This document shows, piece after piece, positions 1 to 64,000 of a DNA stretch of 64,000 bases (within the stretch, counting starts at the first letter, position 1; each line of letters begins with the position of its first letter). The DNA comes from an uncultured Erysipelotrichaceae bacterium. Lineage in GTDB: Bacteria > Bacillota_I > Bacilli_A > Erysipelotrichales > Erysipelotrichaceae. The stretch spans positions 1-64,000 of the forward strand of contig CAIFEQ010000006.1 of NCBI GenBank assembly GCA_903789495.1. The letters are read 5' to 3'. The notes beneath the pieces are model-generated. The model had not been told where the DNA came from. It made no database searches and saw only the letters and a program-made list of their open reading frames with translations. The position numbers and the translations under genes were made by a program.

Positions 1-1143
1 CGCGGGACCTATGTGGCCTATGATGTGACCACCAGAGTGGCCACCGCCGCCCCGCAGCAGCCCCTGATCGAAATGGGGGTCATGATGCCGGAGCGGGTCA
101 GCCAGAAGGAAATCAATGAGCTGCTGCAGGAGATGCTGGCCAGCCAGGAGATGGGCCGATTCTTTTCCTACAGCATTCACGCCGACCTCTGGCAGCTGCA
201 GGCTGGCGCTTCCCTGCTGCAGCGGATCGGCTGTCCGGCGGAAGCCGGCCATGTCTGTCTGTCCAATGGCGCCCAGAATGCCCTGGCAGCCATTCTCTGC
301 GGCCTGTTTCAGCGCGGCGAGCGCATCGGTGTCGACCCGCTGATCTACCCGGGATTCATCAGCTGTGCCCGGGAATTCGGCATTCAGCTGATCCCGATCG
401 CGCAGGAAAACGGCGAAATGAGTGCCGAAGGCATTGACTATGCCGTGAAGAACCATGGTATCAAGGCCCTGTATGTCATGCCGGATACCCAGAATCCGAC
501 CTGCCATGTGCTGAGCCGCAAAGGCCGTCTCATGATCGCGGAGAAAGCCCGGCAGTACGGCCTGCTGATCATCGAAGACAGCATGGACCGCCTGCTGCGC
601 ATGGATCAGGATCTGCCCATGACCATCCGCAGCCTGATTCCGGAACAGACCATTTACATCCTTAGTCTTTCCAAGGCCGTGAATCCGGCCCTGCGTCTGG
701 CTTACTGTGCCGTGCCGGAGCCGTATTTTCCGGCTCTGGAAAATGCCCTCTATACGCTGAATCTGTCTCTGTCTGCCCTGCTGGTGGAACTGGCCAGCCG
801 GCTGATCATCACCAGCCGTCTGGATGCTGTGATTCAGCAGCGCATCAGCGGTCTGGAAACCCGCAACACCATGACTGAAGAAATCCTCGGTCAGTGGCCG
901 CTGCTGGGCACCCACCGCAGCCTGGCCCGCTGGCTGCTGCTGCCGGAAAACCTCAGCGGCATCCAGTTTGAACGGAGCGCCGCGGAACGGGGTGTTGCCG
1001 TATATGGCAGCGAGCGCTTTGTCGTCGGCAAGGATGCCCCGCCGCCGGCGGCCCGGATTTCCATCTGTTCGCCGGACGGCCGGGATTCCCTGCGGAAGGG
1101 ACTGGAAATTCTGGCCGGGATTCTGGCCGAATACCGGGACTGA
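1..1143 (+). CDS. MocR-family (GntR-aminotransferase fusion) regulator, 5' truncated
   Basis: The reading frame is open from base 1. Its first residues (RGTYV) look like the end of a GntR winged-helix domain, so the gene begins outside the window. The rest is a fold-type I aminotransferase-like domain; the motif LSLSKAVNPALR holds the lysine expected to bind pyridoxal phosphate, and YVMPDTQNPT is the usual cofactor-binding stretch. MocR proteins are transcription factors that sense PLP or an amino compound. A GTG at 13 could be mistaken for a start but lies inside the domain. A strong terminator follows. The target may be the racemase/acetyltransferase operon just downstream, which is inference from position only. 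Confidence 0.85.
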   Translation, partial: RGTYVAYDVTTRVATAAPQQPLIEMGVMMPERVSQKEINELLQEMLASQEMGRFFSYSIHADLWQLQAGASLLQRIGCPAEAGHVCLSNGAQNALAAILCGLFQRGERIGVDPLIYPGFISCAREFGIQLIPIAQENGEMSAEGIDYAVKNHGIKALYVMPDTQNPTCHVLSRKGRLMIAEKARQYGLLIIEDSMDRLLRMDQDLPMTIRSLIPEQTIYILSLSKAVNPALRLAYCAVPEPYFPALENALYTLNLSLSALLVELASRLIITSRLDAVIQQRISGLETRNTMTEEILGQWPLLGTHRSLARWLLLPENLSGIQFERSAAERGVAVYGSERFVVGKDAPPPAARISICSPDGRDSLRKGLEILAGILAEYRD

Positions 1144-1162
1144 ATTCCGAAAACATTGTTTG

Positions 1163-1195
1163 GCACACAATAAAAACATTGTGTGCTTTTTTATT
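1163..1195 (+). terminator. Rho-independent terminator after the MocR gene
   Basis: A 9-bp perfect stem (GCACACAAT / ATTGTGTGC) with a six-base loop is followed by TTTTTTATTT. It separates the regulator from the racemase operon. Confidence 0.85.
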
Positions 1196-1236
1196 TCTGC
1201 CTATAGTGAGGCTGTCAGCGAAAGGAGATCCGTATC

Positions 1237-1950
1237 ATGAAGAAAGTCGGTCTGATCGGCGGCATCGGTCCGGAGTCCACCGTGCCTTACTACCTGGATA
1301 TCGTCTATGGCGTGCAGAAAAGAGTCGGCCGTCCCTATTTTCCGGAACTGGTCATCGAGAGTCTCAGTGTCTTCCGGGTACTGGAATACTGCCGGCAGAA
1401 TGACCGGCAGGGCCTGGCCGATTATATGGTCCAGGGCATCCGTCATCTGGCCGCCGCCGGCGCTGATTTTGCGGTCATGACCGGCAATACGCCCCACATG
1501 GTCTTTGACGAGATTGCCGCCCGTTCCCCCATCCCCCTGCTGAGCATCGTCGAAGCTTCGGCCTCCGAAGCCGCCCGCTGCGGCTATCACAGACTTGGTC
1601 TGCTGGGCACCGGTGCCACAATGCGCGGAACCTGGTTCCAGAAACCCTTTGAAAAGGCGGGCATGGACATGATCGTGCCGCAGGAAGCGGAAATTGCCTA
1701 CATTGCCGACAAGATCGAAAACGAAATTGAATACGGCAAAGTCACCGACGAGGTCCGCGCCCGCATGCAGGCAATCGTTGACCGCCTGGTTCAGGAAGAG
1801 CACATCGATGCCCTCGTGCTGGGCTGCACCGAACTGCCGCTGGTGTTTCAGGATATGACACTTCCGGTGCCTGTCCTGGATACCCGGCAGATTCACATCC
1901 AGGCCATCATGGAGAAGATGATGGAGAAAACCGATGCACAGAACGGCTGA
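1237..1950 (+). CDS. Aspartate/glutamate racemase family protein
   Basis: A 237-aa cytoplasmic protein of the Asp/Glu racemase superfamily, which interconverts L and D amino acids without a cofactor using two thiol-type residues. The N-terminus MKKVGLIGGIGPEST and the second active-site motif LGCTELPL (Cys197) are clear. The first catalytic position, usually Cys-Asn-Thr (or Thr83 in E. coli YgeA), is Gly83-Asn84-Thr85 here, so the classical two-base mechanism is in doubt. An AAAGGAGATC ribosome binding site supports the start. It heads a plus-strand run with two GNAT acetyltransferase genes. Substrate cannot be read from sequence; a broad-specificity racemase or a one-sided derivative are both possible. 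Confidence 0.85.
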   Translation: MKKVGLIGGIGPESTVPYYLDIVYGVQKRVGRPYFPELVIESLSVFRVLEYCRQNDRQGLADYMVQGIRHLAAAGADFAVMTGNTPHMVFDEIAARSPIPLLSIVEASASEAARCGYHRLGLLGTGATMRGTWFQKPFEKAGMDMIVPQEAEIAYIADKIENEIEYGKVTDEVRARMQAIVDRLVQEEHIDALVLGCTELPLVFQDMTLPVPVLDTRQIHIQAIMEKMMEKTDAQNG

Positions 1951-1982
1951 CGTCAGCCGCTGAAAAAAGGAAGGAGATCTAC

Positions 1983-2504
1983 ATGATCCGCAAAGCAGAA
2001 GAAAAAGACATCCAGAACATTGCCGATACATACACCCGGCTTCTGACCTATGAGCAGGAGCACGGTTCCAACAGCGGCTGGAAGCTGAACCTCTATCCGA
2101 CGATCGAAGTGCCGCAGCAGGCCGTGCCGACCGGGAACATGTATGTCCTGGAAGAAAACGGCGAAATCTGCGCCAGCATGATTCTGAACAGCGAGCAGGC
2201 CGAGGAATATACCGAAATTTCCTGGCTCTATCCGGCCTCAGACGAACAGGTTCTGGTGATCCATACCCTGTGCATCCCGCCGGAAAAGGCCGGCCGGGGC
2301 TATGGCACGAAGATGCTGAACTTTGCCAAGGAATATGGCAGGGAACATGGCATGACGGTCATCCGCATGGACACCTGGCTGCACAATGAACCGGCCAAGA
2401 AACTCTATCTGAAGAACGGCTTCCGGATTGCCGGCACCGGCAAAATCCTGCTGCATGGCGTGATCGATGAGGATCAGGTTTATCTGGAAGGAGAACTGAA
2501 ATAA
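1983..2504 (+). CDS. GNAT family N-acetyltransferase
   Basis: A 173-aa protein with the GNAT fold. The acetyl-CoA loop is seen as PPEKAGRGYGTKML (around residues 100-113) and the C-terminal segment EPAKKLYLKNGFRI is typical of family motif B. It begins 32 bp after the racemase gene with a good site (AAGGAAGGAGATCT), so the two are probably co-transcribed. The acceptor amine is unknown. A free amino acid or a racemase product would fit the neighbourhood, but this is inference. Confidence 0.85.
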   Translation: MIRKAEEKDIQNIADTYTRLLTYEQEHGSNSGWKLNLYPTIEVPQQAVPTGNMYVLEENGEICASMILNSEQAEEYTEISWLYPASDEQVLVIHTLCIPPEKAGRGYGTKMLNFAKEYGREHGMTVIRMDTWLHNEPAKKLYLKNGFRIAGTGKILLHGVIDEDQVYLEGELK

Positions 2505-2505
2505 A

Positions 2506-3072
2506 ATGATGGAAATCCGTGATGCTGTCCAGAGCGATGCCGCCGGCATCCGCGCGCTGCTGAAAGCCAACCATATCTCGACCATCCGCCCGGAGGACAA
2601 GCCGGATGGCTTTGTGACCACCAATCTGACCGAGGAACAGCTCACCGCCCTGGTTGAGACGCCGCATGGCGTGACCGTCGCTGCTGACGGAGATCGCATT
2701 CTGGCCTTTGCGCTGGCCAACGACTGGTCCTTCTGGAAACAGTGGCCGTTCTTCGTTCATATGATCGACATTCTGCCGCAGTATTCCTTCGACGGCAGAC
2801 AGCTGACGGTACAGAATTCCTATCAGTACGGGCCGGTCTGCGTGGAGAAATCCGTACGCGGTACAGGCGTCTTCCAGAAGATCTTCTTCCATTCCCTGCA
2901 GGCATGGCAGGACAGATATCCTTACATGGTCACATTTATCAACCAGGTCAACGGCCGTTCCTTTGCGGTCCATACCCGCAAGGCCGGCATGCAGGAATGC
3001 GGTACCTTTGATTTCAATGACAATCATTACTATCTGATGGCCATTTCCACCAAAGCAGAACAGCCTCGCTGA
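2506..3072 (+). CDS. GNAT family N-acetyltransferase
   Basis: A 188-aa GNAT-like protein starting one base after the stop of the previous gene; translational coupling is likely. Two adjacent ATG codons (2506 and 2509) could both serve. The N-terminus MEIRDAVQSDAAGIRALL is the usual first strand and helix, and VEKSVRGTGVFQKIF matches the acetyl-CoA-binding segment. Its sequence differs clearly from the upstream GNAT, so it is not a recent duplicate. It is the last gene before a bidirectional terminator. Substrate unknown. Confidence 0.82.
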   Translation: MMEIRDAVQSDAAGIRALLKANHISTIRPEDKPDGFVTTNLTEEQLTALVETPHGVTVAADGDRILAFALANDWSFWKQWPFFVHMIDILPQYSFDGRQLTVQNSYQYGPVCVEKSVRGTGVFQKIFFHSLQAWQDRYPYMVTFINQVNGRSFAVHTRKAGMQECGTFDFNDNHYYLMAISTKAEQPR

Positions 3073-3100
3073 TCTGACAGCATACCTGCTGTTTTCCCCA

Positions 3101-3134
3101 GACAAAAACCAGCCATTGCGGGCTGGCTTTTGTC
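3101..3134. terminator. Bidirectional terminator between convergent genes
   Basis: The inverted repeat GACAAAAACCAGCC / GGGCTGGCTTTTGTC lies between the GNAT stop and the leuS stop. The A-run on one side and T-run on the other let it serve both strands. Confidence 0.8.
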
Positions 3135-3141
3135 ATTCTGC

Positions 3142-5535
3142 TTACTGGACCACGATGTTGACGATCTTATCCTTGACGGTGATGACCTTGCGGATGGTCT
3201 TGCCTTCCAGATACGGCCGGACACTGTCGAGGGCTTTGGCCTTCTCTTCCAGCTCCTTTTCCCCGGTGCCCGCAGGGGTGTCAAAGCGGCCCCGGACCCT
3301 GCCGTTGACCTGGACGGCGATGGTGACCTGATGGATCTGCAGCTTGGCCTCATCATAGGTCGGCCAGGCGGCATAGGCCACGGTATCTTCACCGGTCAGA
3401 CTGGTATAGAGCTCTTCGCCGATGTGCGGGCAGAAGCAGCTCAGGATCTTGCAGAAGTTCACGAACATCTCCTGACTGACCCGGCCCAGCTTGTAGACAT
3501 CGTTGATGAAGATCATCATCTGGGAAATCGCGGTATTGAAGTCCAGATTCTCAATATCGATGGTGCACTTGCGGACCAGGAAGTTGTAGCTGTAGTCCAG
3601 CTCCGGCGTCGGATCAGCGGTGATCATGCCGTTTTCTCTGACCCGCCAGACCCGTTCCAGCCATTTTCTGGCTCCGTCCATGCCCTTGGTCGACCAGGGC
3701 AGCGAATCCTCCAGCGGACCCATGAACATCTCATACAGACGCAGGGCATCCGCACCGTGGCTCTTGATCAGGTCATCCGGGTTGATGACATTCCCCAGCG
3801 ACTTGGACATCTTGACGCCGTTTTCGCCCAGGATCATGCCCTGATGGCGCAGCTTCTGGAACGGCTCCGGCGAGGCCACGACACCGCAGTCATGCAGCAC
3901 CATGTGCCAGAACCGGGCGTACAGCAGATGCAGAACCGCATGTTCCGCACCGCCGATGTACAGATCGACCGGCAGCCAGTGGTCGAGCAGTTTCTTGTCG
4001 GCCAGGGCCTGATCGTTATGCGGATCCAGATAGCGCATGTAGTACCAGCAGGAACCGGCCCACTGCGGCATGGTGTTGGTTTCCCGGGTGCCCTTCTGCC
4101 CGTCGATTTCCACGTTCAGCCAGTCGGTCAGATGACTCAGCGGCGATTCGCCGTCATCACTCGGCTCATAGTTCTGCGTGGCCGGCAGTTCCAGCGGCAG
4201 ATCCGACTCGTCCAGAGCCCGGATCGTACCGTCTTCCATATGCACAATGGGAATCGGTTCGCCCCAGTAGCGCTGCCGGCTGAAGATCCAGTCCCGCAGC
4301 TTGTACTGGATTTTCTTCTCGCCGCAGTGATTCTTTTCCAGCCATTCCAGCATCGCCTGCTTGGCTTCTTCGACATGCATGCCGTCCAGGAAGCCGCAGT
4401 TCTCATAGACCCCGTCGCCGCTGTAGGCTGCCTGCGAGATATCCACGTCCTTCATCAGCGGCACGATATGGATGCCGAACTTCGTCGCAAAGTCCCAGTC
4501 ACGCTGGTCGCCCGCCGGAACACCCATGACAATGCCGGTTCCATAGCTGGCCAGTACATAGTCGGCCACCCAGATCGGCACCTTTCTGCCGTTGACGGGA
4601 TTGACGGCATAGCTGCCGGTGAAGACACCGGTCTTTTCCTTGTTCAGATCCGTCCGGATCAGTTCGCTCTTGCGGGAAGCCTCTTCCTGATAGGCTTTGA
4701 CCTCGGCCGCATGCTCCGGTGTGGTGATCTCGGAAACCCAGGGATGCTCTGGCGAGAAGACCACGAAGCTCAGGCCGAACAGCGTATCGGGACGGGTGGT
4801 GAACACCGTGAACTCCCGGTTGGTTCCGTCGATCTTCATGACGATGTCAGCGCCGACCGACTTGCCGATCCAGTTACGCTGCATCTCCTTGGTGGATTCC
4901 GGCCAGTCCAGATCATCCAGACCGTCCAGCAGACGCTCCGCATAGTCGGTGATGCGCAGCACCCACTGCCGCATGTTCTTGCGGTAGACCGGATAGCCGC
5001 CCCGTTCGCTCTTGCCGTCCACGACCTCTTCGTTGGCCAGCACGGCTTTCAGACCCGGGCACCAGTTGACCGGCATCTCGGCTTCATAAGCCAGCCCGCG
5101 CTTGTACATCTGCAGGAAGATCCACTGCGTCCACTTGTAATACTCCGGATCGCAGGTCCTCACTTCCCGGTCCCAGTCATAGCTGAACCCCAGGGCCTGA
5201 ATCTGTTCCCGGAAATGATTGATGTTGGTATAGGTGAATTCGGCCGGATTATGTCCGGTCTTCAGGGCATACTGCTCGGCCGGCAGACCGAAGGCATCAA
5301 ATCCCATCGGGTGCATGACGTTGTAGCCCTGCATGCGTTTCATGCGGGAAATGATGTCCGTCGCCGTATAGCCTTCCGGATGCCCCACATGCAGCCCCTG
5401 GCCGGACGGATACGGGAACATGTCCAGCGCATAGTACTTCGGCCGGGAAAAATCATACACATCACATGCAAAGGTCTTATGTTCTTTCCAGTACTTCTGC
5501 CACTTCTTCTCAATTTCCTGATGATTGTAACTCAT
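3142..5535 (-). CDS. leuS: Leucyl-tRNA synthetase
   Basis: A 797-aa class I aminoacyl-tRNA synthetase that charges tRNA-Leu with leucine. The HIGH-type signature is HVGH (residues 49-52, inside [12 protein letters not shown]) and the KMSKS loop is present as KMSKS at 575-579. Between them lies the CP1 editing domain, with typical stretches such as TTRPDTLFG. The length is normal for the bacterial enzyme. The start is fixed by GGAGGAAAAAGG just upstream. Expression is controlled by a T-box leader with a leucine specifier. Confidence 0.98.
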
Positions 5536-5560
5536 CCTTTTTCCTCCCCCTGGGCTCGGC

Positions 5561-5774
5561 GAAAAAAACGTCCCAGAATGCTCTTCTAAGGACGTTTTCG
5601 CAACGCGGTACCACCTTAGTTCACGGTCAGCCCGTGCCCTTCATTGATCTGCCGGATAACGCCCGGCCAGCGTTCCTCGCAGACTGAGTTCACCAGACCG
5701 GTCAGACCGCTTCCACCAGACGCGGCTCTCTGCACTGACCCGAACTGCCTACTGCTGTCCGTTCATCGGAATAT
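5561..5774 (-). promoter_or_regulatory. T-box leader (leucine) upstream of leuS
   Basis: Read on the minus strand, the leader holds the conserved T-box core AAGGTGGTACCGCG (5604-5617), which pairs with the uncharged tRNA acceptor end. It is followed by a terminator hairpin (AAAACGTCC / GGACGTTTTTTT, 5562-5599). In Stem I the segment GTGAACTCAG places the codon CUC (5686-5688) at the specifier position; CUC is a leucine codon, which agrees with leuS. Uncharged tRNA-Leu is expected to stabilise the antiterminator and raise leuS transcription. Confidence 0.93.
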
Positions 5775-5780
5775 GAGATT

Positions 5781-5809
5781 ACTTTAACACACTCCCTGCA
5801 TCAGTTCAA
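5781..5809 (-). promoter_or_regulatory. Promoter of the T-box/leuS transcript
   Basis: On the minus strand TTGAAC (5804-5809) and TAAAGT (5781-5786) are separated by exactly 17 bp, matching a housekeeping sigma promoter. The T-box Stem I begins just downstream. Confidence 0.65.
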
Positions 5810-5813
5810 ACCC

Positions 5814-6977
5814 TCAGGCGTTCTGGTCCAGGTAATCCTTGGCCACCTGGCAGTACAGGGCAGCACCGGTCTTGAAGGCCGACTCATCGACCCAGAAATG
5901 CTCGCTGTGATGCGGGTAGGTGCCCCCGGCCCCAAGATCCGCAAAGGTACTGGGTACCAGCACGGTGTATTCGGCAAAGTCTTCGCCGCCCATGCTCGGC
6001 TTGATCTCGACGACCTGGCTTGCCGGATCATCGACAACCTTCTCGGCCGACTTCCAGGCCAGGGCTTCCATGCCCGGATCATTGGCTTCAACCTCGCACA
6101 GCATGTCATACTGGAACTCATACGTGCAGCGGTAGGCCTCGCAGGTTGCCTTGATGATGCGTTCCATCATTTCCGGAATGTGGTGATGCAGATCCACGTC
6201 GAAGCAGCGGCAGGTGCCTTCCAGCTCCGCCTCGCCGGAGACGATGTTCCAGCGGGCGCCGCTCTTGACCGTGCCGACCGTGACAACCAGCGGATTGGTG
6301 GTGGCCACCTCACGGGAGACGATGGTCTGCAGGTTCATGATGACTGCCGCCGCGCAGACCGTGGCATCCACACCCTGCTCCGGTGCGGAACCATGGGTAG
6401 TTTTGCCATGGATCCTGAGCTTGAACTGGTCGCAGGAAGCACCCATGGGACCCGCGCACATCAGCACGCTGCCGATCGGCTGCATGGCGGCAATATGAAT
6501 GCCGAACATCGCATCCACGCCCTTCAGGCCGTCCTGGGCAATGACAGCCTTGGCGCCGGTGGCGATCTCTTCAGCCGGCTGGAAGATCAGCCGCACATTG
6601 CCATGGAGCTGATCCCTGATGTCCATCAGCACATGGGCCGCTCCCAGCAGCATCGCGGTGTGGGTATCATGCCCGCAGGCATGCATGAAGCCCTCATTCT
6701 CCGAAGAAAACGCGACCCCGGAATCCTCGGTGACGGACAGGGCGTCCATATCGGCCCGCAGACCGATGGTCTTGCCCGGCTTGCCGCCCTTGATCTCGGC
6801 GATGACGCCGCTCGGCTCCAGCATCCGGTACGGGATGCCCAGCTTCTCCAGCTCCGCAGCCACCAGCTTGGAGGTGCGGAATTCCTGCATGGAAGGTTCC
6901 GGATGCCGGTGGATGTCCTCCCGGATCTGGATCATGTAGTCTTCATACTTCCTGGCGAGTTCTTTGATTTCTGACAT
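5814..6977 (-). CDS. M20 family amidohydrolase (aminoacylase/carboxypeptidase-like)
   Basis: A 387-aa protein of the M20D group, which cleaves N-acyl or N-aryl amino acids and similar amides using two metal ions. HRHPEPSMQE opens the catalytic domain, ACGHDTH (100-106) carries Cys/His metal ligands, and FQPAEE holds the catalytic glutamates. No signal peptide, so cytoplasmic. The start at 6977 has AGAAGGAGAACGC upstream; a longer frame starts at 7031 without a good site. It is a tandem paralogue of the gene at 7044, with nearly identical stretches in the dimerisation domain. Hippurate, indole-acyl or N-acetyl amino acids are possible substrates. Confidence 0.93.
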   Translation of the reverse strand: MSEIKELARKYEDYMIQIREDIHRHPEPSMQEFRTSKLVAAELEKLGIPYRMLEPSGVIAEIKGGKPGKTIGLRADMDALSVTEDSGVAFSSENEGFMHACGHDTHTAMLLGAAHVLMDIRDQLHGNVRLIFQPAEEIATGAKAVIAQDGLKGVDAMFGIHIAAMQPIGSVLMCAGPMGASCDQFKLRIHGKTTHGSAPEQGVDATVCAAAVIMNLQTIVSREVATTNPLVVTVGTVKSGARWNIVSGEAELEGTCRCFDVDLHHHIPEMMERIIKATCEAYRCTYEFQYDMLCEVEANDPGMEALAWKSAEKVVDDPASQVVEIKPSMGGEDFAEYTVLVPSTFADLGAGGTYPHHSEHFWVDESAFKTGAALYCQVAKDYLDQNA

Positions 6978-7000
6978 GCGTTCTCCTTCTTTCTCTGTTC

Positions 7001-7030
7001 GAAAAAGCCGGTTCAGACAGGGAACCGGCA
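7001..7030 (-). terminator. Terminator after the second M20 gene
   Basis: Minus-strand hairpin GCCGGTTC / GAACCGGC followed by TTTTTC. It falls between the two M20 genes, so the downstream copy (5814-6977) may have its own promoter or depend on read-through. Confidence 0.7.
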
Positions 7031-7043
7031 TGAAACCTCATGA

Positions 7044-8201
7044 TTACTTCTGATTCAGGAAATCATAGGCAAACTGGGCATAGGTTGCAGTGCCGTATTC
7101 CAGTGCCTTGTCGTCGACATCAAAATGTTCACTGTGCTGCGGATAGTGTCCGCCGCCGCCCAGCAGACCGAAAACGCACGGGCAGACATCCTGGAAAGCC
7201 GAGAAATCCTCGGCGCCCATGATCGGTTCATGCGTCTTGACCATGCTTGGATCATCCACGACCTTCTTGGCCGCGGCCAGCGCCAGGTCGACCAGCTTGT
7301 CGTTGTTGTAGACCGGTGCGGTCATCATGTCGTAGTGGAACTCATAGGTGCAGCGGTAGGCATCGCAGGTGCCCTTGACGATGCGCTCCATCATCTCCGG
7401 GATATGTTTCTGGAGTTCCGGATCAAATTCCCGGCAGGTCCCGGCCAGTTCGGCTTCGCCGGACACGATGTTCCAGCGGGCCCCGGAATGGATGGTGCCG
7501 ACCGTGACGACCAGCGGATTGGTGGTGGCAACTTCACGGGACACGATGCTCTGCAGGTTCATGACCACGGCCGCCGCGCACACCGAGGCATCGACGCCCT
7601 GCTCAGGTGCGGAACCGTGCGAGGTCTTGCCATGGATCTTGATCTGGAAGCCGTCACAGCTGGCAAAGCTGGGTCCGTAGGCATACTGAATGCCGCCGAC
7701 CGGCAGCAGGCCCCAGATATGCTGGCCATAGGCCGCATCGACGCCGTCCAGGCAGCCCTGCTCCACGCACAGCTTGGCACCCTGTGCCGTCTCTTCAGCC
7801 GGCTGGAAGATGAACCGCACATTGCCGGGCAGCTCATCCTTCATGTCATTCAGGATGCGCAGGGCGCCCAGCAGACAGGCCTGATGGGTATCATGACCGC
7901 AGGCATGCATCATGCCGTCCACTTCGGACTTATACGGAAAATCCGTCTTTTCCTGAATGGACAGCGCATCGATGTCGGCCCGCAGGGCAACGGTCTTGCC
8001 CGGCTTGCCGCCCTTGATCTCGCCGCAGAGTCCGGTCGGATCCAGGCGGCGGTAGCTGATGCCCAGCTCATCCAGCGCCTTGGCCAGACGGTTGGTTGTC
8101 TCGACTTCATGCATTGAAGGTTCCGGGTGACGATGGCATTCCTCACGGAATGCCTCAACATAAGGCAGATACTCGTGGGCTTTTTCACGGATCGGTGACA
8201 T
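7044..8201 (-). CDS. M20 family amidohydrolase, tandem paralogue
   Basis: A 385-aa M20D amidohydrolase. HRHPEPSMHE, ACGHDTHQA and FQPAEE give the same metal-binding pattern as its neighbour. The start at 8201 (MSPIREKAHEY) is chosen because it aligns with the neighbour's MSEIKELARKY. Its site is weak (GGAAGAAAG), and a GTG at 8228 lies nearer to AAAGGAGAGG, so nine more residues are possible. A TATAAT at 8264-8269 (minus strand) suggests a promoter. It follows a membrane transporter gene on the same strand, suggesting uptake then intracellular hydrolysis of an amide substrate. Confidence 0.92.
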   Translation of the reverse strand: MSPIREKAHEYLPYVEAFREECHRHPEPSMHEVETTNRLAKALDELGISYRRLDPTGLCGEIKGGKPGKTVALRADIDALSIQEKTDFPYKSEVDGMMHACGHDTHQACLLGALRILNDMKDELPGNVRFIFQPAEETAQGAKLCVEQGCLDGVDAAYGQHIWGLLPVGGIQYAYGPSFASCDGFQIKIHGKTSHGSAPEQGVDASVCAAAVVMNLQSIVSREVATTNPLVVTVGTIHSGARWNIVSGEAELAGTCREFDPELQKHIPEMMERIVKGTCDAYRCTYEFHYDMMTAPVYNNDKLVDLALAAAKKVVDDPSMVKTHEPIMGAEDFSAFQDVCPCVFGLLGGGGHYPQHSEHFDVDDKALEYGTATYAQFAYDFLNQK

Positions 8202-8318
8202 TTCTTTCTTCCGGAAGCAGACCGGCACACGGCCGGAATCTTCCTCTCCTTTCTTATGGCTTGATTATAGAACAACTTGCCGGCATGCACGCACAAACCG
8301 GCGGAAACATCCTGGTGA

Positions 8319-8355
8319 GAAAAAAGCGGTGCCAGCACTGCCGGAACACCGCTTT
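8319..8355 (-). terminator. Terminator after the transporter gene
   Basis: Minus-strand stem AAAGCGGTG / CACCGCTTT with a T-run at its end, 25 bp past the stop of the 8380-9570 gene. Confidence 0.75.
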
Positions 8356-8379
8356 CAGATTCATTTCAGCAGGCAGTGC

Positions 8380-9570
8380 TTACATCAGGCCGACCATGAC
8401 GCCGGCGACGATGACGGAGACGATGGTGACGCAGACGAAGCCGGATACGAGCTGCTTCGGCATGATCTGGCCGGAGATGACATCCCGCTCCTGCGGATCC
8501 TCCACCTGACGCAGGGCATCGTTGACCAGAATGACGTTGATCGGGAAGCCCATGTAAGCGTTGGTGACGACCATCAGGCAGGACGTGAAGCTTTCATGCT
8601 TGTGGAAGATCTTCTGGGCAATGAAGGCCGCAACCAGCAGACCGGCTGTGGAGATGATCAGCAGGCCGAACACGGCGATGAACACCGGGGCGATGGTCTC
8701 CGGCGAGAAGGAAGAATAACCCGCATACAGAGAGCCCATCAGAATGAACATCAGGAAGCCATCCGAATGTGCCTTGCCCAGCGCATTCTCCGGCAGGAAG
8801 CCCAGCTGTGCGGCGGCGAAGCCGATCAGCAGGTCGGCGACATACTGCGAAACCGCACCGTTGGTCCAGACCGAAATATAGTAAGCAATGATGGCACAGA
8901 GCAGCAGCTTGAACAGAATCATGTTGTTCGTGTCTTCATTCTTCTTTTTCTTGACGGCAGGTCCTTCCTCTACGGCTTCTTCCGCCTTCAGAGTGCCGTT
9001 CTTGTAGTCTTCGTGCAGACGGCCGATTTCCTTGTTCAGGCAGGCGGTGTTAACCGGCATGCCGACCAGGCCCTGCAGGTTCATGGCAACCAGTGCGACC
9101 AGGGCAGCTGTGGTGTTGCCTACGTTATTGGCCGCTTCCTGCATCAGCGCTGAAGCAATGGCGCCGCCGCAGAAGACAGGCGCTGCAGCAACAGCATTCT
9201 GCCAGCCGAAGATCGGAGCACCGATGCCCAGGCAGAAGGCAATGATGAAGGCCAGACCGATGAGGCAGATGATGACGGTACGCCATTGGGCAATCATCTG
9301 TTTTCGGTTGATCAGCGTCCCCAGATGGGTGATCAGCAGCACGACAGAGATGGTGTACATCTTGCCGCCCAGACCGGCGACTTCGCCCAGATCCTTCGGC
9401 AGGAACGTCAGGAATCCGACGATCAGCAGAATCATGGTCGCCAGGGCGGACGGGAATCTGCCCTTGGTTGCACGGGACACCAGGTCGCCGATGCACAATG
9501 CCAGCAGCATGCACTCAAGGGCAACCAGAGTGTTTGACTCAATCCAAGAAGTTAATGCTTCCATGTTCAT
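8380..9570 (-). CDS. Multi-pass membrane transporter, family not firmly identified
   Basis: A 396-aa integral membrane protein with about ten hydrophobic segments and a charged cytoplasmic linker near the middle (EEAVEEGPAVKKKKNED). The two hydrophobic halves, a Gly/Ala-rich loop (PVFCGGAIASALMQEAANN) in the first half and the length recall inverted-repeat ion-coupled carriers such as the glutamate symporter GltS, but the match is by feel only. A strong promoter and AAGGGGGG site precede it; a second ATG six bases in (9564) may be the true start. Both M20 amidohydrolases lie downstream, so import of an acylated amino acid is a fair guess. Confidence 0.7.
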   Translation of the reverse strand: MNMEALTSWIESNTLVALECMLLALCIGDLVSRATKGRFPSALATMILLIVGFLTFLPKDLGEVAGLGGKMYTISVVLLITHLGTLINRKQMIAQWRTVIICLIGLAFIIAFCLGIGAPIFGWQNAVAAAPVFCGGAIASALMQEAANNVGNTTAALVALVAMNLQGLVGMPVNTACLNKEIGRLHEDYKNGTLKAEEAVEEGPAVKKKKNEDTNNMILFKLLLCAIIAYYISVWTNGAVSQYVADLLIGFAAAQLGFLPENALGKAHSDGFLMFILMGSLYAGYSSFSPETIAPVFIAVFGLLIISTAGLLVAAFIAQKIFHKHESFTSCLMVVTNAYMGFPINVILVNDALRQVEDPQERDVISGQIMPKQLVSGFVCVTIVSVIVAGVMVGLM

Positions 9571-9595
9571 AACCCCCCTTATTGGTTATGCGACC

Positions 9596-9625
9596 ATTAT
9601 ACGAAGCTCTGAATTTTATTTTCAA
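9596..9625 (-). promoter_or_regulatory. Sigma-A-type promoter of the transporter gene
   Basis: Minus strand TTGAAA (9620-9625), 18-bp spacer, TATAAT (9596-9601). The region upstream is AT-rich, as in an UP element. Confidence 0.8.
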
Positions 9626-9743
9626 GAGAAATTACAGCTGTTTTTACATGAAGTTGTGAAATATCCTGTAACATATTTCATTTTGTTTTCATTAATTCTG
9701 TCCTGCAGAGATGCACTCATACAGCCCTGCTGTTTCCCTGTTG

Positions 9744-9770
9744 TAAACAAAAACAGCCCTTTCGGGCTTC
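9744..9770 (-). terminator. Terminator after the 9793-10650 gene
   Basis: Minus-strand GAAGCCCGAAAGGGCTGTTTTTG: a short GC stem with a GAAA tetraloop and a T-run. The rest of the 9571-9792 gap holds the transporter promoter and no gene. Confidence 0.75.
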
Positions 9771-9792
9771 TGTCCGGATATCTTTCCGGTTC

Positions 9793-10650
9793 TCAATGAA
9801 AGGCAGAGGCTTCCAGAATCATCGGTGTGCAGTTGCCTTTGTAAAAGGCAAACGGCTCCCCGGTGACCCGGCCGCCCATGGCGGAAATGATATGCACGCT
9901 AACATCCCGGCATTCCATGTAGATGGTCTTCACGCCGCTGTCAAACACCTGCTGGAAGGCATAGTGGATGAACTTCGTGCCGATGTGCCTGCCCCGGTAG
10001 GCCGGTTTCAGCGCATAGCGGCCGAATTCGGTCTTCCCTTCTTCATCGGTCCAGCTGCAGGTCGTGCCGATCACCTCGTCACCATCCACCGCCACAAACC
10101 AGTGCGGATCGCGTTCGGGTGCGATGCCCAGCATGTCGGCCGGGATCCCCTGCTCCAGATGAAAGACGTCAAACTGAATCTGATCGATCGCCGCCTGTTC
10201 TCTGGGCAGATCGGCATGCCGGAATGTAATCTCTTGCATGGCGTATTCCTCCTGTTTCCGCAGCCGGGCTGTCAGGTCTTCCTTGGGAATCAGAATGGTT
10301 CCTTCCTGATCGGACTGATCAAGACTGAAGCCGCCCAGCGGTACATTCCTTACGGTAAAGTCATACAGCTTCCGGATGGCAAGCAGTTCGCTGTCCCGGA
10401 CCGCACTGTCACGCAGGCGCAGCCGGGACGAGAAGATATGCAGATAGAAACGCTGATCCCGACCATAGCAGCCGGCCGGACGCTTTTCCCCGTCCTGCTT
10501 GATCACGCCGTACAGCACCTGGGCATCGGTCTGAATCAGCCGCACCGTTTCCCGCAGCACGGCTTCGCCATGTGCCTCATCCGGACAGCTGCGGTAGGCG
10601 TCTACCGCTTCTTCCAGGGCCAGATGAATGTCAGAAAAAGAGCGGTTCAT
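9793..10650 (-). CDS. GNAT acetyltransferase with an extra N-terminal domain
   Basis: A 285-aa protein. The C-terminal half (from about residue 140) is a GNAT domain: MQEITFRHADLPRE opens it and LKPAYRGRHIGTKFIHYAF is the acetyl-CoA-binding segment. The N-terminal 130 residues form a separate region (…AQVLYGVIKQDGEKRPA…) somewhat like SseB-type or enhanced-serine-sensitivity domains, which I cannot name with certainty. Its start overlaps the stop of the gene at 10647-11276 by four bases (ATGA), so the two are translationally coupled. Target unknown. Confidence 0.75.
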   Translation of the reverse strand: MNRSFSDIHLALEEAVDAYRSCPDEAHGEAVLRETVRLIQTDAQVLYGVIKQDGEKRPAGCYGRDQRFYLHIFSSRLRLRDSAVRDSELLAIRKLYDFTVRNVPLGGFSLDQSDQEGTILIPKEDLTARLRKQEEYAMQEITFRHADLPREQAAIDQIQFDVFHLEQGIPADMLGIAPERDPHWFVAVDGDEVIGTTCSWTDEEGKTEFGRYALKPAYRGRHIGTKFIHYAFQQVFDSGVKTIYMECRDVSVHIISAMGGRVTGEPFAFYKGNCTPMILEASAFH

Positions 10651-11276
10651 GCCTGATCCAGCAGCCGCACCCGGATGCCTTCCTGACTGAGCCGTCGGGC
10701 CAGATTGTAGATACCCTGCCAGGCCGCACTGACAAACACCGGCTCCTGATCCGCCTGACGCAGATAGATGCGGTAGCCCTTCTTTTCCAGATCCACCCGC
10801 TGGATATCATGAAAGCTGAACTGCCGGCGGACCCGGCCATAGCGGCGTACGCAGAGATTCCGGCCGCTGACCTGCAGATCATGCATGCCCTTTACCGGTT
10901 CCAGGATCAGATAGATGCCGGCCGCCAGGGCCGCCGCCATCAGGATGGGCAGCAGCGGCGTGCGGAACGCCGTCGTAAAGACCTGCACGGCCAGAATGGC
11001 AAAGAGCACCAGATCCAGTGCCCCCATCCACGCATAGCGCAGGGAAGGATGCACCGTGAACTGCTGCAGAGAGTCTGTTTTCGGATCCATGCCCCGGCTG
11101 CTGATCCAGCCCAGCAGGATGCCGCAGATCACGATGGCCACAAAGGCCGTTACCAGCATGGTGCGATACATATCTGTATCATAGCACGCCAGGCAGGCCG
11201 GAAAAGCGCAAAGCGCTCCACAGCAGAAAAACAGATCCGGCATTCTCTCCAGGCGGAAGAGATTTTTTTTGCTCAT
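10647..11276 (-). CDS. Small membrane protein with a C-terminal PH-like domain
   Basis: A 209-aa protein with about four hydrophobic segments in the first 125 residues, followed by a soluble part (VSGRNLCVRRYGRVRRQFSF onward) that has the strand pattern of a bacterial PH-like domain. No catalytic motif is visible. It is the first gene of a two-gene unit with the acetyltransferase at 9793-10650. No function can be assigned. Confidence 0.65.
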   Translation of the reverse strand: MSKKNLFRLERMPDLFFCCGALCAFPACLACYDTDMYRTMLVTAFVAIVICGILLGWISSRGMDPKTDSLQQFTVHPSLRYAWMGALDLVLFAILAVQVFTTAFRTPLLPILMAAALAAGIYLILEPVKGMHDLQVSGRNLCVRRYGRVRRQFSFHDIQRVDLEKKGYRIYLRQADQEPVFVSAAWQGIYNLARRLSQEGIRVRLLDQA

Positions 11277-11286
11277 GCAGGCATGA

Positions 11287-11312
11287 TAAAAGCGGATCTT
11301 TCCGATCCGCCT
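11287..11312 (-). terminator. Terminator after the first flavoreductase gene
   Basis: Minus-strand hairpin GCGGATC / GATCCGC followed by TTTTATC, 26 bp past the stop codon. Confidence 0.75.
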
Positions 11313-11337
11313 TATCTCTGCCTGAATGTCGAATGTG

Positions 11338-13353
11338 TTACTCAGCTTCTGCTACGCAGGTATCGCCTGCCAGCTTGCCGAAGACCACGGTGTCAACCAC
11401 AGCGTTGCCGCCCAGACGGTTGCCGCCATGGATGCCGCCGGTGACTTCGCCGGCTGCGTACAGACCTTCGATGATGTTGCCGTCCGCATCCAGAACATGC
11501 GCTTCCGTGTCAATCGTGACACCGCCCATGGTGTGGTGGATGCAGGCCTGCCGGGCTGTGGCAACCCACGGTCCGTTCTCCAGCTTGGTGCTGAACAGCG
11601 TACGGCCGAATTCATCCTCGCCGGAATCGACCGAGGCATTGAAGGTATCGACAGTGGCCTGCAGGGTATCCGCATCCATGCCCAGCTTCTCGGCCAGGCC
11701 GGCCAGCGTATCGTCATAGACGACGTAGCCGTTGTCGACCAGATACTGGAACGTGAAGCCGTCGGCACTCCGCCAGTCAGGGTCGGTGATGTCGACATAG
11801 CCGGAACCGTCGCCGGACTCCAGCATGTAGAACATGGCATCCGGCTGCTGCAGGATTGCCAGGCAGATCTCATCACGCCGGCCATCCTCACGCACGAAAC
11901 GCTCACCGTTCTTGTTGATGAAGATCAGCTGGTCAACGCCGTTGACGTCACGCGGCGGATACTTCGTCAGCGTGCCATCCTGCAGGTTGCCCAGATACAG
12001 CAGCTGAATCTGATCCATATCCGTCAGCGAGGCACCGACCGCCACGGCCATGGAGATGCCGTCGCCCTGCGAAGCGCTGAAGCGGTTCGTTGTCGCGGTG
12101 TCCGACAGATCCGGCCACTTGCCGGAGGTGTTGTACTCCTGAATCATGGAGCCGTTGGCCGAGAAGCCGCCCGTGGTCAGAATGACGCCATCCGTACCGG
12201 TGACGGTGAATTCTGTCTCGTTGTGGTTGTCCAGGCACTTGACACCGGTGACCCGGCCGTCGGTCATGACCAGTTCTTCAGCAGTTGCTTCGACATACAG
12301 CGTGATGTTGTCGCTGTAGCTGGCAAGCTGATTGGCATAGGTGGAAAGGAAGCCCGTGCCCATGTCCATCGTGCTGGTATGGGTTCTCTGCCAGAGAGAA
12401 CCGGCACCCTGCGCGATCTGATCATCAAACTCCATGCCCAGATCTTCAATCCACAGCAGACCGTCATAGGCGTTGTAGGTCAGCACCTTGACCAGTTCCG
12501 GGTTGGCGACCATGTCGCCGCCCAGCCAGGTCTGCAGCGCATACCATTCCTTGGAGTCAAACAGATCCGTTCTGCCGGAGGCCAGATATTCATCCCACTG
12601 GGTCTGAACGGCCGCCTGCATTTCTTCCAGAACTGCCTGCTTTTCCGGATCATCCGAAGTCGTCGCAAGCGCTGCTTCAATCGTGGCCTTGACCGGCTCG
12701 GTCATGGTCACCTGAGACTGCAGTTCTTCATCAGGGCAGTTGTAAATGGCACCGCAGACCAGCGTATCGCCGCCGATCTCGCCGGCCTTTTCCACGATGA
12801 TGACATTCTTGCCCTGCTGCGCAGCGGTAATGGCCGCTGCCAGACCGGCACCGCCGCCGCCCACGACGACGATGTCCGCCGAAGCATCCGTATAGGCTTC
12901 CGGTTTGTATTCGTTGGCTTTCCACTCATCCAGATTGCCGCCCGCCTGCTCGATGCAGTCGCCGATGGCAGTCTTGACTGCATAGCTGGTAATGGTGGCG
13001 CCGGTGACGTTATCCACGGCGAGTGTCTGCTGTTCCACAACTTCCTGCGGAATCAGCTGAATCGGCGAGAGACCGCCGGCCGTGCAGACGTTGCCGTCCT
13101 TGTCCAGCAGCGGGGCACCGATGCCCGGTGTCTCCGAATTGCTGGTGACTTCGGCCGCCGTGATCTTGCCGCCTTCGACGGTGACGGAGACTTCCACGTC
13201 ATCGTTCAGGCCGGCTGCCGTTGCGGTATAGGTGCCGTCTTCCAGAGTTCCGCCGGACGCTGCTGTCGTAGCCGCAGTCGAACTGCTGCTGGAGCAGGCC
13301 GTCAGTGAAAGCAGCATCGCTGTAGTCAATGCCTTTACTGCAAACCTCTTCAT
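11338..13353 (-). CDS. Secreted FMN-binding/FAD flavoreductase lipoprotein (fumarate/urocanate reductase-like), copy A
   Basis: A 671-aa extracytoplasmic lipoprotein: basic start, hydrophobic helix and lipobox LTAC with Cys20. Residues 37-140 are an FMN-binding domain with the flavinylation motif DNVTGAT, Thr120 being the expected attachment site for FMN added by ApbE. From about 160 an FAD-binding domain follows (VVVGGGGAGLAAA), ending with GEVTGGIHGGNRLGGNA. Family members pass electrons to the double bond of fumarate, urocanate or related acids. The HHTMGG active-site stretch is present, but the His-Pro-Thr of true fumarate reductases is replaced after DMDQIQL, so the acceptor is probably another enoate. 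Tandem paralogue of 13643-15661; own promoter and terminator. Confidence 0.92.
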   Translation of the reverse strand: MKRFAVKALTTAMLLSLTACSSSSSTAATTAASGGTLEDGTYTATAAGLNDDVEVSVTVEGGKITAAEVTSNSETPGIGAPLLDKDGNVCTAGGLSPIQLIPQEVVEQQTLAVDNVTGATITSYAVKTAIGDCIEQAGGNLDEWKANEYKPEAYTDASADIVVVGGGGAGLAAAITAAQQGKNVIIVEKAGEIGGDTLVCGAIYNCPDEELQSQVTMTEPVKATIEAALATTSDDPEKQAVLEEMQAAVQTQWDEYLASGRTDLFDSKEWYALQTWLGGDMVANPELVKVLTYNAYDGLLWIEDLGMEFDDQIAQGAGSLWQRTHTSTMDMGTGFLSTYANQLASYSDNITLYVEATAEELVMTDGRVTGVKCLDNHNETEFTVTGTDGVILTTGGFSANGSMIQEYNTSGKWPDLSDTATTNRFSASQGDGISMAVAVGASLTDMDQIQLLYLGNLQDGTLTKYPPRDVNGVDQLIFINKNGERFVREDGRRDEICLAILQQPDAMFYMLESGDGSGYVDITDPDWRSADGFTFQYLVDNGYVVYDDTLAGLAEKLGMDADTLQATVDTFNASVDSGEDEFGRTLFSTKLENGPWVATARQACIHHTMGGVTIDTEAHVLDADGNIIEGLYAAGEVTGGIHGGNRLGGNAVVDTVVFGKLAGDTCVAEAE
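11540..11778. repeat. 239-bp exact repeat, copy A (with 13848-14086)
   Basis: This stretch inside the first flavoreductase gene is base-for-base identical to 13848-14086, while flanking sequence differs every few bases. It codes for the segment before the HHTMGG motif. Confidence 0.95.
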
Positions 13354-13476
13354 TCCTTTCTTTCCCTCCTGGGATCAGAGTTTCCCCTTTTCTGTTCTTT
13401 GCTTCCGTCAGGCAGAATAACGGAATCTGCTGCATGAATGATCGAAAAACGAAAATCCCCCGATCCTGTTATGTTT

Positions 13477-13505
13477 ATTATTTCACTTACTTATGGATCC
13501 CGCAA
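13477..13505 (-). promoter_or_regulatory. Putative promoter of flavoreductase copy A
   Basis: Minus strand TTGCGG (13500-13505), 17-bp spacer, AATAAT (13477-13482). The same spacing and the core TAAGTGAAATAAT recur upstream of copy B, so the element is conserved in the duplication. It lies about 125 bp before the start codon. The 13354-13642 gap otherwise holds only this leader and the copy B terminator. Confidence 0.55.
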
Positions 13506-13591
13506 TCAGCAATTCACTCGTATTTGCACGAATTTATCGGGCTGGCAGTTCCCTGCTCTGCCGAAACAGCTGTACCCCGCAGTATCGGATC

Positions 13592-13616
13592 GAAAAAGCG
13601 GACCCGGCGGTCCGCT
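13592..13616 (-). terminator. Terminator after flavoreductase copy B
   Basis: Minus-strand hairpin GCGGACC / GGTCCGC with TTTTTC tail, 27 bp past the copy B stop. Confidence 0.75.
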
Positions 13617-13642
13617 CTTCTCTGCCTGTATGAAGCGATCGG

Positions 13643-15661
13643 TTATTCTGCCGCGTCCGCGACGCAGGTATCACCTGCCAGCTTGCCGAAGACCACGGTG
13701 TCGACCACGGCGTTGCCGCCCAGACGGTTGCCGCCATGGATGCCGCCGGTGACTTCGCCGGCCGCGTACAGACCTTCAATGATGCTGCCATCCGCATCCA
13801 GCACATGGGCTTCGGTATCGATTGTGACACCGCCCATGGTGTGGTGTATGCAGGCCTGCCGGGCTGTGGCAACCCACGGTCCGTTCTCCAGCTTGGTGCT
13901 GAACAGCGTACGGCCGAATTCATCCTCGCCGGAATCGACCGAGGCATTGAAGGTATCGACAGTGGCCTGCAGGGTATCCGCATCCATGCCCAGCTTCTCG
14001 GCCAGGCCGGCCAGCGTATCGTCATAGACGACGTAGCCGTTGTCGACCAGATACTGGAACGTGAAGCCGTCGGCACTCCGCCAGTCCGGATCCGTAATAT
14101 CGACATAGCCGGAACCGTCAGCGGACTCCAGAATGTAGTACATCGCATCCGGCTGCTGCAGGATTGCCAGGCAGATCTCATCCCGCCGGCCGTCCTCACG
14201 AACGAAGCGCTCGCCGTTCTTGTTGATGAAGATGACCTGATCCATGCCGTTGACATCCCGCGGCGGATACTTGGTCAGGCTGCCGTCCTTCAGGTTGCCC
14301 AGGAAGAGCAGCTGAATCTGATCCATATCCACCAGGGAAGCACCGGCCGCCACGGCCATGGAGATGCCGTCGCCCTGCGAAGCGCTGTAGCGGTTGGTGG
14401 TGCCGATATCCGACAGATCCGGCCACTTGCCGGAGGTGTTGTACTCCTGCACCATTTCGCTGTTGGCACCGAAGCCGCCAGTGGCCAGGATGACGCCGTC
14501 CGTACCGGTCACCGTGAATTCGGTGCCGTTATGGTTGTCGGTGCACTTGACGCCGGTCACCCGGCCGTCCTCGGTGATCAGCTCGGTAGCGGTCGCTTCG
14601 ACCCGGACTTCCACCTGATCCGCATAGCTGGCCAGCTGATTGCTGTAGACCGACAGGAAACCGGTACCCATATCCATGACGGAAGTATGGCTTCTCTGCC
14701 ACAGCGCACCGGCCGCCTGACCGATCTGATCGTCGAATTCCATGCCCATGTCTTCGATCCACAGCAGACCGTCATAGGTATTGTAGGTCAGCACCTTGAC
14801 CAGTTCCGGGTTGGCGACCATGTCGCCGCCCAGCCAGGTCTGCAGCGCATACCATTCCTTGGAATCATACAGGTCCGTACGGCCGGAAGCCTGGTATTCA
14901 TCCCACTGGGTCTGCACCGCGGCCTGCATTTCTTCCAGCGCCGCCTGCTTGACGGGATCATCGCTTGTGGCGGCCAGAGCGGTCTCCACCTGCTGTTTGA
15001 TCGCATCGGTCATGGTGACCTTGGACTGCAGTTCTTCATCCGGGGCATTGTAGATGGCACCGCAGACCAGCAGGTCGCCGCCGATCTCACCGGCTTTTTC
15101 AATGACGATGACGTTCTTGCCCTGCTGAGCAGCCGAGATGGCCGCTGCCAGACCGGCACCGCCGCCGCCCACGACGACGATGTCTGTCGAAGCATCCGTG
15201 TAGGCTTCCGGCTTGTATTCGGTCGCCTGCCACTCCTCCAGACTGCCGCCCGCCTGCTCGATGCAGTCGCCGATGGCAGTCTTGACTGCATAGCTGGTGA
15301 TCGTGGCGCCGGTGACATCATCGACCGCCAGGGTCTGATGCTCGACCACTTCCTGCGGAATCAGCTGAACCGGCGAGAGACCGCCGGCCGTGCAGACATT
15401 GCCGTCCTTGTCCAGCAGCGGGGCACCGATACCCGGTGTTTCCTCATTGCTGGTGACTTCGGCCGCCGTGATCTTCCCGCCTTCGATGGTGACGGAGACT
15501 TCGACATCCGCATTCAGGCCGGCCGCTGCTGCCGTGTACGTGCCGTCTTTCAGCGTCCTGCCAGCCGCTGCCGTTGTCGCAGCAGTGGAACTGCCGCCGG
15601 AGCAGGCCGTCAGTGAAAGCAGCATCGCTGTGGTTAATGCATGTACAGCAAACCTCTTCAT
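13643..15661 (-). CDS. Secreted FMN-binding/FAD flavoreductase lipoprotein, copy B
   Basis: A 672-aa paralogue of the 11338-13353 protein with the same plan: lipobox LTAC (Cys20), FMN-binding domain with DDVTGAT (Thr120), FAD-binding domain (VVVGGGGAGLAAA) and the C-terminal NRLGGNA loop. The proteins are very similar throughout and identical for long stretches near the C-terminus. As in copy A, the substrate region reads DMDQIQLLFLGN rather than the fumarate reductase His-Pro-Thr pattern. The amino-terminal third and mid-section differ most, which may mean different acceptors or only drift. Its leader carries a conserved promoter. Expected to act on the outside of the membrane with quinone- or flavin-borne electrons; no membrane electron donor is encoded in the window. 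Confidence 0.92.
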   Translation of the reverse strand: MKRFAVHALTTAMLLSLTACSGGSSTAATTAAAGRTLKDGTYTAAAAGLNADVEVSVTIEGGKITAAEVTSNEETPGIGAPLLDKDGNVCTAGGLSPVQLIPQEVVEHQTLAVDDVTGATITSYAVKTAIGDCIEQAGGSLEEWQATEYKPEAYTDASTDIVVVGGGGAGLAAAISAAQQGKNVIVIEKAGEIGGDLLVCGAIYNAPDEELQSKVTMTDAIKQQVETALAATSDDPVKQAALEEMQAAVQTQWDEYQASGRTDLYDSKEWYALQTWLGGDMVANPELVKVLTYNTYDGLLWIEDMGMEFDDQIGQAAGALWQRSHTSVMDMGTGFLSVYSNQLASYADQVEVRVEATATELITEDGRVTGVKCTDNHNGTEFTVTGTDGVILATGGFGANSEMVQEYNTSGKWPDLSDIGTTNRYSASQGDGISMAVAAGASLVDMDQIQLLFLGNLKDGSLTKYPPRDVNGMDQVIFINKNGERFVREDGRRDEICLAILQQPDAMYYILESADGSGYVDITDPDWRSADGFTFQYLVDNGYVVYDDTLAGLAEKLGMDADTLQATVDTFNASVDSGEDEFGRTLFSTKLENGPWVATARQACIHHTMGGVTIDTEAHVLDADGSIIEGLYAAGEVTGGIHGGNRLGGNAVVDTVVFGKLAGDTCVADAAE
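13848..14086. repeat. 239-bp exact repeat, copy B (with 11540-11778)
   Basis: Identical to 11540-11778; first mismatches are at 13847 and 14087. The repeats lie in direct orientation 2308 bp apart. Confidence 0.95.
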
Positions 15662-15776
15662 TTCCTATCTTTCCCTCCTGAGGTCAGACTGCCCCCTGTT
15701 GCTTCTTTCTTCCGCCAGGCAGAATCACGGATGCTGCAGGAATGATGAACAGGCAGGTGCTGATCTCGTCAAGTTC

Positions 15777-15805
15777 ATTATTTCACTTAGTAGGAATTAC
15801 GGCAA
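15777..15805 (-). promoter_or_regulatory. Putative promoter of flavoreductase copy B
   Basis: Minus strand TTGCCG (15800-15805), 17-bp spacer, AATAAT (15777-15782), about 115 bp before the start codon. It matches the copy A element in spacing and core. Confidence 0.55.
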
Positions 15806-15901
15806 TCGCAGATTTTACATTCGTTCACAGGAAATTCACGCACTCCGGTTACAATTCCTTCGCTACAATAGATAGAAACGATAACAATGGGAGGAAGCCG
15901 C

Positions 15902-16600
15902 ATGCATATTTCAGTCAAAGCGCCGGGACTGGCACCGGACTGGACCATTGACGGTCTGGTTCTGATCCATGATGACGAAGAATATTCCCTGTCTCATCTG
16001 ACAGCCGTGAAGGAAAAGAAATCCCTGCGCGGTCAGGAACTGGAACTGATCCTGGATGGGGAAAAGAAAAGACTGGTCTTTGACAAGGCCAGTCAGGAAC
16101 AGCTGCCGGCGGTCCTGGCAGAACTGCAGCGGATCCTGCAGGAAAACCAGCAGAATGCGGCCCGCTATCTCCAGCCCATTCATGGCACCTGTGTCCAGGA
16201 GCTGACCCGGCAGTGTGTGGACAACCACACGCTGAATACGGTTCAGGTTCCCGATGCGCAGGAACGTTTCGAGATCATGCTCAAGGTTCTGAAAGAAGAC
16301 GAGAAGATCCTGCTCGTCTTTGCGGCCAGAGAAAAGCGCGGCGATGATCCGGATGAGGATGTGGTCTGCCTGCTCAGCGACCAGCGTCTGCTGTGGACCC
16401 ATGACCGGCGCCAGTACAGCGGCTTCTCGGAAAAGAAGCTGAGCGAGATCCAGGGAGCCAGCCTGCTGGAGGACGTGAATTCCTCCGTGGTCTTCATCAA
16501 CAGCTCCGATCCCCTCGCCCTGGCGGTGAACAAGGACTTTGCGGATGAAGTGGCCTACAGCATTGATCAGGCCAGTCAGAAAGCCCGGCAGAATGCCTGA
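15902..16600 (+). CDS. Uncharacterised protein, possible PH-like C-terminal domain
   Basis: A 232-aa soluble protein that I do not recognise. The start at 15902 follows GGGAGGAAGCCGC; an ATG at 15887 lies inside that site and is rejected. Residues 1-75 form a beta-rich region, the middle is helical and charged, and the C-terminal 110 residues (VVCLLSDQRLLWTHD onward) resemble a YokE-type bacterial PH domain. It sits on the opposite strand between flavoreductase genes. There is no signal peptide, so a direct part in the extracellular reduction is unlikely. Confidence 0.7.
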   Translation: MHISVKAPGLAPDWTIDGLVLIHDDEEYSLSHLTAVKEKKSLRGQELELILDGEKKRLVFDKASQEQLPAVLAELQRILQENQQNAARYLQPIHGTCVQELTRQCVDNHTLNTVQVPDAQERFEIMLKVLKEDEKILLVFAAREKRGDDPDEDVVCLLSDQRLLWTHDRRQYSGFSEKKLSEIQGASLLEDVNSSVVFINSSDPLALAVNKDFADEVAYSIDQASQKARQNA

Positions 16601-16605
16601 AATGC

Positions 16606-16644
16606 AAAAAGATGGTTCCCGTTTCCGGAAAACCATCTTTTCTT
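16606..16644. terminator. Bidirectional terminator between convergent genes
   Basis: AAAAAGATGGTT pairs with AACCATCTTTTCTT across an 11-14 base loop. It serves the plus-strand 15902 gene and the minus-strand flavoreductase ending at 16660. Confidence 0.75.
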
Positions 16645-16659
16645 ATGCAGGCAGACTGC

Positions 16660-18867
16660 TCAGGAGTTCAGAGCCGCGTTCCGGCCGGCAATTCTGCCGA
16701 AGACCATGCAGTCCACGATCGCATTGCCGCCGACCCGGTTGGCCCCATGCACGCCGCCGACCACTTCGCCGGCCGCATACAGGTTCGGAATCACATTGCC
16801 GTCGGTGTCCAGCACCTGGGTATCCGTGTTGATCGTCACGCCGCCCATGGTGTGGTGGACAGACGGGGTACGCGGAATGGCATACCAGGGATCATCTTCC
16901 TGCAGAATGGTGAACAGCTTGCGGCCGTATTCATCCGATTCCGCATTGGCCGTGACATTGGCATTATAGGAATCAATCTCTGCCTTGACGGTGTCATAAT
17001 CCCAGTTCAGCTGGCTGCACAGATCTTCCAGGGTATCCCCGCGGATGACCGCACCGGCCTTGATCAGCTCGCTCAGCGGCACGCCGCTCAGATCCTTGGT
17101 ATTGTCCGGATCGGTGATGACCGAACCGGATTCCAGCATGTAGAACAGTCCATCCGGCTGTGCCAGAGCGGCCAGGGAAATGTCATCCCGTCGGCCATCT
17201 TCCCCGATGAAACGTTCGCCGCTGGAATTCACGAACAGATAGCCGGCCGCTTCCTGCGGAGCCACATAGCCATAGGTGCAGTTGCCGGTGACCGGATAGG
17301 TCGTCTGCAGCAGCTGGATCTGTTCCATGTCCCGCAGACCGGCATTGATCTCCGTGGCCATGACGATGCCGTCACCGGTCATGCCCGGCAGGTTGGTGCT
17401 CTTGCGGGTGCTCAGATCCGGCCACTTGCCGGAAGTGTTGTATTCCTGCACCATCTCCAGGTTGCCCGCAAAGCCGCCCGTGGAAAGTACGATGCCGTTA
17501 TTGGCATGAATGGTGTAGGCTGTGCCGTCGGTCGTTTCGGCCTCCACGGCTACCGCCTCACCGGCATCATTCAGGACGATGTGTTTGGCGGCGGTATCGG
17601 TCAGGATGGTGCAGTCGCGGTCCGCCAGCGTATCGGTCAGGGCAGTGATGAAGCCGATGCCGGCCGTCTCCACAGACTTGTGCGTCCGCTGATACAGCGA
17701 ACCGGCCCCCTGCACGATCCGGTCCTCATACTCATAGCCATGCTCGACCAGCCAGTCCAGGGTATCCTTGGCGTTGGCGGTCATCGTGGAAATCAGGGCA
17801 AGATCCCCGACATGGTCGCCGGCATTATAGGTCTGCAGCGTATACCAGTTGACGGAATCAAACAGATCCGTCCGGCCGGAGGCCAGGTATTCATCCCACT
17901 CGGCCTGCACGGCGGCGATCAGAGCCGCGTGTTCTTCATTGACCGGCTCTTCCGCCAGCGCTTCCTCGATGATCTGCTTGACGCCGTCGGTCATTTCGAC
18001 CTGACTCTGCAGATCGGGATCCGGGCAGTTGTAGATGCCGCCGGAAACCATCGTGTTGCCGCCGACATAGCCTTCTTTTTCAATGATGATGACGCTCTTG
18101 CCCTCGTCGGTTGCGGAAACCGCTGCGGCCAGACCCGCACCGCCGCCGCCGATGACGACCACATCCGCCGTCAGATCGGTTTCGGAAGGGGTTTCCTCAG
18201 GCACCGGGGTCTGCAGATTGGCTGCCGAACCGCCGGCCTGTTCCACCGCATCCCTGACCGCCGAGAGAACGGCATTGCTGGAGACGGTGGCACCGGTGAT
18301 GGTGTCCACATTCAGTGTCTGATAGGTGATGATCTCCTCCGGGATGACCGAGAATGCCTTGTCGGAAACGCCCGGACTCTCGTAGGACTGTTCGACTTCA
18401 ATGCTTTCAATGGCAGAATCCGAGAACGTCACGTTCAGGATCACCGTGGCGTTATGCCCCTGCGCACTGGCCGTGTAGGTGCCGGGCGTATAGGCATTTG
18501 CCGTGGCAGCGGCAGCTGTCGAACCGGCAGAAGCCTGATCCAGGGCAGCCTGGGCCGCATTGATCACGGCCGTGCTGGTGATGGTGGCACCGCTGACCGC
18601 ATCAATCTCCGCCGACTGGCTGTCCAGGATTTCCTGGGCCAGGGTGTCCAGGGCAGCCCCGCCGACCGCCGGGGTTTCCTGGTCTCCCTGAATGCTCACA
18701 TCGGTGATCTGGTCGGAATCAACGGTGATGGTGACGGTCACGTCTCCCCCGAAACCCTGTTCCGTGGCCGAATAGGTGCCTGCTGTGTACCTGGAAGCGG
18801 AAGACGAGCAGGCAGCGAGTGACAGTGATAAAGCCAGAGACAGTAAAACACTGAAAACCCTCTTCAT
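16660..18867 (-). CDS. Secreted flavoreductase lipoprotein with two FMN-binding domains
   Basis: A 735-aa extracytoplasmic lipoprotein (lipobox SLAAC, Cys20). It has two FMN-binding domains in series, about residues 28-112 and 127-207, each with its own flavinylation motif: DAVSGAT (Thr95) and DTITGAT (Thr194). An FAD-binding reductase domain follows (VVVIGGGGAGLAAAVSAT), with HHTMGG near the C-terminus and the closing loop NRVGGNA. The substrate region is DMEQIQLLQTTYPVTGN, again without the fumarate-type His-Pro-Thr. The start at 18867 follows AGGGAGGGTTAT; a longer frame to 18960 runs into the promoter. Divergent from a LysR gene that probably controls it. Confidence 0.92.
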   Translation of the reverse strand: MKRVFSVLLSLALSLSLAACSSSASRYTAGTYSATEQGFGGDVTVTITVDSDQITDVSIQGDQETPAVGGAALDTLAQEILDSQSAEIDAVSGATITSTAVINAAQAALDQASAGSTAAAATANAYTPGTYTASAQGHNATVILNVTFSDSAIESIEVEQSYESPGVSDKAFSVIPEEIITYQTLNVDTITGATVSSNAVLSAVRDAVEQAGGSAANLQTPVPEETPSETDLTADVVVIGGGGAGLAAAVSATDEGKSVIIIEKEGYVGGNTMVSGGIYNCPDPDLQSQVEMTDGVKQIIEEALAEEPVNEEHAALIAAVQAEWDEYLASGRTDLFDSVNWYTLQTYNAGDHVGDLALISTMTANAKDTLDWLVEHGYEYEDRIVQGAGSLYQRTHKSVETAGIGFITALTDTLADRDCTILTDTAAKHIVLNDAGEAVAVEAETTDGTAYTIHANNGIVLSTGGFAGNLEMVQEYNTSGKWPDLSTRKSTNLPGMTGDGIVMATEINAGLRDMEQIQLLQTTYPVTGNCTYGYVAPQEAAGYLFVNSSGERFIGEDGRRDDISLAALAQPDGLFYMLESGSVITDPDNTKDLSGVPLSELIKAGAVIRGDTLEDLCSQLNWDYDTVKAEIDSYNANVTANAESDEYGRKLFTILQEDDPWYAIPRTPSVHHTMGGVTINTDTQVLDTDGNVIPNLYAAGEVVGGVHGANRVGGNAIVDCMVFGRIAGRNAALNS

Positions 18868-18954
18868 ATAACCCTCCCTTTCCTGCAGTTTAACAATTCC
18901 GGGCTTCTGTGAATATAAAAACAAAGTTGCTGATGTAAACTTCCGGTTACCTTC

Positions 18955-18977
18955 TGTCAATTTTCTGTATATATTGA
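18955..18977. promoter_or_regulatory. LysR-type box over the -35 of the flavoreductase promoter
   Basis: TCAAT (18957-18961), 11 bases, ATTGA (18973-18977): the T-N11-A inverted repeat of LysR regulators. The minus-strand TTGACA (18955-18960) overlaps it, placing the box on the likely -35 of the 16660-18867 gene and just before the LysR start at 18982. The -10 for that promoter is weak (TACATC, 18932-18937), as expected of an activated promoter. Confidence 0.6.
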
Positions 18978-18981
18978 AACT

Positions 18982-19890
18982 ATGAATCTGACAGCCCTGC
19001 GCTACTATGTGACGCTGTACCAGGAACGCAGCATCTCCCGTGCCGCCGACCGGCTTTACATGACCCGGCAGGCGCTTTCAAAATCTCTCGCCAAGCTGGA
19101 AAAGGAAGTCGGCGTCAAGCTGATCCGTTCCACCGGACGCGGGATTGAATTCACGGCCGCCGGCGATCTTTTCTACCGGCGCGTAAGCCGCCTGCTGCAT
19201 GACTATGACGCTGCCCTCCGGGAACTGCATCAGCTGGACCAGGAGAACCGGCTGAACATCCGTCTCGGCGTCGATTACATGACCTCCTTCATCTATGATG
19301 AGGCAGCTCTGCAGCCCTTTCTGGCGGAGCATCCCGCGCTGCAGATCACCCGCACCATCCGGACACCGGATGAGCTGGAAAATGATTATGTGGAGAATCA
19401 GTTTGATATCGTGCTCTCCCACATCCGCGTTCCGGCTTCCACGGCCTCGGTCTATATCTCACACGTCCCGCTGGGCGTCCTGTTCATGGCCGATGACCCG
19501 CTGGCCTCTCGCCGCTTCCTGAAACCGGAAGATCTGGAAAACCGCGAGGTCTATGCGACCGGGGGCAATACCTTATTCATTCAGGAATGCAACAAGTACT
19601 TCCATGCCATTCACAGTTCCTGTGTCGTAAGACCGACCCAGACCAATGAACTGTTCACCAATCTGTATTTCATTGAAAAGAACCGGGCGCTGTTCATCAC
19701 CACCGGCTACTACCGCCATTCCCTGGCCCAGCGGAAACTGTACCGCTTTGTGCCGCTGAAATTTACGGACCGGATGTCTGCGCCGAACCATGATGTGTAT
19801 CTGTACGGCGAACCGGATGTCTTTGAACAGAAGGAAATCAGAGCCCTGATCAGCTATCTGAAAGACCTGCCCACCAAGATCAGGATCTGA
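18982..19890 (+). CDS. LysR family transcriptional regulator
   Basis: A 302-aa LysR-type regulator. Residues 1-60 are the winged helix-turn-helix (MNLTALRYYVTLYQERSISR, then AADRLYMTRQALSKSLAKLE), and the rest is the two-lobed effector-binding domain. It is divergent from the two-FMN flavoreductase across 114 bp with a T-N11-A box, the standard layout for a LysR gene that represses itself and activates its neighbour when the ligand is present. The ligand is likely the reductase substrate or product, which is inference. Whether it also acts on the two tandem flavoreductase genes is unknown. Confidence 0.93.
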   Translation: MNLTALRYYVTLYQERSISRAADRLYMTRQALSKSLAKLEKEVGVKLIRSTGRGIEFTAAGDLFYRRVSRLLHDYDAALRELHQLDQENRLNIRLGVDYMTSFIYDEAALQPFLAEHPALQITRTIRTPDELENDYVENQFDIVLSHIRVPASTASVYISHVPLGVLFMADDPLASRRFLKPEDLENREVYATGGNTLFIQECNKYFHAIHSSCVVRPTQTNELFTNLYFIEKNRALFITTGYYRHSLAQRKLYRFVPLKFTDRMSAPNHDVYLYGEPDVFEQKEIRALISYLKDLPTKIRI

Positions 19891-19904
19891 CCATCCGGAC
19901 AGTC

Positions 19905-19931
19905 AAAAAAACGTCCCGCGGACGTTTGTTT
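19905..19931. terminator. Bidirectional terminator
   Basis: AAACGTCC, loop CGC, GGACGTTT, with an A-run before and T-rich tail after. It lies between the convergent LysR and glycosyltransferase genes. Confidence 0.75.
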
Positions 19932-19932
19932 C

Positions 19933-20958
19933 TTACTGGAAGCCGACAGCACGCTGCGTGATCTTGTAGGCCCGCAGGATCAGCTGCTGGCCAAGCCGGC
20001 CCGGCAGATGAATGGAACGGCCGATCAGGCTGTAGCGGATCTCGTTGTACAGATCCGGGTTCAGATCCTGCATTTCCTGCCAGAGCGACTGCATCTTCTC
20101 CGGCTGTCCGGCCTGGATATAGAGCACCGTCGTAATCGTCATGATGATGGTCAGGTAGTGCGCCATGAACTTTTCCTGTTCCGGCTGCAGATCCTTTTGG
20201 GCCGCCATGAAGTCAATCATGGTCTTGTTGACGGCATACTGCTGATCGGCCCGCTTGACCATCACTTCCACATTCACGGACTGATCCGGCCGGCCGATGA
20301 AGTAGCGGTAGAAATCCACATTCAGGTAGAACATCTTCTGCACCTTGGCAAAAGGCTCCATGGCGTAGATGTTATCCACGTAGAAGGTATGCTCCGGCAG
20401 CTGCAGGTGCACCTCATCCGTGAGCATCTTCGTGCGGTAGATGAGCGAATGCATCAGGACATAGGTTGCCGGTCCCAGGGGCTTGATGTCCTGCCAGCCG
20501 AAAACCTGATTCTCCGGCAGGAACTTTTCATAATGCATGCGGTACTGTGTATTCCGCGTGACATTCTCATAGACATAGTTGGCAATCAGCGCATCGATAT
20601 CCTGTCCCCTGGCATGCAGGGTGCGCAGGGTGTACATGATGTGGTTGTAGGCGTCCTGATTCACCCAGTCATCCCAATCCACCACCTTGAAGTAGACGCC
20701 GGTGGCTGCGTAGAGACCGGTGTTCACGGCTCCGCCATGCCCCTTGTTCTCCTGGTGAATCACCCGGCACACATTGGGATAGCGGCGCTGGTAGTCATCC
20801 GCAATTGCCGCGGTCTTTCCCTCATCCGTCGAGCCGTCATCCACAATCAGAATTTCAATGTCATCCCCGCCGGCCAGCAGGGAATCGAGGCACTTCCGCA
20901 TATACGCGGAAGAGTTATAACAGGGCACCGTAATGCTCAGAATCTTTTCATCAGACAT
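19933..20958 (-). CDS. Family 2 glycosyltransferase
   Basis: A 341-aa GT-A fold glycosyltransferase that transfers a sugar from a nucleotide donor. ITVPCYNSSAYMRKCLDSLL opens the fold, DDGSTD (40-45) binds the nucleotide, and VDWDDW (93-98) contains the metal-binding DxD-type site. There is no obvious membrane segment. It is followed upstream by a PAP2-type membrane protein on the same strand (gap 38 bp), so a role in a surface glycan, glycolipid or teichoic-type polymer is plausible. The acceptor cannot be read from sequence. Confidence 0.9.
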   Translation of the reverse strand: MSDEKILSITVPCYNSSAYMRKCLDSLLAGGDDIEILIVDDGSTDEGKTAAIADDYQRRYPNVCRVIHQENKGHGGAVNTGLYAATGVYFKVVDWDDWVNQDAYNHIMYTLRTLHARGQDIDALIANYVYENVTRNTQYRMHYEKFLPENQVFGWQDIKPLGPATYVLMHSLIYRTKMLTDEVHLQLPEHTFYVDNIYAMEPFAKVQKMFYLNVDFYRYFIGRPDQSVNVEVMVKRADQQYAVNKTMIDFMAAQKDLQPEQEKFMAHYLTIIMTITTVLYIQAGQPEKMQSLWQEMQDLNPDLYNEIRYSLIGRSIHLPGRLGQQLILRAYKITQRAVGFQ

Positions 20959-20996
20959 GTCGGAACATCCTTTCTAGTCGAGGGTCTGCAAAGACT

Positions 20997-21680
20997 TCAG
21001 TGATCGGAAAGAACGGTTTCGGTCTGCTTCTGCTTCTGGGTGGCAAATGCCGGCGCCAGAACGACCACCAGACCGTAGAGGATACCGCTGGAAACCACAT
21101 CAATGACCGAATGCTGTTTCAGCAGCATCGTGGAGGCTATGATCAGAACCGAAAGCACCATACAGAAGAGTCTTCTGCTCCTGCCATGCACGACCTTATC
21201 CCCGCTGCGCAGCACACTGCCCAGCACGCACAGGGTGTTGTAGACGTGCATGGAAGGCAGCACGATCGTCGGGGTATCCGTCTCATACAGCCAGGCGACC
21301 AGCCGGCTGCACAGATCCGTCCCGCTGACCGCATCCGGCCGCAGATACAGGCAGGTCGGCAGGAATGTATTGAAGATCAGGAAAAACAGCATCCCGGCAA
21401 TCAGTTCAGCTTCCAGTCTTCGGTATTCTGTTTCATCCCGCAGCAGCGCCAGTATGACGATGGTGGGCACCAGGATGAACCAGGCAAGATAGGGCAGAAC
21501 AAAATACTGACTGAAGGGAATCAGGTCATCGATGCGGGAATGAATCTCCAGGCAGTCGCTGATATTGATTCTTTCCAGGCGGGCGAACCAGATCATGTAG
21601 ATGAATTCAAACGCGATCAGATGTCTGGCTGCCTTCGCCTTGCTGAGCAGAACCTGCTTTGTGAAGAAACTCTGATTCAT
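20997..21680 (-). CDS. PAP2 superfamily membrane protein (Aur1-like)
   Basis: A 227-aa protein with about five or six transmembrane segments. The two conserved catalytic regions are PSMHVYN and KQHSVIDVVSG, typical of the Aur1-like branch of the PAP2 phosphatase/phosphotransferase family, in which the usual Pro-Ser-Gly-His is Pro-Ser-Met-His. Such enzymes act on lipid phosphates at the membrane surface. The ATG at 21680 is used; no strong ribosome site is seen, and a TTG at 21701 is an alternative. Probably expressed with the glycosyltransferase gene that follows. Confidence 0.8.
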   Translation of the reverse strand: MNQSFFTKQVLLSKAKAARHLIAFEFIYMIWFARLERINISDCLEIHSRIDDLIPFSQYFVLPYLAWFILVPTIVILALLRDETEYRRLEAELIAGMLFFLIFNTFLPTCLYLRPDAVSGTDLCSRLVAWLYETDTPTIVLPSMHVYNTLCVLGSVLRSGDKVVHGRSRRLFCMVLSVLIIASTMLLKQHSVIDVVSSGILYGLVVVLAPAFATQKQKQTETVLSDH

Positions 21681-21755
21681 AGGTGTTTGCCACTGCGACA
21701 AAACAATCGTATCTTAGAGCGATTTACAGGGACTGTCAAACTGCCCCGGACAATC

Positions 21756-22691
21756 TTAAACCTGCCGCCGGCCGGGTATGGTCCAGCCGCAGCGCCGGGC
21801 GAATTCGGCAACCAGCTCCCAGTACTCTTCCCCCAGCACCTGCCGGCCGTTTTCATGCCCGGCTCCCGGGATCAGCCGCACTTCCATACAGCCGGTCTGA
21901 TTGGCCTGCAGCAGCCGGAAGGCATCCTGCATGGAGACCTGCTCATCGGCTTCTCCCTGGAAGATCAGCACCGGCAGATTCACCTTCTGCAGGGCCCTGA
22001 CCATGTCGCCTTCACCATAGGCATAGCCGGCCGCGACCTTGGAGACGCCGCTGGCTGCCTTGATCAGAGGCGGGAAATGAATCCCCCACTCCTCATACAG
22101 TTTGCGGTCTACCTGTTCATATACATTGGCATAGGGAGAATTCACGACGATGCCCCGGACATATTCCGGCAGCCCTTCGGCCACCGCCGCCAGCGCCGCT
22201 GCACCGCCCATGGTCTCGCCGAAGAGAATGACGGAGGCCTCCGGATCCTGACGTTTGATCCAGTGTACCCAGCTCAGCACATCCCGCCGGTCCAGCCAGC
22301 CCAGGCCGCTGTAGTCGCCGCCCGAGGTGCCATTGGCCCGCATGTCCACCAGCAGAACCTGACAGCCCCAGCCATAGAAGCGCTGGGCAGTGCCGTTTTC
22401 AATCAGCTGCCGGTGGCTGCGCCGGTAATCGTGCAGGCCCAGCAGCCACTGATGGCTGTCTCCGTTCTGGTACCAGTAGCCATCCAGCATGACCGCATCA
22501 AAGGCACTGACTTCGATCAGCTGATGCTGGTGCTGTTCCTCAAAGGCCGAACGGCTGCTTTCCTGCGGGGCGGCAAAAGAAGAATGACGGCCGGCAACCT
22601 GACGGAACACATAGGTGCCCGCCGCAGCGGCTGCGGCAGCCAGGGTCCCGGCGGCAGCCGCCAGGATCTTTCCGTAATCTGAACGTTTCAT
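21756..22691 (-). CDS. Alpha/beta hydrolase with a Thr at the nucleophile position
   Basis: A 311-aa protein with an N-terminal hydrophobic helix (about 8-30) that anchors it or directs export, then an alpha/beta hydrolase domain of the BEM46-like group. The nucleophile elbow reads FGETMGG: Thr160 stands where serine is normal. The acid (GEADEQ) and histidine (GAGHENG) of the triad are in place. The Thr may still work as a nucleophile or may mark a loss of activity. Its start overlaps the stop of the tag gene by four bases, so it belongs to the marR-tag unit. Confidence 0.85.
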   Translation of the reverse strand: MKRSDYGKILAAAAGTLAAAAAAAGTYVFRQVAGRHSSFAAPQESSRSAFEEQHQHQLIEVSAFDAVMLDGYWYQNGDSHQWLLGLHDYRRSHRQLIENGTAQRFYGWGCQVLLVDMRANGTSGGDYSGLGWLDRRDVLSWVHWIKRQDPEASVILFGETMGGAAALAAVAEGLPEYVRGIVVNSPYANVYEQVDRKLYEEWGIHFPPLIKAASGVSKVAAGYAYGEGDMVRALQKVNLPVLIFQGEADEQVSMQDAFRLLQANQTGCMEVRLIPGAGHENGRQVLGEEYWELVAEFARRCGWTIPGRRQV

Positions 22692-23266
22692 GAATTTTCC
22701 TCCGTGACGTTCTCCCGAGGATCAAACAGATCGCAGTCCGGGGCATGGCCATAGATGACCCCCACGGCCTGCAGGTAGGCGTAGATGATGGTGGTGCCGA
22801 CAAACTTCATGCCCCGCTTCTTCAGCTCTGAGGAAATCTGATCACTCAGGGGTGAAGACGTGGGGCCGTATTCGTAGATGACTTTTCCTTCCGTAAAGGA
22901 CCAGAGCCAGTCACTGAAAGAGCCGAATTCCTTCTGCATCTGCAGAAAGACGCCGGCGTTGGTCACGGCAGCCTGGATCTTGAGCCGGTTGCGGATGATG
23001 CCCGGGTCAGCTGCCAGCTGCTCGATTCTGGCCTGATCATACTGACTGATCTTCCCGGCATCAAAGCCGTCAAAGGCTGCTTCGAAATGCTCTTTCTTAT
23101 GGAGAATGGTAGCCCAGGAAAGACCGGCCTGAAACCCTTCGAGAATCAGCATCTCGAAAAGCATCCGGTCGTCGTGCACCGGCACGCCCCAGACCTCATC
23201 ATGATAGCGGATGTAGGCCGGATCAGCCGGGTCCGCCCAGGCACAGCGGTGGACCGGCTGTTTCAC
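22688..23266 (-). CDS. tag: DNA-3-methyladenine glycosylase I
   Basis: A 192-aa base-excision enzyme that removes 3-methyladenine from alkylated DNA. The family signature is clear: RCAWADP, YHDEVWGVPVHDD, then LEGFQAGLSWATIL. A Cys and His near the N-terminus and the C-terminal GHAPDC match the zinc clasp of E. coli Tag. The start is GTG at 23266, overlapping the marR stop (GTGA) with GGGGAAGG upstream; a longer frame to 23332 lies inside marR. Coupling to MarR suggests control by a stress ligand. Confidence 0.95.
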   Translation of the reverse strand: MKQPVHRCAWADPADPAYIRYHDEVWGVPVHDDRMLFEMLILEGFQAGLSWATILHKKEHFEAAFDGFDAGKISQYDQARIEQLAADPGIIRNRLKIQAAVTNAGVFLQMQKEFGSFSDWLWSFTEGKVIYEYGPTSSPLSDQISSELKKRGMKFVGTTIIYAYLQAVGVIYGHAPDCDLFDPRENVTEENS

Positions 23267-23670
23267 TGACGCACCTTCCCCAGCAGGTTCTGCAGGGTCT
23301 CCTTCTCGGCGGGTGTCCAGACTTCGAGGCATTCCGCCAGCATCTTCTGATACGATGGCAGCATCGCTTCAATCAGCTCACTGCCGGACGGCGTCAGACT
23401 GAGGATGACCTTGCGGGCATCCTTCTCATCACTGCGGCGCTGGACCATATTCATCCGGATCAGATTCCGGACGATGACCGGGATCGTCCCGTCGGTGGAA
23501 TCGATGGCATCCCGGACCTGTCCGGTATTCATGGCACCCTGCCGGTAGAGAACCGCCAGCACATCAAACTGACTGGTCGTCAGACCGGCATTCGTGCACA
23601 GATTCGCCTTATGACGTTCGATGGCCCGCAGGCAGTGGCGCATTTCCTTGACCAAAGCTTCATCATTCAT
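23263..23670 (-). CDS. MarR family transcriptional regulator
   Basis: A 135-aa winged-helix protein of the MarR family. LTTSQFDVLAVLYRQGAMNT and the wing segment MVQRRSDEKDARKVILSLT are typical. MarR proteins are dimeric repressors relieved by small phenolic or oxidative signals. It heads a three-gene unit with tag and the alpha/beta hydrolase, each overlapping by four bases. The 80 bp upstream are AT-rich, but no clear palindrome was found. Confidence 0.93.
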   Translation of the reverse strand: MNDEALVKEMRHCLRAIERHKANLCTNAGLTTSQFDVLAVLYRQGAMNTGQVRDAIDSTDGTIPVIVRNLIRMNMVQRRSDEKDARKVILSLTPSGSELIEAMLPSYQKMLAECLEVWTPAEKETLQNLLGKVRQ

Positions 23671-23750
23671 GCCAGTACCTCTGATTCAAAAGCAGAAAAC
23701 CGTGTTTCGGAAAGTTTCTATCTATTATTTTAGCGCACAACTGTCCTGAT

Positions 23751-25517
23751 TCAGTTTTCTTTTGTGCTCAGGTGGCCGGTTTCTTCCGGCTTCACGGTGG
23801 AACGGACGCAGACATCCATGAAATCCCGGCCCCCGTCGCGCAGGATATCCTTAAGCACCGGGATGCGGTACAGGACCGGATTGTCGGCCATGTAGGTCAG
23901 GGCGTCGGTGATCACCTGCTCGCCCGGGGTCTCATAGGCCCGCATGTAGAGCTGGGTGCTGTTGAAGCTGATGACCATCTTCCGGGTACAGGCTTCCTCT
24001 AAGTAGGATATTTCCAGTACGAGGGTCAGGTCATTGTTTTCGTTCTGGGTGAAGTAGCCATAGGTACCGATTTCATAGGGTTCCCCGTGCAGCATGATCT
24101 GGCTGCGGGCCGGCTTGTCCAGACCCACCCGGACATGGTGGATCTCCTCCCCTTCGTAGAAGAGCACCATCAGCTGCCCGTCCAGTTCTTCGAACCGGAT
24201 GCGGGAGATGCCATCGGTGAAGTTATAATGCATGACCTGGCAGATCAGCGGGAACATCCCGATGCGGGTATGATCGAGATCATAGCTGCGGCCCTTCAGT
24301 TCGTGGATCCACTTCTTCGCCTCGTCGTTGACCGGATTGCTCAGCATGCCAAACGAAGACATGTGCCTGGGGGCGATGACCATGTGCTCATACGTCTCGA
24401 TGCTGCGGGCCAGTTTCTGCTGCTGCTCCGGATCGGCCGGCAGCGGACCGTCCGCGGGCCGGTAGCCGATGCCCCAGAAACGGCGCATGATCTCGGTCAT
24501 GGTGCCTTCCTGAGTGATCTCGTTGTTGCCGCAGTTGATCATCAGGATCATGTCCTTATCCGGATAGACCACCACATCCTGACCGAAGAGGCCGTTGAAG
24601 GCAAAGGAGCCCTGCTCTTCCTCCAGCCAGATCTGATGGCCGTAGCCGTATTTTTCATTATCGGCCTGTTTTGTGGTCGAGGCTCTGACCCAGTCCGGGT
24701 CGATCAGCTGTCTGCCATGCCAGTTGCCCTGGTGCAGATACAGATAGCCCAGCTTGCAGGCATCCTCCGGCTTGATGAAACAGCCCCAGCCGCCCTTGGT
24801 GATGCCCTGCGGCGAGGCTTCCCAGAAGATCTCATCGATGCCCATCGGTTCAAACAGCCGGCTCTTCAGGTATTCGGCCATGGTCTGGCCGGTCTTCTCC
24901 TGGATGGCGGCCGACAGCATGTAGGAGTTCATCGAGTTGTACTGCCATTTGGTGCCGGGATCGGTCTTGACCGGCGCACTGAGAAACTTCCGGCGCCAGT
25001 CCTCTTCCGAGATCGCGCCGGCCTCCGAGAAGTCCACGCCCGAAGTCATGTTGAGCAGGTTCTCGATCGTGATGTCCTTGCGCTTGTTGAAATTGTTCAG
25101 CAGACCGCCATACTGCGGGAAGATATCCAGCAGCTTGTCATCCAGGTGCAGATAGCCTTCCTGGATGGCAAGGCCGACAGCCATGCCGGTAAAAGACTTG
25201 CACATGCTGTGGGTGATATGCCACATGCCCTGCACATACGGGGCAAAGCTGCACTCGCAGATCACCGTGCCATGGCGCAGAATCATCACATGGTGCGGAT
25301 TGGCGGAGGGATCGCTGCGCAGCGCATCCAGGTATTCCCGGACATGCCGGCTGCTGACCCCCTGCTCTTCCGGGGTGCTGCGGGGGAAGGGCTGCTGCAC
25401 CGGCCGGTTCTGAAAAGCCGGCTTCTGCGCCTGAAAACTGATCCGGCTGATCTGCCCGGTTTGCCGGGCCATGATCCGGAACAGCAGTTCAGCGAATTCA
25501 AAATCTGCATTGGCCAT
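23751..25517 (-). CDS. Serine hydrolase, beta-lactamase (class C/PBP-like) family
   Basis: A 588-aa protein. The penicillin-binding fold occupies about residues 45-350; the catalytic motif is SMCK (Ser104, Lys107) in ITHSMCKSFTG, and YNSMNS is at the second-motif position. The C-terminal 200 residues form a beta-rich extra domain. There is no signal peptide, so it is probably cytoplasmic, which fits esterase or peptidase members rather than secreted beta-lactamases. The second of two close ATGs (25517) is chosen because GAAGGGGG then lies eight bases away. Substrate unknown; transcribed alone. Confidence 0.88.
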   Translation of the reverse strand: MANADFEFAELLFRIMARQTGQISRISFQAQKPAFQNRPVQQPFPRSTPEEQGVSSRHVREYLDALRSDPSANPHHVMILRHGTVICECSFAPYVQGMWHITHSMCKSFTGMAVGLAIQEGYLHLDDKLLDIFPQYGGLLNNFNKRKDITIENLLNMTSGVDFSEAGAISEEDWRRKFLSAPVKTDPGTKWQYNSMNSYMLSAAIQEKTGQTMAEYLKSRLFEPMGIDEIFWEASPQGITKGGWGCFIKPEDACKLGYLYLHQGNWHGRQLIDPDWVRASTTKQADNEKYGYGHQIWLEEEQGSFAFNGLFGQDVVVYPDKDMILMINCGNNEITQEGTMTEIMRRFWGIGYRPADGPLPADPEQQQKLARSIETYEHMVIAPRHMSSFGMLSNPVNDEAKKWIHELKGRSYDLDHTRIGMFPLICQVMHYNFTDGISRIRFEELDGQLMVLFYEGEEIHHVRVGLDKPARSQIMLHGEPYEIGTYGYFTQNENNDLTLVLEISYLEEACTRKMVISFNSTQLYMRAYETPGEQVITDALTYMADNPVLYRIPVLKDILRDGGRDFMDVCVRSTVKPEETGHLSTKEN

Positions 25518-25618
25518 TGTCATTGCCCCCTTCGCTATTCAGTTTACACGAAACCCCTTTTGGAAAAAGAGCAGATCGGCGGAAATGTATTATACTGACA
25601 GGGCTCAGGGAGGAACAC

Positions 25619-26746
25619 ATGAGCGGAAAAAAATATCGGATCTTCAGTGTCAACCCTGGCTCCACCTCGACCAAGGTGGCGCTGTTTGAGAATGAAACCC
25701 GGCTGCTGGAAGAGGATGTCTTTCATGACTCTTCCTTTCTGAAAACCTTTAAGACCATCAATGATCAGCTCGACTACCGCATGACGGTCGTGCAGAAGTT
25801 TCTGCAGGATAACCGGATCGATCTGCATGGCATCGATGCCATTGTCGGCCGCGGCGGTCCCTGCTTTCCGATCCCCGGCGGCACCTACACCGTGGATGAG
25901 CGGCTGGTTGAAGATACCCGGAATGCCCGGGGCGGTCTCTACCATTCCAGCATGCTGGGGGTCCAGATGGCCATGCGGCTGCACCGGCAGTATGGCGGTC
26001 TGTGCCTGATGGTGGATCCCACCGTCACGGATGAATATCAGGACCTGGCCCGGGTGACCGGCCTGAAGGGCGTCTACCGCCACGTGGCCCTGCATGCCCT
26101 GAACATGAAGGCTGTGGCCCGGAAGTACGCCGCCGAATGCGGCCGGCCCTATGAGCAGCTGCGGCTGATCACCGCCCATATCGACGGCGGGATCTCGATG
26201 GCGGCTCATGAAAACGGCCGCATGATCGACGGCATCGACGGCGGAGGCGGCGAGGGTCCCTTCACTCCGACCCGCATGGGCGGCCTGGCCGTGACCGACT
26301 GCAACCGGCTGCTGCGGCAGTACAGCTATGAAGAAGTCCGTCAGTTCACCTCCGTGACCGGCGGTCTGTCCTCCTACTTCGGCACCTCCAATGCCGATGC
26401 CGTGCATGAAAAAGTGCTGGCCGGCGATCCCGAGGCGGTACGCGTCTGGTCAGCCCTGTCCTATCAGTGCGCCAAGACGATCGCGTCGCTCAGCGCGGTG
26501 CTGGCCGGCAGAATCGATGCGATCCTGCTGACCGGCGGCCTGATGCGCTTTGACGATCTGATCGCCGACATCCGGCAGCGCTGCGGCTGGATCGCCCCGA
26601 TCCGGGTCTATCCGGGGGAATACGAGCACGAAGCCATGACGGCAGCGGCCCTGCGGGTGCTGCGCGGGCAGGAAGAAGCCAAAACCTACCCCGGAAAGCC
26701 GGTCTTCACCGGATTCCCGGAGGATCAGAACGGAAACGCCGGCTGA
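25619..26746 (+). CDS. buk: Butyrate kinase
   Basis: A 375-aa member of the acetate/butyrate kinase family, making butyrate and ATP from butyryl phosphate and ADP. The N-terminal phosphate-binding motif FSVNPGSTSTKVALF, the middle AHIDGGISMAAH and the C-terminal ILLTGGLM are diagnostic, and the length fits butyrate kinase rather than acetate kinase. The start is set by CAGGGAGGAACAC. No phosphotransbutyrylase gene (ptb), its usual partner, is next to it, so it may also serve branched-chain acyl phosphates. A terminator overlaps its stop. Confidence 0.95.
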   Translation: MSGKKYRIFSVNPGSTSTKVALFENETRLLEEDVFHDSSFLKTFKTINDQLDYRMTVVQKFLQDNRIDLHGIDAIVGRGGPCFPIPGGTYTVDERLVEDTRNARGGLYHSSMLGVQMAMRLHRQYGGLCLMVDPTVTDEYQDLARVTGLKGVYRHVALHALNMKAVARKYAAECGRPYEQLRLITAHIDGGISMAAHENGRMIDGIDGGGGEGPFTPTRMGGLAVTDCNRLLRQYSYEEVRQFTSVTGGLSSYFGTSNADAVHEKVLAGDPEAVRVWSALSYQCAKTIASLSAVLAGRIDAILLTGGLMRFDDLIADIRQRCGWIAPIRVYPGEYEHEAMTAAALRVLRGQEEAKTYPGKPVFTGFPEDQNGNAG

Positions 26747-26760
26747 GTGCCGGCGCTTTT
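26737..26760 (+). terminator. Terminator overlapping the buk stop codon
   Basis: CGCCGGC / GCCGGCG around TGAGT, followed by CTTTT. The stop codon sits in the loop. Confidence 0.75.
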
Positions 26761-27518
26761 CAGAATTCCATGACTTCACCGTTTTCCGGAATCAGGAGCT
26801 GGTCCGAGAAGCCCTTGCTGAGGGCATAGGTGCGCAGATCCTGCCGGGACAGGGTCCAGTGGTTGACCGCCTCCATGTGGCTGGCGATGATCAGGGCATC
26901 CGGGGCGTGCTGGTGCAGACGCAGCACATCCTCGCGTCCCATGACGACCTGTTCCTTCCCCATCCGGTTGCCGCCGCAGTTGGCGATGATGATGTCGGGA
27001 TGATAGGTATCCAGGGCTCTGCGGACGCCGTCAAACCAGAGCGTATCGCCGGTCAGGTAGATCGTCTTCTGCTGCGGGGCCCGGAAGACCGCGCCGCCGC
27101 TCTTGCCCATCTGCCGGATCATGTACGCCGTGCTGCCCTTGCGTCCTTCCGTCCGGGCCAGGTGCACCCCCTCAAAAACCGTATCCTCCCCGATCACCCG
27201 GATATCCAGGAATTCCAGCCGGGCCAGGGCCCAGGCATCCTGGGCCGACAGGGCCAGCAGCGGTTTTTCACGCGGGGCAATCTCGATGGCCTTGGCGTCG
27301 AAGTGATCGCTGGAAAGATGGGTGACGATCAGGGCATCATAATCCAGAAGCTGTTCCACCGGCACCGGCTGATCCACGATCGGATTGCGCTGATTCGGAT
27401 GTTCCAGGCTCGGATAGGCTTCCGAACTTCCTTTCGGTCCCAGCATGGGATCAATCAGGAAGGTCACACCAGCATACTGCAGACGGATGGTAGCGTTTAC
27501 AAGCTGCTGTATTTTCAT
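26760..27518 (-). CDS. Metallo-beta-lactamase-fold hydrolase (UlaG-like)
   Basis: A 252-aa MBL-fold protein. The metal-binding motif is THLSSDHFD, a variant of HxHxDH in which the first His is preserved in Thr-His and the second is Ser. Further ligands appear in YLTGDTLWFDG and IIASHMEAVNHW. UlaG-like proteins hydrolyse sugar lactones or related esters. The start at 27518 has GGAAGGAG upstream; the longer frame to 27551 begins inside the leader. It is convergent with buk and appears to be a single-gene unit. Confidence 0.85.
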   Translation of the reverse strand: MKIQQLVNATIRLQYAGVTFLIDPMLGPKGSSEAYPSLEHPNQRNPIVDQPVPVEQLLDYDALIVTHLSSDHFDAKAIEIAPREKPLLALSAQDAWALARLEFLDIRVIGEDTVFEGVHLARTEGRKGSTAYMIRQMGKSGGAVFRAPQQKTIYLTGDTLWFDGVRRALDTYHPDIIIANCGGNRMGKEQVVMGREDVLRLHQHAPDALIIASHMEAVNHWTLSRQDLRTYALSKGFSDQLLIPENGEVMEF

Positions 27519-27602
27519 GGCAAAAAACACTCCTTCCGCAATGATATGCACACAGATTCTTCTAAACTCATGATACCCCGGGACGGCCGGAAAACAAAGT
27601 CC

Positions 27603-27629
27603 AAAACAAAAGGATGCCAGGCGGCATCC
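27603..27629 (-). terminator. Terminator after the DUF4342 gene
   Basis: Minus-strand GGATGCC / GGCATCC followed by TTTTGTTTTGG. Confidence 0.75.
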
Positions 27630-27653
27630 CCTTCCGGAGCGTGTTCCGGCTGC

Positions 27654-27920
27654 TCAGTGCTTGCCGTAGACGGTGATGATTTCGCCGTTGTCCTTGACGA
27701 CTTCGACGCAGCAGTCCGTGCCGACCGCAGCGATCGCGCCGAGGATCAGCGCCCAGGGGGCGGCGGCAGCCAGAAGAACGGTTCCCAGGGCCCCGGCCGT
27801 CACCGGAATATCCAGAATCTTATCTCCGTCATGCCAGACATAGATGCGGGAAACATTCCCCTTCTTGATGAGACTCTTGATCTTATCGACGATGTCATTG
27901 GCAAAATCCTGATTGCTCAT
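27654..27920 (-). CDS. DUF4342 family small protein
   Basis: An 88-aa protein matching the DUF4342 pattern: an amphipathic N-terminal helix (DIVDKIKSLIKKGNV), a short beta-rich part (RIYVWHDGDKILDIPV), then a Gly/Ala-rich hydrophobic segment likely to insert in the membrane. The family has no known function, and some members carry a UBA-like helix. The start at 27920 follows AGGAGGAAAACA, so the longer frame is rejected. It lies 61 bp after the MYG1 gene on the same strand. Confidence 0.8.
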   Translation of the reverse strand: MSNQDFANDIVDKIKSLIKKGNVSRIYVWHDGDKILDIPVTAGALGTVLLAAAAPWALILGAIAAVGTDCCVEVVKDNGEIITVYGKH

Positions 27921-27981
27921 TGTTTTCCTCCTGAAGCGCAAGACCGCTTCTTTTTCTTTATAGCAGATTTAGGCCGCCGGC

Positions 27982-28950
27982 TCAATTGCCGCGGCAGGCC
28001 AGGGAAGCCATCTGCAGGGCATCGGCTTCTGTCTTCGCCCCGCACAGGAACCCCGAAACATGGCAGAACAGCGCCCCTTCCACGCCGCAGACCGCGGTCA
28101 GTTCCTGCCCCCGCAGGCCATACCAGGCAGAAGGCAACGGATGTCTGTAATGAGTGCGGTCATGACTGTCCAGCAGGGCTGCCTGCACATTCCAGCCGCC
28201 CCGCAGCGCCGGGTAGATCACATACCAGATGTCGGCCGCCTTGGGATCATGACTGGCATAGACCGTGCTCTCCCAGGGCGCAAACTGATCCAGGATCATG
28301 ATGTGCCCGCTGGAGTAGCTGATGCGCTGCTGGATATAGTCCCGGGCATCCAGGCCGGAAATGATGCTGTCGATGCGGTTGAGCAGGATGTCCTGGGCAA
28401 AGGAGACCGCATCCTCAAAGGCCTCCTGATTGTCCCGGCTGGAGTTCCAGGGCGGATTGAAGTCCCGGATCACCTTGGAGACCGTAAAGCCGATATAGGA
28501 CTGCCGCAGGACCTCTTCCTGCTGCTGGGCGCTGACGGCGGGCAGTGTCTGCAGGGCACTGCGCAGCGGGTCGACCCCGTTATCCTCGGCATCGATCCCC
28601 AGCACCAGCGAGGTTTCCAGCCGCTGATACACCAGGTCCTGATAGCGCTGCGGACAGTCCAGATCCGTGAGGATCTGTTCATAGTACTTCCGCCACACCA
28701 GGCCGCAGGACGCGTAGGGAATCTGCGTCTCGGGATGAAAGCCGTTGCGTTCCTTGTTCTCCGGGGTATGGTGGTCCAGTTCCCCGCCGCCGATGTCATA
28801 GACGATCCAGTCCGGATCACTGGGTACCTGCTCATCCCCGCCCCGGACCACTTCATAGGTCCGGCACATCTGGCTGAGCATGGCGGTGGCGAAGACCTCA
28901 TCGGCATGGAAGATGCCGTCGTGGGTAAAGAATCTGAGATGTTCCTGCAT
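27982..28950 (-). CDS. MYG1 family protein (DHH-like phosphoesterase)
   Basis: A 322-aa protein of the MYG1/UPF0160 family. FTHDGIFHADEVFATAML and the motif DIGGGELDHHTPENK supply the His and Asp metal ligands. Eukaryotic MYG1 is a 3'-5' RNA exonuclease; bacterial members are little studied, so nuclease activity here is by homology. Length is near the family norm. The gene is 13 bp after the SDR gene on the same strand and likely co-transcribed. Confidence 0.9.
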   Translation of the reverse strand: MQEHLRFFTHDGIFHADEVFATAMLSQMCRTYEVVRGGDEQVPSDPDWIVYDIGGGELDHHTPENKERNGFHPETQIPYASCGLVWRKYYEQILTDLDCPQRYQDLVYQRLETSLVLGIDAEDNGVDPLRSALQTLPAVSAQQQEEVLRQSYIGFTVSKVIRDFNPPWNSSRDNQEAFEDAVSFAQDILLNRIDSIISGLDARDYIQQRISYSSGHIMILDQFAPWESTVYASHDPKAADIWYVIYPALRGGWNVQAALLDSHDRTHYRHPLPSAWYGLRGQELTAVCGVEGALFCHVSGFLCGAKTEADALQMASLACRGN

Positions 28951-28963
28951 GACTGTCTTCTTT

Positions 28964-29734
28964 CTAGATCCGGCTGATCAGATCCATGAACGGCGTGACG
29001 ATGAAATGCGGAATGAACTTGGCAAAGAAGCGCTGCAGGGTGCAGATGATGCCCGGGGTTGCCACCCAGAGATGACAGCGGTTGAACCAGAGCGTCACCC
29101 GCACCACACTCTCTGCCTTCGACGTCAGGAAGGGATGCCGGTAGCGGGTTCTGGTCTGAGTCTGCCGGGCAGTGGGAATGAAGTTGGTGTCGGTCACCCA
29201 GTACGGGCAGGCACAGGTCGCCCGGATTCCGGTGCCGATCAGATCATAGGCCAGGGCCTTGGTGTAGTTTTCGACAAAGGCCTTCGTTGCCCCGTAGATG
29301 CCGAAGCCCGGCATGGGCTGGAAGCCGGCCACGGAACCGATCTCGATGATCCCGCTGCCGGCATGGCAGTACGGCAGAACCAGGGCCGTGACATCCGCCA
29401 GGGCCCGCACATTCAGTTCGATCATGCGGTCAGCCTGATGCCGGTCCATATCCGTCACCTTGCCGATCGATCCCATGCCGGCTGAGCCGATCAGCCAGCG
29501 GACGTCCGGCTGTTCCTGCTGCAGCAGTTCCTCCAGCCGGTCAAAGCTGGCCGGATCCGTCAGGTCCATGGCCAGAACCCGGACCGGCTTGTCGGTCAGG
29601 TTCTTCAGCTCTTCCAGTTTCTGCTGGCTGCGGGCGATGACCCAGAACTCCTCGGTTTCGTCATCCCTGCTCAGCTGGCGGACAAACTCTCTGCCCAGAC
29701 CGCTGGAAGCGCCGGTGATAATCGCTGTTTTCAT
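28964..29734 (-). CDS. Short-chain dehydrogenase/reductase
   Basis: A 256-aa Rossmann-fold oxidoreductase. TGASSGLGREF at the N-terminus binds NAD(P), and the catalytic tyrosine and lysine are in YGATKAF. An Arg after the first strand (VIARSQQ) suggests NADPH. The C-terminus has a hydrophobic helix-like segment. It follows the large ABC transporter gene's start region on the same strand, but the two genes are not coupled. Substrate unknown; related proteins act on ketones or fatty-acyl compounds. Confidence 0.9.
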   Translation of the reverse strand: MKTAIITGASSGLGREFVRQLSRDDETEEFWVIARSQQKLEELKNLTDKPVRVLAMDLTDPASFDRLEELLQQEQPDVRWLIGSAGMGSIGKVTDMDRHQADRMIELNVRALADVTALVLPYCHAGSGIIEIGSVAGFQPMPGFGIYGATKAFVENYTKALAYDLIGTGIRATCACPYWVTDTNFIPTARQTQTRTRYRHPFLTSKAESVVRVTLWFNRCHLWVATPGIICTLQRFFAKFIPHFIVTPFMDLISRI

Positions 29735-29751
29735 ATGGTTTCTCTCTTTTC

Positions 29752-32700
29752 CTATTCTGCCCGCAGCGCCGCAACCGGATCCGAATGGGCCGCCTTCTGG
29801 GAAGGAATCAGGCCCCCGATCAGGGTGAGCACCACCGACAGGCCGACCAGTTCGAGTGCCGTCTCGATCGGCAGGTAGGCATTGACCAGGGAATTCCCGG
29901 ATACGTTATGCAGCGCCGGGTTGATGAACTGAATGGCAATATAGCAGATGCCGATGCCCATGAAGCCGGCCAGCAGACCGGTGATGAAAGTTTCGGCATT
30001 GAAGACCGAGGCCACATCATGCTTGGAGGCCCCCATGGCCCGCAGGATGCCGATCTCCTTGCGCCGTTCCAGCACGCTGATGTAGGTGATGACGCCGATC
30101 ATGATGGAGGAAACGACCAGGGAGATCGCCACGAAGGCCACCAGGATATAGCTGATGGTATTGACGATATCCGTTACCGAGGTCATCAGCGTACCGACCA
30201 GATCGGTGTAGGTGATCACCGACTCTTCCTGGCCGGCGTCTGCCATGGCCTGGTTATAGTCGGCCAGCAGATCGTTGATGGCCTGCTTGGATTCAAAGTC
30301 ATAGGGATAGATGTCGATCTCATCGAGATCGTTGTCTGCGATGTATCCGAATTCCTTCAGATTGTTGCGCAGGGTGGTATTCCCGCTGGTGAGCATCGAG
30401 ACGATCAGTTCCTCCAGCTGCCCTTCTTCCATGCTCAGATGGAAGGAAGAAGCCAGCGTGTCGGTATTGACCGAAAAGGCCGAAGGCAGCTGCTGCAGGA
30501 CACTGACCATGGACTGCCGGATGGCGGCGGTGATCTGGCTGCCGATGGCATCGGCCGCTTCCTGCAGACTCTGGGCAATGGCACTGCCGGCCTGGGCCGT
30601 ATAGGCATTGAGATAGCTCTGGATCTGACTCTGGATATCGTCCAGATTGAGCGAGGCACTGACGCCATCCGTCAGAATGGTCTGCGCCTCTTCGGTGGCC
30701 AGATAGGTCTGGAAGGATTCCTGGAGGCGGCTGGGATCCGGCAGATCATTGGCCTGGGCATAGGCGGTGTAGTCCGCCAGCAGCCCGCTGGCAAAGGTCT
30801 GCATGTCTTCAGACGAGATCGTGATCTGTGAGATGGCGTCCTGGGCCAGCACCTGCAGGGCATCGGCCAGCACGCTCTGCCCTTCTTCGGTCTGCAGATA
30901 GGCATCCCAGGAGGGCAGCTGATCGGCCTCATCGGGATGATCCAGCAGCCACTGGGTGCAGTAGGAGGTATAGCCCTCCTGCAGCGAACTGACAAAGGTG
31001 TTCAGACTCTCCTGGGACAGATCGGCCTGCTGGACTGCCTCCTGCAGGAACTGCTGCAGCCAGGCATTCAGGTAGGCCTGCCCCTGTTCGCTGTTGAGAT
31101 AGGCCTCAAAGGACGCCGGCAGATCGGCATAGTGCAGACCGGCATCTTCCTGACTGGATCCCCAGGTCAGCCAGCTCTGCCAGAGTTCCGTCAGCATGGC
31201 CTGCAGGTTGTCCGCACTGATCTCGATATTCAGATCTGCCAGCATGCCGGCGATCTCTTCGGCGCTGAGCGAGGGAACTGCCGCCATGATGGCATCGGTA
31301 TCGATGTAGGAGGCATAGTCGATATTCTCCAGCGCACTGGTATCCAGCTGCAGCTGATCGGTATCGATGGAGAAGGCACTGCGCAGCGTGGCCTCATCAA
31401 TCGTGAACAGCGACGTGAAATCCACCGGTTCGGCGTCCGAACCGAACGCATTGCCGGTCAGGACGTTGGTTTCCGGATCGGCCAGCTGGGCCTGCACAAC
31501 CGCCGAATCGGCGGCATGGGCCCGGATCTCATCCACCAGCCCGGAAGTATAGTAGATACCCGGCTGGAGCATGTTGATGCCCTCTTCATTGGCACACTTC
31601 ATGATGCCGGAGATCTGCAGCGTTTCGCCGTTGTCCAGCAATTCCTGCAGATAGGCCGTATCGCCGCTCTGATCGCTCCAGATCCCCAGACTTTCATCAT
31701 AGACGTAGGCATCACAGCCATAGATCATCCGGAAGGTCACCGCCATCAGTTCGTCATAGGTATAGGACGTGTCGGATTCGGCAACCTCAAAGGATTCGTT
31801 GCTGGCAAAGGCCTCGATGTAGTCATCCAGTTCCTGGGGATCCTTGAGTCCCATGGCATACAGCAGCATGTCGGTGATGCCGCCCTGGGTGGACAGCACC
31901 AGCATGCATTCATGATCATTCTCCGGCAGGTGGCCGGCCAGGATCTCATACTGATCCAGGTACAGGTTCTCATCGGAAGGCAGCTGGAAGAAGACATCCA
32001 CGCTGGTGGCCGAGCTGACCACCGAACTGCTGGAGCCGCTGAAGCCCAGGGAACTGAAGGCCGTGTTGGGGTTGACCAGCCGCCAGCCGGCATCGGTCTC
32101 CAGATAGATCTGCGGGGTGATGTCATAGATGTATTCCACGCCATGGGCGTACTGCTCCATCCCCGACTCGCCGCTTTCAATCCATTCCTTCAGAGAAGCC
32201 AGGTCATTGGTATCGACATTCGACAGCATTCTCCCCAGCATCTGGATCTCATGCACTTTTCCGTCATCCGGCGTCTCATCGGTACTGAGCATGCCGTACA
32301 TGGTGGTGGAGTCGGAACTCATCATCATCGCCTGCATGGAGAAGCTGTCCCGTTCGATCTCCAGCGGATATTCCGACAGGGTCTGTTCCTCGGTATCCTT
32401 GATGTATTTCTTCACGCCGTCCGAGATCGCCTGCACCAGCCCGATGCCGATGATGCCGATCGAGCCGGCAAAGGCCACCAGCAGGGTCCGGGACAGTTTC
32501 GACTTCAGGTTGCGGAAGGAAAGCTGCAGGGCGGTGCGGAACGGCATCGAGGCCCGGCCCAGCTTCCGGACCGGGGCTTCTCCCGCTGTCTCTTCGATCA
32601 CCAGCGGATCGCTGTCGGAGGTGATCCGGCCGTCTTTCAGGTTCACGATCCGGGTGGCATACTGATGGGCCAGGTCCGGGTTATGGGTGACCATGACCAC

Positions 32701-33276
32701 CAGACGATCCCGGGCCACCTGCTTGAGCAGTTCCATGACCTGCACGCTGGTGACGGAATCCAGGGCACCGGTCGGTTCATCGGCCAGCACGATATCCGGA
32801 TTGTTCACCAGGGCCCGGGCGATCGCCACCCGCTGCATCTGGCCGCCGGACAGCTGACTGGGCAGCTTGTGGCTCTGGTCGCCCAGCCCCACCTGTTCCA
32901 GGGCTTCCTGGGCCCGCTTCTTCCGTTCCTCGCCGGTGATGCCGGCAATGGTCAGGGCCAGTTCGACATTCTCCAGCAGGTTCTGATGGGGAATGAGGTT
33001 ATAGGACTGAAAAATGAAGCCGATCGTATGATTGCGGTAACTGTCCCAATCCCGGTCCTTATAGGTCCGGGTGGAAACCCCGTTGATGATCAGATCGCCG
33101 GAATCATAGCGGTCCAGCCCGCCGATGATGTTCAGCAGCGTGGTCTTGCCGGAACCGGAAGGACCCAGGATGGCGACAAACTCATTGTCCCGCAGGTTCA
33201 GCGAGACGCCGTCCAGGGCTTTCTGGACCAGGCTGCCGGTATGGTATTCTTTACGGATGTTCTTCAGCTGCAGCAT
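29752..33276 (-). CDS. ABC transporter, fused ATPase-FtsX permease with a giant outside domain
   Basis: A 1174-aa MacB-like half transporter. Residues 1-225 are the ATPase: Walker A GPSGSGKTT (38-46), signature LSGGQMQRV, Walker B DIVLADEP. One membrane helix follows (about 262-284), then roughly 740 residues on the outside, and three C-terminal helices (about 1037-1062, 1093-1120, 1140-1160) of the FtsX fold. Known MacB outside domains are near 230 residues, so this one is greatly enlarged and contains a 66-residue repeat (from 722, 789 and 854). The family works by mechanotransmission, moving lipids, peptides or proteins from the outer face. No efflux partner gene adjoins it. Confidence 0.92.
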   Translation of the reverse strand: MLQLKNIRKEYHTGSLVQKALDGVSLNLRDNEFVAILGPSGSGKTTLLNIIGGLDRYDSGDLIINGVSTRTYKDRDWDSYRNHTIGFIFQSYNLIPHQNLLENVELALTIAGITGEERKKRAQEALEQVGLGDQSHKLPSQLSGGQMQRVAIARALVNNPDIVLADEPTGALDSVTSVQVMELLKQVARDRLVVMVTHNPDLAHQYATRIVNLKDGRITSDSDPLVIEETAGEAPVRKLGRASMPFRTALQLSFRNLKSKLSRTLLVAFAGSIGIIGIGLVQAISDGVKKYIKDTEEQTLSEYPLEIERDSFSMQAMMMSSDSTTMYGMLSTDETPDDGKVHEIQMLGRMLSNVDTNDLASLKEWIESGESGMEQYAHGVEYIYDITPQIYLETDAGWRLVNPNTAFSSLGFSGSSSSVVSSATSVDVFFQLPSDENLYLDQYEILAGHLPENDHECMLVLSTQGGITDMLLYAMGLKDPQELDDYIEAFASNESFEVAESDTSYTYDELMAVTFRMIYGCDAYVYDESLGIWSDQSGDTAYLQELLDNGETLQISGIMKCANEEGINMLQPGIYYTSGLVDEIRAHAADSAVVQAQLADPETNVLTGNAFGSDAEPVDFTSLFTIDEATLRSAFSIDTDQLQLDTSALENIDYASYIDTDAIMAAVPSLSAEEIAGMLADLNIEISADNLQAMLTELWQSWLTWGSSQEDAGLHYADLPASFEAYLNSEQGQAYLNAWLQQFLQEAVQQADLSQESLNTFVSSLQEGYTSYCTQWLLDHPDEADQLPSWDAYLQTEEGQSVLADALQVLAQDAISQITISSEDMQTFASGLLADYTAYAQANDLPDPSRLQESFQTYLATEEAQTILTDGVSASLNLDDIQSQIQSYLNAYTAQAGSAIAQSLQEAADAIGSQITAAIRQSMVSVLQQLPSAFSVNTDTLASSFHLSMEEGQLEELIVSMLTSGNTTLRNNLKEFGYIADNDLDEIDIYPYDFESKQAINDLLADYNQAMADAGQEESVITYTDLVGTLMTSVTDIVNTISYILVAFVAISLVVSSIMIGVITYISVLERRKEIGILRAMGASKHDVASVFNAETFITGLLAGFMGIGICYIAIQFINPALHNVSGNSLVNAYLPIETALELVGLSVVLTLIGGLIPSQKAAHSDPVAALRAE
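30669..31113 (-). repeat. Three degenerate 66-residue repeats in the ABC transporter outside domain
   Basis: Copies start at residues 722 (SFEAYLNSEQGQAYL), 789 (SWDAYLQTEEGQSVL) and 854 (SFQTYLATEEAQTIL). The first two continue with similar helical text ending in GYTSY and DYTAY. Spacings are 67 and 65 residues. Confidence 0.75.
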
Positions 33277-33370
33277 ATCTTTCTGAATTTCCTGCTCTCA
33301 GTATACTGAGCTGGCCGGGCAATTTCCTGTTTTCTGCCGCAGAACCCCTGCGCAGAGCCGCTCAGAGTGC

Positions 33371-33411
33371 AACAAAAAAGCCGATCTGTCTAAAAAGACA
33401 GGCTCGGCTCT
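33371..33411 (-). terminator. Terminator after the C69 dipeptidase gene
   Basis: Minus-strand stem AGCCGA / TCGGCT with an inner hairpin GCCTGTCT / AGACAGAT, followed by TTTTTTGTTG. Confidence 0.75.
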
Positions 33412-33418
33412 TCCGGCA

Positions 33419-34882
33419 TCAGTCATCCTGACGCAGAAAACCGTTCTTCATGTGCAGGCTGGAGCGGATCAGCACCTTCTCCAGCAGTTCGTCATTGGCC
33501 TTGTGCACCAGGTCCACGATCTGCCGGTTCACCGCCTCGTTGCCGGCCCGGGTCGGACGGGCACTGGTGTCATGGGCATGGAGCAGTTTCATGGTCTGGG
33601 CAGCCAGGCTGTCCCGCATGCGGCTGAAGAGTTCTTCCGTTTCGTTATGAATGGGATCGGCCAGGGCGGCCAAGATCCGCTCCTGTCCGTACAGCGTCTC
33701 GGTGGAGATCTTCGGCGTCCAGGAAGAGACATAGGCCGGCAGGGAAGAGACATTGCTGTAGAGCGGGAAAAGCGCGTTATAGACATTGGAGCCCATGGCA
33801 TTCCACTCGACCGCGCGGATCGTTCTGGGCAGGCCGGGGCGCAGCTGGGCAATGGACAGGAAGTTGTTCCGGTTCACGCCGATGCAGCGGTAGATCCCCT
33901 TCCGGGCTGCCGTGGCGCTGTAGGGGTCAAAGTCGGTGCCCTGGTAGTGAGAGGACAGGATGTAGTAGATATCCTCAATGGTGATTTTTCGCTCGGCACT
34001 CCAGCACCAGGGCAGATCATCCGCCTCCGGACCGAAATCGGCCTCCGGTCCGTCCCAGTTCCAGGTATTGGGGTTGAGATAGCGCTGGCCGAACCAGACC
34101 CGCGGCGTGTTGTACACATGGTCGCTGTCGGTATGGGAGCCGAAAGCCAGCCGGGCATTGAAGGTGCCGTTACGCGAGAGGTCAAGATGACTGGCCGCGA
34201 TGAACTCCCGCAGGTCGCGGGAACACATATGATCCTGCTGTGCCCCGAGGGCATCCTCCAGGTCAAAGTCATCCAGCGAGAACTGGTTGGCGATGACGGC
34301 ATAGCTGTCATCCGGCAGCCGGCGGGCAATCCAGTGATGACCGCCGATGGTCTCCAGCCACCAGATCTCATCGGCATCCGCAAAGGCGATGCCGTTGTTT
34401 TCATAGGTGCCGTAGGTTTCCAGCAGGCTGCCCAGACGCTGCACGCCTTCCCGGGCGGAGCGGATATACGGCAGGGTCAGGGTGACGATGTCCTCCTCCC
34501 CGATGCCGCCGGGCACTTCCGGCTTTCCCTTTTCCGCCTTCTGCAGGACGACCAGCGGATCGGCGCCATACACCCGCGGATTGCTGGTGATGGTTTCCGT
34601 GGCGGTCATGGCGACATTGGCGCTGTTCACCCCAGCCGCTCCCCAGATGCCGTCTTTCGGGTCGCCGTTGGGGTGACAGGTATAGCGCAGCGGCTGCTCC
34701 GGCAGATCGATCTGCACATGCGAAATCACCGACCGGTAATGCCGCGGCTGCTCTTCCGGTTCGACGACGATGATCTTCTTCGGCGTCAGGATCTCGGCCG
34801 AAGGCACATCTTCGTTGCGGGCAATGATGGTGGACCCATCGAAGCTGGTCTCCTTGCCGACCAGCATGGTTGTACAGGACAT
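33419..34882 (-). CDS. pepD: C69 family dipeptidase
   Basis: A 487-aa Ntn-hydrolase of the C69 family. The N-terminus MSCTTMLVGKETSFDGST is the family signature; Cys3 becomes the catalytic N-terminal nucleophile after processing. IIARNED, and further on HPNGDPKDGIWGAAGVNS, complete the active-site region. It cleaves a broad range of dipeptides in the cytoplasm. The start follows GGAAGGAGGTC. It is last in a run with the exonuclease and a TPR-like membrane protein, but no functional link is evident. Confidence 0.93.
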   Translation of the reverse strand: MSCTTMLVGKETSFDGSTIIARNEDVPSAEILTPKKIIVVEPEEQPRHYRSVISHVQIDLPEQPLRYTCHPNGDPKDGIWGAAGVNSANVAMTATETITSNPRVYGADPLVVLQKAEKGKPEVPGGIGEEDIVTLTLPYIRSAREGVQRLGSLLETYGTYENNGIAFADADEIWWLETIGGHHWIARRLPDDSYAVIANQFSLDDFDLEDALGAQQDHMCSRDLREFIAASHLDLSRNGTFNARLAFGSHTDSDHVYNTPRVWFGQRYLNPNTWNWDGPEADFGPEADDLPWCWSAERKITIEDIYYILSSHYQGTDFDPYSATAARKGIYRCIGVNRNNFLSIAQLRPGLPRTIRAVEWNAMGSNVYNALFPLYSNVSSLPAYVSSWTPKISTETLYGQERILAALADPIHNETEELFSRMRDSLAAQTMKLLHAHDTSARPTRAGNEAVNRQIVDLVHKANDELLEKVLIRSSLHMKNGFLRQDD

Positions 34883-34912
34883 ATCAGGACCTCCTTCCGG
34901 CTCTTGATCAGA

Positions 34913-35641
34913 TCAGTCTTCCGGTGCCGGTACCGGTTCTTTTGCCGTTAATTTCTGCTCGACCTGTGCCGCCAGATTCTGCATCTTCTGGCGGTAGTAC
35001 GCATAGTGACTGAGCTCCTTCTGCTGCTGCAGGAAGTCCAGATCCGCCTGCTTCAGCTGCCCGGGATCTTCCAGAACCGCCAGCCAGATCTGGCCGATGC
35101 GGATGTATTCCTGCAGAATCTCGGAAGCCTGCGGCGTCTTGCCGGCGGTTTCCTCCTGCAGGTTCTGCAGGATCGTCAGCTGTTCCCTGGCCCTGGCCGC
35201 ATTCTTCTGCAGCAGGTAGATCTGCATGCGGTGGTTGGCCTGGATGATCGCGGCCAGTTCACGGTTCTTCTTCAGCTGCTCGGGATGGATCTCATCGAGC
35301 TGGGTCAGAGCTCTGGCGTAGTCCCCTTTCATCTCATAAGCCGCAGCCAGCTGGTGATGGCCGTCGGCGGCCGCCAGACTGACAGACGGCACACCGGCAA
35401 CCAGCGGGGACATGGCCTGCAGAAAGGCATCGGGCTGATTCTGCTCATAGAGCAGCTTCTGCACCGCCGCGGTCTTCTTCCGCGCCCGGCCGGTGCCGAC
35501 CATGCGGCCGATCCCCCAGCCCAGGATCAGCAGCAGCACGCGCCAGAACCACGAGCCGCCCAGCAGGATGGCAATGGCCAGCCCCAGGGCAGCCCCGAAC
35601 AGGGTGGTCTGCCGGATTTCCTTCTGAAAATATTCCTGCAT
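34913..35641 (-). CDS. Membrane-anchored helical-repeat protein of unknown function
   Basis: A 242-aa protein with two close hydrophobic segments near the N-terminus (LFGAALGLAIAILLGG and FWRVLLLILGWGIGRM), then a cytoplasmic helical region rich in Gln, Leu and Ala that looks like TPR-type repeats (HHQLAAAYEMKGDYARALTQ). I cannot name a family. It starts three bases after the exonuclease stop and ends 30 bp before the dipeptidase gene, so all three are probably one transcript. Confidence 0.7.
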   Translation of the reverse strand: MQEYFQKEIRQTTLFGAALGLAIAILLGGSWFWRVLLLILGWGIGRMVGTGRARKKTAAVQKLLYEQNQPDAFLQAMSPLVAGVPSVSLAAADGHHQLAAAYEMKGDYARALTQLDEIHPEQLKKNRELAAIIQANHRMQIYLLQKNAARAREQLTILQNLQEETAGKTPQASEILQEYIRIGQIWLAVLEDPGQLKQADLDFLQQQKELSHYAYYRQKMQNLAAQVEQKLTAKEPVPAPED

Positions 35642-35644
35642 GTG

Positions 35645-36577
35645 TTATCGGTTCTCCTTCCCTTCCAGCATGGCATAGAACTGTTCTTCGCTGACCACCT
35701 GGATTTCCTGCCCCTGCCCGATCCGGGCTTCGGCTTCCTTCTGTTTCGTACTCTTCCCGCCGGGCTTCACGAAGCGCCCGTCCGGCCGGCCCAGAACCAG
35801 AATTTCTGTCTCATCGCCGACCCTGTCCTCATTCACCGCGCCCAGATCTGCCAGTTTCTGCAGCACCTGCCGGCGGCTGAGACGGCTGAGCCGGCCGGTG
35901 ACCACGACATGTTTCTCGTAGAGCGGACTGTCCGGATCCTGCTTCTCCGGCGTGCCCTGGATATCGGCGGCGTGGATCCAGTCGGCTCGGCCCGTTCCAT
36001 GCGGACGGAAGGCCCGGATGGTCTTTTCCTCACTGCCGTACTTTGCCAGGGCTTCCTGTTTCAGTTTCTGGTAGCAGGCCCCGGTGACCAGGACATCATT
36101 CAGGGCCCGGTGGGCCTGGTCATCGGCAATCTGATAATAGGCGGCCATATCCACCAGCCGGTGATGGGCCAGCTCGGGATGCAGACGGCGGGCCAGACGC
36201 AGCACATCCATATAGTCATTGTCCAGCGGCATGGCGAGATACCGGATGAAGTTCTGATTCAGGAAGCCGACATCAAAGCCGACATTGTAGCCGACGATCA
36301 GGTCGTCCTCCAGAAAGAAGGAAAAATCCCGGATCACCGCCGCCGTCTGCGGCGCTGTTTCCAGCATCGAATTGCTGATGCCCGTCAGCTGTGTAATAAA
36401 GGGATCCACATACTGGTTCCGGGCATTCAGCGGCGGCTGAATCAGCGAGGAAAACGTCGCCGCCGGCTGCTCATCCTCATAGCGTACGGCGCCGATCTCG
36501 ATGATTTCCGCTTCCTCCCGGTTCAGCCCGGTCGTCTCAATGTCGACCACCGTATAGCGCCGGGGAAACCGGATGAC
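35645..36577 (-). CDS. DnaQ-like DEDDh exonuclease with BRCT domain
   Basis: About 310 aa. The exonuclease domain shows YTVVDIETTG (first Asp/Glu), VGYNVGFDVGF (Asp) and AHRALNDVLVTG (His/Asp), all DEDDh residues. A C-terminal BRCT domain follows (VVVTGRLSRLSRRQVLQ). This pairing is common in Firmicutes proofreading or repair exonucleases. I choose the GTG at 36577 because GAAGGG lies just upstream and homologues begin near the IRxPRxY segment. An ATG at 36631 has no ribosome site and would leave almost no leader after the TATAAT at 36640-36645; it would add 18 residues. Confidence 0.88.
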   Translation of the reverse strand, partial: VIRFPRRYTVVDIETTGLNREEAEIIEIGAVRYEDEQPAATFSSLIQPPLNARNQYVDPFITQLTGISNSMLETAPQTAAVIRDFSFFLEDDLIVGYNVGFDVGFLNQNFIRYLAMPLDNDYMDVLRLARRLHPELAHHRLVDMAAYYQIADDQAHRALNDVLVTGACYQKLKQEALAKYGSEEKTIRAFRPHGTGRADWIHAADIQGTPEKQDPDSPLYEKHVVVTGRLSRLSRRQVLQKLADLGAVNEDRVGDETEILVLGRPDGRFVKPGGKSTKQKEAEARIGQGQEIQVVSEEQFYAMLEGKENR

Positions 36578-36639
36578 ACTGCTGCCCTTCAGCGGCAGCG
36601 GCGTATTGATGGTCGGATCCTCATCTCTCATATGGTTCT

Positions 36640-36674
36640 ATTATAGACGGTGCGTTCCGTCTGCCGGCTATAAT
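36640..36674. promoter_or_regulatory. Divergent -10 elements for exonuclease and SIMPL genes
   Basis: TATAAT occurs on the minus strand at 36640-36645 and on the plus strand at 36669-36674, back to back between divergent genes. Neither has a convincing -35 box. Confidence 0.5.
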
Positions 36675-36704
36675 GAATGCAGCAGAAAAGGAGAAGATCA
36701 GCTC

Positions 36705-37340
36705 ATGCCGCATACCATCCGTGTCAAAGGGCGGGCCAGACTGTCCTGCCCGCCCGATCAGATTGAACTGTCCCTGACCGTGAAAGCCCTGGACCTGCAG
36801 TACGACAAGGCCATGGAACAGGCCGTCCGCCAGCAGAGTGAACTGCAGCAGATCCTTGTGCCGGCCGGCTTCCGCAGCGAAGATCTCAAGACCGAAAGCT
36901 TTCACGTCAGCAGTATCTACCGTAATGAAAACAGCACCCAGGTCTTCAAGGGCTATGAGGTGCGCCAGGAGATGCAGCTGCGCTTTGCCCTGGATACCGG
37001 CCGGCTCAGCCAGCTGCTGGCACTGCTTGCCGATGCCCAGGCCCATCCCGAGATCCGGGTCCGATTTACCGTCCGGGATCCGCAGCAGCGCACAGCTCAG
37101 CTTCTGCAGCAGATTGCCGCCGATGCCAGACAGAAAGCCCAGATCCTCTGCAGTGCTTCCGCCGTACAGCTGGGGGATCTGGTCTCCATCAGCTATGATG
37201 TGCCGGAACAGGATTTCATCAGTCCGACCGACTATGCGGTTCTGCCGCAGGCCAGACTGATGAAGGCCGCGGCCCCGGACTTTCAGCCGGAAGACATCGT
37301 TCTGGAAGATTCTGCCGTCTTTGTCTGGGAAATCCGCTGA
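36705..37340 (+). CDS. SIMPL domain (DUF541) protein
   Basis: A 211-aa protein of the SIMPL/DUF541 family. IRVKGRARLSCPPDQIELSL opens the domain, and KTESFHVSSIY and YEVRQEMQL are typical. Most bacterial members are periplasmic or surface proteins tied to oxidative stress; this one has no signal peptide, so it appears cytoplasmic. The start at 36705 follows AAAAGGAGAAGATCAGCTC; the longer frame reaches into the divergent promoter region. Function unknown. Confidence 0.85.
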   Translation: MPHTIRVKGRARLSCPPDQIELSLTVKALDLQYDKAMEQAVRQQSELQQILVPAGFRSEDLKTESFHVSSIYRNENSTQVFKGYEVRQEMQLRFALDTGRLSQLLALLADAQAHPEIRVRFTVRDPQQRTAQLLQQIAADARQKAQILCSASAVQLGDLVSISYDVPEQDFISPTDYAVLPQARLMKAAAPDFQPEDIVLEDSAVFVWEIR

Positions 37341-37342
37341 GC

Positions 37343-38537
37343 TCAGGAAACCTGTTTCAGCACCGCCAGACAGACAATTGAGCCATCCTGCTGGCGAACC
37401 GGTGCAAAAGCGATCTGCTGCCCGGCATGGACACCGAAATCATCCTGCGGTTCATTCAGCAGGGTGCCGTAGATGACTTTCTGGCCGAGCTTTTCGCCGC
37501 GGACCCAGACCTGTTCCATCTTTTTTCCCTTCGGCATAGAGCAGCACCGCATAGTCATCGGGAAAATACGGATGCCGGCTGGCATCCAGCGCGGCCAGAG
37601 CCCGCAGGGTCCTCTTGTCCTTGTTTCGGGTGTCATAGGCCGTGGCAATCTTTTCCGCAAAGCTGCGGTACTGGACCAGATAGTCATAGTCCAGCATCTG
37701 CAGACCGACAAACTGAATTTCCTGCAGAGCGGCGGCCCGCATCACCAGCCGCTCTTTCTGTACTGTGGGTTTGTGGAGACGCAGACGGGTGTCCTGCATG
37801 GCAGCCAGCGCGGCCGTCTGGAAAGACAGACCGCTCTGCTCATCCAGATAGCCATAGGCAATCAGACCGGTATCCTCCGGCCGGCAGTCCCGGGGATACT
37901 GTCTGCGGACCAGCTCAGGACTGTGCAGGTACAGCATGTGATGATCCAGCTGCCGGAAACCGGCATCATGGAAATTCTGCAGCTCTTCGGCAATCGGACT
38001 TTCCGGCTCATAGGGTCTGCCCTGCTCATCCAGGCCCAGTGGCCGCTGCCAGCGCTGTTTCCAGTCCGGACGGCTCAGGCAGGCATCGGGTTCTTCCCGG
38101 ATGGCCTGCTGAAAGGCGGCTCTGGCCTCCTGAATCATTTGCTCCTTTTCCGGAATCACGGCATCGGCAAAGAAGCGCCAGCCGGCATCATCCGGCAGAT
38201 GCAGCAGGCAGATCTGGGTCTTCCCCTGCTCTGAAGTCATATCCAGGACCAGGTAGCGGCTGTTCTTTCCCCCGACGGCCAGACCGGCCTCTTTTTCCTT
38301 TTCCTCGCTGTCGATTCCGACAAAGTGATTGGACAGGATCCGGTAACGGCAGCTGCCGTTCAGGCCGCCGCCGTGTGTGCTGGCCTCGCTGTAGTCCGGT
38401 TCCCGCAGCAGCTGACCGCTGTGCAGGAAGGAAAGCGACTCGGCAGACAGATCCGCATCGCGGCAATAGACCTGCAGATTCCGGATCGTCTCCTTCAGCA
38501 TCTCCTGCTGCAGGGTCCGGTATTCTTCTTTGTTCAT
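37343..38537 (-). pseudogene. Frameshifted gene, C-terminus DUF2314-like
   Basis: Two overlapping frames form one protein. From the ATG at 38537 the frame runs to Gly337 and then meets six A (minus strand, 37521-37526); reading on gives a junk tail that stops at 37452. One A fewer joins it to KKMEQVWVRGEKLGQ and a further 45 residues ending at 37343, giving about 397 aa. The tail resembles the DUF2314 domain (a charged, WVR-then-NEP pattern). So this is a one-base insertion in a homopolymer, from mutation, phase variation or a sequencing error. No membrane or signal segment. Function unknown. Confidence 0.75.
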
Positions 38538-38600
38538 GGCAGTTTGTTCTCCTGGTTCTATCCTAGCCGGATCCCCTGGAAAAACAAATCCTGCCCATAT

Positions 38601-38626
38601 GAAAAGGACACCTCGCGCGGTGTCCG
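38601..38626 (-). terminator. Terminator after the aldo/keto reductase gene
   Basis: Minus-strand GGACACC / GGTGTCC with TTTTC tail. Confidence 0.75.
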
Positions 38627-38631
38627 TGATC

Positions 38632-39480
38632 TTACTTCTGAGCGTTGAAATCCGGGGCATAGCTGACATAGCCGGCCAGCTGTTCCGGTGTGGAGCGGTA
38701 GTAGGGAATGCCCTTCTCCAGGCTGCTGATTTCCGCCATTTCTTCGTCGCTCAGCCGGAAATCGAAGATGTTGAAGTTATCCCGGATGTGTTCCGGATTC
38801 CGGGAACCCGGAATGACCACATAGCCGGTCTGCACATGCCATCTCAGGATGATCTGGGCATTGCTCTTGTGATATTTTGCGCCCAGCCGGCTGAAGATCT
38901 CCTCATTGATCAGCGACTTGTCGCCATGACCCAGCGGATACCAGGACATGATGCGGCCGCCGAAGCTCTTCAGAAATTCGGCATAGGCTTTCTGCTGGTA
39001 ATACGGATGCGCTTCGATCTGCACCATGGCCGGCTTGATCTCGTGCTGTTCCACAATCTTCCGGCATTCCTCAATCGGGAAATTCGAGAGTCCGATGGAA
39101 CGGACCTTGCCGGCCTTCACGGCATCCTCCATGGCTTTGTATGCCGTCTCAACGTCGCCGACCGGCTGATGCAGGAACAGCAGATCCACGTAGGACACCT
39201 GCAGACGTTCCAGGGTCTCATCAATCGCCTGGGCCGCCTTGCCGTAGATGGACGGCCAGAGTTTGGTGGAGATATAGAGATCTTCCCGTCTGGCTCCGGA
39301 AGCTTTGATGCCGCGGCCGACCGCCTTTTCATTCAGATAGGCATTGGCCGTATCGATCAGCGTATAGCCGTCTGAAATGGCCGCCTCGACCGATTTCTGG
39401 GCCTCATCCGGCGTCAGCGTGAAGGTTCCCAGACCCAGTGCCGGGATGGTCGTATTGTTGTTCAGAACAAATGTTTCCAT
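38632..39480 (-). CDS. Aldo/keto reductase
   Basis: A 282-aa TIM-barrel NADPH-dependent reductase. The catalytic set is visible: Asp and Tyr in DTANAYLNEKAVG, Lys in YISTKLW, His in DLLFLHQP. NADPH is bound by the C-terminal VIPGSRNPEHI segment. It reduces aldehydes or ketones such as methylglyoxal or 2,5-diketogluconate; the specific substrate is not evident. A single-gene unit ending in a terminator. Confidence 0.95.
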   Translation of the reverse strand: METFVLNNNTTIPALGLGTFTLTPDEAQKSVEAAISDGYTLIDTANAYLNEKAVGRGIKASGARREDLYISTKLWPSIYGKAAQAIDETLERLQVSYVDLLFLHQPVGDVETAYKAMEDAVKAGKVRSIGLSNFPIEECRKIVEQHEIKPAMVQIEAHPYYQQKAYAEFLKSFGGRIMSWYPLGHGDKSLINEEIFSRLGAKYHKSNAQIILRWHVQTGYVVIPGSRNPEHIRDNFNIFDFRLSDEEMAEISSLEKGIPYYRSTPEQLAGYVSYAPDFNAQK

Positions 39481-39582
39481 GATTCTGTTCTCCTTTTCCG
39501 TACACCTTCAGTTTAGGAGTCTGCCGGCTCAGGTACAGAATCAATTCTGCATATTGCTATTCAGGAAATGTATGCTGAAGAC

Positions 39583-40839
39583 TCATTCGGCTCCGTCTCC
39601 GGCCGGTGTCCGGGCTGCCTTGCGCAGCAGCAGGAAGCCGATGATGAAGAGAACGCCCAGGATGGCAACGGCGACATTGATCGAACCCGTCACGCTGACG
39701 GTTGCCCCGACCAGCATGGTGCCCATGAAGGCTGCCCCCTTGCCGCAGATGTCATACAGGCCGAAATACTCACCGCTCTTCTCGGCCGGGATGATCCTGC
39801 CGTAGCAGGAACGGGACAGCGCCTGAATGGCTCCCTGGAAGACGCCGACCACAAAGGCCATGATGCCGAACTTCACCAGACTGTCCAGGAACAGGGCAAA
39901 GACAGCGACGAAGAAGTAGCCGCCGATACACACGGACAGCAGCGTGACGGAATCATAGCGGGAGGACAGTCTGCCGAAGAGGATGGCGAAGAAAAACGCC
40001 ACCACCTGGGTCAGCAGCAGAATGATGAGCAGACCGACGGTATCCAGTCCCAGCGCGGTGCCGATCGCCACGGCTTCGTCAATGATTGTGTAGACACCGT
40101 CAATGTAGAAGAAGAAGCCCAGCAGGAAATACAGAACCTTCCGCTCATGCTTTGCCATGTCCGCCAGCGTCTCGCCCAGCCGGGCAAAGGAAGCGGCAAT
40201 CCGGTTCCGGCTTTCTTCAATATAGTATTTCTGCTCGTAGGTTCTTAACAGCGGCAGAGACACCGCCAGCCACCAGACGGCTACGATCAGGAACCCCATC
40301 GCAATGGCCGTTTTCAGCGGCAGCGCCTCCAGATAGTAGCCGGCCACATACAGCACCAGGGCAGCCAGGAACGGCACGCAGGAACCCAGGTAGCCCCAGG
40401 CATAGCCCTGGGCGGAAACCAGATCCATCCGTTCCGGAGTCGTGATGTCCGTCAGCATCGAGTCGTAGAACACCAGCGACAGCTGATAGCAGACCTTGGC
40501 GGCGACATAGGTCAGCAGGTACAGACGCCAGTCCGGCGCCACGCCCAGGATCAGACAGCCGACGACCCCGATCAGCAGAACCGTGAGGAACATCGGCCGC
40601 TTATAGCCCCGGTTGTCCGCAATGGTGCCCAGGATCGGCCCCAGGATGGCGGTCAGGATCGTGGCGGCGCTGGTGGCATAGCTCCAGGCGGCCAGGTATT
40701 CGGCCTGCGAAAAGCCCGCCTGCTCAGCCAGGGTGTCAAACCAGATCGGAATCAGTGTCGAGACCATCATCGTGAAAGCGGAATTGCCGATGTCATAGTA
40801 AATCCAGGCTCTTTCCTGTTGGCTGAAGTTCTTGAACAT
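39583..40839 (-). CDS. MFS transporter, UMF1/Atg22-like
   Basis: A 418-aa membrane protein with about twelve helices. The N-terminus (ERAWIYYDIGNSAF) and the position of charged loops match the UMF1 (Atg22-like) branch of the major facilitator superfamily, whose yeast member exports amino acids from the vacuole. Bacterial substrates are mostly unknown. The start at 40839 follows AGGGGGAACC; the longer frame is rejected for lack of a site. No coupled enzyme gene. Confidence 0.88.
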   Translation of the reverse strand: MFKNFSQQERAWIYYDIGNSAFTMMVSTLIPIWFDTLAEQAGFSQAEYLAAWSYATSAATILTAILGPILGTIADNRGYKRPMFLTVLLIGVVGCLILGVAPDWRLYLLTYVAAKVCYQLSLVFYDSMLTDITTPERMDLVSAQGYAWGYLGSCVPFLAALVLYVAGYYLEALPLKTAIAMGFLIVAVWWLAVSLPLLRTYEQKYYIEESRNRIAASFARLGETLADMAKHERKVLYFLLGFFFYIDGVYTIIDEAVAIGTALGLDTVGLLIILLLTQVVAFFFAILFGRLSSRYDSVTLLSVCIGGYFFVAVFALFLDSLVKFGIMAFVVGVFQGAIQALSRSCYGRIIPAEKSGEYFGLYDICGKGAAFMGTMLVGATVSVTGSINVAVAILGVLFIIGFLLLRKAARTPAGDGAE

Positions 40840-41004
40840 ATGGTTCCCCCTGTCTCTACCACATTCTGCGCGCCTGATGTATGAAGCGGGCAAAGCATGC
40901 ATTAAATTTCTGTAAACCTATTCTAGCAGGCCGCCGTCCTGTCCGGTAGTTTTTTGCCGGCGGGTTGATTACAATAAACGCGTAGGACGAAGGGAGAGAT
41001 GAGG

Positions 41005-42687
41005 ATGGAAAAGCCATTGATCTGGGCCCATCGGGGTGCCAGCGGCTATCTGCCGGAAAATACCCTGCCGGCGTTCCAGAAGGCAGTCGATCTGGGGGCG
41101 GACGGCATCGAACTGGATGTCCAGCTGACAAAGGATCATCAGCTGGTCGTCATTCATGATGAAACCATTGACCGCACCAGCAACGGGACGGGCTATGTGA
41201 AGGATTACACGCTGGAACAGCTGCGGAAGTTCAACTTCAACCGGACTCATCCGGAGTATGAACATGCAGACATACCGACCATGCAGGAAGTCTTCAGTCT
41301 GATCCGGCCGACGGATCTGACCATCAACATCGAACTGAAGACCGGCCTGTTTGACTATGAGGGCATCGAGGAGCAGATCGTTGATCTGACTAAGAAGAAC
41401 GGCATGGAAGACCGCGTCATCTACTCTTCCTTCAACCATTATTCCATTGCCCGGATCCGGCAGCTGGATCCCCAGGCCCATACCGCCTTTCTGACCTGTG
41501 ACGGCAGCATCGATCTGCCCGCCTACGCCAAGGCCCATCAGGTCCAGGCCCTGCACCCGGTTTTTGCCCATCTGCGCTATCCCGGCTTCCTGGAACAGTG
41601 TCAGGAAGCGGGTCTGGAGGTCAACGTCTGGACCGTCAACACGGCCGAGCAGATCCGGCTCTGTCAGAAGAGCGGCGTGCATGCCATCATCACCAATCTG
41701 CCGGATTACTGCCGGCAGGTGCTGGATGATCTGGTGCTGTCCCCTGCCTATCAGCACTATGTCGACACCCAGATCACACCCTTCCTGCAGAACTGTGTCG
41801 TTCCCCAGGATCTCTTCAATACCGAGGATGGCCTGCGGCTGCGTCTCTACACCGCCATCCATCCGCAGGAAAAAGCCAGCCTGATCATGGTGCACGGGTT
41901 CGGAGAATTCTTCGGCAAGTACCATGAGACCGCCTGCCGGCTGTATCAGGAAGGCTATTCCATCTGCTTTCTGGAACTGCGGGGACACGGCGATTCCCAG
42001 CGGGCAACCTCCTATGCGGATTCCCGCATCAGCGTCACCAGCATGCAGGAATATGTCTCCGATCTGCGCTCGGCCGTCCAGCAGGTGCGCAATCAGTCTC
42101 AAAGCGGCCGGCTGTATCTGTTCAGCCATTCCATGGGCGGCTGTGTCAGCGGTCTCTATCTGGAACAGTATCCGGAGGATTTCCGGTGTGCCGTACTGTC
42201 CTCACCGATGCTGAAGCTCAACTTCTCCGGCTATCCCGATGCCCGGGTCCGCCTCTTCCGGCTGCAGACCAGGCTGAAACGCAGTGTGGATGACTATGCC
42301 CCGGGGCAGGGGCCCTTCACCGGGAAGTATGATCTGGAGCACAGCTCCGACATGGATGCCGACCGCTACCGCTACCAGTTTGCCCTGCGTCTGGAAAACA
42401 GGAACTATCAGACCTGGGGCGGCACCTGGGCCTGGATCCGCGCCGCTCTGGACGGCACGGAGGAAGTTCTTGCGCATGCCGACCGGGTCCGTACCCCGGT
42501 TCTGGTCTGCCAGGCCGGCGAGGATGCCATGGTCGACAACGACGGTCAGGTCAGCTTTGTCGGCCAGGCTCAGCACGCCTCACTGATCCGCTATCCCGGG
42601 GCCAAGCACGAACTCTTCGATGCCAGCGAGCCCATCCGGGAAAAGTGGTACCGCGATATCATTGCCTTCTATCATTCCTTCGACTGA
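41005..42687 (+). CDS. Fusion of glycerophosphodiester phosphodiesterase and alpha/beta lipase
   Basis: A 560-aa two-domain protein. Residues 1-240 are a GDPD TIM barrel: AHRGASGYLPENT with catalytic His9, metal ligands in GIELDVQ (Glu36, Asp38), VIHDETIDR with His51, and NIELKTG. From about 265 a monoacylglycerol lipase-type hydrolase follows: VHGFGEFFGKY (oxyanion loop), FSHSMGG with Ser376, Asp in GEDAMVD and His in GAKHELF. Together they could strip a lysophospholipid or glycerophosphodiester of both head group and acyl chain. No signal peptide, so cytoplasmic. The second of two ATGs (41005) fits AGGGAGAG best. A GDPD-like gene follows. Confidence 0.92.
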   Translation: MEKPLIWAHRGASGYLPENTLPAFQKAVDLGADGIELDVQLTKDHQLVVIHDETIDRTSNGTGYVKDYTLEQLRKFNFNRTHPEYEHADIPTMQEVFSLIRPTDLTINIELKTGLFDYEGIEEQIVDLTKKNGMEDRVIYSSFNHYSIARIRQLDPQAHTAFLTCDGSIDLPAYAKAHQVQALHPVFAHLRYPGFLEQCQEAGLEVNVWTVNTAEQIRLCQKSGVHAIITNLPDYCRQVLDDLVLSPAYQHYVDTQITPFLQNCVVPQDLFNTEDGLRLRLYTAIHPQEKASLIMVHGFGEFFGKYHETACRLYQEGYSICFLELRGHGDSQRATSYADSRISVTSMQEYVSDLRSAVQQVRNQSQSGRLYLFSHSMGGCVSGLYLEQYPEDFRCAVLSSPMLKLNFSGYPDARVRLFRLQTRLKRSVDDYAPGQGPFTGKYDLEHSSDMDADRYRYQFALRLENRNYQTWGGTWAWIRAALDGTEEVLAHADRVRTPVLVCQAGEDAMVDNDGQVSFVGQAQHASLIRYPGAKHELFDASEPIREKWYRDIIAFYHSFD

Positions 42688-42690
42688 AGA

Positions 42691-42711
42691 AAGGGGCGCC
42701 CGCCCCTTTTT
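42691..42711 (+). terminator. Terminator after the GDPD-lipase fusion gene
   Basis: AAGGGGCG / CGCCCCTTTTT just after the stop codon. Confidence 0.75.
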
Positions 42712-42797
42712 CGGTTCAGACAGACGCCCGGATCTGCAGGTACCGCCGGATTCCGGCGCTGTCTACAATGAAAGAAAGCATAAGGAGGAATTCTGTC

Positions 42798-43550
42798 ATG
42801 CGGAAACCACTACTCTGGGCCATGCGCGGCGATTCCGTACACTGTCCCGAAAATACCATGGAGGCCTTCCGGAAAGCCATCGAAGAAAAGGCGGACGGCA
42901 TCGAACTGGAAGTGCAGATGTCCATGGATGAGGTCCCGGTCGTCATCCACGACGAAAAAATCGACCGGGTGGCCGAACTGGGCACCGGTTTCGTCAGAGA
43001 CTACGCCCTGGATGAACTGAAGGATCTCAACGTCGGCAATGCGGATCTCGATGTGCCGGTCGCACAGATCCCGACCCTGGATGAGGTGCTGGAACTGCTG
43101 GAGCCGACGGCACTCACTCTGGAAATCGAACTGCGCACCGGTGTGGTGCACTACCCGCACATGGTCGACAAGGTCCTGGAACTGCTGAAGGCGCATCATA
43201 TGGAAGAGCGGACCATCCTGGCTTCCTGCAACCGTTCGACCATTGCCGAGATTCAGGAAAAGGCCCCGGCCATGAAGACCGCCCTGATCTTCGATCAGGA
43301 ATCGGACGACACCGTGGCCTATGCGGCGGCCCATCAGATTCCGTTCGTCCAGCCGCATCTGAACTTTGCCGGCGATGCCTCCTTCCGGAAGAAATGCGCT
43401 GAGAAGAATCTGGAAGTCATCTTCTGGCCCTGCCTGATCGAGAGTGATATCCATATCGGGGTCGATCAGGATGCCTATGCGATCCTGGTCAGTGATCTCG
43501 ATTTTGCCAGGTTCGTCATCACCCGCTACTACACGCAGCATAATCTCTGA
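42798..43550 (+). CDS. GDPD-family protein lacking the first catalytic His
   Basis: A 250-aa GDPD-fold protein that aligns without gaps to the start of the neighbouring fusion protein. Yet the first catalytic His of the HRG motif is Met9 (WAMRGDSVHCPENT), metal ligand Asp38 is Glu (GIELEVQ), and the Lys of the NIELK motif is Arg (EIELRTG). His51 (VIHDEKIDR) remains. The enzyme is therefore probably inactive on ordinary glycerophosphodiesters, or has changed chemistry. The start follows AAGGAGGAATTCTGTC, a strong site, so the gene is likely expressed. Confidence 0.88.
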   Translation: MRKPLLWAMRGDSVHCPENTMEAFRKAIEEKADGIELEVQMSMDEVPVVIHDEKIDRVAELGTGFVRDYALDELKDLNVGNADLDVPVAQIPTLDEVLELLEPTALTLEIELRTGVVHYPHMVDKVLELLKAHHMEERTILASCNRSTIAEIQEKAPAMKTALIFDQESDDTVAYAAAHQIPFVQPHLNFAGDASFRKKCAEKNLEVIFWPCLIESDIHIGVDQDAYAILVSDLDFARFVITRYYTQHNL

Positions 43551-43557
43551 ATCCGAT

Positions 43558-43586
43558 CGCCATCCTGTCCGGGATGGCGTTTTTTT
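43558..43586 (+). terminator. Terminator after the GDPD-like gene
   Basis: CGCCATCC / GGATGGCG followed by TTTTTTT. The tail touches the stop codon of the convergent prepilin peptidase gene. Confidence 0.85.
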
Positions 43587-44299
43587 CAGGAAAGCAGTAA
43601 CAGCACAAAACCCAGGACCAGACAGGGGCCAAACGGAATCCGCTCCTGCCGGCGCAGGGCCAGCAGGACAAAGCCCGCCAGGCAGGCCGCCAGCAGGCCG
43701 GCTGATGCCTGACAGATCCCGAAATACAGGCCCATCAGCGCGATCAGGATCCGATCGCCCTCTCCCAATGCTTCCTTCTGCAGCAGCTTCTGCATGATCC
43801 GGCTGAGCAGCAGGATACTGCCATCCAGAACGAGAAAGCTGAAAAGACCCTCTGCCCAGTACACACACCAGCCCGCCAGGCTGCCCGGCACAAAAAGCAG
43901 GCCCAGCAGGAACAGATGGGCATCGGCGATCTCATAACTCGCCAGATCCGTAAGACAGATCCCGCCGGCAGGCAGACAGACGGCAAACAGCCAGACGGCC
44001 TGCAGCTGCAGGCCATAGCGGCGGTACAGCACCAGGGCCAGCAGGCCAAAGCCCACCTCACAGAGAAAATCCTGCCGCGGGATCCGCTGCCCGCAGGAGC
44101 GGCAGCGCCCTTTCAGAAACAGGTAGCTGAAGACCGGCACCAGCTCCGGTCCGCGCAGTGTCCGCCCGCAGCCCTCACAGTGTGAGCGTCCCCGGCTGAT
44201 CTTTTCCCCGCGCCGCAGGCGGCCGCACCAGCAGGCCAGAAAACTGCCCCAGCAGGCACCGGTCATAAAGAGCAGAAAGTCCGACAGAAATACCATCAT
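43586..44299 (-). CDS. A24 prepilin peptidase (type IV leader peptidase), orphan
   Basis: A 237-aa membrane aspartic protease. GACWGSFLACWCGRLRRGE opens the N-terminal domain, followed by four cysteines in two CxxC pairs (CEGCG and CRSCG). The catalytic aspartates lie in LTDLASYEI and the GxGD motif (LGEGDRIL). It cleaves and may methylate type IV prepilin-like proteins, as in competence pili. No pilin, assembly ATPase or ComG-like gene is in the window, so substrates must be encoded elsewhere. Confidence 0.92.
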   Translation of the reverse strand: MMVFLSDFLLFMTGACWGSFLACWCGRLRRGEKISRGRSHCEGCGRTLRGPELVPVFSYLFLKGRCRSCGQRIPRQDFLCEVGFGLLALVLYRRYGLQLQAVWLFAVCLPAGGICLTDLASYEIADAHLFLLGLLFVPGSLAGWCVYWAEGLFSFLVLDGSILLLSRIMQKLLQKEALGEGDRILIALMGLYFGICQASAGLLAACLAGFVLLALRRQERIPFGPCLVLGFVLLLLS

Positions 44300-44387
44300 C
44301 TGCTCTTCTTTTTCGTTTCCTTCACCGACTCCCCTGCCGTCCTGGCAGACAAGCTGATAAGATGAAGACGAAAGCAGGTGCCTATAG

Positions 44388-45383
44388 ATGAAAGAACTTT
44401 TCGGACAGCAGCCTCAGCCTTTTTATCTCTATACGCTGGAAAATGATGCTCTGCTCCTGCAGGTCACCGACTACGGAGCCCGCTGTGTGGCCCTGATCGA
44501 TAAGAGATCCGGGATCGATCTGCTGCGCGGCTTTGATACCGGCGAACAGTACGTGGCCGACCGCAGCCATCAGGGCGCGGTCATCGGCCGGGTGGGCAAC
44601 CGCATCCGCAATGCCCGTTTCGTCCTGAACGGCAGAACCTATCAGCTGCCCGCCAATGAGCATGGCGTGACCTGTCTGCACAGCGGCAGAGGGCTGGATC
44701 AGCGTTTCTATGCCGGCACGGAAGGAAAAGATCAGGTCACGTTTTCCTATCTTTCCCCGGATGGCGAGGAAGGCTACCCCGGCAGTCTGCAGGTCACGGT
44801 GACCTATACGCTGAAAGACAATCTCGTCCTTCTGCAGGTTTCCGGAACCGCGGATCAGGATACCCTGTTCGGCATCACCTGTCATAACTACTGGAACCTG
44901 GATGATTCCACTTCCATCCTTTCGCATCAGGTCCGCATTCCGGCCGAAACCTACGCGCCCAATGATGCTCTCTGCATTTCCCTGCCTGCCCTGCAGACCG
45001 TGGCGGGCACGCCCTTCGACTTCCGGAATTTCCATGCCCTGGGCGAGCGCATCGATGCCGAGGACCCGCAGATCCAGGCCGTAGGCGGCTATGACCATCA
45101 CTTTCCGATCCCCGGCAGCGGGCTGCGGGAATTTGTCTGCTGCAAAGGTGAGAAACTGTCTCTGACCATGGCCAGCGATCTGCCCGGCATGCACCTGTAC
45201 ACGGCCAATAACCTGCAGATGACCGGCAGGCATGGTCAGCAGGACGGTCCGCACAGTGCGGTCTGCTTCGAACCCGAGTACTTCCCCAATGCCATCAATG
45301 AGCCTGCAGTGCAACCCAAGCCGATTCTCAGGGCCCATACCAGAGCCGTCACGACCATTCTCTGGCAGGTCGATGCACTCTGA
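44388..45383 (+). CDS. galM: Aldose 1-epimerase (galactose mutarotase)
   Basis: A 331-aa protein that interconverts alpha and beta anomers of hexoses. IGRVGNRIRNARF and NEHGVTCLHSG match the substrate-binding part; the catalytic His is in CHNYWNL and the catalytic Glu in CFEPEYFPNAIN. Length is normal for the family. The ribosome site is weak (GCAGGTGCCTATAG). No Leloir-pathway genes adjoin it, so it may serve general sugar use. Confidence 0.95.
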   Translation: MKELFGQQPQPFYLYTLENDALLLQVTDYGARCVALIDKRSGIDLLRGFDTGEQYVADRSHQGAVIGRVGNRIRNARFVLNGRTYQLPANEHGVTCLHSGRGLDQRFYAGTEGKDQVTFSYLSPDGEEGYPGSLQVTVTYTLKDNLVLLQVSGTADQDTLFGITCHNYWNLDDSTSILSHQVRIPAETYAPNDALCISLPALQTVAGTPFDFRNFHALGERIDAEDPQIQAVGGYDHHFPIPGSGLREFVCCKGEKLSLTMASDLPGMHLYTANNLQMTGRHGQQDGPHSAVCFEPEYFPNAINEPAVQPKPILRAHTRAVTTILWQVDAL

Positions 45384-45393
45384 ACCGCAAAAG

Positions 45394-45425
45394 CAGAGAC
45401 AGGAGCGAACCTGTCTCTGTCTGAC
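45394..45425 (+). terminator. Probable terminator after galM
   Basis: CAGAGACAGG and CCTGTCTCTG form a perfect 10-bp stem 10 bp past the galM stop, but the following T-run is poor (TCTGACTT). The remaining bases to 45599 hold no gene that I can see. Confidence 0.5.
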
Positions 45426-45599
45426 TTCGGTCAGCCCGGCATGCTGTCATTCCTTATTATCGTTCCGGCAGCAAACGGAAACCTGTCAGCGAAAAAATCC
45501 GCAAAGATAAACCTGCGGAGAAAAAGGAAGACAGTAAAGGCTTTCCGACATCCTCTGACTTGCAGCAGTCCCTAAGCTGGAACTGATTTCAGTTCATCT

Positions 45600-46190
45600 C
45601 TATATTTCTTCGATGAAATGCCTGCTGTGCCTATCCCAATATTTCTTGTAAACAAAATCATTGCTTACCGTAAAATTCAGCTGATACATTCTGAAAATGA
45701 CCAGCGTATTCTTTGGCTGTACTCGTTCTTCATAAGAATACTGATATTTCATGCCAATTCTTTTCATCACTTCACCGCTGCGGGGATTCTTGACGTCATG
45801 AGTTGCTGTGAGATAAGGCAGACCGTCTTTTCTGACCTGTTCCACAACAGCATTCGCCGCTTCGGAAACAATACCTGAATGCCAGAATTCCTTACGCAGT
45901 CCATAACCCAGATCATGGGATTCGTCCATGTCAGCTTTGATGTATCCAATGGGATAATTGTTCTTTTTCAGACAGATTGCATAAGCATAAGCCTGCGGCT
46001 GTGCATACTTTGCGGCATATCTTTCCTCGTAAAACTGCCTTGTCTCTTCAAGGTTCTTCATTGGATACCAGGGAAGAAATCTGTTAACTTCCTCATCTTT
46101 CAGGATGAGGAAAAGTGCTTCCATATCCTTTTCCGTAAATTTTCTTAAAATTAATCGTTCCGTTGTCAGCGCAGGTGTATTCATCATCAT
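45600..46190 (-). CDS. GNAT acetyltransferase (RimJ/RimL-like)
   Basis: A 196-aa GNAT protein of the RimJ/RimL type. TPALTTERLILRKFTEKDME is the standard N-terminus; LGYGLRKEFWHSGIVSEAAN is the acetyl-CoA-binding segment. Three ATG codons lie together at the start. The gene and its flank are visibly richer in A and T than the rest of the window, with codons such as TTT, AAA and ATT in favour, which suggests recent transfer. Acceptor unknown: a ribosomal protein, other protein or a drug are all possible. Confidence 0.88.
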   Translation of the reverse strand: MMMNTPALTTERLILRKFTEKDMEALFLILKDEEVNRFLPWYPMKNLEETRQFYEERYAAKYAQPQAYAYAICLKKNNYPIGYIKADMDESHDLGYGLRKEFWHSGIVSEAANAVVEQVRKDGLPYLTATHDVKNPRSGEVMKRIGMKYQYSYEERVQPKNTLVIFRMYQLNFTVSNDFVYKKYWDRHSRHFIEEI

Positions 46191-46603
46191 TCATCTCTTT
46201 ACATTCCAGTCTGTGGGATCATGCCACTGTTTATTTCAGGTCCCTGTCTTTTTATTGTTTCCTGCATTTTCTGAAATTCATTCCTGCTGGGAATCACAGA
46301 AACAGCGCCAATCACCGGCAGAGGATCTTCTGTTGATGCTCAGACCGTCACGCTGCTGCTTTTACGTACTCTTTTTTGTTCACAATCAGAAGACAGCAGC
46401 TCCGCCTTCCCTGCAGACAGCAGAATCACAGTCCCATCACGGAAAAACAGTATGCCGAAAGCCTCTCAAAAGCTTTATGCATATACATGTTCAATATAGA
46501 ACCACAAGTCTCTGTTCCTGAAGAAATCGCTGTCACAGAAACAGCTTAACCAGGAATTTTCCGGTCTTTTTTCTTCATGAGCAGAACCGCTGTCTCTGCC
46601 TGT
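46191..46603. other. AT-richer intergenic region without a clear gene
   Basis: About 410 bp with no convincing gene. A plus-strand open frame (46105-46521) overlaps the GNAT gene on the other strand, has no ribosome site and an odd Ser/Cys-rich product, so it is not called. Base use resembles the GNAT gene, suggesting that both arrived together. Confidence 0.6.
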
Positions 46604-47725
46604 CTAACGGCTCAGCAGAGCGATGTTTTCAATCGAATCGGTAAAGGGGAACTGATCCACCGGCTGCAGACACTGAATGCGATAGCCCCGGCAGGTCAGA
46701 TTCTTCAGATCCCGCACCTGCGTGGCAGGATTGCAGGAGACATAGACGATGCGCTGCGGCCTGAGGGAGGCCAGATGCACCATGAACTGCTGGGACATCC
46801 CGGCCCGCGGGGGATCCAGAAAAACCACATCCGGCCGGTCCAGAAGACGATCCAGGAACTGCTCCGCATCGTCGCAGTAGAACCGGGCATTGCGGATCTG
46901 GTTGCGCCGGGCATTATGCACCGCATCCTGCACGGCTTCTGCCGCGATCTCCACCCCGACGACTTCTCGGGCCTGCCGGGCGGCCAGCAGGGATATTGTC
47001 CCGATCCCGCAGCACAGATCCAGCACCGTACTCTGCGGCCCCAGCCCGGCCAGGGAGATGGCTTTCTGATACAGCACTTCCGTCATCTCCGGATTGACCT
47101 GATAGAAGGACTGCGGCGAGATCCGGAAACTGATCCCGCCGATCGTATCGCGGATATAGCCCTGTCCGAAGAGCACCTCCTGCCGTTCCCCCAGAATCAT
47201 GGAAGTCCGGGCCGGATTCCAGTTCAGCACCACCGAGGCAATCTCCGGGTGCATCCGGGTCAGCTGGCTGACCAGCCTTCGGGCTCCTGGCAGGCTCTTT
47301 GACCCGATCACAATGACCAGCAGAACCTGGCCGGTGGAATGGGAAACACGCAGATAGAGGTGCCGCAGGATGCCGGTCTTCCGGTCCTCGTCATAGGGGG
47401 CCAGCTTCATGCCGGCGGCGATCCGCACGAAATCATGCATGATCGCATTGGCTGCGGGATGCTGAATGCGGCAGGACCGGGAAAAGACCAGACGATGGCT
47501 GTTCCGCTCATACAGACCGGCGGCCAGCCGGCCTTTTTCATCCCGGCCGAAGGTCGCATAGACCTTGTGCCGGTAATGATACGGATCCGGCATGCCGAGA
47601 ATCGGTTCCACCGAACAGCGGGGAAACAGATTGGCCAGGACCTGCTGTTTGGCCTGCAGGGTTTCTTCATAAGGCTGCTCAATCGAAACGCAGCCCCCGC
47701 ATTTCCCGGATACCGGACAGATCAT
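46604..47725 (-). CDS. 23S rRNA (uracil-5-)-methyltransferase, RlmC/RlmD family
   Basis: A 373-aa SAM-dependent RNA methyltransferase. The N-terminal cysteines of a [4Fe-4S] site are in CPVSGKCGGC. DLCCGIGTISLLAA binds SAM, FLDPPRAGM carries the active-site loop and YVSCNPATQ the catalytic Cys. It begins directly at the iron-sulphur motif and so lacks the N-terminal TRAM domain, as in E. coli RlmC (about 375 aa) rather than RlmD. The target is probably U747 or an equivalent uridine. Its start overlaps the stop of the HAD gene by four bases. Confidence 0.93.
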   Translation of the reverse strand: MICPVSGKCGGCVSIEQPYEETLQAKQQVLANLFPRCSVEPILGMPDPYHYRHKVYATFGRDEKGRLAAGLYERNSHRLVFSRSCRIQHPAANAIMHDFVRIAAGMKLAPYDEDRKTGILRHLYLRVSHSTGQVLLVIVIGSKSLPGARRLVSQLTRMHPEIASVVLNWNPARTSMILGERQEVLFGQGYIRDTIGGISFRISPQSFYQVNPEMTEVLYQKAISLAGLGPQSTVLDLCCGIGTISLLAARQAREVVGVEIAAEAVQDAVHNARRNQIRNARFYCDDAEQFLDRLLDRPDVVFLDPPRAGMSQQFMVHLASLRPQRIVYVSCNPATQVRDLKNLTCRGYRIQCLQPVDQFPFTDSIENIALLSR

Positions 47726-48351
47726 AAGACCACCTCGGCCATGCTGTGCCAGACCTGCTCCCAGGCCTGTTTCAGGACCCGGTAGGACTGATGCCCGCAG
47801 GCCACCAGATCGGTCTGACGGATCTGCAGAGCCCGGGCCGTTTCCAGATCATGCAGGGTATCCCCGATCAGCCGGCAGTCATCCGGACGGGCGCCGGAAT
47901 CCCGCAGCCACTGCCGGGCGGTTTCAATCTTGCCGGCAGCCAGATTGTCGGAAACCCCCAGCATCTGCCGGAAATACCCGTCAATGCCCAGCTGTCTGGT
48001 CTGCGCCAGCAGCTTGTCCTGCCGGCAGGCCGAGATGATGACATTGACATAACCGGACGAGACCGCCTCTTCCAGCTTGTCCAGAGCCCCCGGCACCAGT
48101 GTGCAGGACGAAAAACGGGCATCATAGAGCGCGTTGAACTCATCGGCGACCTGGGCATAGGTTTCTCCGGCAAACGTGTAGCCGATCTTATGGTAGTAGG
48201 ACTCTACCGGGAAGCAGAAAAGATCCCGGTATTCTTCCAAGGTATACTGCCGGCCCATGTGCCGTTCCGCCAGCATCTGATTTTCAATCTCCAGGCACAG
48301 TGCTGCATCATCCAGCAGGGTGCCGTTGTAGTCCCAGATCAGAATCTTCAT
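47722..48351 (-). CDS. HAD family hydrolase (phosphatase-like)
   Basis: A 209-aa HAD phosphatase of the phosphoglycolate phosphatase type. Motif I reads WDYNGTLLDD, with Asn where the second Asp is usual; this DxN form is also seen in other HAD proteins. Motif II is in IISACRQ and motif III/IV is GDTLHDLETA. A helical cap lies between. Start at 48351 (MKILIWDYNG). Overlaps the downstream methyltransferase start by four bases, so the two are co-translated. Substrate unknown. Confidence 0.9.
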   Translation of the reverse strand: MKILIWDYNGTLLDDAALCLEIENQMLAERHMGRQYTLEEYRDLFCFPVESYYHKIGYTFAGETYAQVADEFNALYDARFSSCTLVPGALDKLEEAVSSGYVNVIISACRQDKLLAQTRQLGIDGYFRQMLGVSDNLAAGKIETARQWLRDSGARPDDCRLIGDTLHDLETARALQIRQTDLVACGHQSYRVLKQAWEQVWHSMAEVVL

Positions 48352-48388
48352 GAAACGATTATACCCCCTGCTGCACCGGTTCTGCCGC

Positions 48389-48982
48389 TTATCTGTACCG
48401 ACGGCGGTAAGTCTCGATCTCATTTTCGATTGTCGTGTAGTCCCGCTCAAACAGGGCATCGCTGATGGCCCTGTTCAGCTCGTCTGGTTCCAGTTTTTCC
48501 AGCAGCTTCTGTTCCACAAACCGCTTGGATTTCTCCCGGTACTTCGGCAGGCGGTACCTCTGCTGGATCCGAGCCAGTTCGGGCCGCCAGAGGATGGCGA
48601 TCTTCTGCGCCAGATGCGGCTTCGGATTGGGCTGCGGCGCCCGCTGCAGGTAAAAGTCAAAGCGGCCCTGCACCTGTTCCACGACCACGATGCCCCACCA
48701 GTCCGGGACATGTTCAGCCGCATGCAGGGCATGTCTGGCCCCGACCACCAGGATATTGTAGTCACACCAGCGGCTGTAGTCCCGCACCTGCCGCTGCAGT
48801 CTGGCATAGGTATCCGCATCGCTCTTGATCTCAATGCCGGTCAGGGCATCATTGGTTACCATCAGGATATCGGCCCGGGAACGGCCCATGGTCTTTTCTT
48901 CCAGGAAACGGACCACTCCAGCCTGAGCTTCCAGCCAGTCAAACAGCGGTTCCCGGATCTGCCGGTCATAGAGAATGCTCAT
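48389..48982 (-). CDS. sce7726 family protein (PD-(D/E)XK nuclease-like)
   Basis: A 197-aa protein. RADILMVTNDALTGIEIKSD has the Asp...Glu-x-Lys pattern of the PD-(D/E)XK nuclease fold and is the hallmark of the sce7726 family; residues after it (ARLQRQVRDYSRWCDYNILV) also match. The family's role is unknown, though members are often near mobile DNA. Here it sits 37 bp upstream of the HAD gene on the same strand, with no mobile genes nearby. Confidence 0.85.
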   Translation of the reverse strand: MSILYDRQIREPLFDWLEAQAGVVRFLEEKTMGRSRADILMVTNDALTGIEIKSDADTYARLQRQVRDYSRWCDYNILVVGARHALHAAEHVPDWWGIVVVEQVQGRFDFYLQRAPQPNPKPHLAQKIAILWRPELARIQQRYRLPKYREKSKRFVEQKLLEKLEPDELNRAISDALFERDYTTIENEIETYRRRYR

Positions 48983-49004
48983 GGGCCTATTTTAGCAGAG
49001 CCGG

Positions 49005-49036
49005 AACGAAAACATGACCGCAGGATCTGCGGTCAG
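49005..49036 (-). terminator. Terminator after the DUF1846 gene
   Basis: Minus-strand TGACCGCAG, loop ATC, CTGCGGTCA, then TGTTTTCG, directly past the stop codon. Confidence 0.75.
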
Positions 49037-49040
49037 GGAC

Positions 49041-50528
49041 TCACTTCTTATGATAGAGCTTCTTCTGGTAGTACACCGGTTCACAGGTGACGTTGATGCC
49101 CAGCTTCTGATACAGGTTGGCATCTTCCAGGGGCAGGATGACGGTGCTGTGGGCTTCGGAACCCTTCAGTTCCGGCAGATGCTTCATGGCCTCTGCCGCA
49201 TAGGCATTGGTCTTGCCCATCAGGGCCAGGGCCATGAGGACCTCATCCGAATGCAGACGGGGATTGTGGTTGCCCAGGTTGTTCACCTTGAGATTCTGAA
49301 TCGGGGTGACATATTCGGCCTCGATCAGATTCTGCTCCTTGGGAATGGACCCCAGCAGTTTCAGGGCGTTGATCAGGGCGGCGGCACTGGGACCGAAGAG
49401 ACTGGACGTCTTGCCGGTCACCATGCGTCCGTCCGGCAGTTCAATGGCCATGGCCGGTGCACCGGTTGTCTTCGCCTTGTCCTTGGCGACTGCTACACAG
49501 GCCCTGTCCTTGGCCGACAGCCCGGCCTTCTGCATGAGCAGATCCATGCGTTCCACAGCTGCGGCCGAAGCCCGGCCGTTGAGCTGGTCCACATGAACCC
49601 GATACCAGCGCCGGATGATCTCGTCCCGGCCGGCCTGACGGGCTGCCTTGTCATCGATGATGCAGGAGCCGACCATGTTCACGCCCATGTCGGTCGGAGA
49701 GCGGTACGGAGAGACCTTGCAGATACGCTCTATGATACGGTTCAGCACCGGGAAGATCTCGATATCCCGGTTGTAGTTGACGGCCGAGATGCCATAGGCT
49801 TCCAGGTGATACGGGTCAATCATGTTGATGTCATTCAGGTCAGCCGTGGCCGCTTCGTAGGCCAGGTTGACGGGATGGCTCAGCGGCAGGTTCCAGACCG
49901 GGAAGGTCTCAAACTTGGCATAGCCGGAGGGAATGCCCTTCTTCTGGTCATGGTAGAGCTGCGAAATGCAGGTGGCCATCTTGCCCGAACCCGGACCGGG
50001 TGTGGTCACCACGACCAGGCTGCGGCTGGTCTCGATATAGTCATTCCGGCCCAGGCCGTCTTCGGAGACGATATGATCCACGTTGGTCGGATAGCCTTCG
50101 ATCGGATAGTGCAGATAGCTGCGGATGCCGAGCCGCTTCAGCTGGGTGCGGAACCGGTCCGCCTCCTGCTGATGGGCATACTGGGTCAGCACGACGCTGC
50201 CGACATAGAGTTCCGCTTCCTTGAACGCGTCAATCATGCAGAAGACTTCCTGGTCATAGTCGATGCCCAGATCCCCGCGGGACTTGGAATGTTCAATGTC
50301 GGCCGCATTGATGCAGATGATGAGTTCCACCTGATCCTTCAGGCCGCTGAGCAGCCGGACCTTGTTGTTGGCATCGTAGCCCGGCAGGACCCGGGAGGCG
50401 TGGAAATCCTCAAACAGCTTGCCGCCGAACTCCAGATACAGCTTGCCGTCAAACATGGCAATGCGCTGCTGGATCCGCTCTTTCTGCAGTTTCAGATACA
50501 GTTCCGAATCAAAGGCTTTTCTGTACAT
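49041..50528 (-). CDS. DUF1846 family protein
   Basis: A 495-aa protein of the DUF1846 (UPF0371) family, common in Firmicutes and streptococci. The N-terminus ([15 protein letters not shown]) and the segment [20 protein letters not shown], which has a P-loop-like Gly-Ser-Gly-Lys, are typical. Its fold contains a Rossmann-like part, but the function is unsettled. Length is normal. It lies 93 bp downstream of nadE on the same strand and could be part of the NAD operon; the gap holds a GC-rich stem without a good T-run. Confidence 0.92.
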
Positions 50529-50621
50529 GTCTTCTTTCCCCTCAACAGTATATCCGCCCGGCCTGGCATCTGCACAGAAAAAGCAGAAATGCCGGGAAGG
50601 TGCATTTTCCTCCTGAACCCT

Positions 50622-52571
50622 TCAGGCTTTCTTCAGAGCCGCCAGCCAGAGCTGCACGCTGGCATCGCTGGGCATGCGCCAGTCGCCGCGCGGCGACAGG
50701 CTGACGGAACCGACCTTCGGTCCGTCCGGCAGACAGCTTCTCTTGAACTGCTGCGAGAAGAACCGCTGGAAGAAGCGGTATTCTGCCGCCTTGAGATCCT
50801 CTTTGGCGATTTCCGGATAAGCCGTCATGGCCAGCGCCAGGATGCGTTCCGGTTCACAGCCATAGCGCAGATGCCAGTACAGGAAGAAGTCATTCAGGTC
50901 ATAGCGGCCGATGACGGCTTCCGTCATCTGGGCAATGGCCCCTTTCTGATTCGGAGTCAGTTCCGGGGTGATCGGGGTGGCCACGATGTCCTGCAGCACC
51001 TGCTTCAGCTTCCGGCTGCCGGCGGTGCGGGCATAGGTGTCGACGATATAGCGCACCAGGGTCTTGGGCACCGAGGCATTGACGCCGTACATGGACATGT
51101 GATCGCCATTGTACGTGCACCAGCCTAAGGCCAGTTCGGACAGGTCGCCGGTGCCGACCACCAGTCCCTGATGCATGTTTGCGGCATCCATCAGGATCAG
51201 GGTGCGGATCCGGGCCTGGGCATTCTCATAGGCGGTATCCCCCGCCCCCTGATATGTTGCCGCATGCCCGATGGCCTGCAGGTGCGCCTGCAGCTGTTCC
51301 TGGATCGGCACCTCCTGCCATTCGACCTTCAGGGCCTGCATCAGGGCCACCGCATTCTCATAGGTGCGGTCGCTCGTATTGCCCCGGCTGGGCATGGTAT
51401 AGGCCAGGATCTTCGTCCCCGGCACAAGCCGGCAGGCCTCATGGCATACCAGCAGGGCCAGCGTACTGTCCAGACCCCCGGACACCCCGATCACCAGACG
51501 GCGGATCCCGGTCGCCCGCAGACGGGTGGCCAGACCGCTGGCCTGAATCTGCAGGATCTGCCGGCAGCGCTCTTCCCGGCTTTCATCTTCCTCCGGTACA
51601 AACGGATTGCGGGCCGGCTGCACTCCTTCTTTCCGCAGCAGGCCGGCCAGTTCGTCTGCCGACAGCGTTTCCCGGCCGCCCAGCAGACCGATCCGGACCT
51701 CCAGGCGTTCAAAAGCCCGCTCGGCCGGTCCCTGGTAGGTCGTCTGGTGCAGACGGTTATGACGGATCTGCTGGAGATCAAAGACCGCGGTTTCCACATG
51801 GGAAAGACCATCAAAGAGGTTTTCCTGGAGCACCCGGCCGTTTTCGGCCAGGATGGTATGGCCGGAGAAGACCAGATCGGTGCTGCTCTCCCCGGCCCCG
51901 CACGAGGTCAGGACATAGCCGCACCAGCAGTCGGCCGAAACCTGGCGCACCAGGCTGCGGCGGTACTCCGCCTTTCCGATGGTTTCATCGGAGGCGGACA
52001 GATTCACGATGATCTGCGCACCGGCCAGGCACTGCTGGATGCTGGGGCGCTGCGGGACCCAGAGATCCTCGCAGATCTCACAGCCTACGGTCACATCATG
52101 ACCGGCATCCTGAAACAGCAGGTCCGTACCGAACGGCACCAGCTGACCGGCATAGTAAAGCTCTGCGCCGGTCACCTCCCGGCCGGGCGTGAACCAGCGC
52201 TGTTCGTAGAACTCGCCATAGTTGGGCAGATAGCTCTTGGGCACGATGGCCTTCAGCGCCTGGTCATTGAGCACGGCGGCACAGTTGTACAGCCGGTTCT
52301 CATACACCACCGGCACGCCCACAAAGACCAGCTGTTCCCGGCCTACGGCCCTGGCCGTCTTGCGGACTTCGTCCTCACAGGCCGCCAGCAGGGTGCGGTT
52401 CTGGAAGAGATCCGCACTGGTATAGCCGGCCAGGCTCAGTTCCGGAAAGACCAGAATGCCGCAGTCCGCATGTTCTTTTATCAGAGAGCGGATCCGGGCG
52501 CCGTTGAAGGCCGGATCGGCCGGCCGGACTTCCGGGACGCAGGCGGCCGCTTTAAGCAGGCAGTTTTTCAT
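50622..52571 (-). CDS. nadE: Glutamine-hydrolysing NAD+ synthetase
   Basis: A 649-aa two-domain enzyme that makes NAD from nicotinate adenine dinucleotide, ATP and glutamine, the last step of the pathway. The N-terminal nitrilase domain has Glu (FPELSLAGYTSADL), Lys (VPKSYLPNYGEFYEQRWF) and Cys (GCEICEDLW) of the glutaminase triad. The C-terminal synthetase domain has the ATP loop SGGLDSTLAL and DLSELALGWCTYNGDHMSMY. Length fits the glutamine-dependent form. Start overlaps the nadD stop by four bases. Confidence 0.97.
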   Translation of the reverse strand: MKNCLLKAAACVPEVRPADPAFNGARIRSLIKEHADCGILVFPELSLAGYTSADLFQNRTLLAACEDEVRKTARAVGREQLVFVGVPVVYENRLYNCAAVLNDQALKAIVPKSYLPNYGEFYEQRWFTPGREVTGAELYYAGQLVPFGTDLLFQDAGHDVTVGCEICEDLWVPQRPSIQQCLAGAQIIVNLSASDETIGKAEYRRSLVRQVSADCWCGYVLTSCGAGESSTDLVFSGHTILAENGRVLQENLFDGLSHVETAVFDLQQIRHNRLHQTTYQGPAERAFERLEVRIGLLGGRETLSADELAGLLRKEGVQPARNPFVPEEDESREERCRQILQIQASGLATRLRATGIRRLVIGVSGGLDSTLALLVCHEACRLVPGTKILAYTMPSRGNTSDRTYENAVALMQALKVEWQEVPIQEQLQAHLQAIGHAATYQGAGDTAYENAQARIRTLILMDAANMHQGLVVGTGDLSELALGWCTYNGDHMSMYGVNASVPKTLVRYIVDTYARTAGSRKLKQVLQDIVATPITPELTPNQKGAIAQMTEAVIGRYDLNDFFLYWHLRYGCEPERILALAMTAYPEIAKEDLKAAEYRFFQRFFSQQFKRSCLPDGPKVGSVSLSPRGDWRMPSDASVQLWLAALKKA

Positions 52572-53224
52572 GCATGACCATCCTTTCTGCTGTCTTCAGG
52601 CGGGACTTCCGGCCACCAGGCCTTCAATCCCTCTAATTCACAGGGAACGAGTTCCCTGATTCTGTCTTCATTCTCCGCCGGATGACGCAGGAGCCGGCGG
52701 ACCTGGCTGGAGGAGATGGACTGATAGATCGGCGGCGTCTGCACAAAGGTGAAATAAGGACGCAGCGTCTGCAGATACGCATCTGCCGCAAAGATCTGCT
52801 CCGGATCTTCTCCGCTGCGGCTCAGGCAGACAAAACCAAAGGTCCTGCCGATGTCCTCGATGTGAAGCCAGCCCGTTTCCAGTTCCGGCAGCTTGTCGCT
52901 GCCAAGCAGCAGTTTCAGCTGCCAGCCGGTCCGGGAAGAAAGATGCTGCAGGGTATGCCAGGTACGAGGCTGCCGTTTCAGCCGCAGTTCATAGTCCGAG
53001 ACTTCCATCCAGTCCCGGCCGGCCGCAATCTTCTGCAGCATCTGCAGGCGGCTTTCTTCCGAGAAGGCAAAGTCCTTCTTCTGTTCCCCGGCAATATAGC
53101 GGGACTTGGACGGCACATAGATGACCTTGTCCATTCCCAGTTCCTGGCGGGCATAGTCGGCACAGGCAATGTGCGCTTCGGTCGGCGGATTGAAGGCCCC
53201 GCAGAAGACCAGTGCAGCCGTCAA
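52568..53224 (-). CDS. nadD: Nicotinate-nucleotide adenylyltransferase
   Basis: A 218-aa nucleotidyltransferase. GAFNPPTEAHIACA holds the HxxH-like nucleotide motif (here Thr-Glu-Ala-His), and ISSSQVRRLL is the ISSTxxR-type motif. It joins nicotinate mononucleotide and ATP to give deamido-NAD. The flanking genes pncB and nadE supply its substrate and use its product, which supports this assignment over pantetheine-phosphate adenylyltransferase. It overlaps both neighbours by four bases, so expression is tightly coupled. Confidence 0.93.
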   Translation of the reverse strand: MTAALVFCGAFNPPTEAHIACADYARQELGMDKVIYVPSKSRYIAGEQKKDFAFSEESRLQMLQKIAAGRDWMEVSDYELRLKRQPRTWHTLQHLSSRTGWQLKLLLGSDKLPELETGWLHIEDIGRTFGFVCLSRSGEDPEQIFAADAYLQTLRPYFTFVQTPPIYQSISSSQVRRLLRHPAENEDRIRELVPCELEGLKAWWPEVPPEDSRKDGHA

Positions 53225-54738
53225 ATGCGGCCTCCGTGCAGTTTCCGGTAGAGCTCTTCCCGGTTGCGGGCGACCGTCATGGTCAGGTCGACATAATGCA
53301 CATGCGGGAATTCGCTGCGCAGTTCGCTCTCCCAGGTATGATTTTCCAGCTGGTCTTTGATATAGGCCTTGGTCTGGGTGATGCTGGGAAACTCGATGAC
53401 CTGCTCGCCCTGCAGGATATGCGGCACCAGCAGCGGTTCGATCCGGGTGAGGTGCAGTTTCTTCCAGGGATCGAATTCATCCGGATCCAGGCTCAGGACG
53501 GTGATGTCCTGCCCGGCTTCGATCTTCTCATCCCAGGCCGAGAGGATGTCGCACTGGGCCTTGTCGTCGGCGTCAAACATCCGCCAGGCCATGAGCTTGC
53601 CCGGGATGACCGCCTTGGACGGGCTGTCGGAGCACTTCATCTTCGGTTCATAGGTGCCGTCTTTCCGTTTCACGGCAACCAGCTTGTACACCCCGCCGAA
53701 GACCGGATCGGTGGCGCTGGTGATCAGCTTCTCCCCTACCCCGTAGGAGTCAAAGTGGGCATCCTCATAGAGTTCCATGTTGGCCATCTTATGCTCATCC
53801 AGGGAATTGGAGGCGATCAGCTTCACATAGGACTTGCCGGCCTTGTCCAGGGCCTTGCGCAGCTTCTTATAGCCGCGCGCCAGGTCGCCGGAATCAATCC
53901 GGGCGCTCTTGACCCGCCGGTTGGGATCGTTGGGGTATTTGGCGATCAGTTCATCATCGAGGCGGATCAGATTGGGCAGACCGCTCTCGAAGATGTTATA
54001 CGTATCCAGCAGCAGCGAGACGTTGTCCGGATAGGTTTCCGCATAGGCCCGGAAGGCTTCCAGCTCGCTCGGGAAGAATTCCACGTAGGAATGGGCAATC
54101 GTGCCGACCGCCTTGATCTCCGGTCCCCACTTCATCTCGGCCAGGCAGTTGGCCGTTCCCACGCAGCCGCCCAGGACGGCCGAATAGGCGCCGTCATTGC
54201 CGGCCGATTCTCCCTGGGCCCGGCGGGTGCCGAACTCCATGACCGAACGCGGTGTATGGGTGGCCAGTCCCGAGATCCGGGTTGCCTTGGTGGTGATCAG
54301 GGAATGGAAGTTCATGGTCTGCAGGAGATAGGTCTCAATGAGAATCGCTCCGACCATATCGCATTCCACCCGGACCATCGGCACCTGGGGATAGCAGACC
54401 GTGCCCTCTTTCAGGGCATACAGATCCCCTTTCCAGCGGTAACTGCGCAGGTATTCGCAGAACTCCGGACTCATGCCCTTGTACCTCAGCCAGGTCAGAT
54501 CCCGTTCGGTGAAGTGATATTCCTTCAGGAACTTCACCAGCTTACGCTGTCCGCCCGAGATGGAATAGCCCATGTGATCGGGATTCTCCCGGAAAAACAT
54601 GTCAAAGACCATCACGGTGTCCTGATAGCCGTGCAGAAACAGGGAGTTGGCCATGGTGAATTCGTAGAAGTCGGTGACCATGGCAGGATTGTCATAATCC
54701 TCATCCGGTACATAGGGTTCCACAGTGTATTTGCTCAT
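53221..54738 (-). CDS. pncB: Nicotinate phosphoribosyltransferase
   Basis: A 505-aa enzyme that makes nicotinate mononucleotide from nicotinate and PRPP. MVTDFYEFTMANSLF, EFGTRRAQG and the phosphate-binding segments around SARIDSGDLARGYKKL and SNSLDEHKM are family signatures. The length matches the longer Firmicutes type. It follows pncA by 12 bp and overlaps nadD, the middle of the NAD salvage operon. Confidence 0.96.
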   Translation of the reverse strand: MSKYTVEPYVPDEDYDNPAMVTDFYEFTMANSLFLHGYQDTVMVFDMFFRENPDHMGYSISGGQRKLVKFLKEYHFTERDLTWLRYKGMSPEFCEYLRSYRWKGDLYALKEGTVCYPQVPMVRVECDMVGAILIETYLLQTMNFHSLITTKATRISGLATHTPRSVMEFGTRRAQGESAGNDGAYSAVLGGCVGTANCLAEMKWGPEIKAVGTIAHSYVEFFPSELEAFRAYAETYPDNVSLLLDTYNIFESGLPNLIRLDDELIAKYPNDPNRRVKSARIDSGDLARGYKKLRKALDKAGKSYVKLIASNSLDEHKMANMELYEDAHFDSYGVGEKLITSATDPVFGGVYKLVAVKRKDGTYEPKMKCSDSPSKAVIPGKLMAWRMFDADDKAQCDILSAWDEKIEAGQDITVLSLDPDEFDPWKKLHLTRIEPLLVPHILQGEQVIEFPSITQTKAYIKDQLENHTWESELRSEFPHVHYVDLTMTVARNREELYRKLHGGRI

Positions 54739-54750
54739 AGCATTATCCTT

Positions 54751-55269
54751 TCAGCGGATCAGCACCTGACAGGACTGCAGCACAGCCAGGGTCTGTTCCT
54801 GTTTTTCCGGTGTCGTTGCGGCGGTGGCCTCTTTCAGTACCGTGACCGGCACTTCCGGACACCAGGCCTTGCACAGCAGGGCATTGGAGATGACGCAGAT
54901 GTCGGTGCATACCCCGCACAGGGTAATCGAAGAAGGCTGGACGCTGGCCAGATCCCGGGCCAGATCGACACAGCCAAAGCAGGGTTTCTGGTACAGGATG
55001 GCCTTGGCCTGGGTCAGGGCCTGCTGCACCGGAGCGGCAATCTGCCAGCCCGGCGTACCGCGGATGCAGTGCACCACCGGCAGGAGCTTTCCCTCCTGGG
55101 TCTTCAGATAGTCGGAACCATGGGTATCCATGGTCGCTACGACCTGGGTATAGGCGCCCGAGGTGATTTCCTGCACCACGCGGGGAATGCAGGCCCTGGC
55201 CTGTTCACTGCCCAGCGGACCGGTCAGGAAGTCATTCTGCATGTCAATGACAATCAGGAATTCTTTCAT
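54751..55269 (-). CDS. pncA: Nicotinamidase
   Basis: A 172-aa isochorismatase-fold amidase that converts nicotinamide to nicotinate. The catalytic triad is visible: Asp in IDMQNDFL, Lys in YQKPCFG, Cys in CGVCTDICV. An Asp-x-His metal-binding motif is seen as MDTHGSD. Its position between nrtR and pncB fixes the nicotinamidase role over other isochorismatase-like hydrolases. Start overlaps the nrtR stop by four bases. Confidence 0.94.
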   Translation of the reverse strand: MKEFLIVIDMQNDFLTGPLGSEQARACIPRVVQEITSGAYTQVVATMDTHGSDYLKTQEGKLLPVVHCIRGTPGWQIAAPVQQALTQAKAILYQKPCFGCVDLARDLASVQPSSITLCGVCTDICVISNALLCKAWCPEVPVTVLKEATAATTPEKQEQTLAVLQSCQVLIR

Positions 55270-56132
55270 AGATTCTCCTCCAGATAGGCAACCAGCGGAT
55301 TAAACGAATACAGCGCACTCTGCCGGCCCCGCACCAGCCGGGTATGACCGGTGGGCACCAGCATCTTCTTGATGTCCCGGCGGAAGTTGCCGGTATCGAC
55401 CGGATGGCCCAGCAGGGCTTCATAGGCATCCTGGATCTGCCGCAGAGTGACTTCCCGGGGCAGCAGGTTGAAGAGGATGCCGGTACGCACCGCCCGGTGC
55501 TGGAGCACATCCATCGCCTTGTTGATGGTCTTGTAGTGATCCCCGGCCAGCCGGGCATTGCTGCGCTTCAGCAGGCGCGAGGTGGTCACGATGTAATTGT
55601 CTTTTGCCCGGTCCCGGATCTCATAGGCAATGGTCAGATCCCGCTTCTCACAGCGCATGACGAGCTGAGCAATGCGTTCCTTCTCGGTCCGCTTCACGGT
55701 TTCCTTGCGGATGTCGAACCAGTCCGCATCGGCCGCATCATCGCCTGCCTTCATCTTTGCCGTCTGCTGCGGCGGGCAGAGAATCAGATACGACGTGGTG
55801 ATGACACGGGTGCGGGGATCGCGGTCCACCTTGCCAAAGGTATAGAGCTGGGTGAAGTAGGCCGGTCTTTTCAGGCCGGTCTCCTCATAGAGTTCCCGCT
55901 GCACCGCCTCATCCAGATCCTCATCCATGTTCACAAAGCCGCCGGGCATGGCCCAGTCTCCCAGCCAGGGAAAATTGCCCCGCTGGATGAGCAGGATCTG
56001 CAGCCGCCCGTCCCGCACCGTCATCAGACAGGCATCGCAGGTACAGCTGGGATGCTCATAGCGGTTCGGATCATAGGCCGCCAGGAATTCTTCCTCCGTC
56101 TGGCCCTGAGCGTTTCGGATGCTGTCTTTCAT
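55266..56132 (-). CDS. nrtR: NrtR-type NAD regulator (Nudix plus winged helix)
   Basis: A 288-aa protein with an N-terminal Nudix domain and a C-terminal winged helix (about 210-288). The Nudix box is intact: GGFVNMDEDLDEAVQRELYE followed by ETGL. NrtR repressors sense ADP-ribose or related NAD breakdown products and leave DNA when these build up. It is first in the operon nrtR-pncA-pncB-nadD-nadE, so it probably regulates itself and the salvage genes. A perfect palindrome lies 12 bp upstream of its start. The intact box means it could also hydrolyse ADP-ribose. Confidence 0.94.
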   Translation of the reverse strand: MKDSIRNAQGQTEEEFLAAYDPNRYEHPSCTCDACLMTVRDGRLQILLIQRGNFPWLGDWAMPGGFVNMDEDLDEAVQRELYEETGLKRPAYFTQLYTFGKVDRDPRTRVITTSYLILCPPQQTAKMKAGDDAADADWFDIRKETVKRTEKERIAQLVMRCEKRDLTIAYEIRDRAKDNYIVTTSRLLKRSNARLAGDHYKTINKAMDVLQHRAVRTGILFNLLPREVTLRQIQDAYEALLGHPVDTGNFRRDIKKMLVPTGHTRLVRGRQSALYSFNPLVAYLEENL

Positions 56133-56143
56133 GTTTCTCCTGT

Positions 56144-56160
56144 ATAGTCATTTTGACTAT
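56144..56160. promoter_or_regulatory. Likely NrtR operator
   Basis: ATAGTCA, TTT, TGACTAT: a perfect inverted repeat with 7-bp arms. It overlaps a possible minus-strand -10 (TATACA, 56141-56146), a good place for a repressor of the NAD operon. Confidence 0.75.
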
Positions 56161-56205
56161 TTATGGTTTCATCATACGCCTTTCTGCCTGCCTGTCAACA
56201 AAGAC

Positions 56206-56231
56206 ACGAAAAAGGCGCCGATGATGCGCCC
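56206..56231 (-). terminator. Terminator after the 56232-56723 gene
   Basis: Minus-strand GGCGC / GCGCC followed by TTTTTCG, directly after the stop codon. Confidence 0.7.
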
Positions 56232-56723
56232 TTACTTCTTCATGCGGCGGTACTTCTTGCCCTGTTTCTGCCGCATGAAGGAAAGAATCTCCTCCCCCTG
56301 TTCCCGGTCAAAGGTAATGGTCCAGAGATGGGGACTGCTTTCCTTTTCCTTCTTTACTTCCAGGAAGAGATAGAACTTCTTCTTCCCGTCATACCCGTAG
56401 TCCCAGACCTGCAGTTCCTTCCAGGGGGTCAGGGAGCCCATGGTTACGATGCCCTCGTCCCCGATGCCGTCCCGGTTGAGCAGGAACATGACCGTGCAGT
56501 AGACGGTCGAAGCCAGACGGATGAAGCCCCAGATATCATTTCCGCCGAGCAGCAGAAAGAACAGGGAGGTCAGGCAGCAGATCAGGAAGATCATGCGGTA
56601 GGCGCTCCACATCCGGTCCTTGTATTTCAGCGCCTTTCTGGTCCGCAGCCAGCACACCAGCATGTAGGTGCCGATGGCCAGAAAGAAGAGCAGGATGATG
56701 ATTTCATACACGGTTTCGCCCAT
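56232..56723 (-). CDS. Small membrane protein of unknown function
   Basis: A 163-aa protein with three or four hydrophobic segments in the first 85 residues and a soluble C-terminal part (SLTPWKELQVWDYGYDGKKK onward) with alternating strand pattern and a basic tail. The pattern resembles DUF5673-like proteins, but I am not certain. It starts two bases after the LUD gene stop on the same strand. Confidence 0.65.
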   Translation of the reverse strand: MGETVYEIIILLFFLAIGTYMLVCWLRTRKALKYKDRMWSAYRMIFLICCLTSLFFLLLGGNDIWGFIRLASTVYCTVMFLLNRDGIGDEGIVTMGSLTPWKELQVWDYGYDGKKKFYLFLEVKKEKESSPHLWTITFDREQGEEILSFMRQKQGKKYRRMKK

Positions 56724-56725
56724 GA

Positions 56726-57358
56726 TCAGTACCCCAGTTCCTCATTGACCAGCAGGACATGGATGCGTCCCTGCGGCCGGCAGCGTCTGGTAAACACGAA
56801 GTCATTGCAGATGGTGGTATCACGGCTGCAGTGGATGCACTTCCCCAGATTCGTGCAGGGATTGCCGGTATTCAGCCGGTCGTTGTTGGCCGGGGCGGCA
56901 AACAGCTCATTGCGCTGAATGGCCGCCTGCAGATCCGGGACCAGCTTGTTCACGCCGGCAATGACATAGACCTTCTTCGGACCGAAGGTCAGCGCCGCCA
57001 CCCGGTTGCCGTTGCCGTCCACATTGTAGAGATGCCCGTCCATGGTCACGGCATTGGCACTCATCAGGTAGACGTCCGCATTCAGGCACTGATGAAAGAC
57101 AGCGTCCACATCATCGGTATGATAGCGGTCATAGTAGGTCAGTCCCGGGGCCTGCTCCAGCCAGGCAATGATCCCGGTTTCAAACAAGGTCATGGAGCCG
57201 CCCACCCCGACCGAGGCGCCCTCCGGAATCTTCTTCTTCAGATAAGCCAGTACGGCTTCCCTGTTCTCCAGCAGCTCGGCTTCAAAGCCATTGCTGCGCA
57301 GATTCCTGACCGCTGTCTCGGCATGGGCCAGATTGGTTGCATTCAGATGTTCATCCAT
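56726..57358 (-). CDS. LUD domain protein (LutC-like)
   Basis: A 210-aa protein of the LUD family, related to LutC and to the lactate-utilisation iron-sulphur proteins. SVGVGGSMTLFETGI is the conserved N-terminal motif, followed by ANAVTMDGHLYNVDGNGNR and GVNKLVPDLQAAI. Cysteines in NPCTNLGKCIHCSRDTTIC could hold a metal or iron-sulphur centre, though this stretch occurs in other stand-alone LUD proteins. No lutA or lutB adjoins it, so a lactate role is not shown. Confidence 0.88.
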   Translation of the reverse strand: MDEHLNATNLAHAETAVRNLRSNGFEAELLENREAVLAYLKKKIPEGASVGVGGSMTLFETGIIAWLEQAPGLTYYDRYHTDDVDAVFHQCLNADVYLMSANAVTMDGHLYNVDGNGNRVAALTFGPKKVYVIAGVNKLVPDLQAAIQRNELFAAPANNDRLNTGNPCTNLGKCIHCSRDTTICNDFVFTRRCRPQGRIHVLLVNEELGY

Positions 57359-57420
57359 GGCTGCAGTCCTCTTTTCATCGTTAGCATTATACCAGCTCTG
57401 CCATGGTAGAATACAGACGT

Positions 57421-58410
57421 ATGGCCGCCCGCAGGACGGAAAAAGACAGGCAGACAGAAAAACGGCTGACCTATACCGCTTCTTTTAAAGTCAGCCGCAG
57501 CACGACCCTGCTGGAACTGCTGCTGAGTTCGAAAAAACTGTCCCTGTCCCGCAACAGCGTCAAGTCGCTGCTCCATGATCATAAGGTTCTGGTCAACGGT
57601 GCGGTGGTCACGCAGTTCAACTATCCCCTGGCCAAGGATGATGAAGTTCATATCGCCAGCCGCCCGGTACCGGCCGCGCCGATCCGCAGGGCGCCGAAGA
57701 AGCGCCGTCCTTCCACGAAGCTGTCCCGCTGGGTGATCTACGAGGATGAGGACTTTCTTGCCATCAACAAGCCGGCGGGTCTGCTGGCCGTGGAATCCGA
57801 TACGAAGCGGGAAAGTGCCTATACCTATGCCGTGGAATATCTGCAGGCTGAAGATCCGAAGCTGCGTCCCTATGTCCTGCACCGCATCGACCGGGATACC
57901 TCCGGGGTGCTGGTCTTTGCCAAGAACATCAAAATTCATTCCAAGCTGAAAGGGCACTGGAATCAGGACGTGAAGCTGCGGGAATACACGGCGGTTGTCG
58001 AAGGCCACCTGGCCCAGCCGGAAAAGACCCTGGTCTCCTACCTGAAGGAAAACCAGAACAGCATGGTCTATGCCACCCATGATCCGGCCGGCAAGAAGGC
58101 CATTACGCACTATGAAGTCCTGCGGGAGAACAGAGGCTATTCCCTGCTGCGAGTCACCATCCAGACGGGGCGGAAGAACCAGATCCGGGTCATGCTGGCC
58201 CAGCTGGGCAATCCCGTTGTCGGAGATGAAAAATACGGAAACGGTGCTTCCCCTTTTCACCGACTGGGGCTGCATGCCAGTGAGCTGGACTTCATCCATC
58301 CCGTCACCCATCAGCTGGTGAAGCTCAAGGCCCCCCTCCCCGGCGAGTTCACGGCCCTGTTTCAGGAAAGCAGTGCAGGGAAGAACACACCGAAAAAAAA
58401 GAAAAAATGA
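57421..58410 (+). CDS. RluA family pseudouridine synthase
   Basis: A 329-aa RNA-modifying enzyme. An S4-like domain covers about residues 20-85 (SLSRNSVKSLLHDHKVLVNG), then the catalytic domain with the family motif HRIDRDTSGVLVFAKN, whose Asp in RIDRDTSG is the nucleophile, and the C-terminal TGRKNQIRVMLAQLGNPVVG. The tail is strongly basic. It makes pseudouridine in rRNA or tRNA; the exact site is not clear from sequence. The ATG at 57421 is used; one at 57403 is also possible, and no strong site is seen for either. Confidence 0.93.
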   Translation: MAARRTEKDRQTEKRLTYTASFKVSRSTTLLELLLSSKKLSLSRNSVKSLLHDHKVLVNGAVVTQFNYPLAKDDEVHIASRPVPAAPIRRAPKKRRPSTKLSRWVIYEDEDFLAINKPAGLLAVESDTKRESAYTYAVEYLQAEDPKLRPYVLHRIDRDTSGVLVFAKNIKIHSKLKGHWNQDVKLREYTAVVEGHLAQPEKTLVSYLKENQNSMVYATHDPAGKKAITHYEVLRENRGYSLLRVTIQTGRKNQIRVMLAQLGNPVVGDEKYGNGASPFHRLGLHASELDFIHPVTHQLVKLKAPLPGEFTALFQESSAGKNTPKKKKK

Positions 58411-58437
58411 AAACAGCCTGCGTGCATGGCTGCTTTT
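58410..58437. terminator. Probable bidirectional terminator
   Basis: AAAACAGCC / GGCTGCTTTT between the convergent RluA-type and LysR genes. The stem is only five to six base pairs. Confidence 0.5.
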
Positions 58438-58447
58438 CTGATGCTGT

Positions 58448-59353
58448 TTACTTCTCGTAATTGATCTCAGTCTGCAGTTTCCGGCAGTATTCAATAAGCA
58501 TGTCATAGAAGTCCTGCTCCAGCGGACTGAGAATCATCCCCTTGCGCCAGGCAATCACCTGGGTACGCGGGTACATGATCTCAACGTCAAACGGAATATA
58601 GACCAGATCCGGGTCATCCGGAAAATTCATCTTCCGGCCCAGGTTGGTCGTTGTCCCGATGCACCGGTTTTCCTTCAGATACTGGTACCGGGACAGATAA
58701 TCTCCATAGATCCGCTTCGGCTTCATGCCGGCAGCCGTAAACAGGTTGTTGGTTTCAAAGCCTTTGGACCGGTTGATTTCCGGCGAAAAGGCAAAGAAGG
58801 TTTCATTCCACACATCCTCAAGCGTGAGCCGCTTTTTCTTGGCCAGCGGATGGCGGCGGTTCAGGACGATGTAATACCATTCCGGCTGCAGCAGCTGCCG
58901 ATAGGTCATGCTCTTGTCCGGCAGGTTGTAGAAATTGCCGAGATAAAAGTCAAAAGACTGGGAAGACATGGTCTGCCAGTCGATGAACATGAAAATGTTC
59001 AGCTTCGTTTCCGGATGAGCAGCACTGAACTGCAGGATCAGATTCTGATAGACATGCCGGTTCTCACAGACCAGGGTCAGGGTGGACTTCTGCTTGGCCA
59101 GACTGGCCAGCTCCTTCTTGCCGATGTCAATCAGGTTCATCGACTGAGAGACGTATTCATAGAAGATCCGGCCGTTCTGGTTGAGCTGAATGCCCCGGCC
59201 CACGCGGTCAAACAGCTGAACACCGAGTTCCGTTTCCAGTTTCCGGATGGTCGCGCTCAGCGAAGACGGGGATATCCGCAGCATCTTTGCGGTTCTGGTC
59301 AGATTGCCCATTTCTGCCAGCTTGCAGAAATAGCGCAGCTGCAGCAGTTCCAT
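58448..59353 (-). CDS. LysR family transcriptional regulator
   Basis: A 301-aa LysR-type protein. The N-terminal winged helix is clear (LLQLRYFCKLAEMGNLTRTA, then KMLRISPSSLSATIRKLETE), and the remainder is the ligand-binding domain. It is last in a minus-strand run after the permease, the enolase-superfamily enzyme and a small membrane protein, so it probably controls their use of a substrate. Unlike most LysR genes it is not divergent from its targets. Ligand unknown. Confidence 0.92.
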   Translation of the reverse strand: MELLQLRYFCKLAEMGNLTRTAKMLRISPSSLSATIRKLETELGVQLFDRVGRGIQLNQNGRIFYEYVSQSMNLIDIGKKELASLAKQKSTLTLVCENRHVYQNLILQFSAAHPETKLNIFMFIDWQTMSSQSFDFYLGNFYNLPDKSMTYRQLLQPEWYYIVLNRRHPLAKKKRLTLEDVWNETFFAFSPEINRSKGFETNNLFTAAGMKPKRIYGDYLSRYQYLKENRCIGTTTNLGRKMNFPDDPDLVYIPFDVEIMYPRTQVIAWRKGMILSPLEQDFYDMLIEYCRKLQTEINYEK

Positions 59354-59366
59354 GAAACCACCTCAC

Positions 59367-59867
59367 TCAGTTTCGGGCTTCTTCCGGTGTATAGTTGGGA
59401 ACCGGCACCTTCGGCTTGCTGGTTTCCAGAATCAGGTGCAGTTCCTCCTCCAGCCGCCGCCGGGCAGCCGGCAGGCAGACAAAGCTTAAGACCGCGGCCA
59501 GTGCGGTCAGACCGATAAACAGCAGGCCGACGGTCCGGGAAACCGGATAGACCCTGAGGCCGGTATAGAGCAGGATGGCCATGATGACAATCGTCCGGGC
59601 GGTATTGAAGCTTTCCTTGCCGAACCGATAGGCAATGCAGGTCCCCTTCTTCTCCGGCGTCATGGTGCCCTTCAGATAGGTCCGGAAAATATTGAAGCTG
59701 CGGGCCGGCCGGTAGTACATCCAGAACTTCTGGCCTTTGATATCGGCATAGTACTGACTCTGTGCCTTGCTGTTCCAGTATACATTCTGATAGCAGTCCT
59801 CCAGCGTATGCAGACGGATGCGTTCTTCAATCTGCCGCTGGCTCAGTGGGGAATGAATGGTTTTCAT
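59367..59867 (-). CDS. Small membrane protein of unknown function
   Basis: A 166-aa protein with a charged N-terminal part (about 75 residues) and two hydrophobic segments (TIVIMAILLYTGLRVY and VGLLFIGLTALAAVLSFVC). No family is recognised. It is 13 bp upstream of the LysR gene on the same strand and separated from the enolase-superfamily gene by a terminator, so it likely pairs with the regulator. Confidence 0.65.
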   Translation of the reverse strand: MKTIHSPLSQRQIEERIRLHTLEDCYQNVYWNSKAQSQYYADIKGQKFWMYYRPARSFNIFRTYLKGTMTPEKKGTCIAYRFGKESFNTARTIVIMAILLYTGLRVYPVSRTVGLLFIGLTALAAVLSFVCLPAARRRLEEELHLILETSKPKVPVPNYTPEEARN

Positions 59868-59885
59868 GGCTGATCCTCCGAAATG

Positions 59886-59926
59886 CGAAAATGAATGCCC
59901 GCAGCTGCGTGACCGCAGGCATTCAT
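59886..59926 (-). terminator. Terminator after the enolase-superfamily gene
   Basis: Minus-strand ATGAATGCC / GGCATTCAT with an inner stem, followed by TTTTCG. Confidence 0.7.
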
Positions 59927-59944
59927 CTGTAACCTTGCTGAAAC

Positions 59945-61132
59945 TTACTTCAGATCGAGATGCTCTTCACTGTTGAGCGCCCGGTCAGCCCACTCGATGC
60001 CCAGGCCGATATCATCGGTGACATCCAGATAGCCGTTCTTCGGGAGCACGACCTTGTTCGTCAGAACCTGGTTGTCCGGGTTCAGCGAACGCATGTGCTG
60101 CTCATGAATGACGAAGTTCGGAATGACCGCTTCCAGCTGGACAGACGGCGGGGTCAGCAGATGGCTGGCGCAGGTATGGATCTGGACGCCGACATCGAAG
60201 GTATAGGCCATGTCGCAGATCTTCTTCGTCTCGGTAATGCCGCCGGCATTGCCGATATCCGGCTGAATGACCTGAACGGAGTGATCCAGGAAGTAGTTGA
60301 TGTACTCCCATCTGCCGAACACACGCTCGCCGTGCGAAACCGGCATATGGATGTCGTCCTTGACATGCTTGTTGTTGAAGAACACCGGGGTATTCGGCTC
60401 TTCGAAGTAGTAGATGTTGCAGTCCTCGACCGCATGCGAGAGCTGGATGGCCGACTCGGAGTTCGTGCCGGCATGGTTCTCGATGATCAGGTCGACATCC
60501 GGTCCGATGGCTTCGCGGACGGCATGGACTCTTCTCGAGAACATGTCCACCGTCTTCGGCGGCAGCAGGCCCAGACGCTCATTCTCATGCAGGATATTGC
60601 CCTCTTCATCCCAGTTCAGGAAGTCGATCTTGATGGCATCATAGCCATCCTTGACGGCCAGCATGGCCCGGTCCACATAATCCTGGACGGTGATGGCCGG
60701 CGAATCGGCAGGACCCCAGCCGAACTGCAGCTGCGAAGCATAGCAGCGGACCTTGTCCCGCTTCTTGCCGCCCAGCAGCTTGTACAGCGGCTGCTTCAGG
60801 GCCTTGGACTTGATATCCCAGAGGGCGATGTCATAGGCACTGACCGCACTGTACCAGAAGGCGCCGCCGTTCTGTCCCCAGAACGTCCGCAGCATCATCT
60901 GATCCCAGATCACTTCATTTTCCAGCGGATCCTTGCCCTTGACCAGCGGCCAGAGATCCCGGATCAGGCCATAGGCTCCCCAGGTCGCATGGATACCGGC
61001 GACTTCCCCGTCGCCATAGATGCCTTCATCCGTATAGAGACGGATGCCGACGACCTTGGACTTCTTCGGGAAAGACGGTGTGTGGGAACGATCATACTCG
61101 GTGAGAAAGATTCTGGCATGTGTGATTTTCAT
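59945..61132 (-). CDS. Enolase-superfamily enzyme, acid-sugar dehydratase-like
   Basis: A 395-aa mandelate racemase/muconate lactonising-type enzyme. Expected active-site positions can be seen: Lys168-Ile-Asp170, Glu218-Asn-His220 (compare Asp-Phe-His of galactonate dehydratase), Glu244/Glu245-Pro, Glu269 in SHGER, and His319 in VQIHT. Glu and His at these places fit the acid-sugar dehydratase group, which removes water from an aldonate to give a keto-deoxy acid; racemase activity is possible. The start follows AAAGGAGAAGAACC. It lies 29 bp after an APC permease gene and is probably co-transcribed with it. Confidence 0.88.
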   Translation of the reverse strand: MKITHARIFLTEYDRSHTPSFPKKSKVVGIRLYTDEGIYGDGEVAGIHATWGAYGLIRDLWPLVKGKDPLENEVIWDQMMLRTFWGQNGGAFWYSAVSAYDIALWDIKSKALKQPLYKLLGGKKRDKVRCYASQLQFGWGPADSPAITVQDYVDRAMLAVKDGYDAIKIDFLNWDEEGNILHENERLGLLPPKTVDMFSRRVHAVREAIGPDVDLIIENHAGTNSESAIQLSHAVEDCNIYYFEEPNTPVFFNNKHVKDDIHMPVSHGERVFGRWEYINYFLDHSVQVIQPDIGNAGGITETKKICDMAYTFDVGVQIHTCASHLLTPPSVQLEAVIPNFVIHEQHMRSLNPDNQVLTNKVVLPKNGYLDVTDDIGLGIEWADRALNSEEHLDLK

Positions 61133-61161
61133 GGTTCTTCTCCTTTCAGCTGAACCAGCTG

Positions 61162-62489
61162 TCATACGTAATCGGTTTCGGTGATCTTGGTTGTCCGCAT
61201 CCGGATGATGCCGTAGATGACGGCAAAGGCCAGGACGCAGAGGTTGATGATGGCCAGCGACGGCGTCAGATCCTGCACCGACTTCCAGATGACGAAGCCC
61301 TGGATGAAGGCACTGATCGTCATCAGCGTGTAGTACAGTCCGTCACCGATATGCAGCCAGGAGTTCTTCCAGTCTTCCGCAAACTTCTTCGGGAAGCGGA
61401 AACCGGTAATGATAATCAGCACGCTGTTGAAGCCGCCCAGAATCAGGGTGGTGTTGGTGATGGTGGAAACCTTCCAACCAGGCACAGCGGCAGCGAGCCG
61501 ATGACGAAGATGATGACAATGGCGACCCAGTAGGCCCCGTACTTGTTCTGCTTGACCAGGAACTTCGGCAGCCAGCCTTCCTTGACACCGGCCAGCACCG
61601 GCATGGCGGAATTCATGATGCCGGAATTCATCGTGGTCAGCAGCGCGAAGATCGGGCCGCCGAACATGAATACATAGTACAGGAATGTCGGCAGCAGATA
61701 CCGGGCGGTATCCGTCATCGTTCCGCCGGCCGTGACTTCCAGCGGCAGCACCGCGCCGCAGGCGAAGCCGACCATGGTGTAGAGCACCAGGATGATCAGC
61801 GTGGTGATGAGGATGGCCTTCGGAATGTTCTTCTTCGGATCTTCTGCCCGCGGGGCGAAGTTCGCCACCAGGGCATGTCCGACCGTTGAGTAATTCAGCA
61901 GCACCACCGCTGACAGCCAGCCGCTCAGACCGTTGGTGAACATTTCAGGACTGGAGAAATCCAGGTAGCCGGGCTGCACATGGAAGCAGCACAGCACCGA
62001 GAAGCTCATCAGGCAGATCAGCAGGCACGGCGTGGCAAACGACTGAATCTTGGCCATGACATCCACGCCGAACAGGTTGGCAATGGTCAGAAAGGCCCAG
62101 ACGGCGAGACCCATGGCAATCCGGTTCCCGCCCGGGAACATGGCGTAAAGATAGTTGGCAATGGAAATGACTGCCGTCCCTCGGGCAATCCAGTTGATCA
62201 GAGACGAAATGGTAACCATGCCGCCATACTGCTTGCCGCAGGTCCGGGTCACCATGCCATAGACCCCGCCCGGCACCACTTCCGTGCTGAAGAAGAACAG
62301 CTGCGGAAGAATCCGGAACAGACCCATGAGCACGGCCGCCGAATAGGCAAACAAGGCAGAATAGCCTGTGACCGCGATGGCTGCGCCGACGATGGTGACC
62401 ACGCCGGCTCCGACAACCTGTCCGGTTGCGAGCCAGACAAGCTGTGACAGTGTCAGTTTCTTTTCCTTGACACCTGACTCAGAACTCAT
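61162..62489 (-). pseudogene. APC family amino acid permease with a frameshift
   Basis: Two frames make one carrier. From 62489 the protein is in frame to Leu337 (GSLPLCL), then drifts to a stop at 61443. The other frame resumes with GWKVSTITNTTLIL and runs to 61162. One extra G at CTGGTTGG (about 61474-61481) would restore about 442 aa, near the normal APC length. The N-terminal motif TGQVVGAGVVTIVGAA is the substrate-binding loop of the superfamily. About ten helices lie before the break and two after, so the product may be lost or shortened. Mutation or sequencing error cannot be told apart here. Confidence 0.8.
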
Positions 62490-62547
62490 AACCGCTAAAC
62501 CTCCCTTGCTTATCGGACAACAGGCGGCCGCCTATGATGCAGTTCTC

Positions 62548-62569
62548 TAACAGCCTGCGCAAGCTGTTA
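62548..62569. promoter_or_regulatory. Near-perfect 22-bp palindrome upstream of the permease
   Basis: TAACAGC, C, TGCGCA, A, GCTGTTA: all pairs match except one. It overlaps the putative -35 (TTGCGC) about 60-80 bp before the start codon. A dimeric regulator is expected here; which one is not shown. Confidence 0.65.
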
Positions 62570-62853
62570 AATCTGTTTATGATCATCGCTTCATGGTAAT
62601 GCTGAGACAGATGGATCAGTCTTTGACGATCCTTGTTACTTTTATTTAAACGCGGCACTGCGCAAAATAAAATTACTTTCTGAATTCATATTCGTGAAAT
62701 CTGGATTTCACATACGCAGACACCGGAAATTTTCCCACGCTTTTCCTGCCATGCATGTCTGCATGTTCCTTTCATATGATGTACCGAATAAGTTCATGAT
62801 TTCACAGCTTTCCTCTGCCCATGCACACATGGATGACCTGCCGGCAGCGCATC

Positions 62854-62885
62854 AGAAAAACCGTCTGGCTGAGATGCCCAGACGG
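62854..62885 (-). terminator. Terminator after the right-edge permease gene
   Basis: Minus-strand CCGTCTGG / CCAGACGG followed by TTTTTC, about 40 bp past the stop at 62926. Confidence 0.8.
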
Positions 62886-62925
62886 ATGTTTCATGAATTC
62901 AGAATGTGATGATTTCCGTTGTCCT

Positions 62926-64000
62926 CTACTCGTACCGCAGGGCATCGATCGGGTTCAGCTTGGCCGCCTTGTTGGCCGGGTAGTAGCCGAAGAAGATGCC
63001 GATCGAGATCGAAAACAGGGTCGAGAACAGGATGGCGGACAGACTCGGCGATGCCGTGATGCCCAGCATGCTGGCCCCCAGAGTACCCAGAATGGTCCCC
63101 AGGATGATGCCGATGATCCCGCCGATCAGGCAGATGATGACCGCCTCGGTGATGAACTGCAGGCGGATATCGCCGCTGGTAGCCCCCAGAGCCTTGCGGG
63201 TGCCGATCTCCCGGGTCCGCTCGGTGATGCTGACGAGCATGATGTTCATGACGCCGACACCGCCGACAATCAGCGAGATGGCCGCAATGGCGGCGATGGC
63301 CAGGGTCACGTTGCTGGTGACCTCGTTCATGGTCTCAATCATGCTCTCCAGACTGCTGGCTTCGACGGTATAGGTATCGTTGGTGGTGTAATAGCTGGCG
63401 AAGAAGGTCTGGGTTTCCTCCATGAAGGATGTGGTATCCACATCGGCGGAGGCGACGATGGTCAGCGAGGAATAGCCCTTGCTGGCGGACATGTCCTTCT
63501 TGGCGGTGCTGATCGGCATGTAGAGGGTCGTCGTGACGTCGCTGGTATCCTCGGACGTCGTCGCATTTTCGTACTGATATTCCCCGACGATATAGAGTTC
63601 CCTGGTGTAGCCGTTGATGCTGAGGCGGATGGTTTTCCCGATCAGATCTTCGTCCGTACCGAAGAGGTTCTCGGCAAACACATCCGAGACCAGGCAGACG
63701 GAACGCTTATTCTCCAGATCCGCGTCGCTGATGTAGCGGCCGGTGATCATGGTCACCTCATTGGCACTCAGATAATCAGGGTTCACCCCGATGATGCTGA
63801 CAGTGACTTCATTGCCGGAATCGGAAACGGTTGAAGTGCCGACGGATTCACTGAGTTCAATGGCCTCGATCTCGTCGGCATAGGCTTCCCGGTAGGCCGC
63901 AATCATCTCATCCGTGATCAGATCGCTTTCCTTCATCTCTTCCCGCATGAACATCCGGGCGCCATTGTCAAAGCCGCCGGCAGCGGAGGTGCTGCTGGAG
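62926..64000 (-). CDS. ABC transporter permease, MacB/FtsX-like, 5' truncated
   Basis: The frame stays open to the right edge, so the gene begins outside; about 358 residues are visible. The left part is the MacB-type outside domain (DIETSDVT-like beta-rich text such as VGTSTVSDSGNEVTVSIIGV). Three membrane helices near the C-terminus carry FtsX motifs, including SITERTREIGTRKALGAT. A Met at 63954 is internal. Its ATPase is probably encoded next door, outside the window. Export or extraction of a peptide or antimicrobial is typical for the family. It differs from the fused transporter at 29752. Confidence 0.9.
   Translation of the reverse strand, partial: SSSTSAAGGFDNGARMFMREEMKESDLITDEMIAAYREAYADEIEAIELSESVGTSTVSDSGNEVTVSIIGVNPDYLSANEVTMITGRYISDADLENKRSVCLVSDVFAENLFGTDEDLIGKTIRLSINGYTRELYIVGEYQYENATTSEDTSDVTTTLYMPISTAKKDMSASKGYSSLTIVASADVDTTSFMEETQTFFASYYTTNDTYTVEASSLESMIETMNEVTSNVTLAIAAIAAISLIVGGVGVMNIMLVSITERTREIGTRKALGATSGDIRLQFITEAVIICLIGGIIGIILGTILGTLGASMLGITASPSLSAILFSTLFSISIGIFFGYYPANKAAKLNPIDALRYE

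Follow-up and report, generated by a model that had tools for sequence, protein, structure and literature searches.

Background

Glycerophosphodiester phosphodiesterases (GDPDs) are enzymes of lipid recycling and carry the active-site motif HR-(X)n-EN-(X)n-ExD-(X)n-HD (available text of PMC4926365). Matched by motif to the numbering of the 250-residue protein described here, the phosphate is contacted by the equivalents of His9, Arg10, His51 and Lys113, the metal is held by those of Glu36, Asp38 and Glu111, with the two histidines proposed to act in acid-base catalysis (available text of PMC8749416). In Staphylococcus aureus LpgD, the H51A mutant has lower but still significant activity on LPG and is as active as the wild type on the cyclic LPA intermediate; the E78A and H93A mutants are deficient in LPG hydrolysis, and the residues matching His51 and Glu36 of the present protein are described as important for both steps (available text of PMC10404611). 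LpgD numbering is converted by an offset of 42, with its His51, Glu78 and His93 corresponding to His9, Glu36 and His51. For fission yeast Gde1, the H810A-R811A, E845A-D847A and H860A mutants suppress toxicity much as gene deletion does, a phenotype that the authors take as loss of catalysis (available text of PMC8749416). The T. tengcongensis enzyme, ttGDPD, loses its activity when any one of its three metal ligands is changed to alanine, a result of others that is cited in the available text of the P. furiosus GDPD paper (PMC4926365).

Pseudoenzymes are a known kind of protein. The C-terminal domain of Pho81, a eukaryotic multidomain protein, is GDPD-derived and has a non-enzymatic or unclear role. 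The plant SHV3/GDPDL proteins are similarly derived from GDPDs and have non-enzymatic or unclear roles, but they are eukaryotic and multidomain, and GDPDL1 hydrolyses glycerophosphodiesters according to a review, so that the GDPDL group is no clean pseudoenzyme (available text of PMC6726743). Searches of an open-access collection of papers showed no description of a bacterial pseudo-GDPD.

Gene and gene neighbourhood

The window is the whole stretch of DNA that was analysed, 64,000 nucleotides from an uncultured Erysipelotrichaceae bacterium. The features considered here are the following.

39583..40842, minus strand, putative MFS-type membrane transporter (type read from sequence alone), divergent from the GDPD-hydrolase gene
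40999..42687, plus strand, fusion of an intact GDPD at residues about 1-245 with an alpha/beta-hydrolase domain (Hydrolase_4, S33/lysophospholipase-like); Pfam GDPD 1.4e-53, Hydrolase_4 6.8e-44
42689..42711, plus strand, terminator-like hairpin and T run between the GDPD-hydrolase gene and the next gene; fold -15.5 kcal/mol, z -2.09
42782..42788, plus strand, ribosome-binding site AAGGAGG, nine bases 5' of the ATG, read from the sequence
42798..43550, plus strand, GDPD-fold paralogue, 250 aa; Pfam match, alignment, AlphaFold model and Foldseek
43558..43579, plus strand, intrinsic terminator 3' of the paralogue; consensus scan, fold z -2.69

The open reading frame of the paralogue runs on the plus strand from the ATG at 42798 to the stop at 43550 (250 codons). 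The initial annotation described its frame and ribosome site as well kept, and this holds, with AAGGAGG placed nine bases before the start of an uninterrupted frame. Codon adaptation is 0.708 in frame, within the range of ten neighbouring genes (0.63-0.74), and drops to 0.285 and 0.245 when the two remaining forward frames are read. An AlphaFold model computed with 62 aligned sequences as input has a pLDDT of 95.0 and a pTM of 0.92. The codon usage and the confident model indicate a real, folded protein, and a misread start or frameshift artefact is ruled out by the codon use, the ribosome site and the model.

Since a hairpin with a T run precedes the gene and another follows it, the paralogue probably forms its own transcription unit. 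The upstream hairpin suggests separate transcription of the GDPD-hydrolase gene and the paralogue and argues against strict co-transcription of the two; it is absent from the consensus terminator scan, which lists 43558..43579 only. A promoter scan found no sigma-70-like promoter for the paralogue.

The preceding gene had been called an intact paralogue. Its GDPD catalytic set (H9-E36-D38-H51-E111-K113) is indeed intact, but the gene encodes a GDPD-alpha/beta-hydrolase fusion and is thus more than a plain paralogue. The hydrolase domain is lysophospholipase/monoacylglycerol-lipase-like, and in other members of the genus the two domains are separate adjacent genes. The pairing of a GDPD with a lipase suggests stepwise deacylation and headgroup release. 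The transporter and GDPD-hydrolase pair is kept in ten of 14 genus loci examined, and the transporter is possibly one for glycerophosphodiesters or their products. No counterpart of the paralogue was found in these 14 loci, where the GDPD-hydrolase gene occurs.

Fold and active site of the paralogue

The protein matches Pfam GDPD (PF03009, E = 4e-29) over residues 10-230, and the best PDB match of the model in Foldseek is the T. tengcongensis GDPD (2pz0, TM-score 0.89), so that both the profile and the modelled barrel place it among GDPDs. The active-site motif, however, reads MR...EN...ExE...HD. The protein is therefore a GDPD by fold and homology, yet without the motif that defines active enzymes. 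In the structural alignment with 2pz0 (31% identity) the barrel, Arg10, Glu36, His51 and Glu111 are shared, whereas the catalytic His9, the metal-ligand Asp38 and the phosphate-contacting Lys113 are replaced.

The initial annotation named Met9, Glu38 and an Arg for the NIELK Lys (Arg113 here) in place of His, Asp and Lys, and all three are correct: His9, Asp38 and Lys113, and also Phe144, are present in all 61 relatives of a 62-row alignment. These relatives were picked from 115 loci, excluding near duplicates and one sequence with an internal stop. Among 118 tblastn pieces from the 115 loci, position 9 is His in 114, Met in two that are the paralogue itself and lacking in two that stop short; position 38 is Asp in 115 and position 113 is Lys in 114. 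The earlier list was incomplete, as S142A, F144C and H146R accompany H9M, D38E and K113R. The SSFNH motif is thus altered to Ala142, Cys144 and Arg146, and the VWTVN segment is also changed. Arg10, Glu18-Asn19, Glu36, His51-Asp52 and Glu111 are retained (numbering checked by script), and the metal-ligand triad Glu, Asp, Glu becomes Glu36, Glu38 and Glu111, still three acids with Asp replaced by Glu.

Deviations at conserved sites were compared between the paralogue and the other rows. The paralogue deviates at ten of 46 highly conserved columns, with three of these deviations among the seven catalytic or metal residues; the other 61 rows together show 86 deviations at conserved columns and none at the seven residues (Fisher p = 0.0008), that is, 0 of 427 cells changed as against 3 of 7. 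A comparison with the four rows that come next in divergence, where 0 of 31 changes are catalytic, gives p = 0.011. Within the paralogue, the catalytic columns show no significant excess over the other conserved columns (3/7 versus 7/39, p = 0.16). By these values, the gene evolves fast throughout and, unlike similarly diverged relatives, has been freed from catalytic constraint. Catalytic residues are lost (three of seven changed) and the fold, as modelled, is retained, which is one mark of a pseudoenzyme.

A glutamate in place of Asp38 is a milder change than an alanine. Considered with the LpgD, Gde1 and ttGDPD mutants, this means that the paralogue may be inactive, slow or active in the second step only. 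In the last case His51, the three-glutamate metal site and Arg10/Arg113 would hydrolyse cyclic glycerophosphate or cyclic lysophosphatidic acid, with the cyclizing step slow for want of His9. The engineered parallel is LpgD H51A, which likewise has no His9 equivalent, folds, is stabilized by Mn2+ and still carries out the second half-reaction, being wild-type-like on cyclic LPA with reduced but significant activity on LPG (available text of PMC10404611). Retention of His51 and Glu36, whose LpgD equivalents matter for both steps, and the preservation of charge by D38E and K113R agree with such an activity. LpgD H51A is nevertheless a laboratory mutant with the rest of its active site intact, whereas the paralogue also carries D38E and K113R; Asp38 is a metal ligand that is invariant in the 61 relatives, the SSFNH and VWTVN segments are altered as well and this organism has no known source of a cyclic substrate. 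We consider an enzyme of the second step alone unlikely.

A phosphodiesterase that is still active, but on another substrate or with another metal and with different residues standing in for His9, would be compatible with the finding that the His9 equivalent is not absolutely essential in LpgD (available text of PMC10404611) and with a pocket that is mostly kept. The residue set of the paralogue, however, is found in no relative, and the Gde1 alanine mutants resemble the deletion (available text of PMC8749416), which makes this activity distinctly unlikely.

Distribution and origin

No orthologue of the paralogue turned up among 272 family genomes, 70 of them from the genus. Matches at E<=1e-51 come from its own genome only, with none among the 271 other family genomes, and the nearest homologues are ~40% identical. 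The same 272 genomes were searched at the DNA level for HRG...(P/A)ENT motifs in which the His codon gives way to one whose first base is other than C, a pattern that is blind to degenerate copies lacking the PENT motif. It returned 29 rows, the paralogue and 28 others judged by reading frame and context, and the paralogue alone reads as a GDPD with a residue other than His at this position. With a codon starting with C in this pattern, all but about ten (counted by eye) of the matches listed carry His codons. A conserved pseudoenzyme lineage of this gene within the genus was thus sought in the family genomes and not found. A phage or mobile origin is likewise unsupported, as the viral_contigs collection held no match and phage and plasmid records yielded distant GDPDs only.

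In the tree, the branch of the paralogue is long, at ~2 changes per site where the median is 0.25. A first tree was built from the 62 rows with 195 residues or more and was likely affected by long-branch attraction; a second omitted nine of them (five degenerate and four long-branch). Grouping of the paralogue with the neighbouring GDPD is not rejected (p-AU 0.294), and its descent from a duplication of the neighbouring gene is neither rejected nor established.

Purifying selection on the gene is unproven, and the gene may have arisen recently and be in the course of being lost. A slowly decaying relict, a duplicate whose constraint is relaxed but whose frame is still free of stops, would account for the very long branch, for the lack of a match at the above threshold in the other family genomes and for changes scattered over conserved sites. 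Decay fits poorly with about 60% protein divergence accumulated without a stop or frameshift, and with normal codon use, a good ribosome site and terminator and a well-formed model; its probability appears low.

GDPD-like barrels elsewhere in the genus

A lipase domain is present in 43 of the 70 genus genomes at E<=1e-40. In all 41 assessable genomes a GDPD barrel lies directly before the lipase or is fused to it, 38 of these barrels being canonical (His9 codon) and three degenerate; coordinates were paired by eye, and the remaining two genomes (G021 and G006) are unassessable because the locus lies at a contig edge. A degenerate GDPD-like barrel of 220-225 residues occurs in four species, G006, G019, G020 and G060, at the loci listed next.

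L173:6906-8588; L172 from 4801; L176 from 1501; L174:4447-5106, degenerate GDPD barrels of four related species

The G006, G019 and G060 barrels share 79-89% identity with that of G020, and identity to the canonical GDPDs aligned is 19-27%. The HRG, ExD, HD and IELK positions are replaced, so that essentially every catalytic residue is gone, and the two copies scanned gave no Pfam match. The model of the G020 barrel is GDPD-like (pLDDT 90.5, TM 0.74 to 2pz0_B), although its input alignment includes canonical GDPDs and the model may lean on them. In G019 and G020 the barrel lies a few bases 5' of an intact lipase. Values of dN/dS are 0.22-0.35 (six pairs, four species), and in the one pair measured for both the lipase has 0.038 versus 0.217 for the barrel. 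The degenerate barrels are relaxed yet constrained.

These barrels resemble the paralogue in belonging to the same genus, in their GDPD ancestry, in the loss of catalytic residues and in adjoining an intact lipase. They differ from it in being far more degenerate, in being placed before the lipase and in being common to several species. GDPD barrels in this genus can thus outlive their own catalysis.

The genome of the paralogue contains a second GDPD-like frame on another contig (G000 contig 9, L171:1533-2186, plus strand). This stand-alone frame (217 aa) has lost essentially every catalytic residue, gives no Pfam match and has no lipase beside it; its codon usage is normal, with a codon adaptation of 0.694 in frame.

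Proposed role

The initial annotation proposed a pseudoenzyme with a regulatory or binding role. Its first part is plausible on sequence grounds: the canonical catalytic set is lost, the gene is intact and its product foldable, and pseudo-GDPD barrels occur elsewhere in the genus. It is tempered by the family-genome search, which yielded no orthologue with Met9, Glu38 and Arg113, by LpgD, which keeps activity without the His9 equivalent, and by D38E and K113R, which keep charge. As to function, a non-catalytic partner or ligand-binding barrel is the reading that we rank first, because barrels of this genus outlive catalysis beside a lipase; we hold it tentatively, at just short of an even chance, since the long branch, the hairpin between the two genes, the LpgD mutant and the lack of a significant excess of changes at catalytic sites count against it. 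A natural half-reaction GDPD dedicated to cyclic glycerophosphates, in a genus where the lipase-adjoining GDPD barrel became a non-canonical partner more than once, seems quite improbable.

The protein is a real, fast-evolving GDPD paralogue that has lost the canonical two-histidine arrangement but retains its barrel and the greater part of the metal and phosphate pocket. As a non-catalytic barrel, it would most likely be without useful glycerophosphodiester turnover. The barrel may bind glycerophosphate or a metal and may either associate with the adjacent GDPD-lipase or compete with it for ligand, and in this way would tune the recycling of phospholipid headgroups. Here we infer expression, loss of activity, ligand binding and contact with the neighbour alike.

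Arguments about GDPD catalysis have rested on point mutants made in the laboratory. If the assignment is true, a naturally occurring protein without the first-step histidine but with the second-step histidine would allow the half-reactions to be studied separately. The GDPD-lipase pairs of this genus in which the barrel is free of catalysis yet constrained suggest an unrecognized non-catalytic role of the barrel, and such proteins would pass as plain phosphodiesterases in annotation or go unrecognized.
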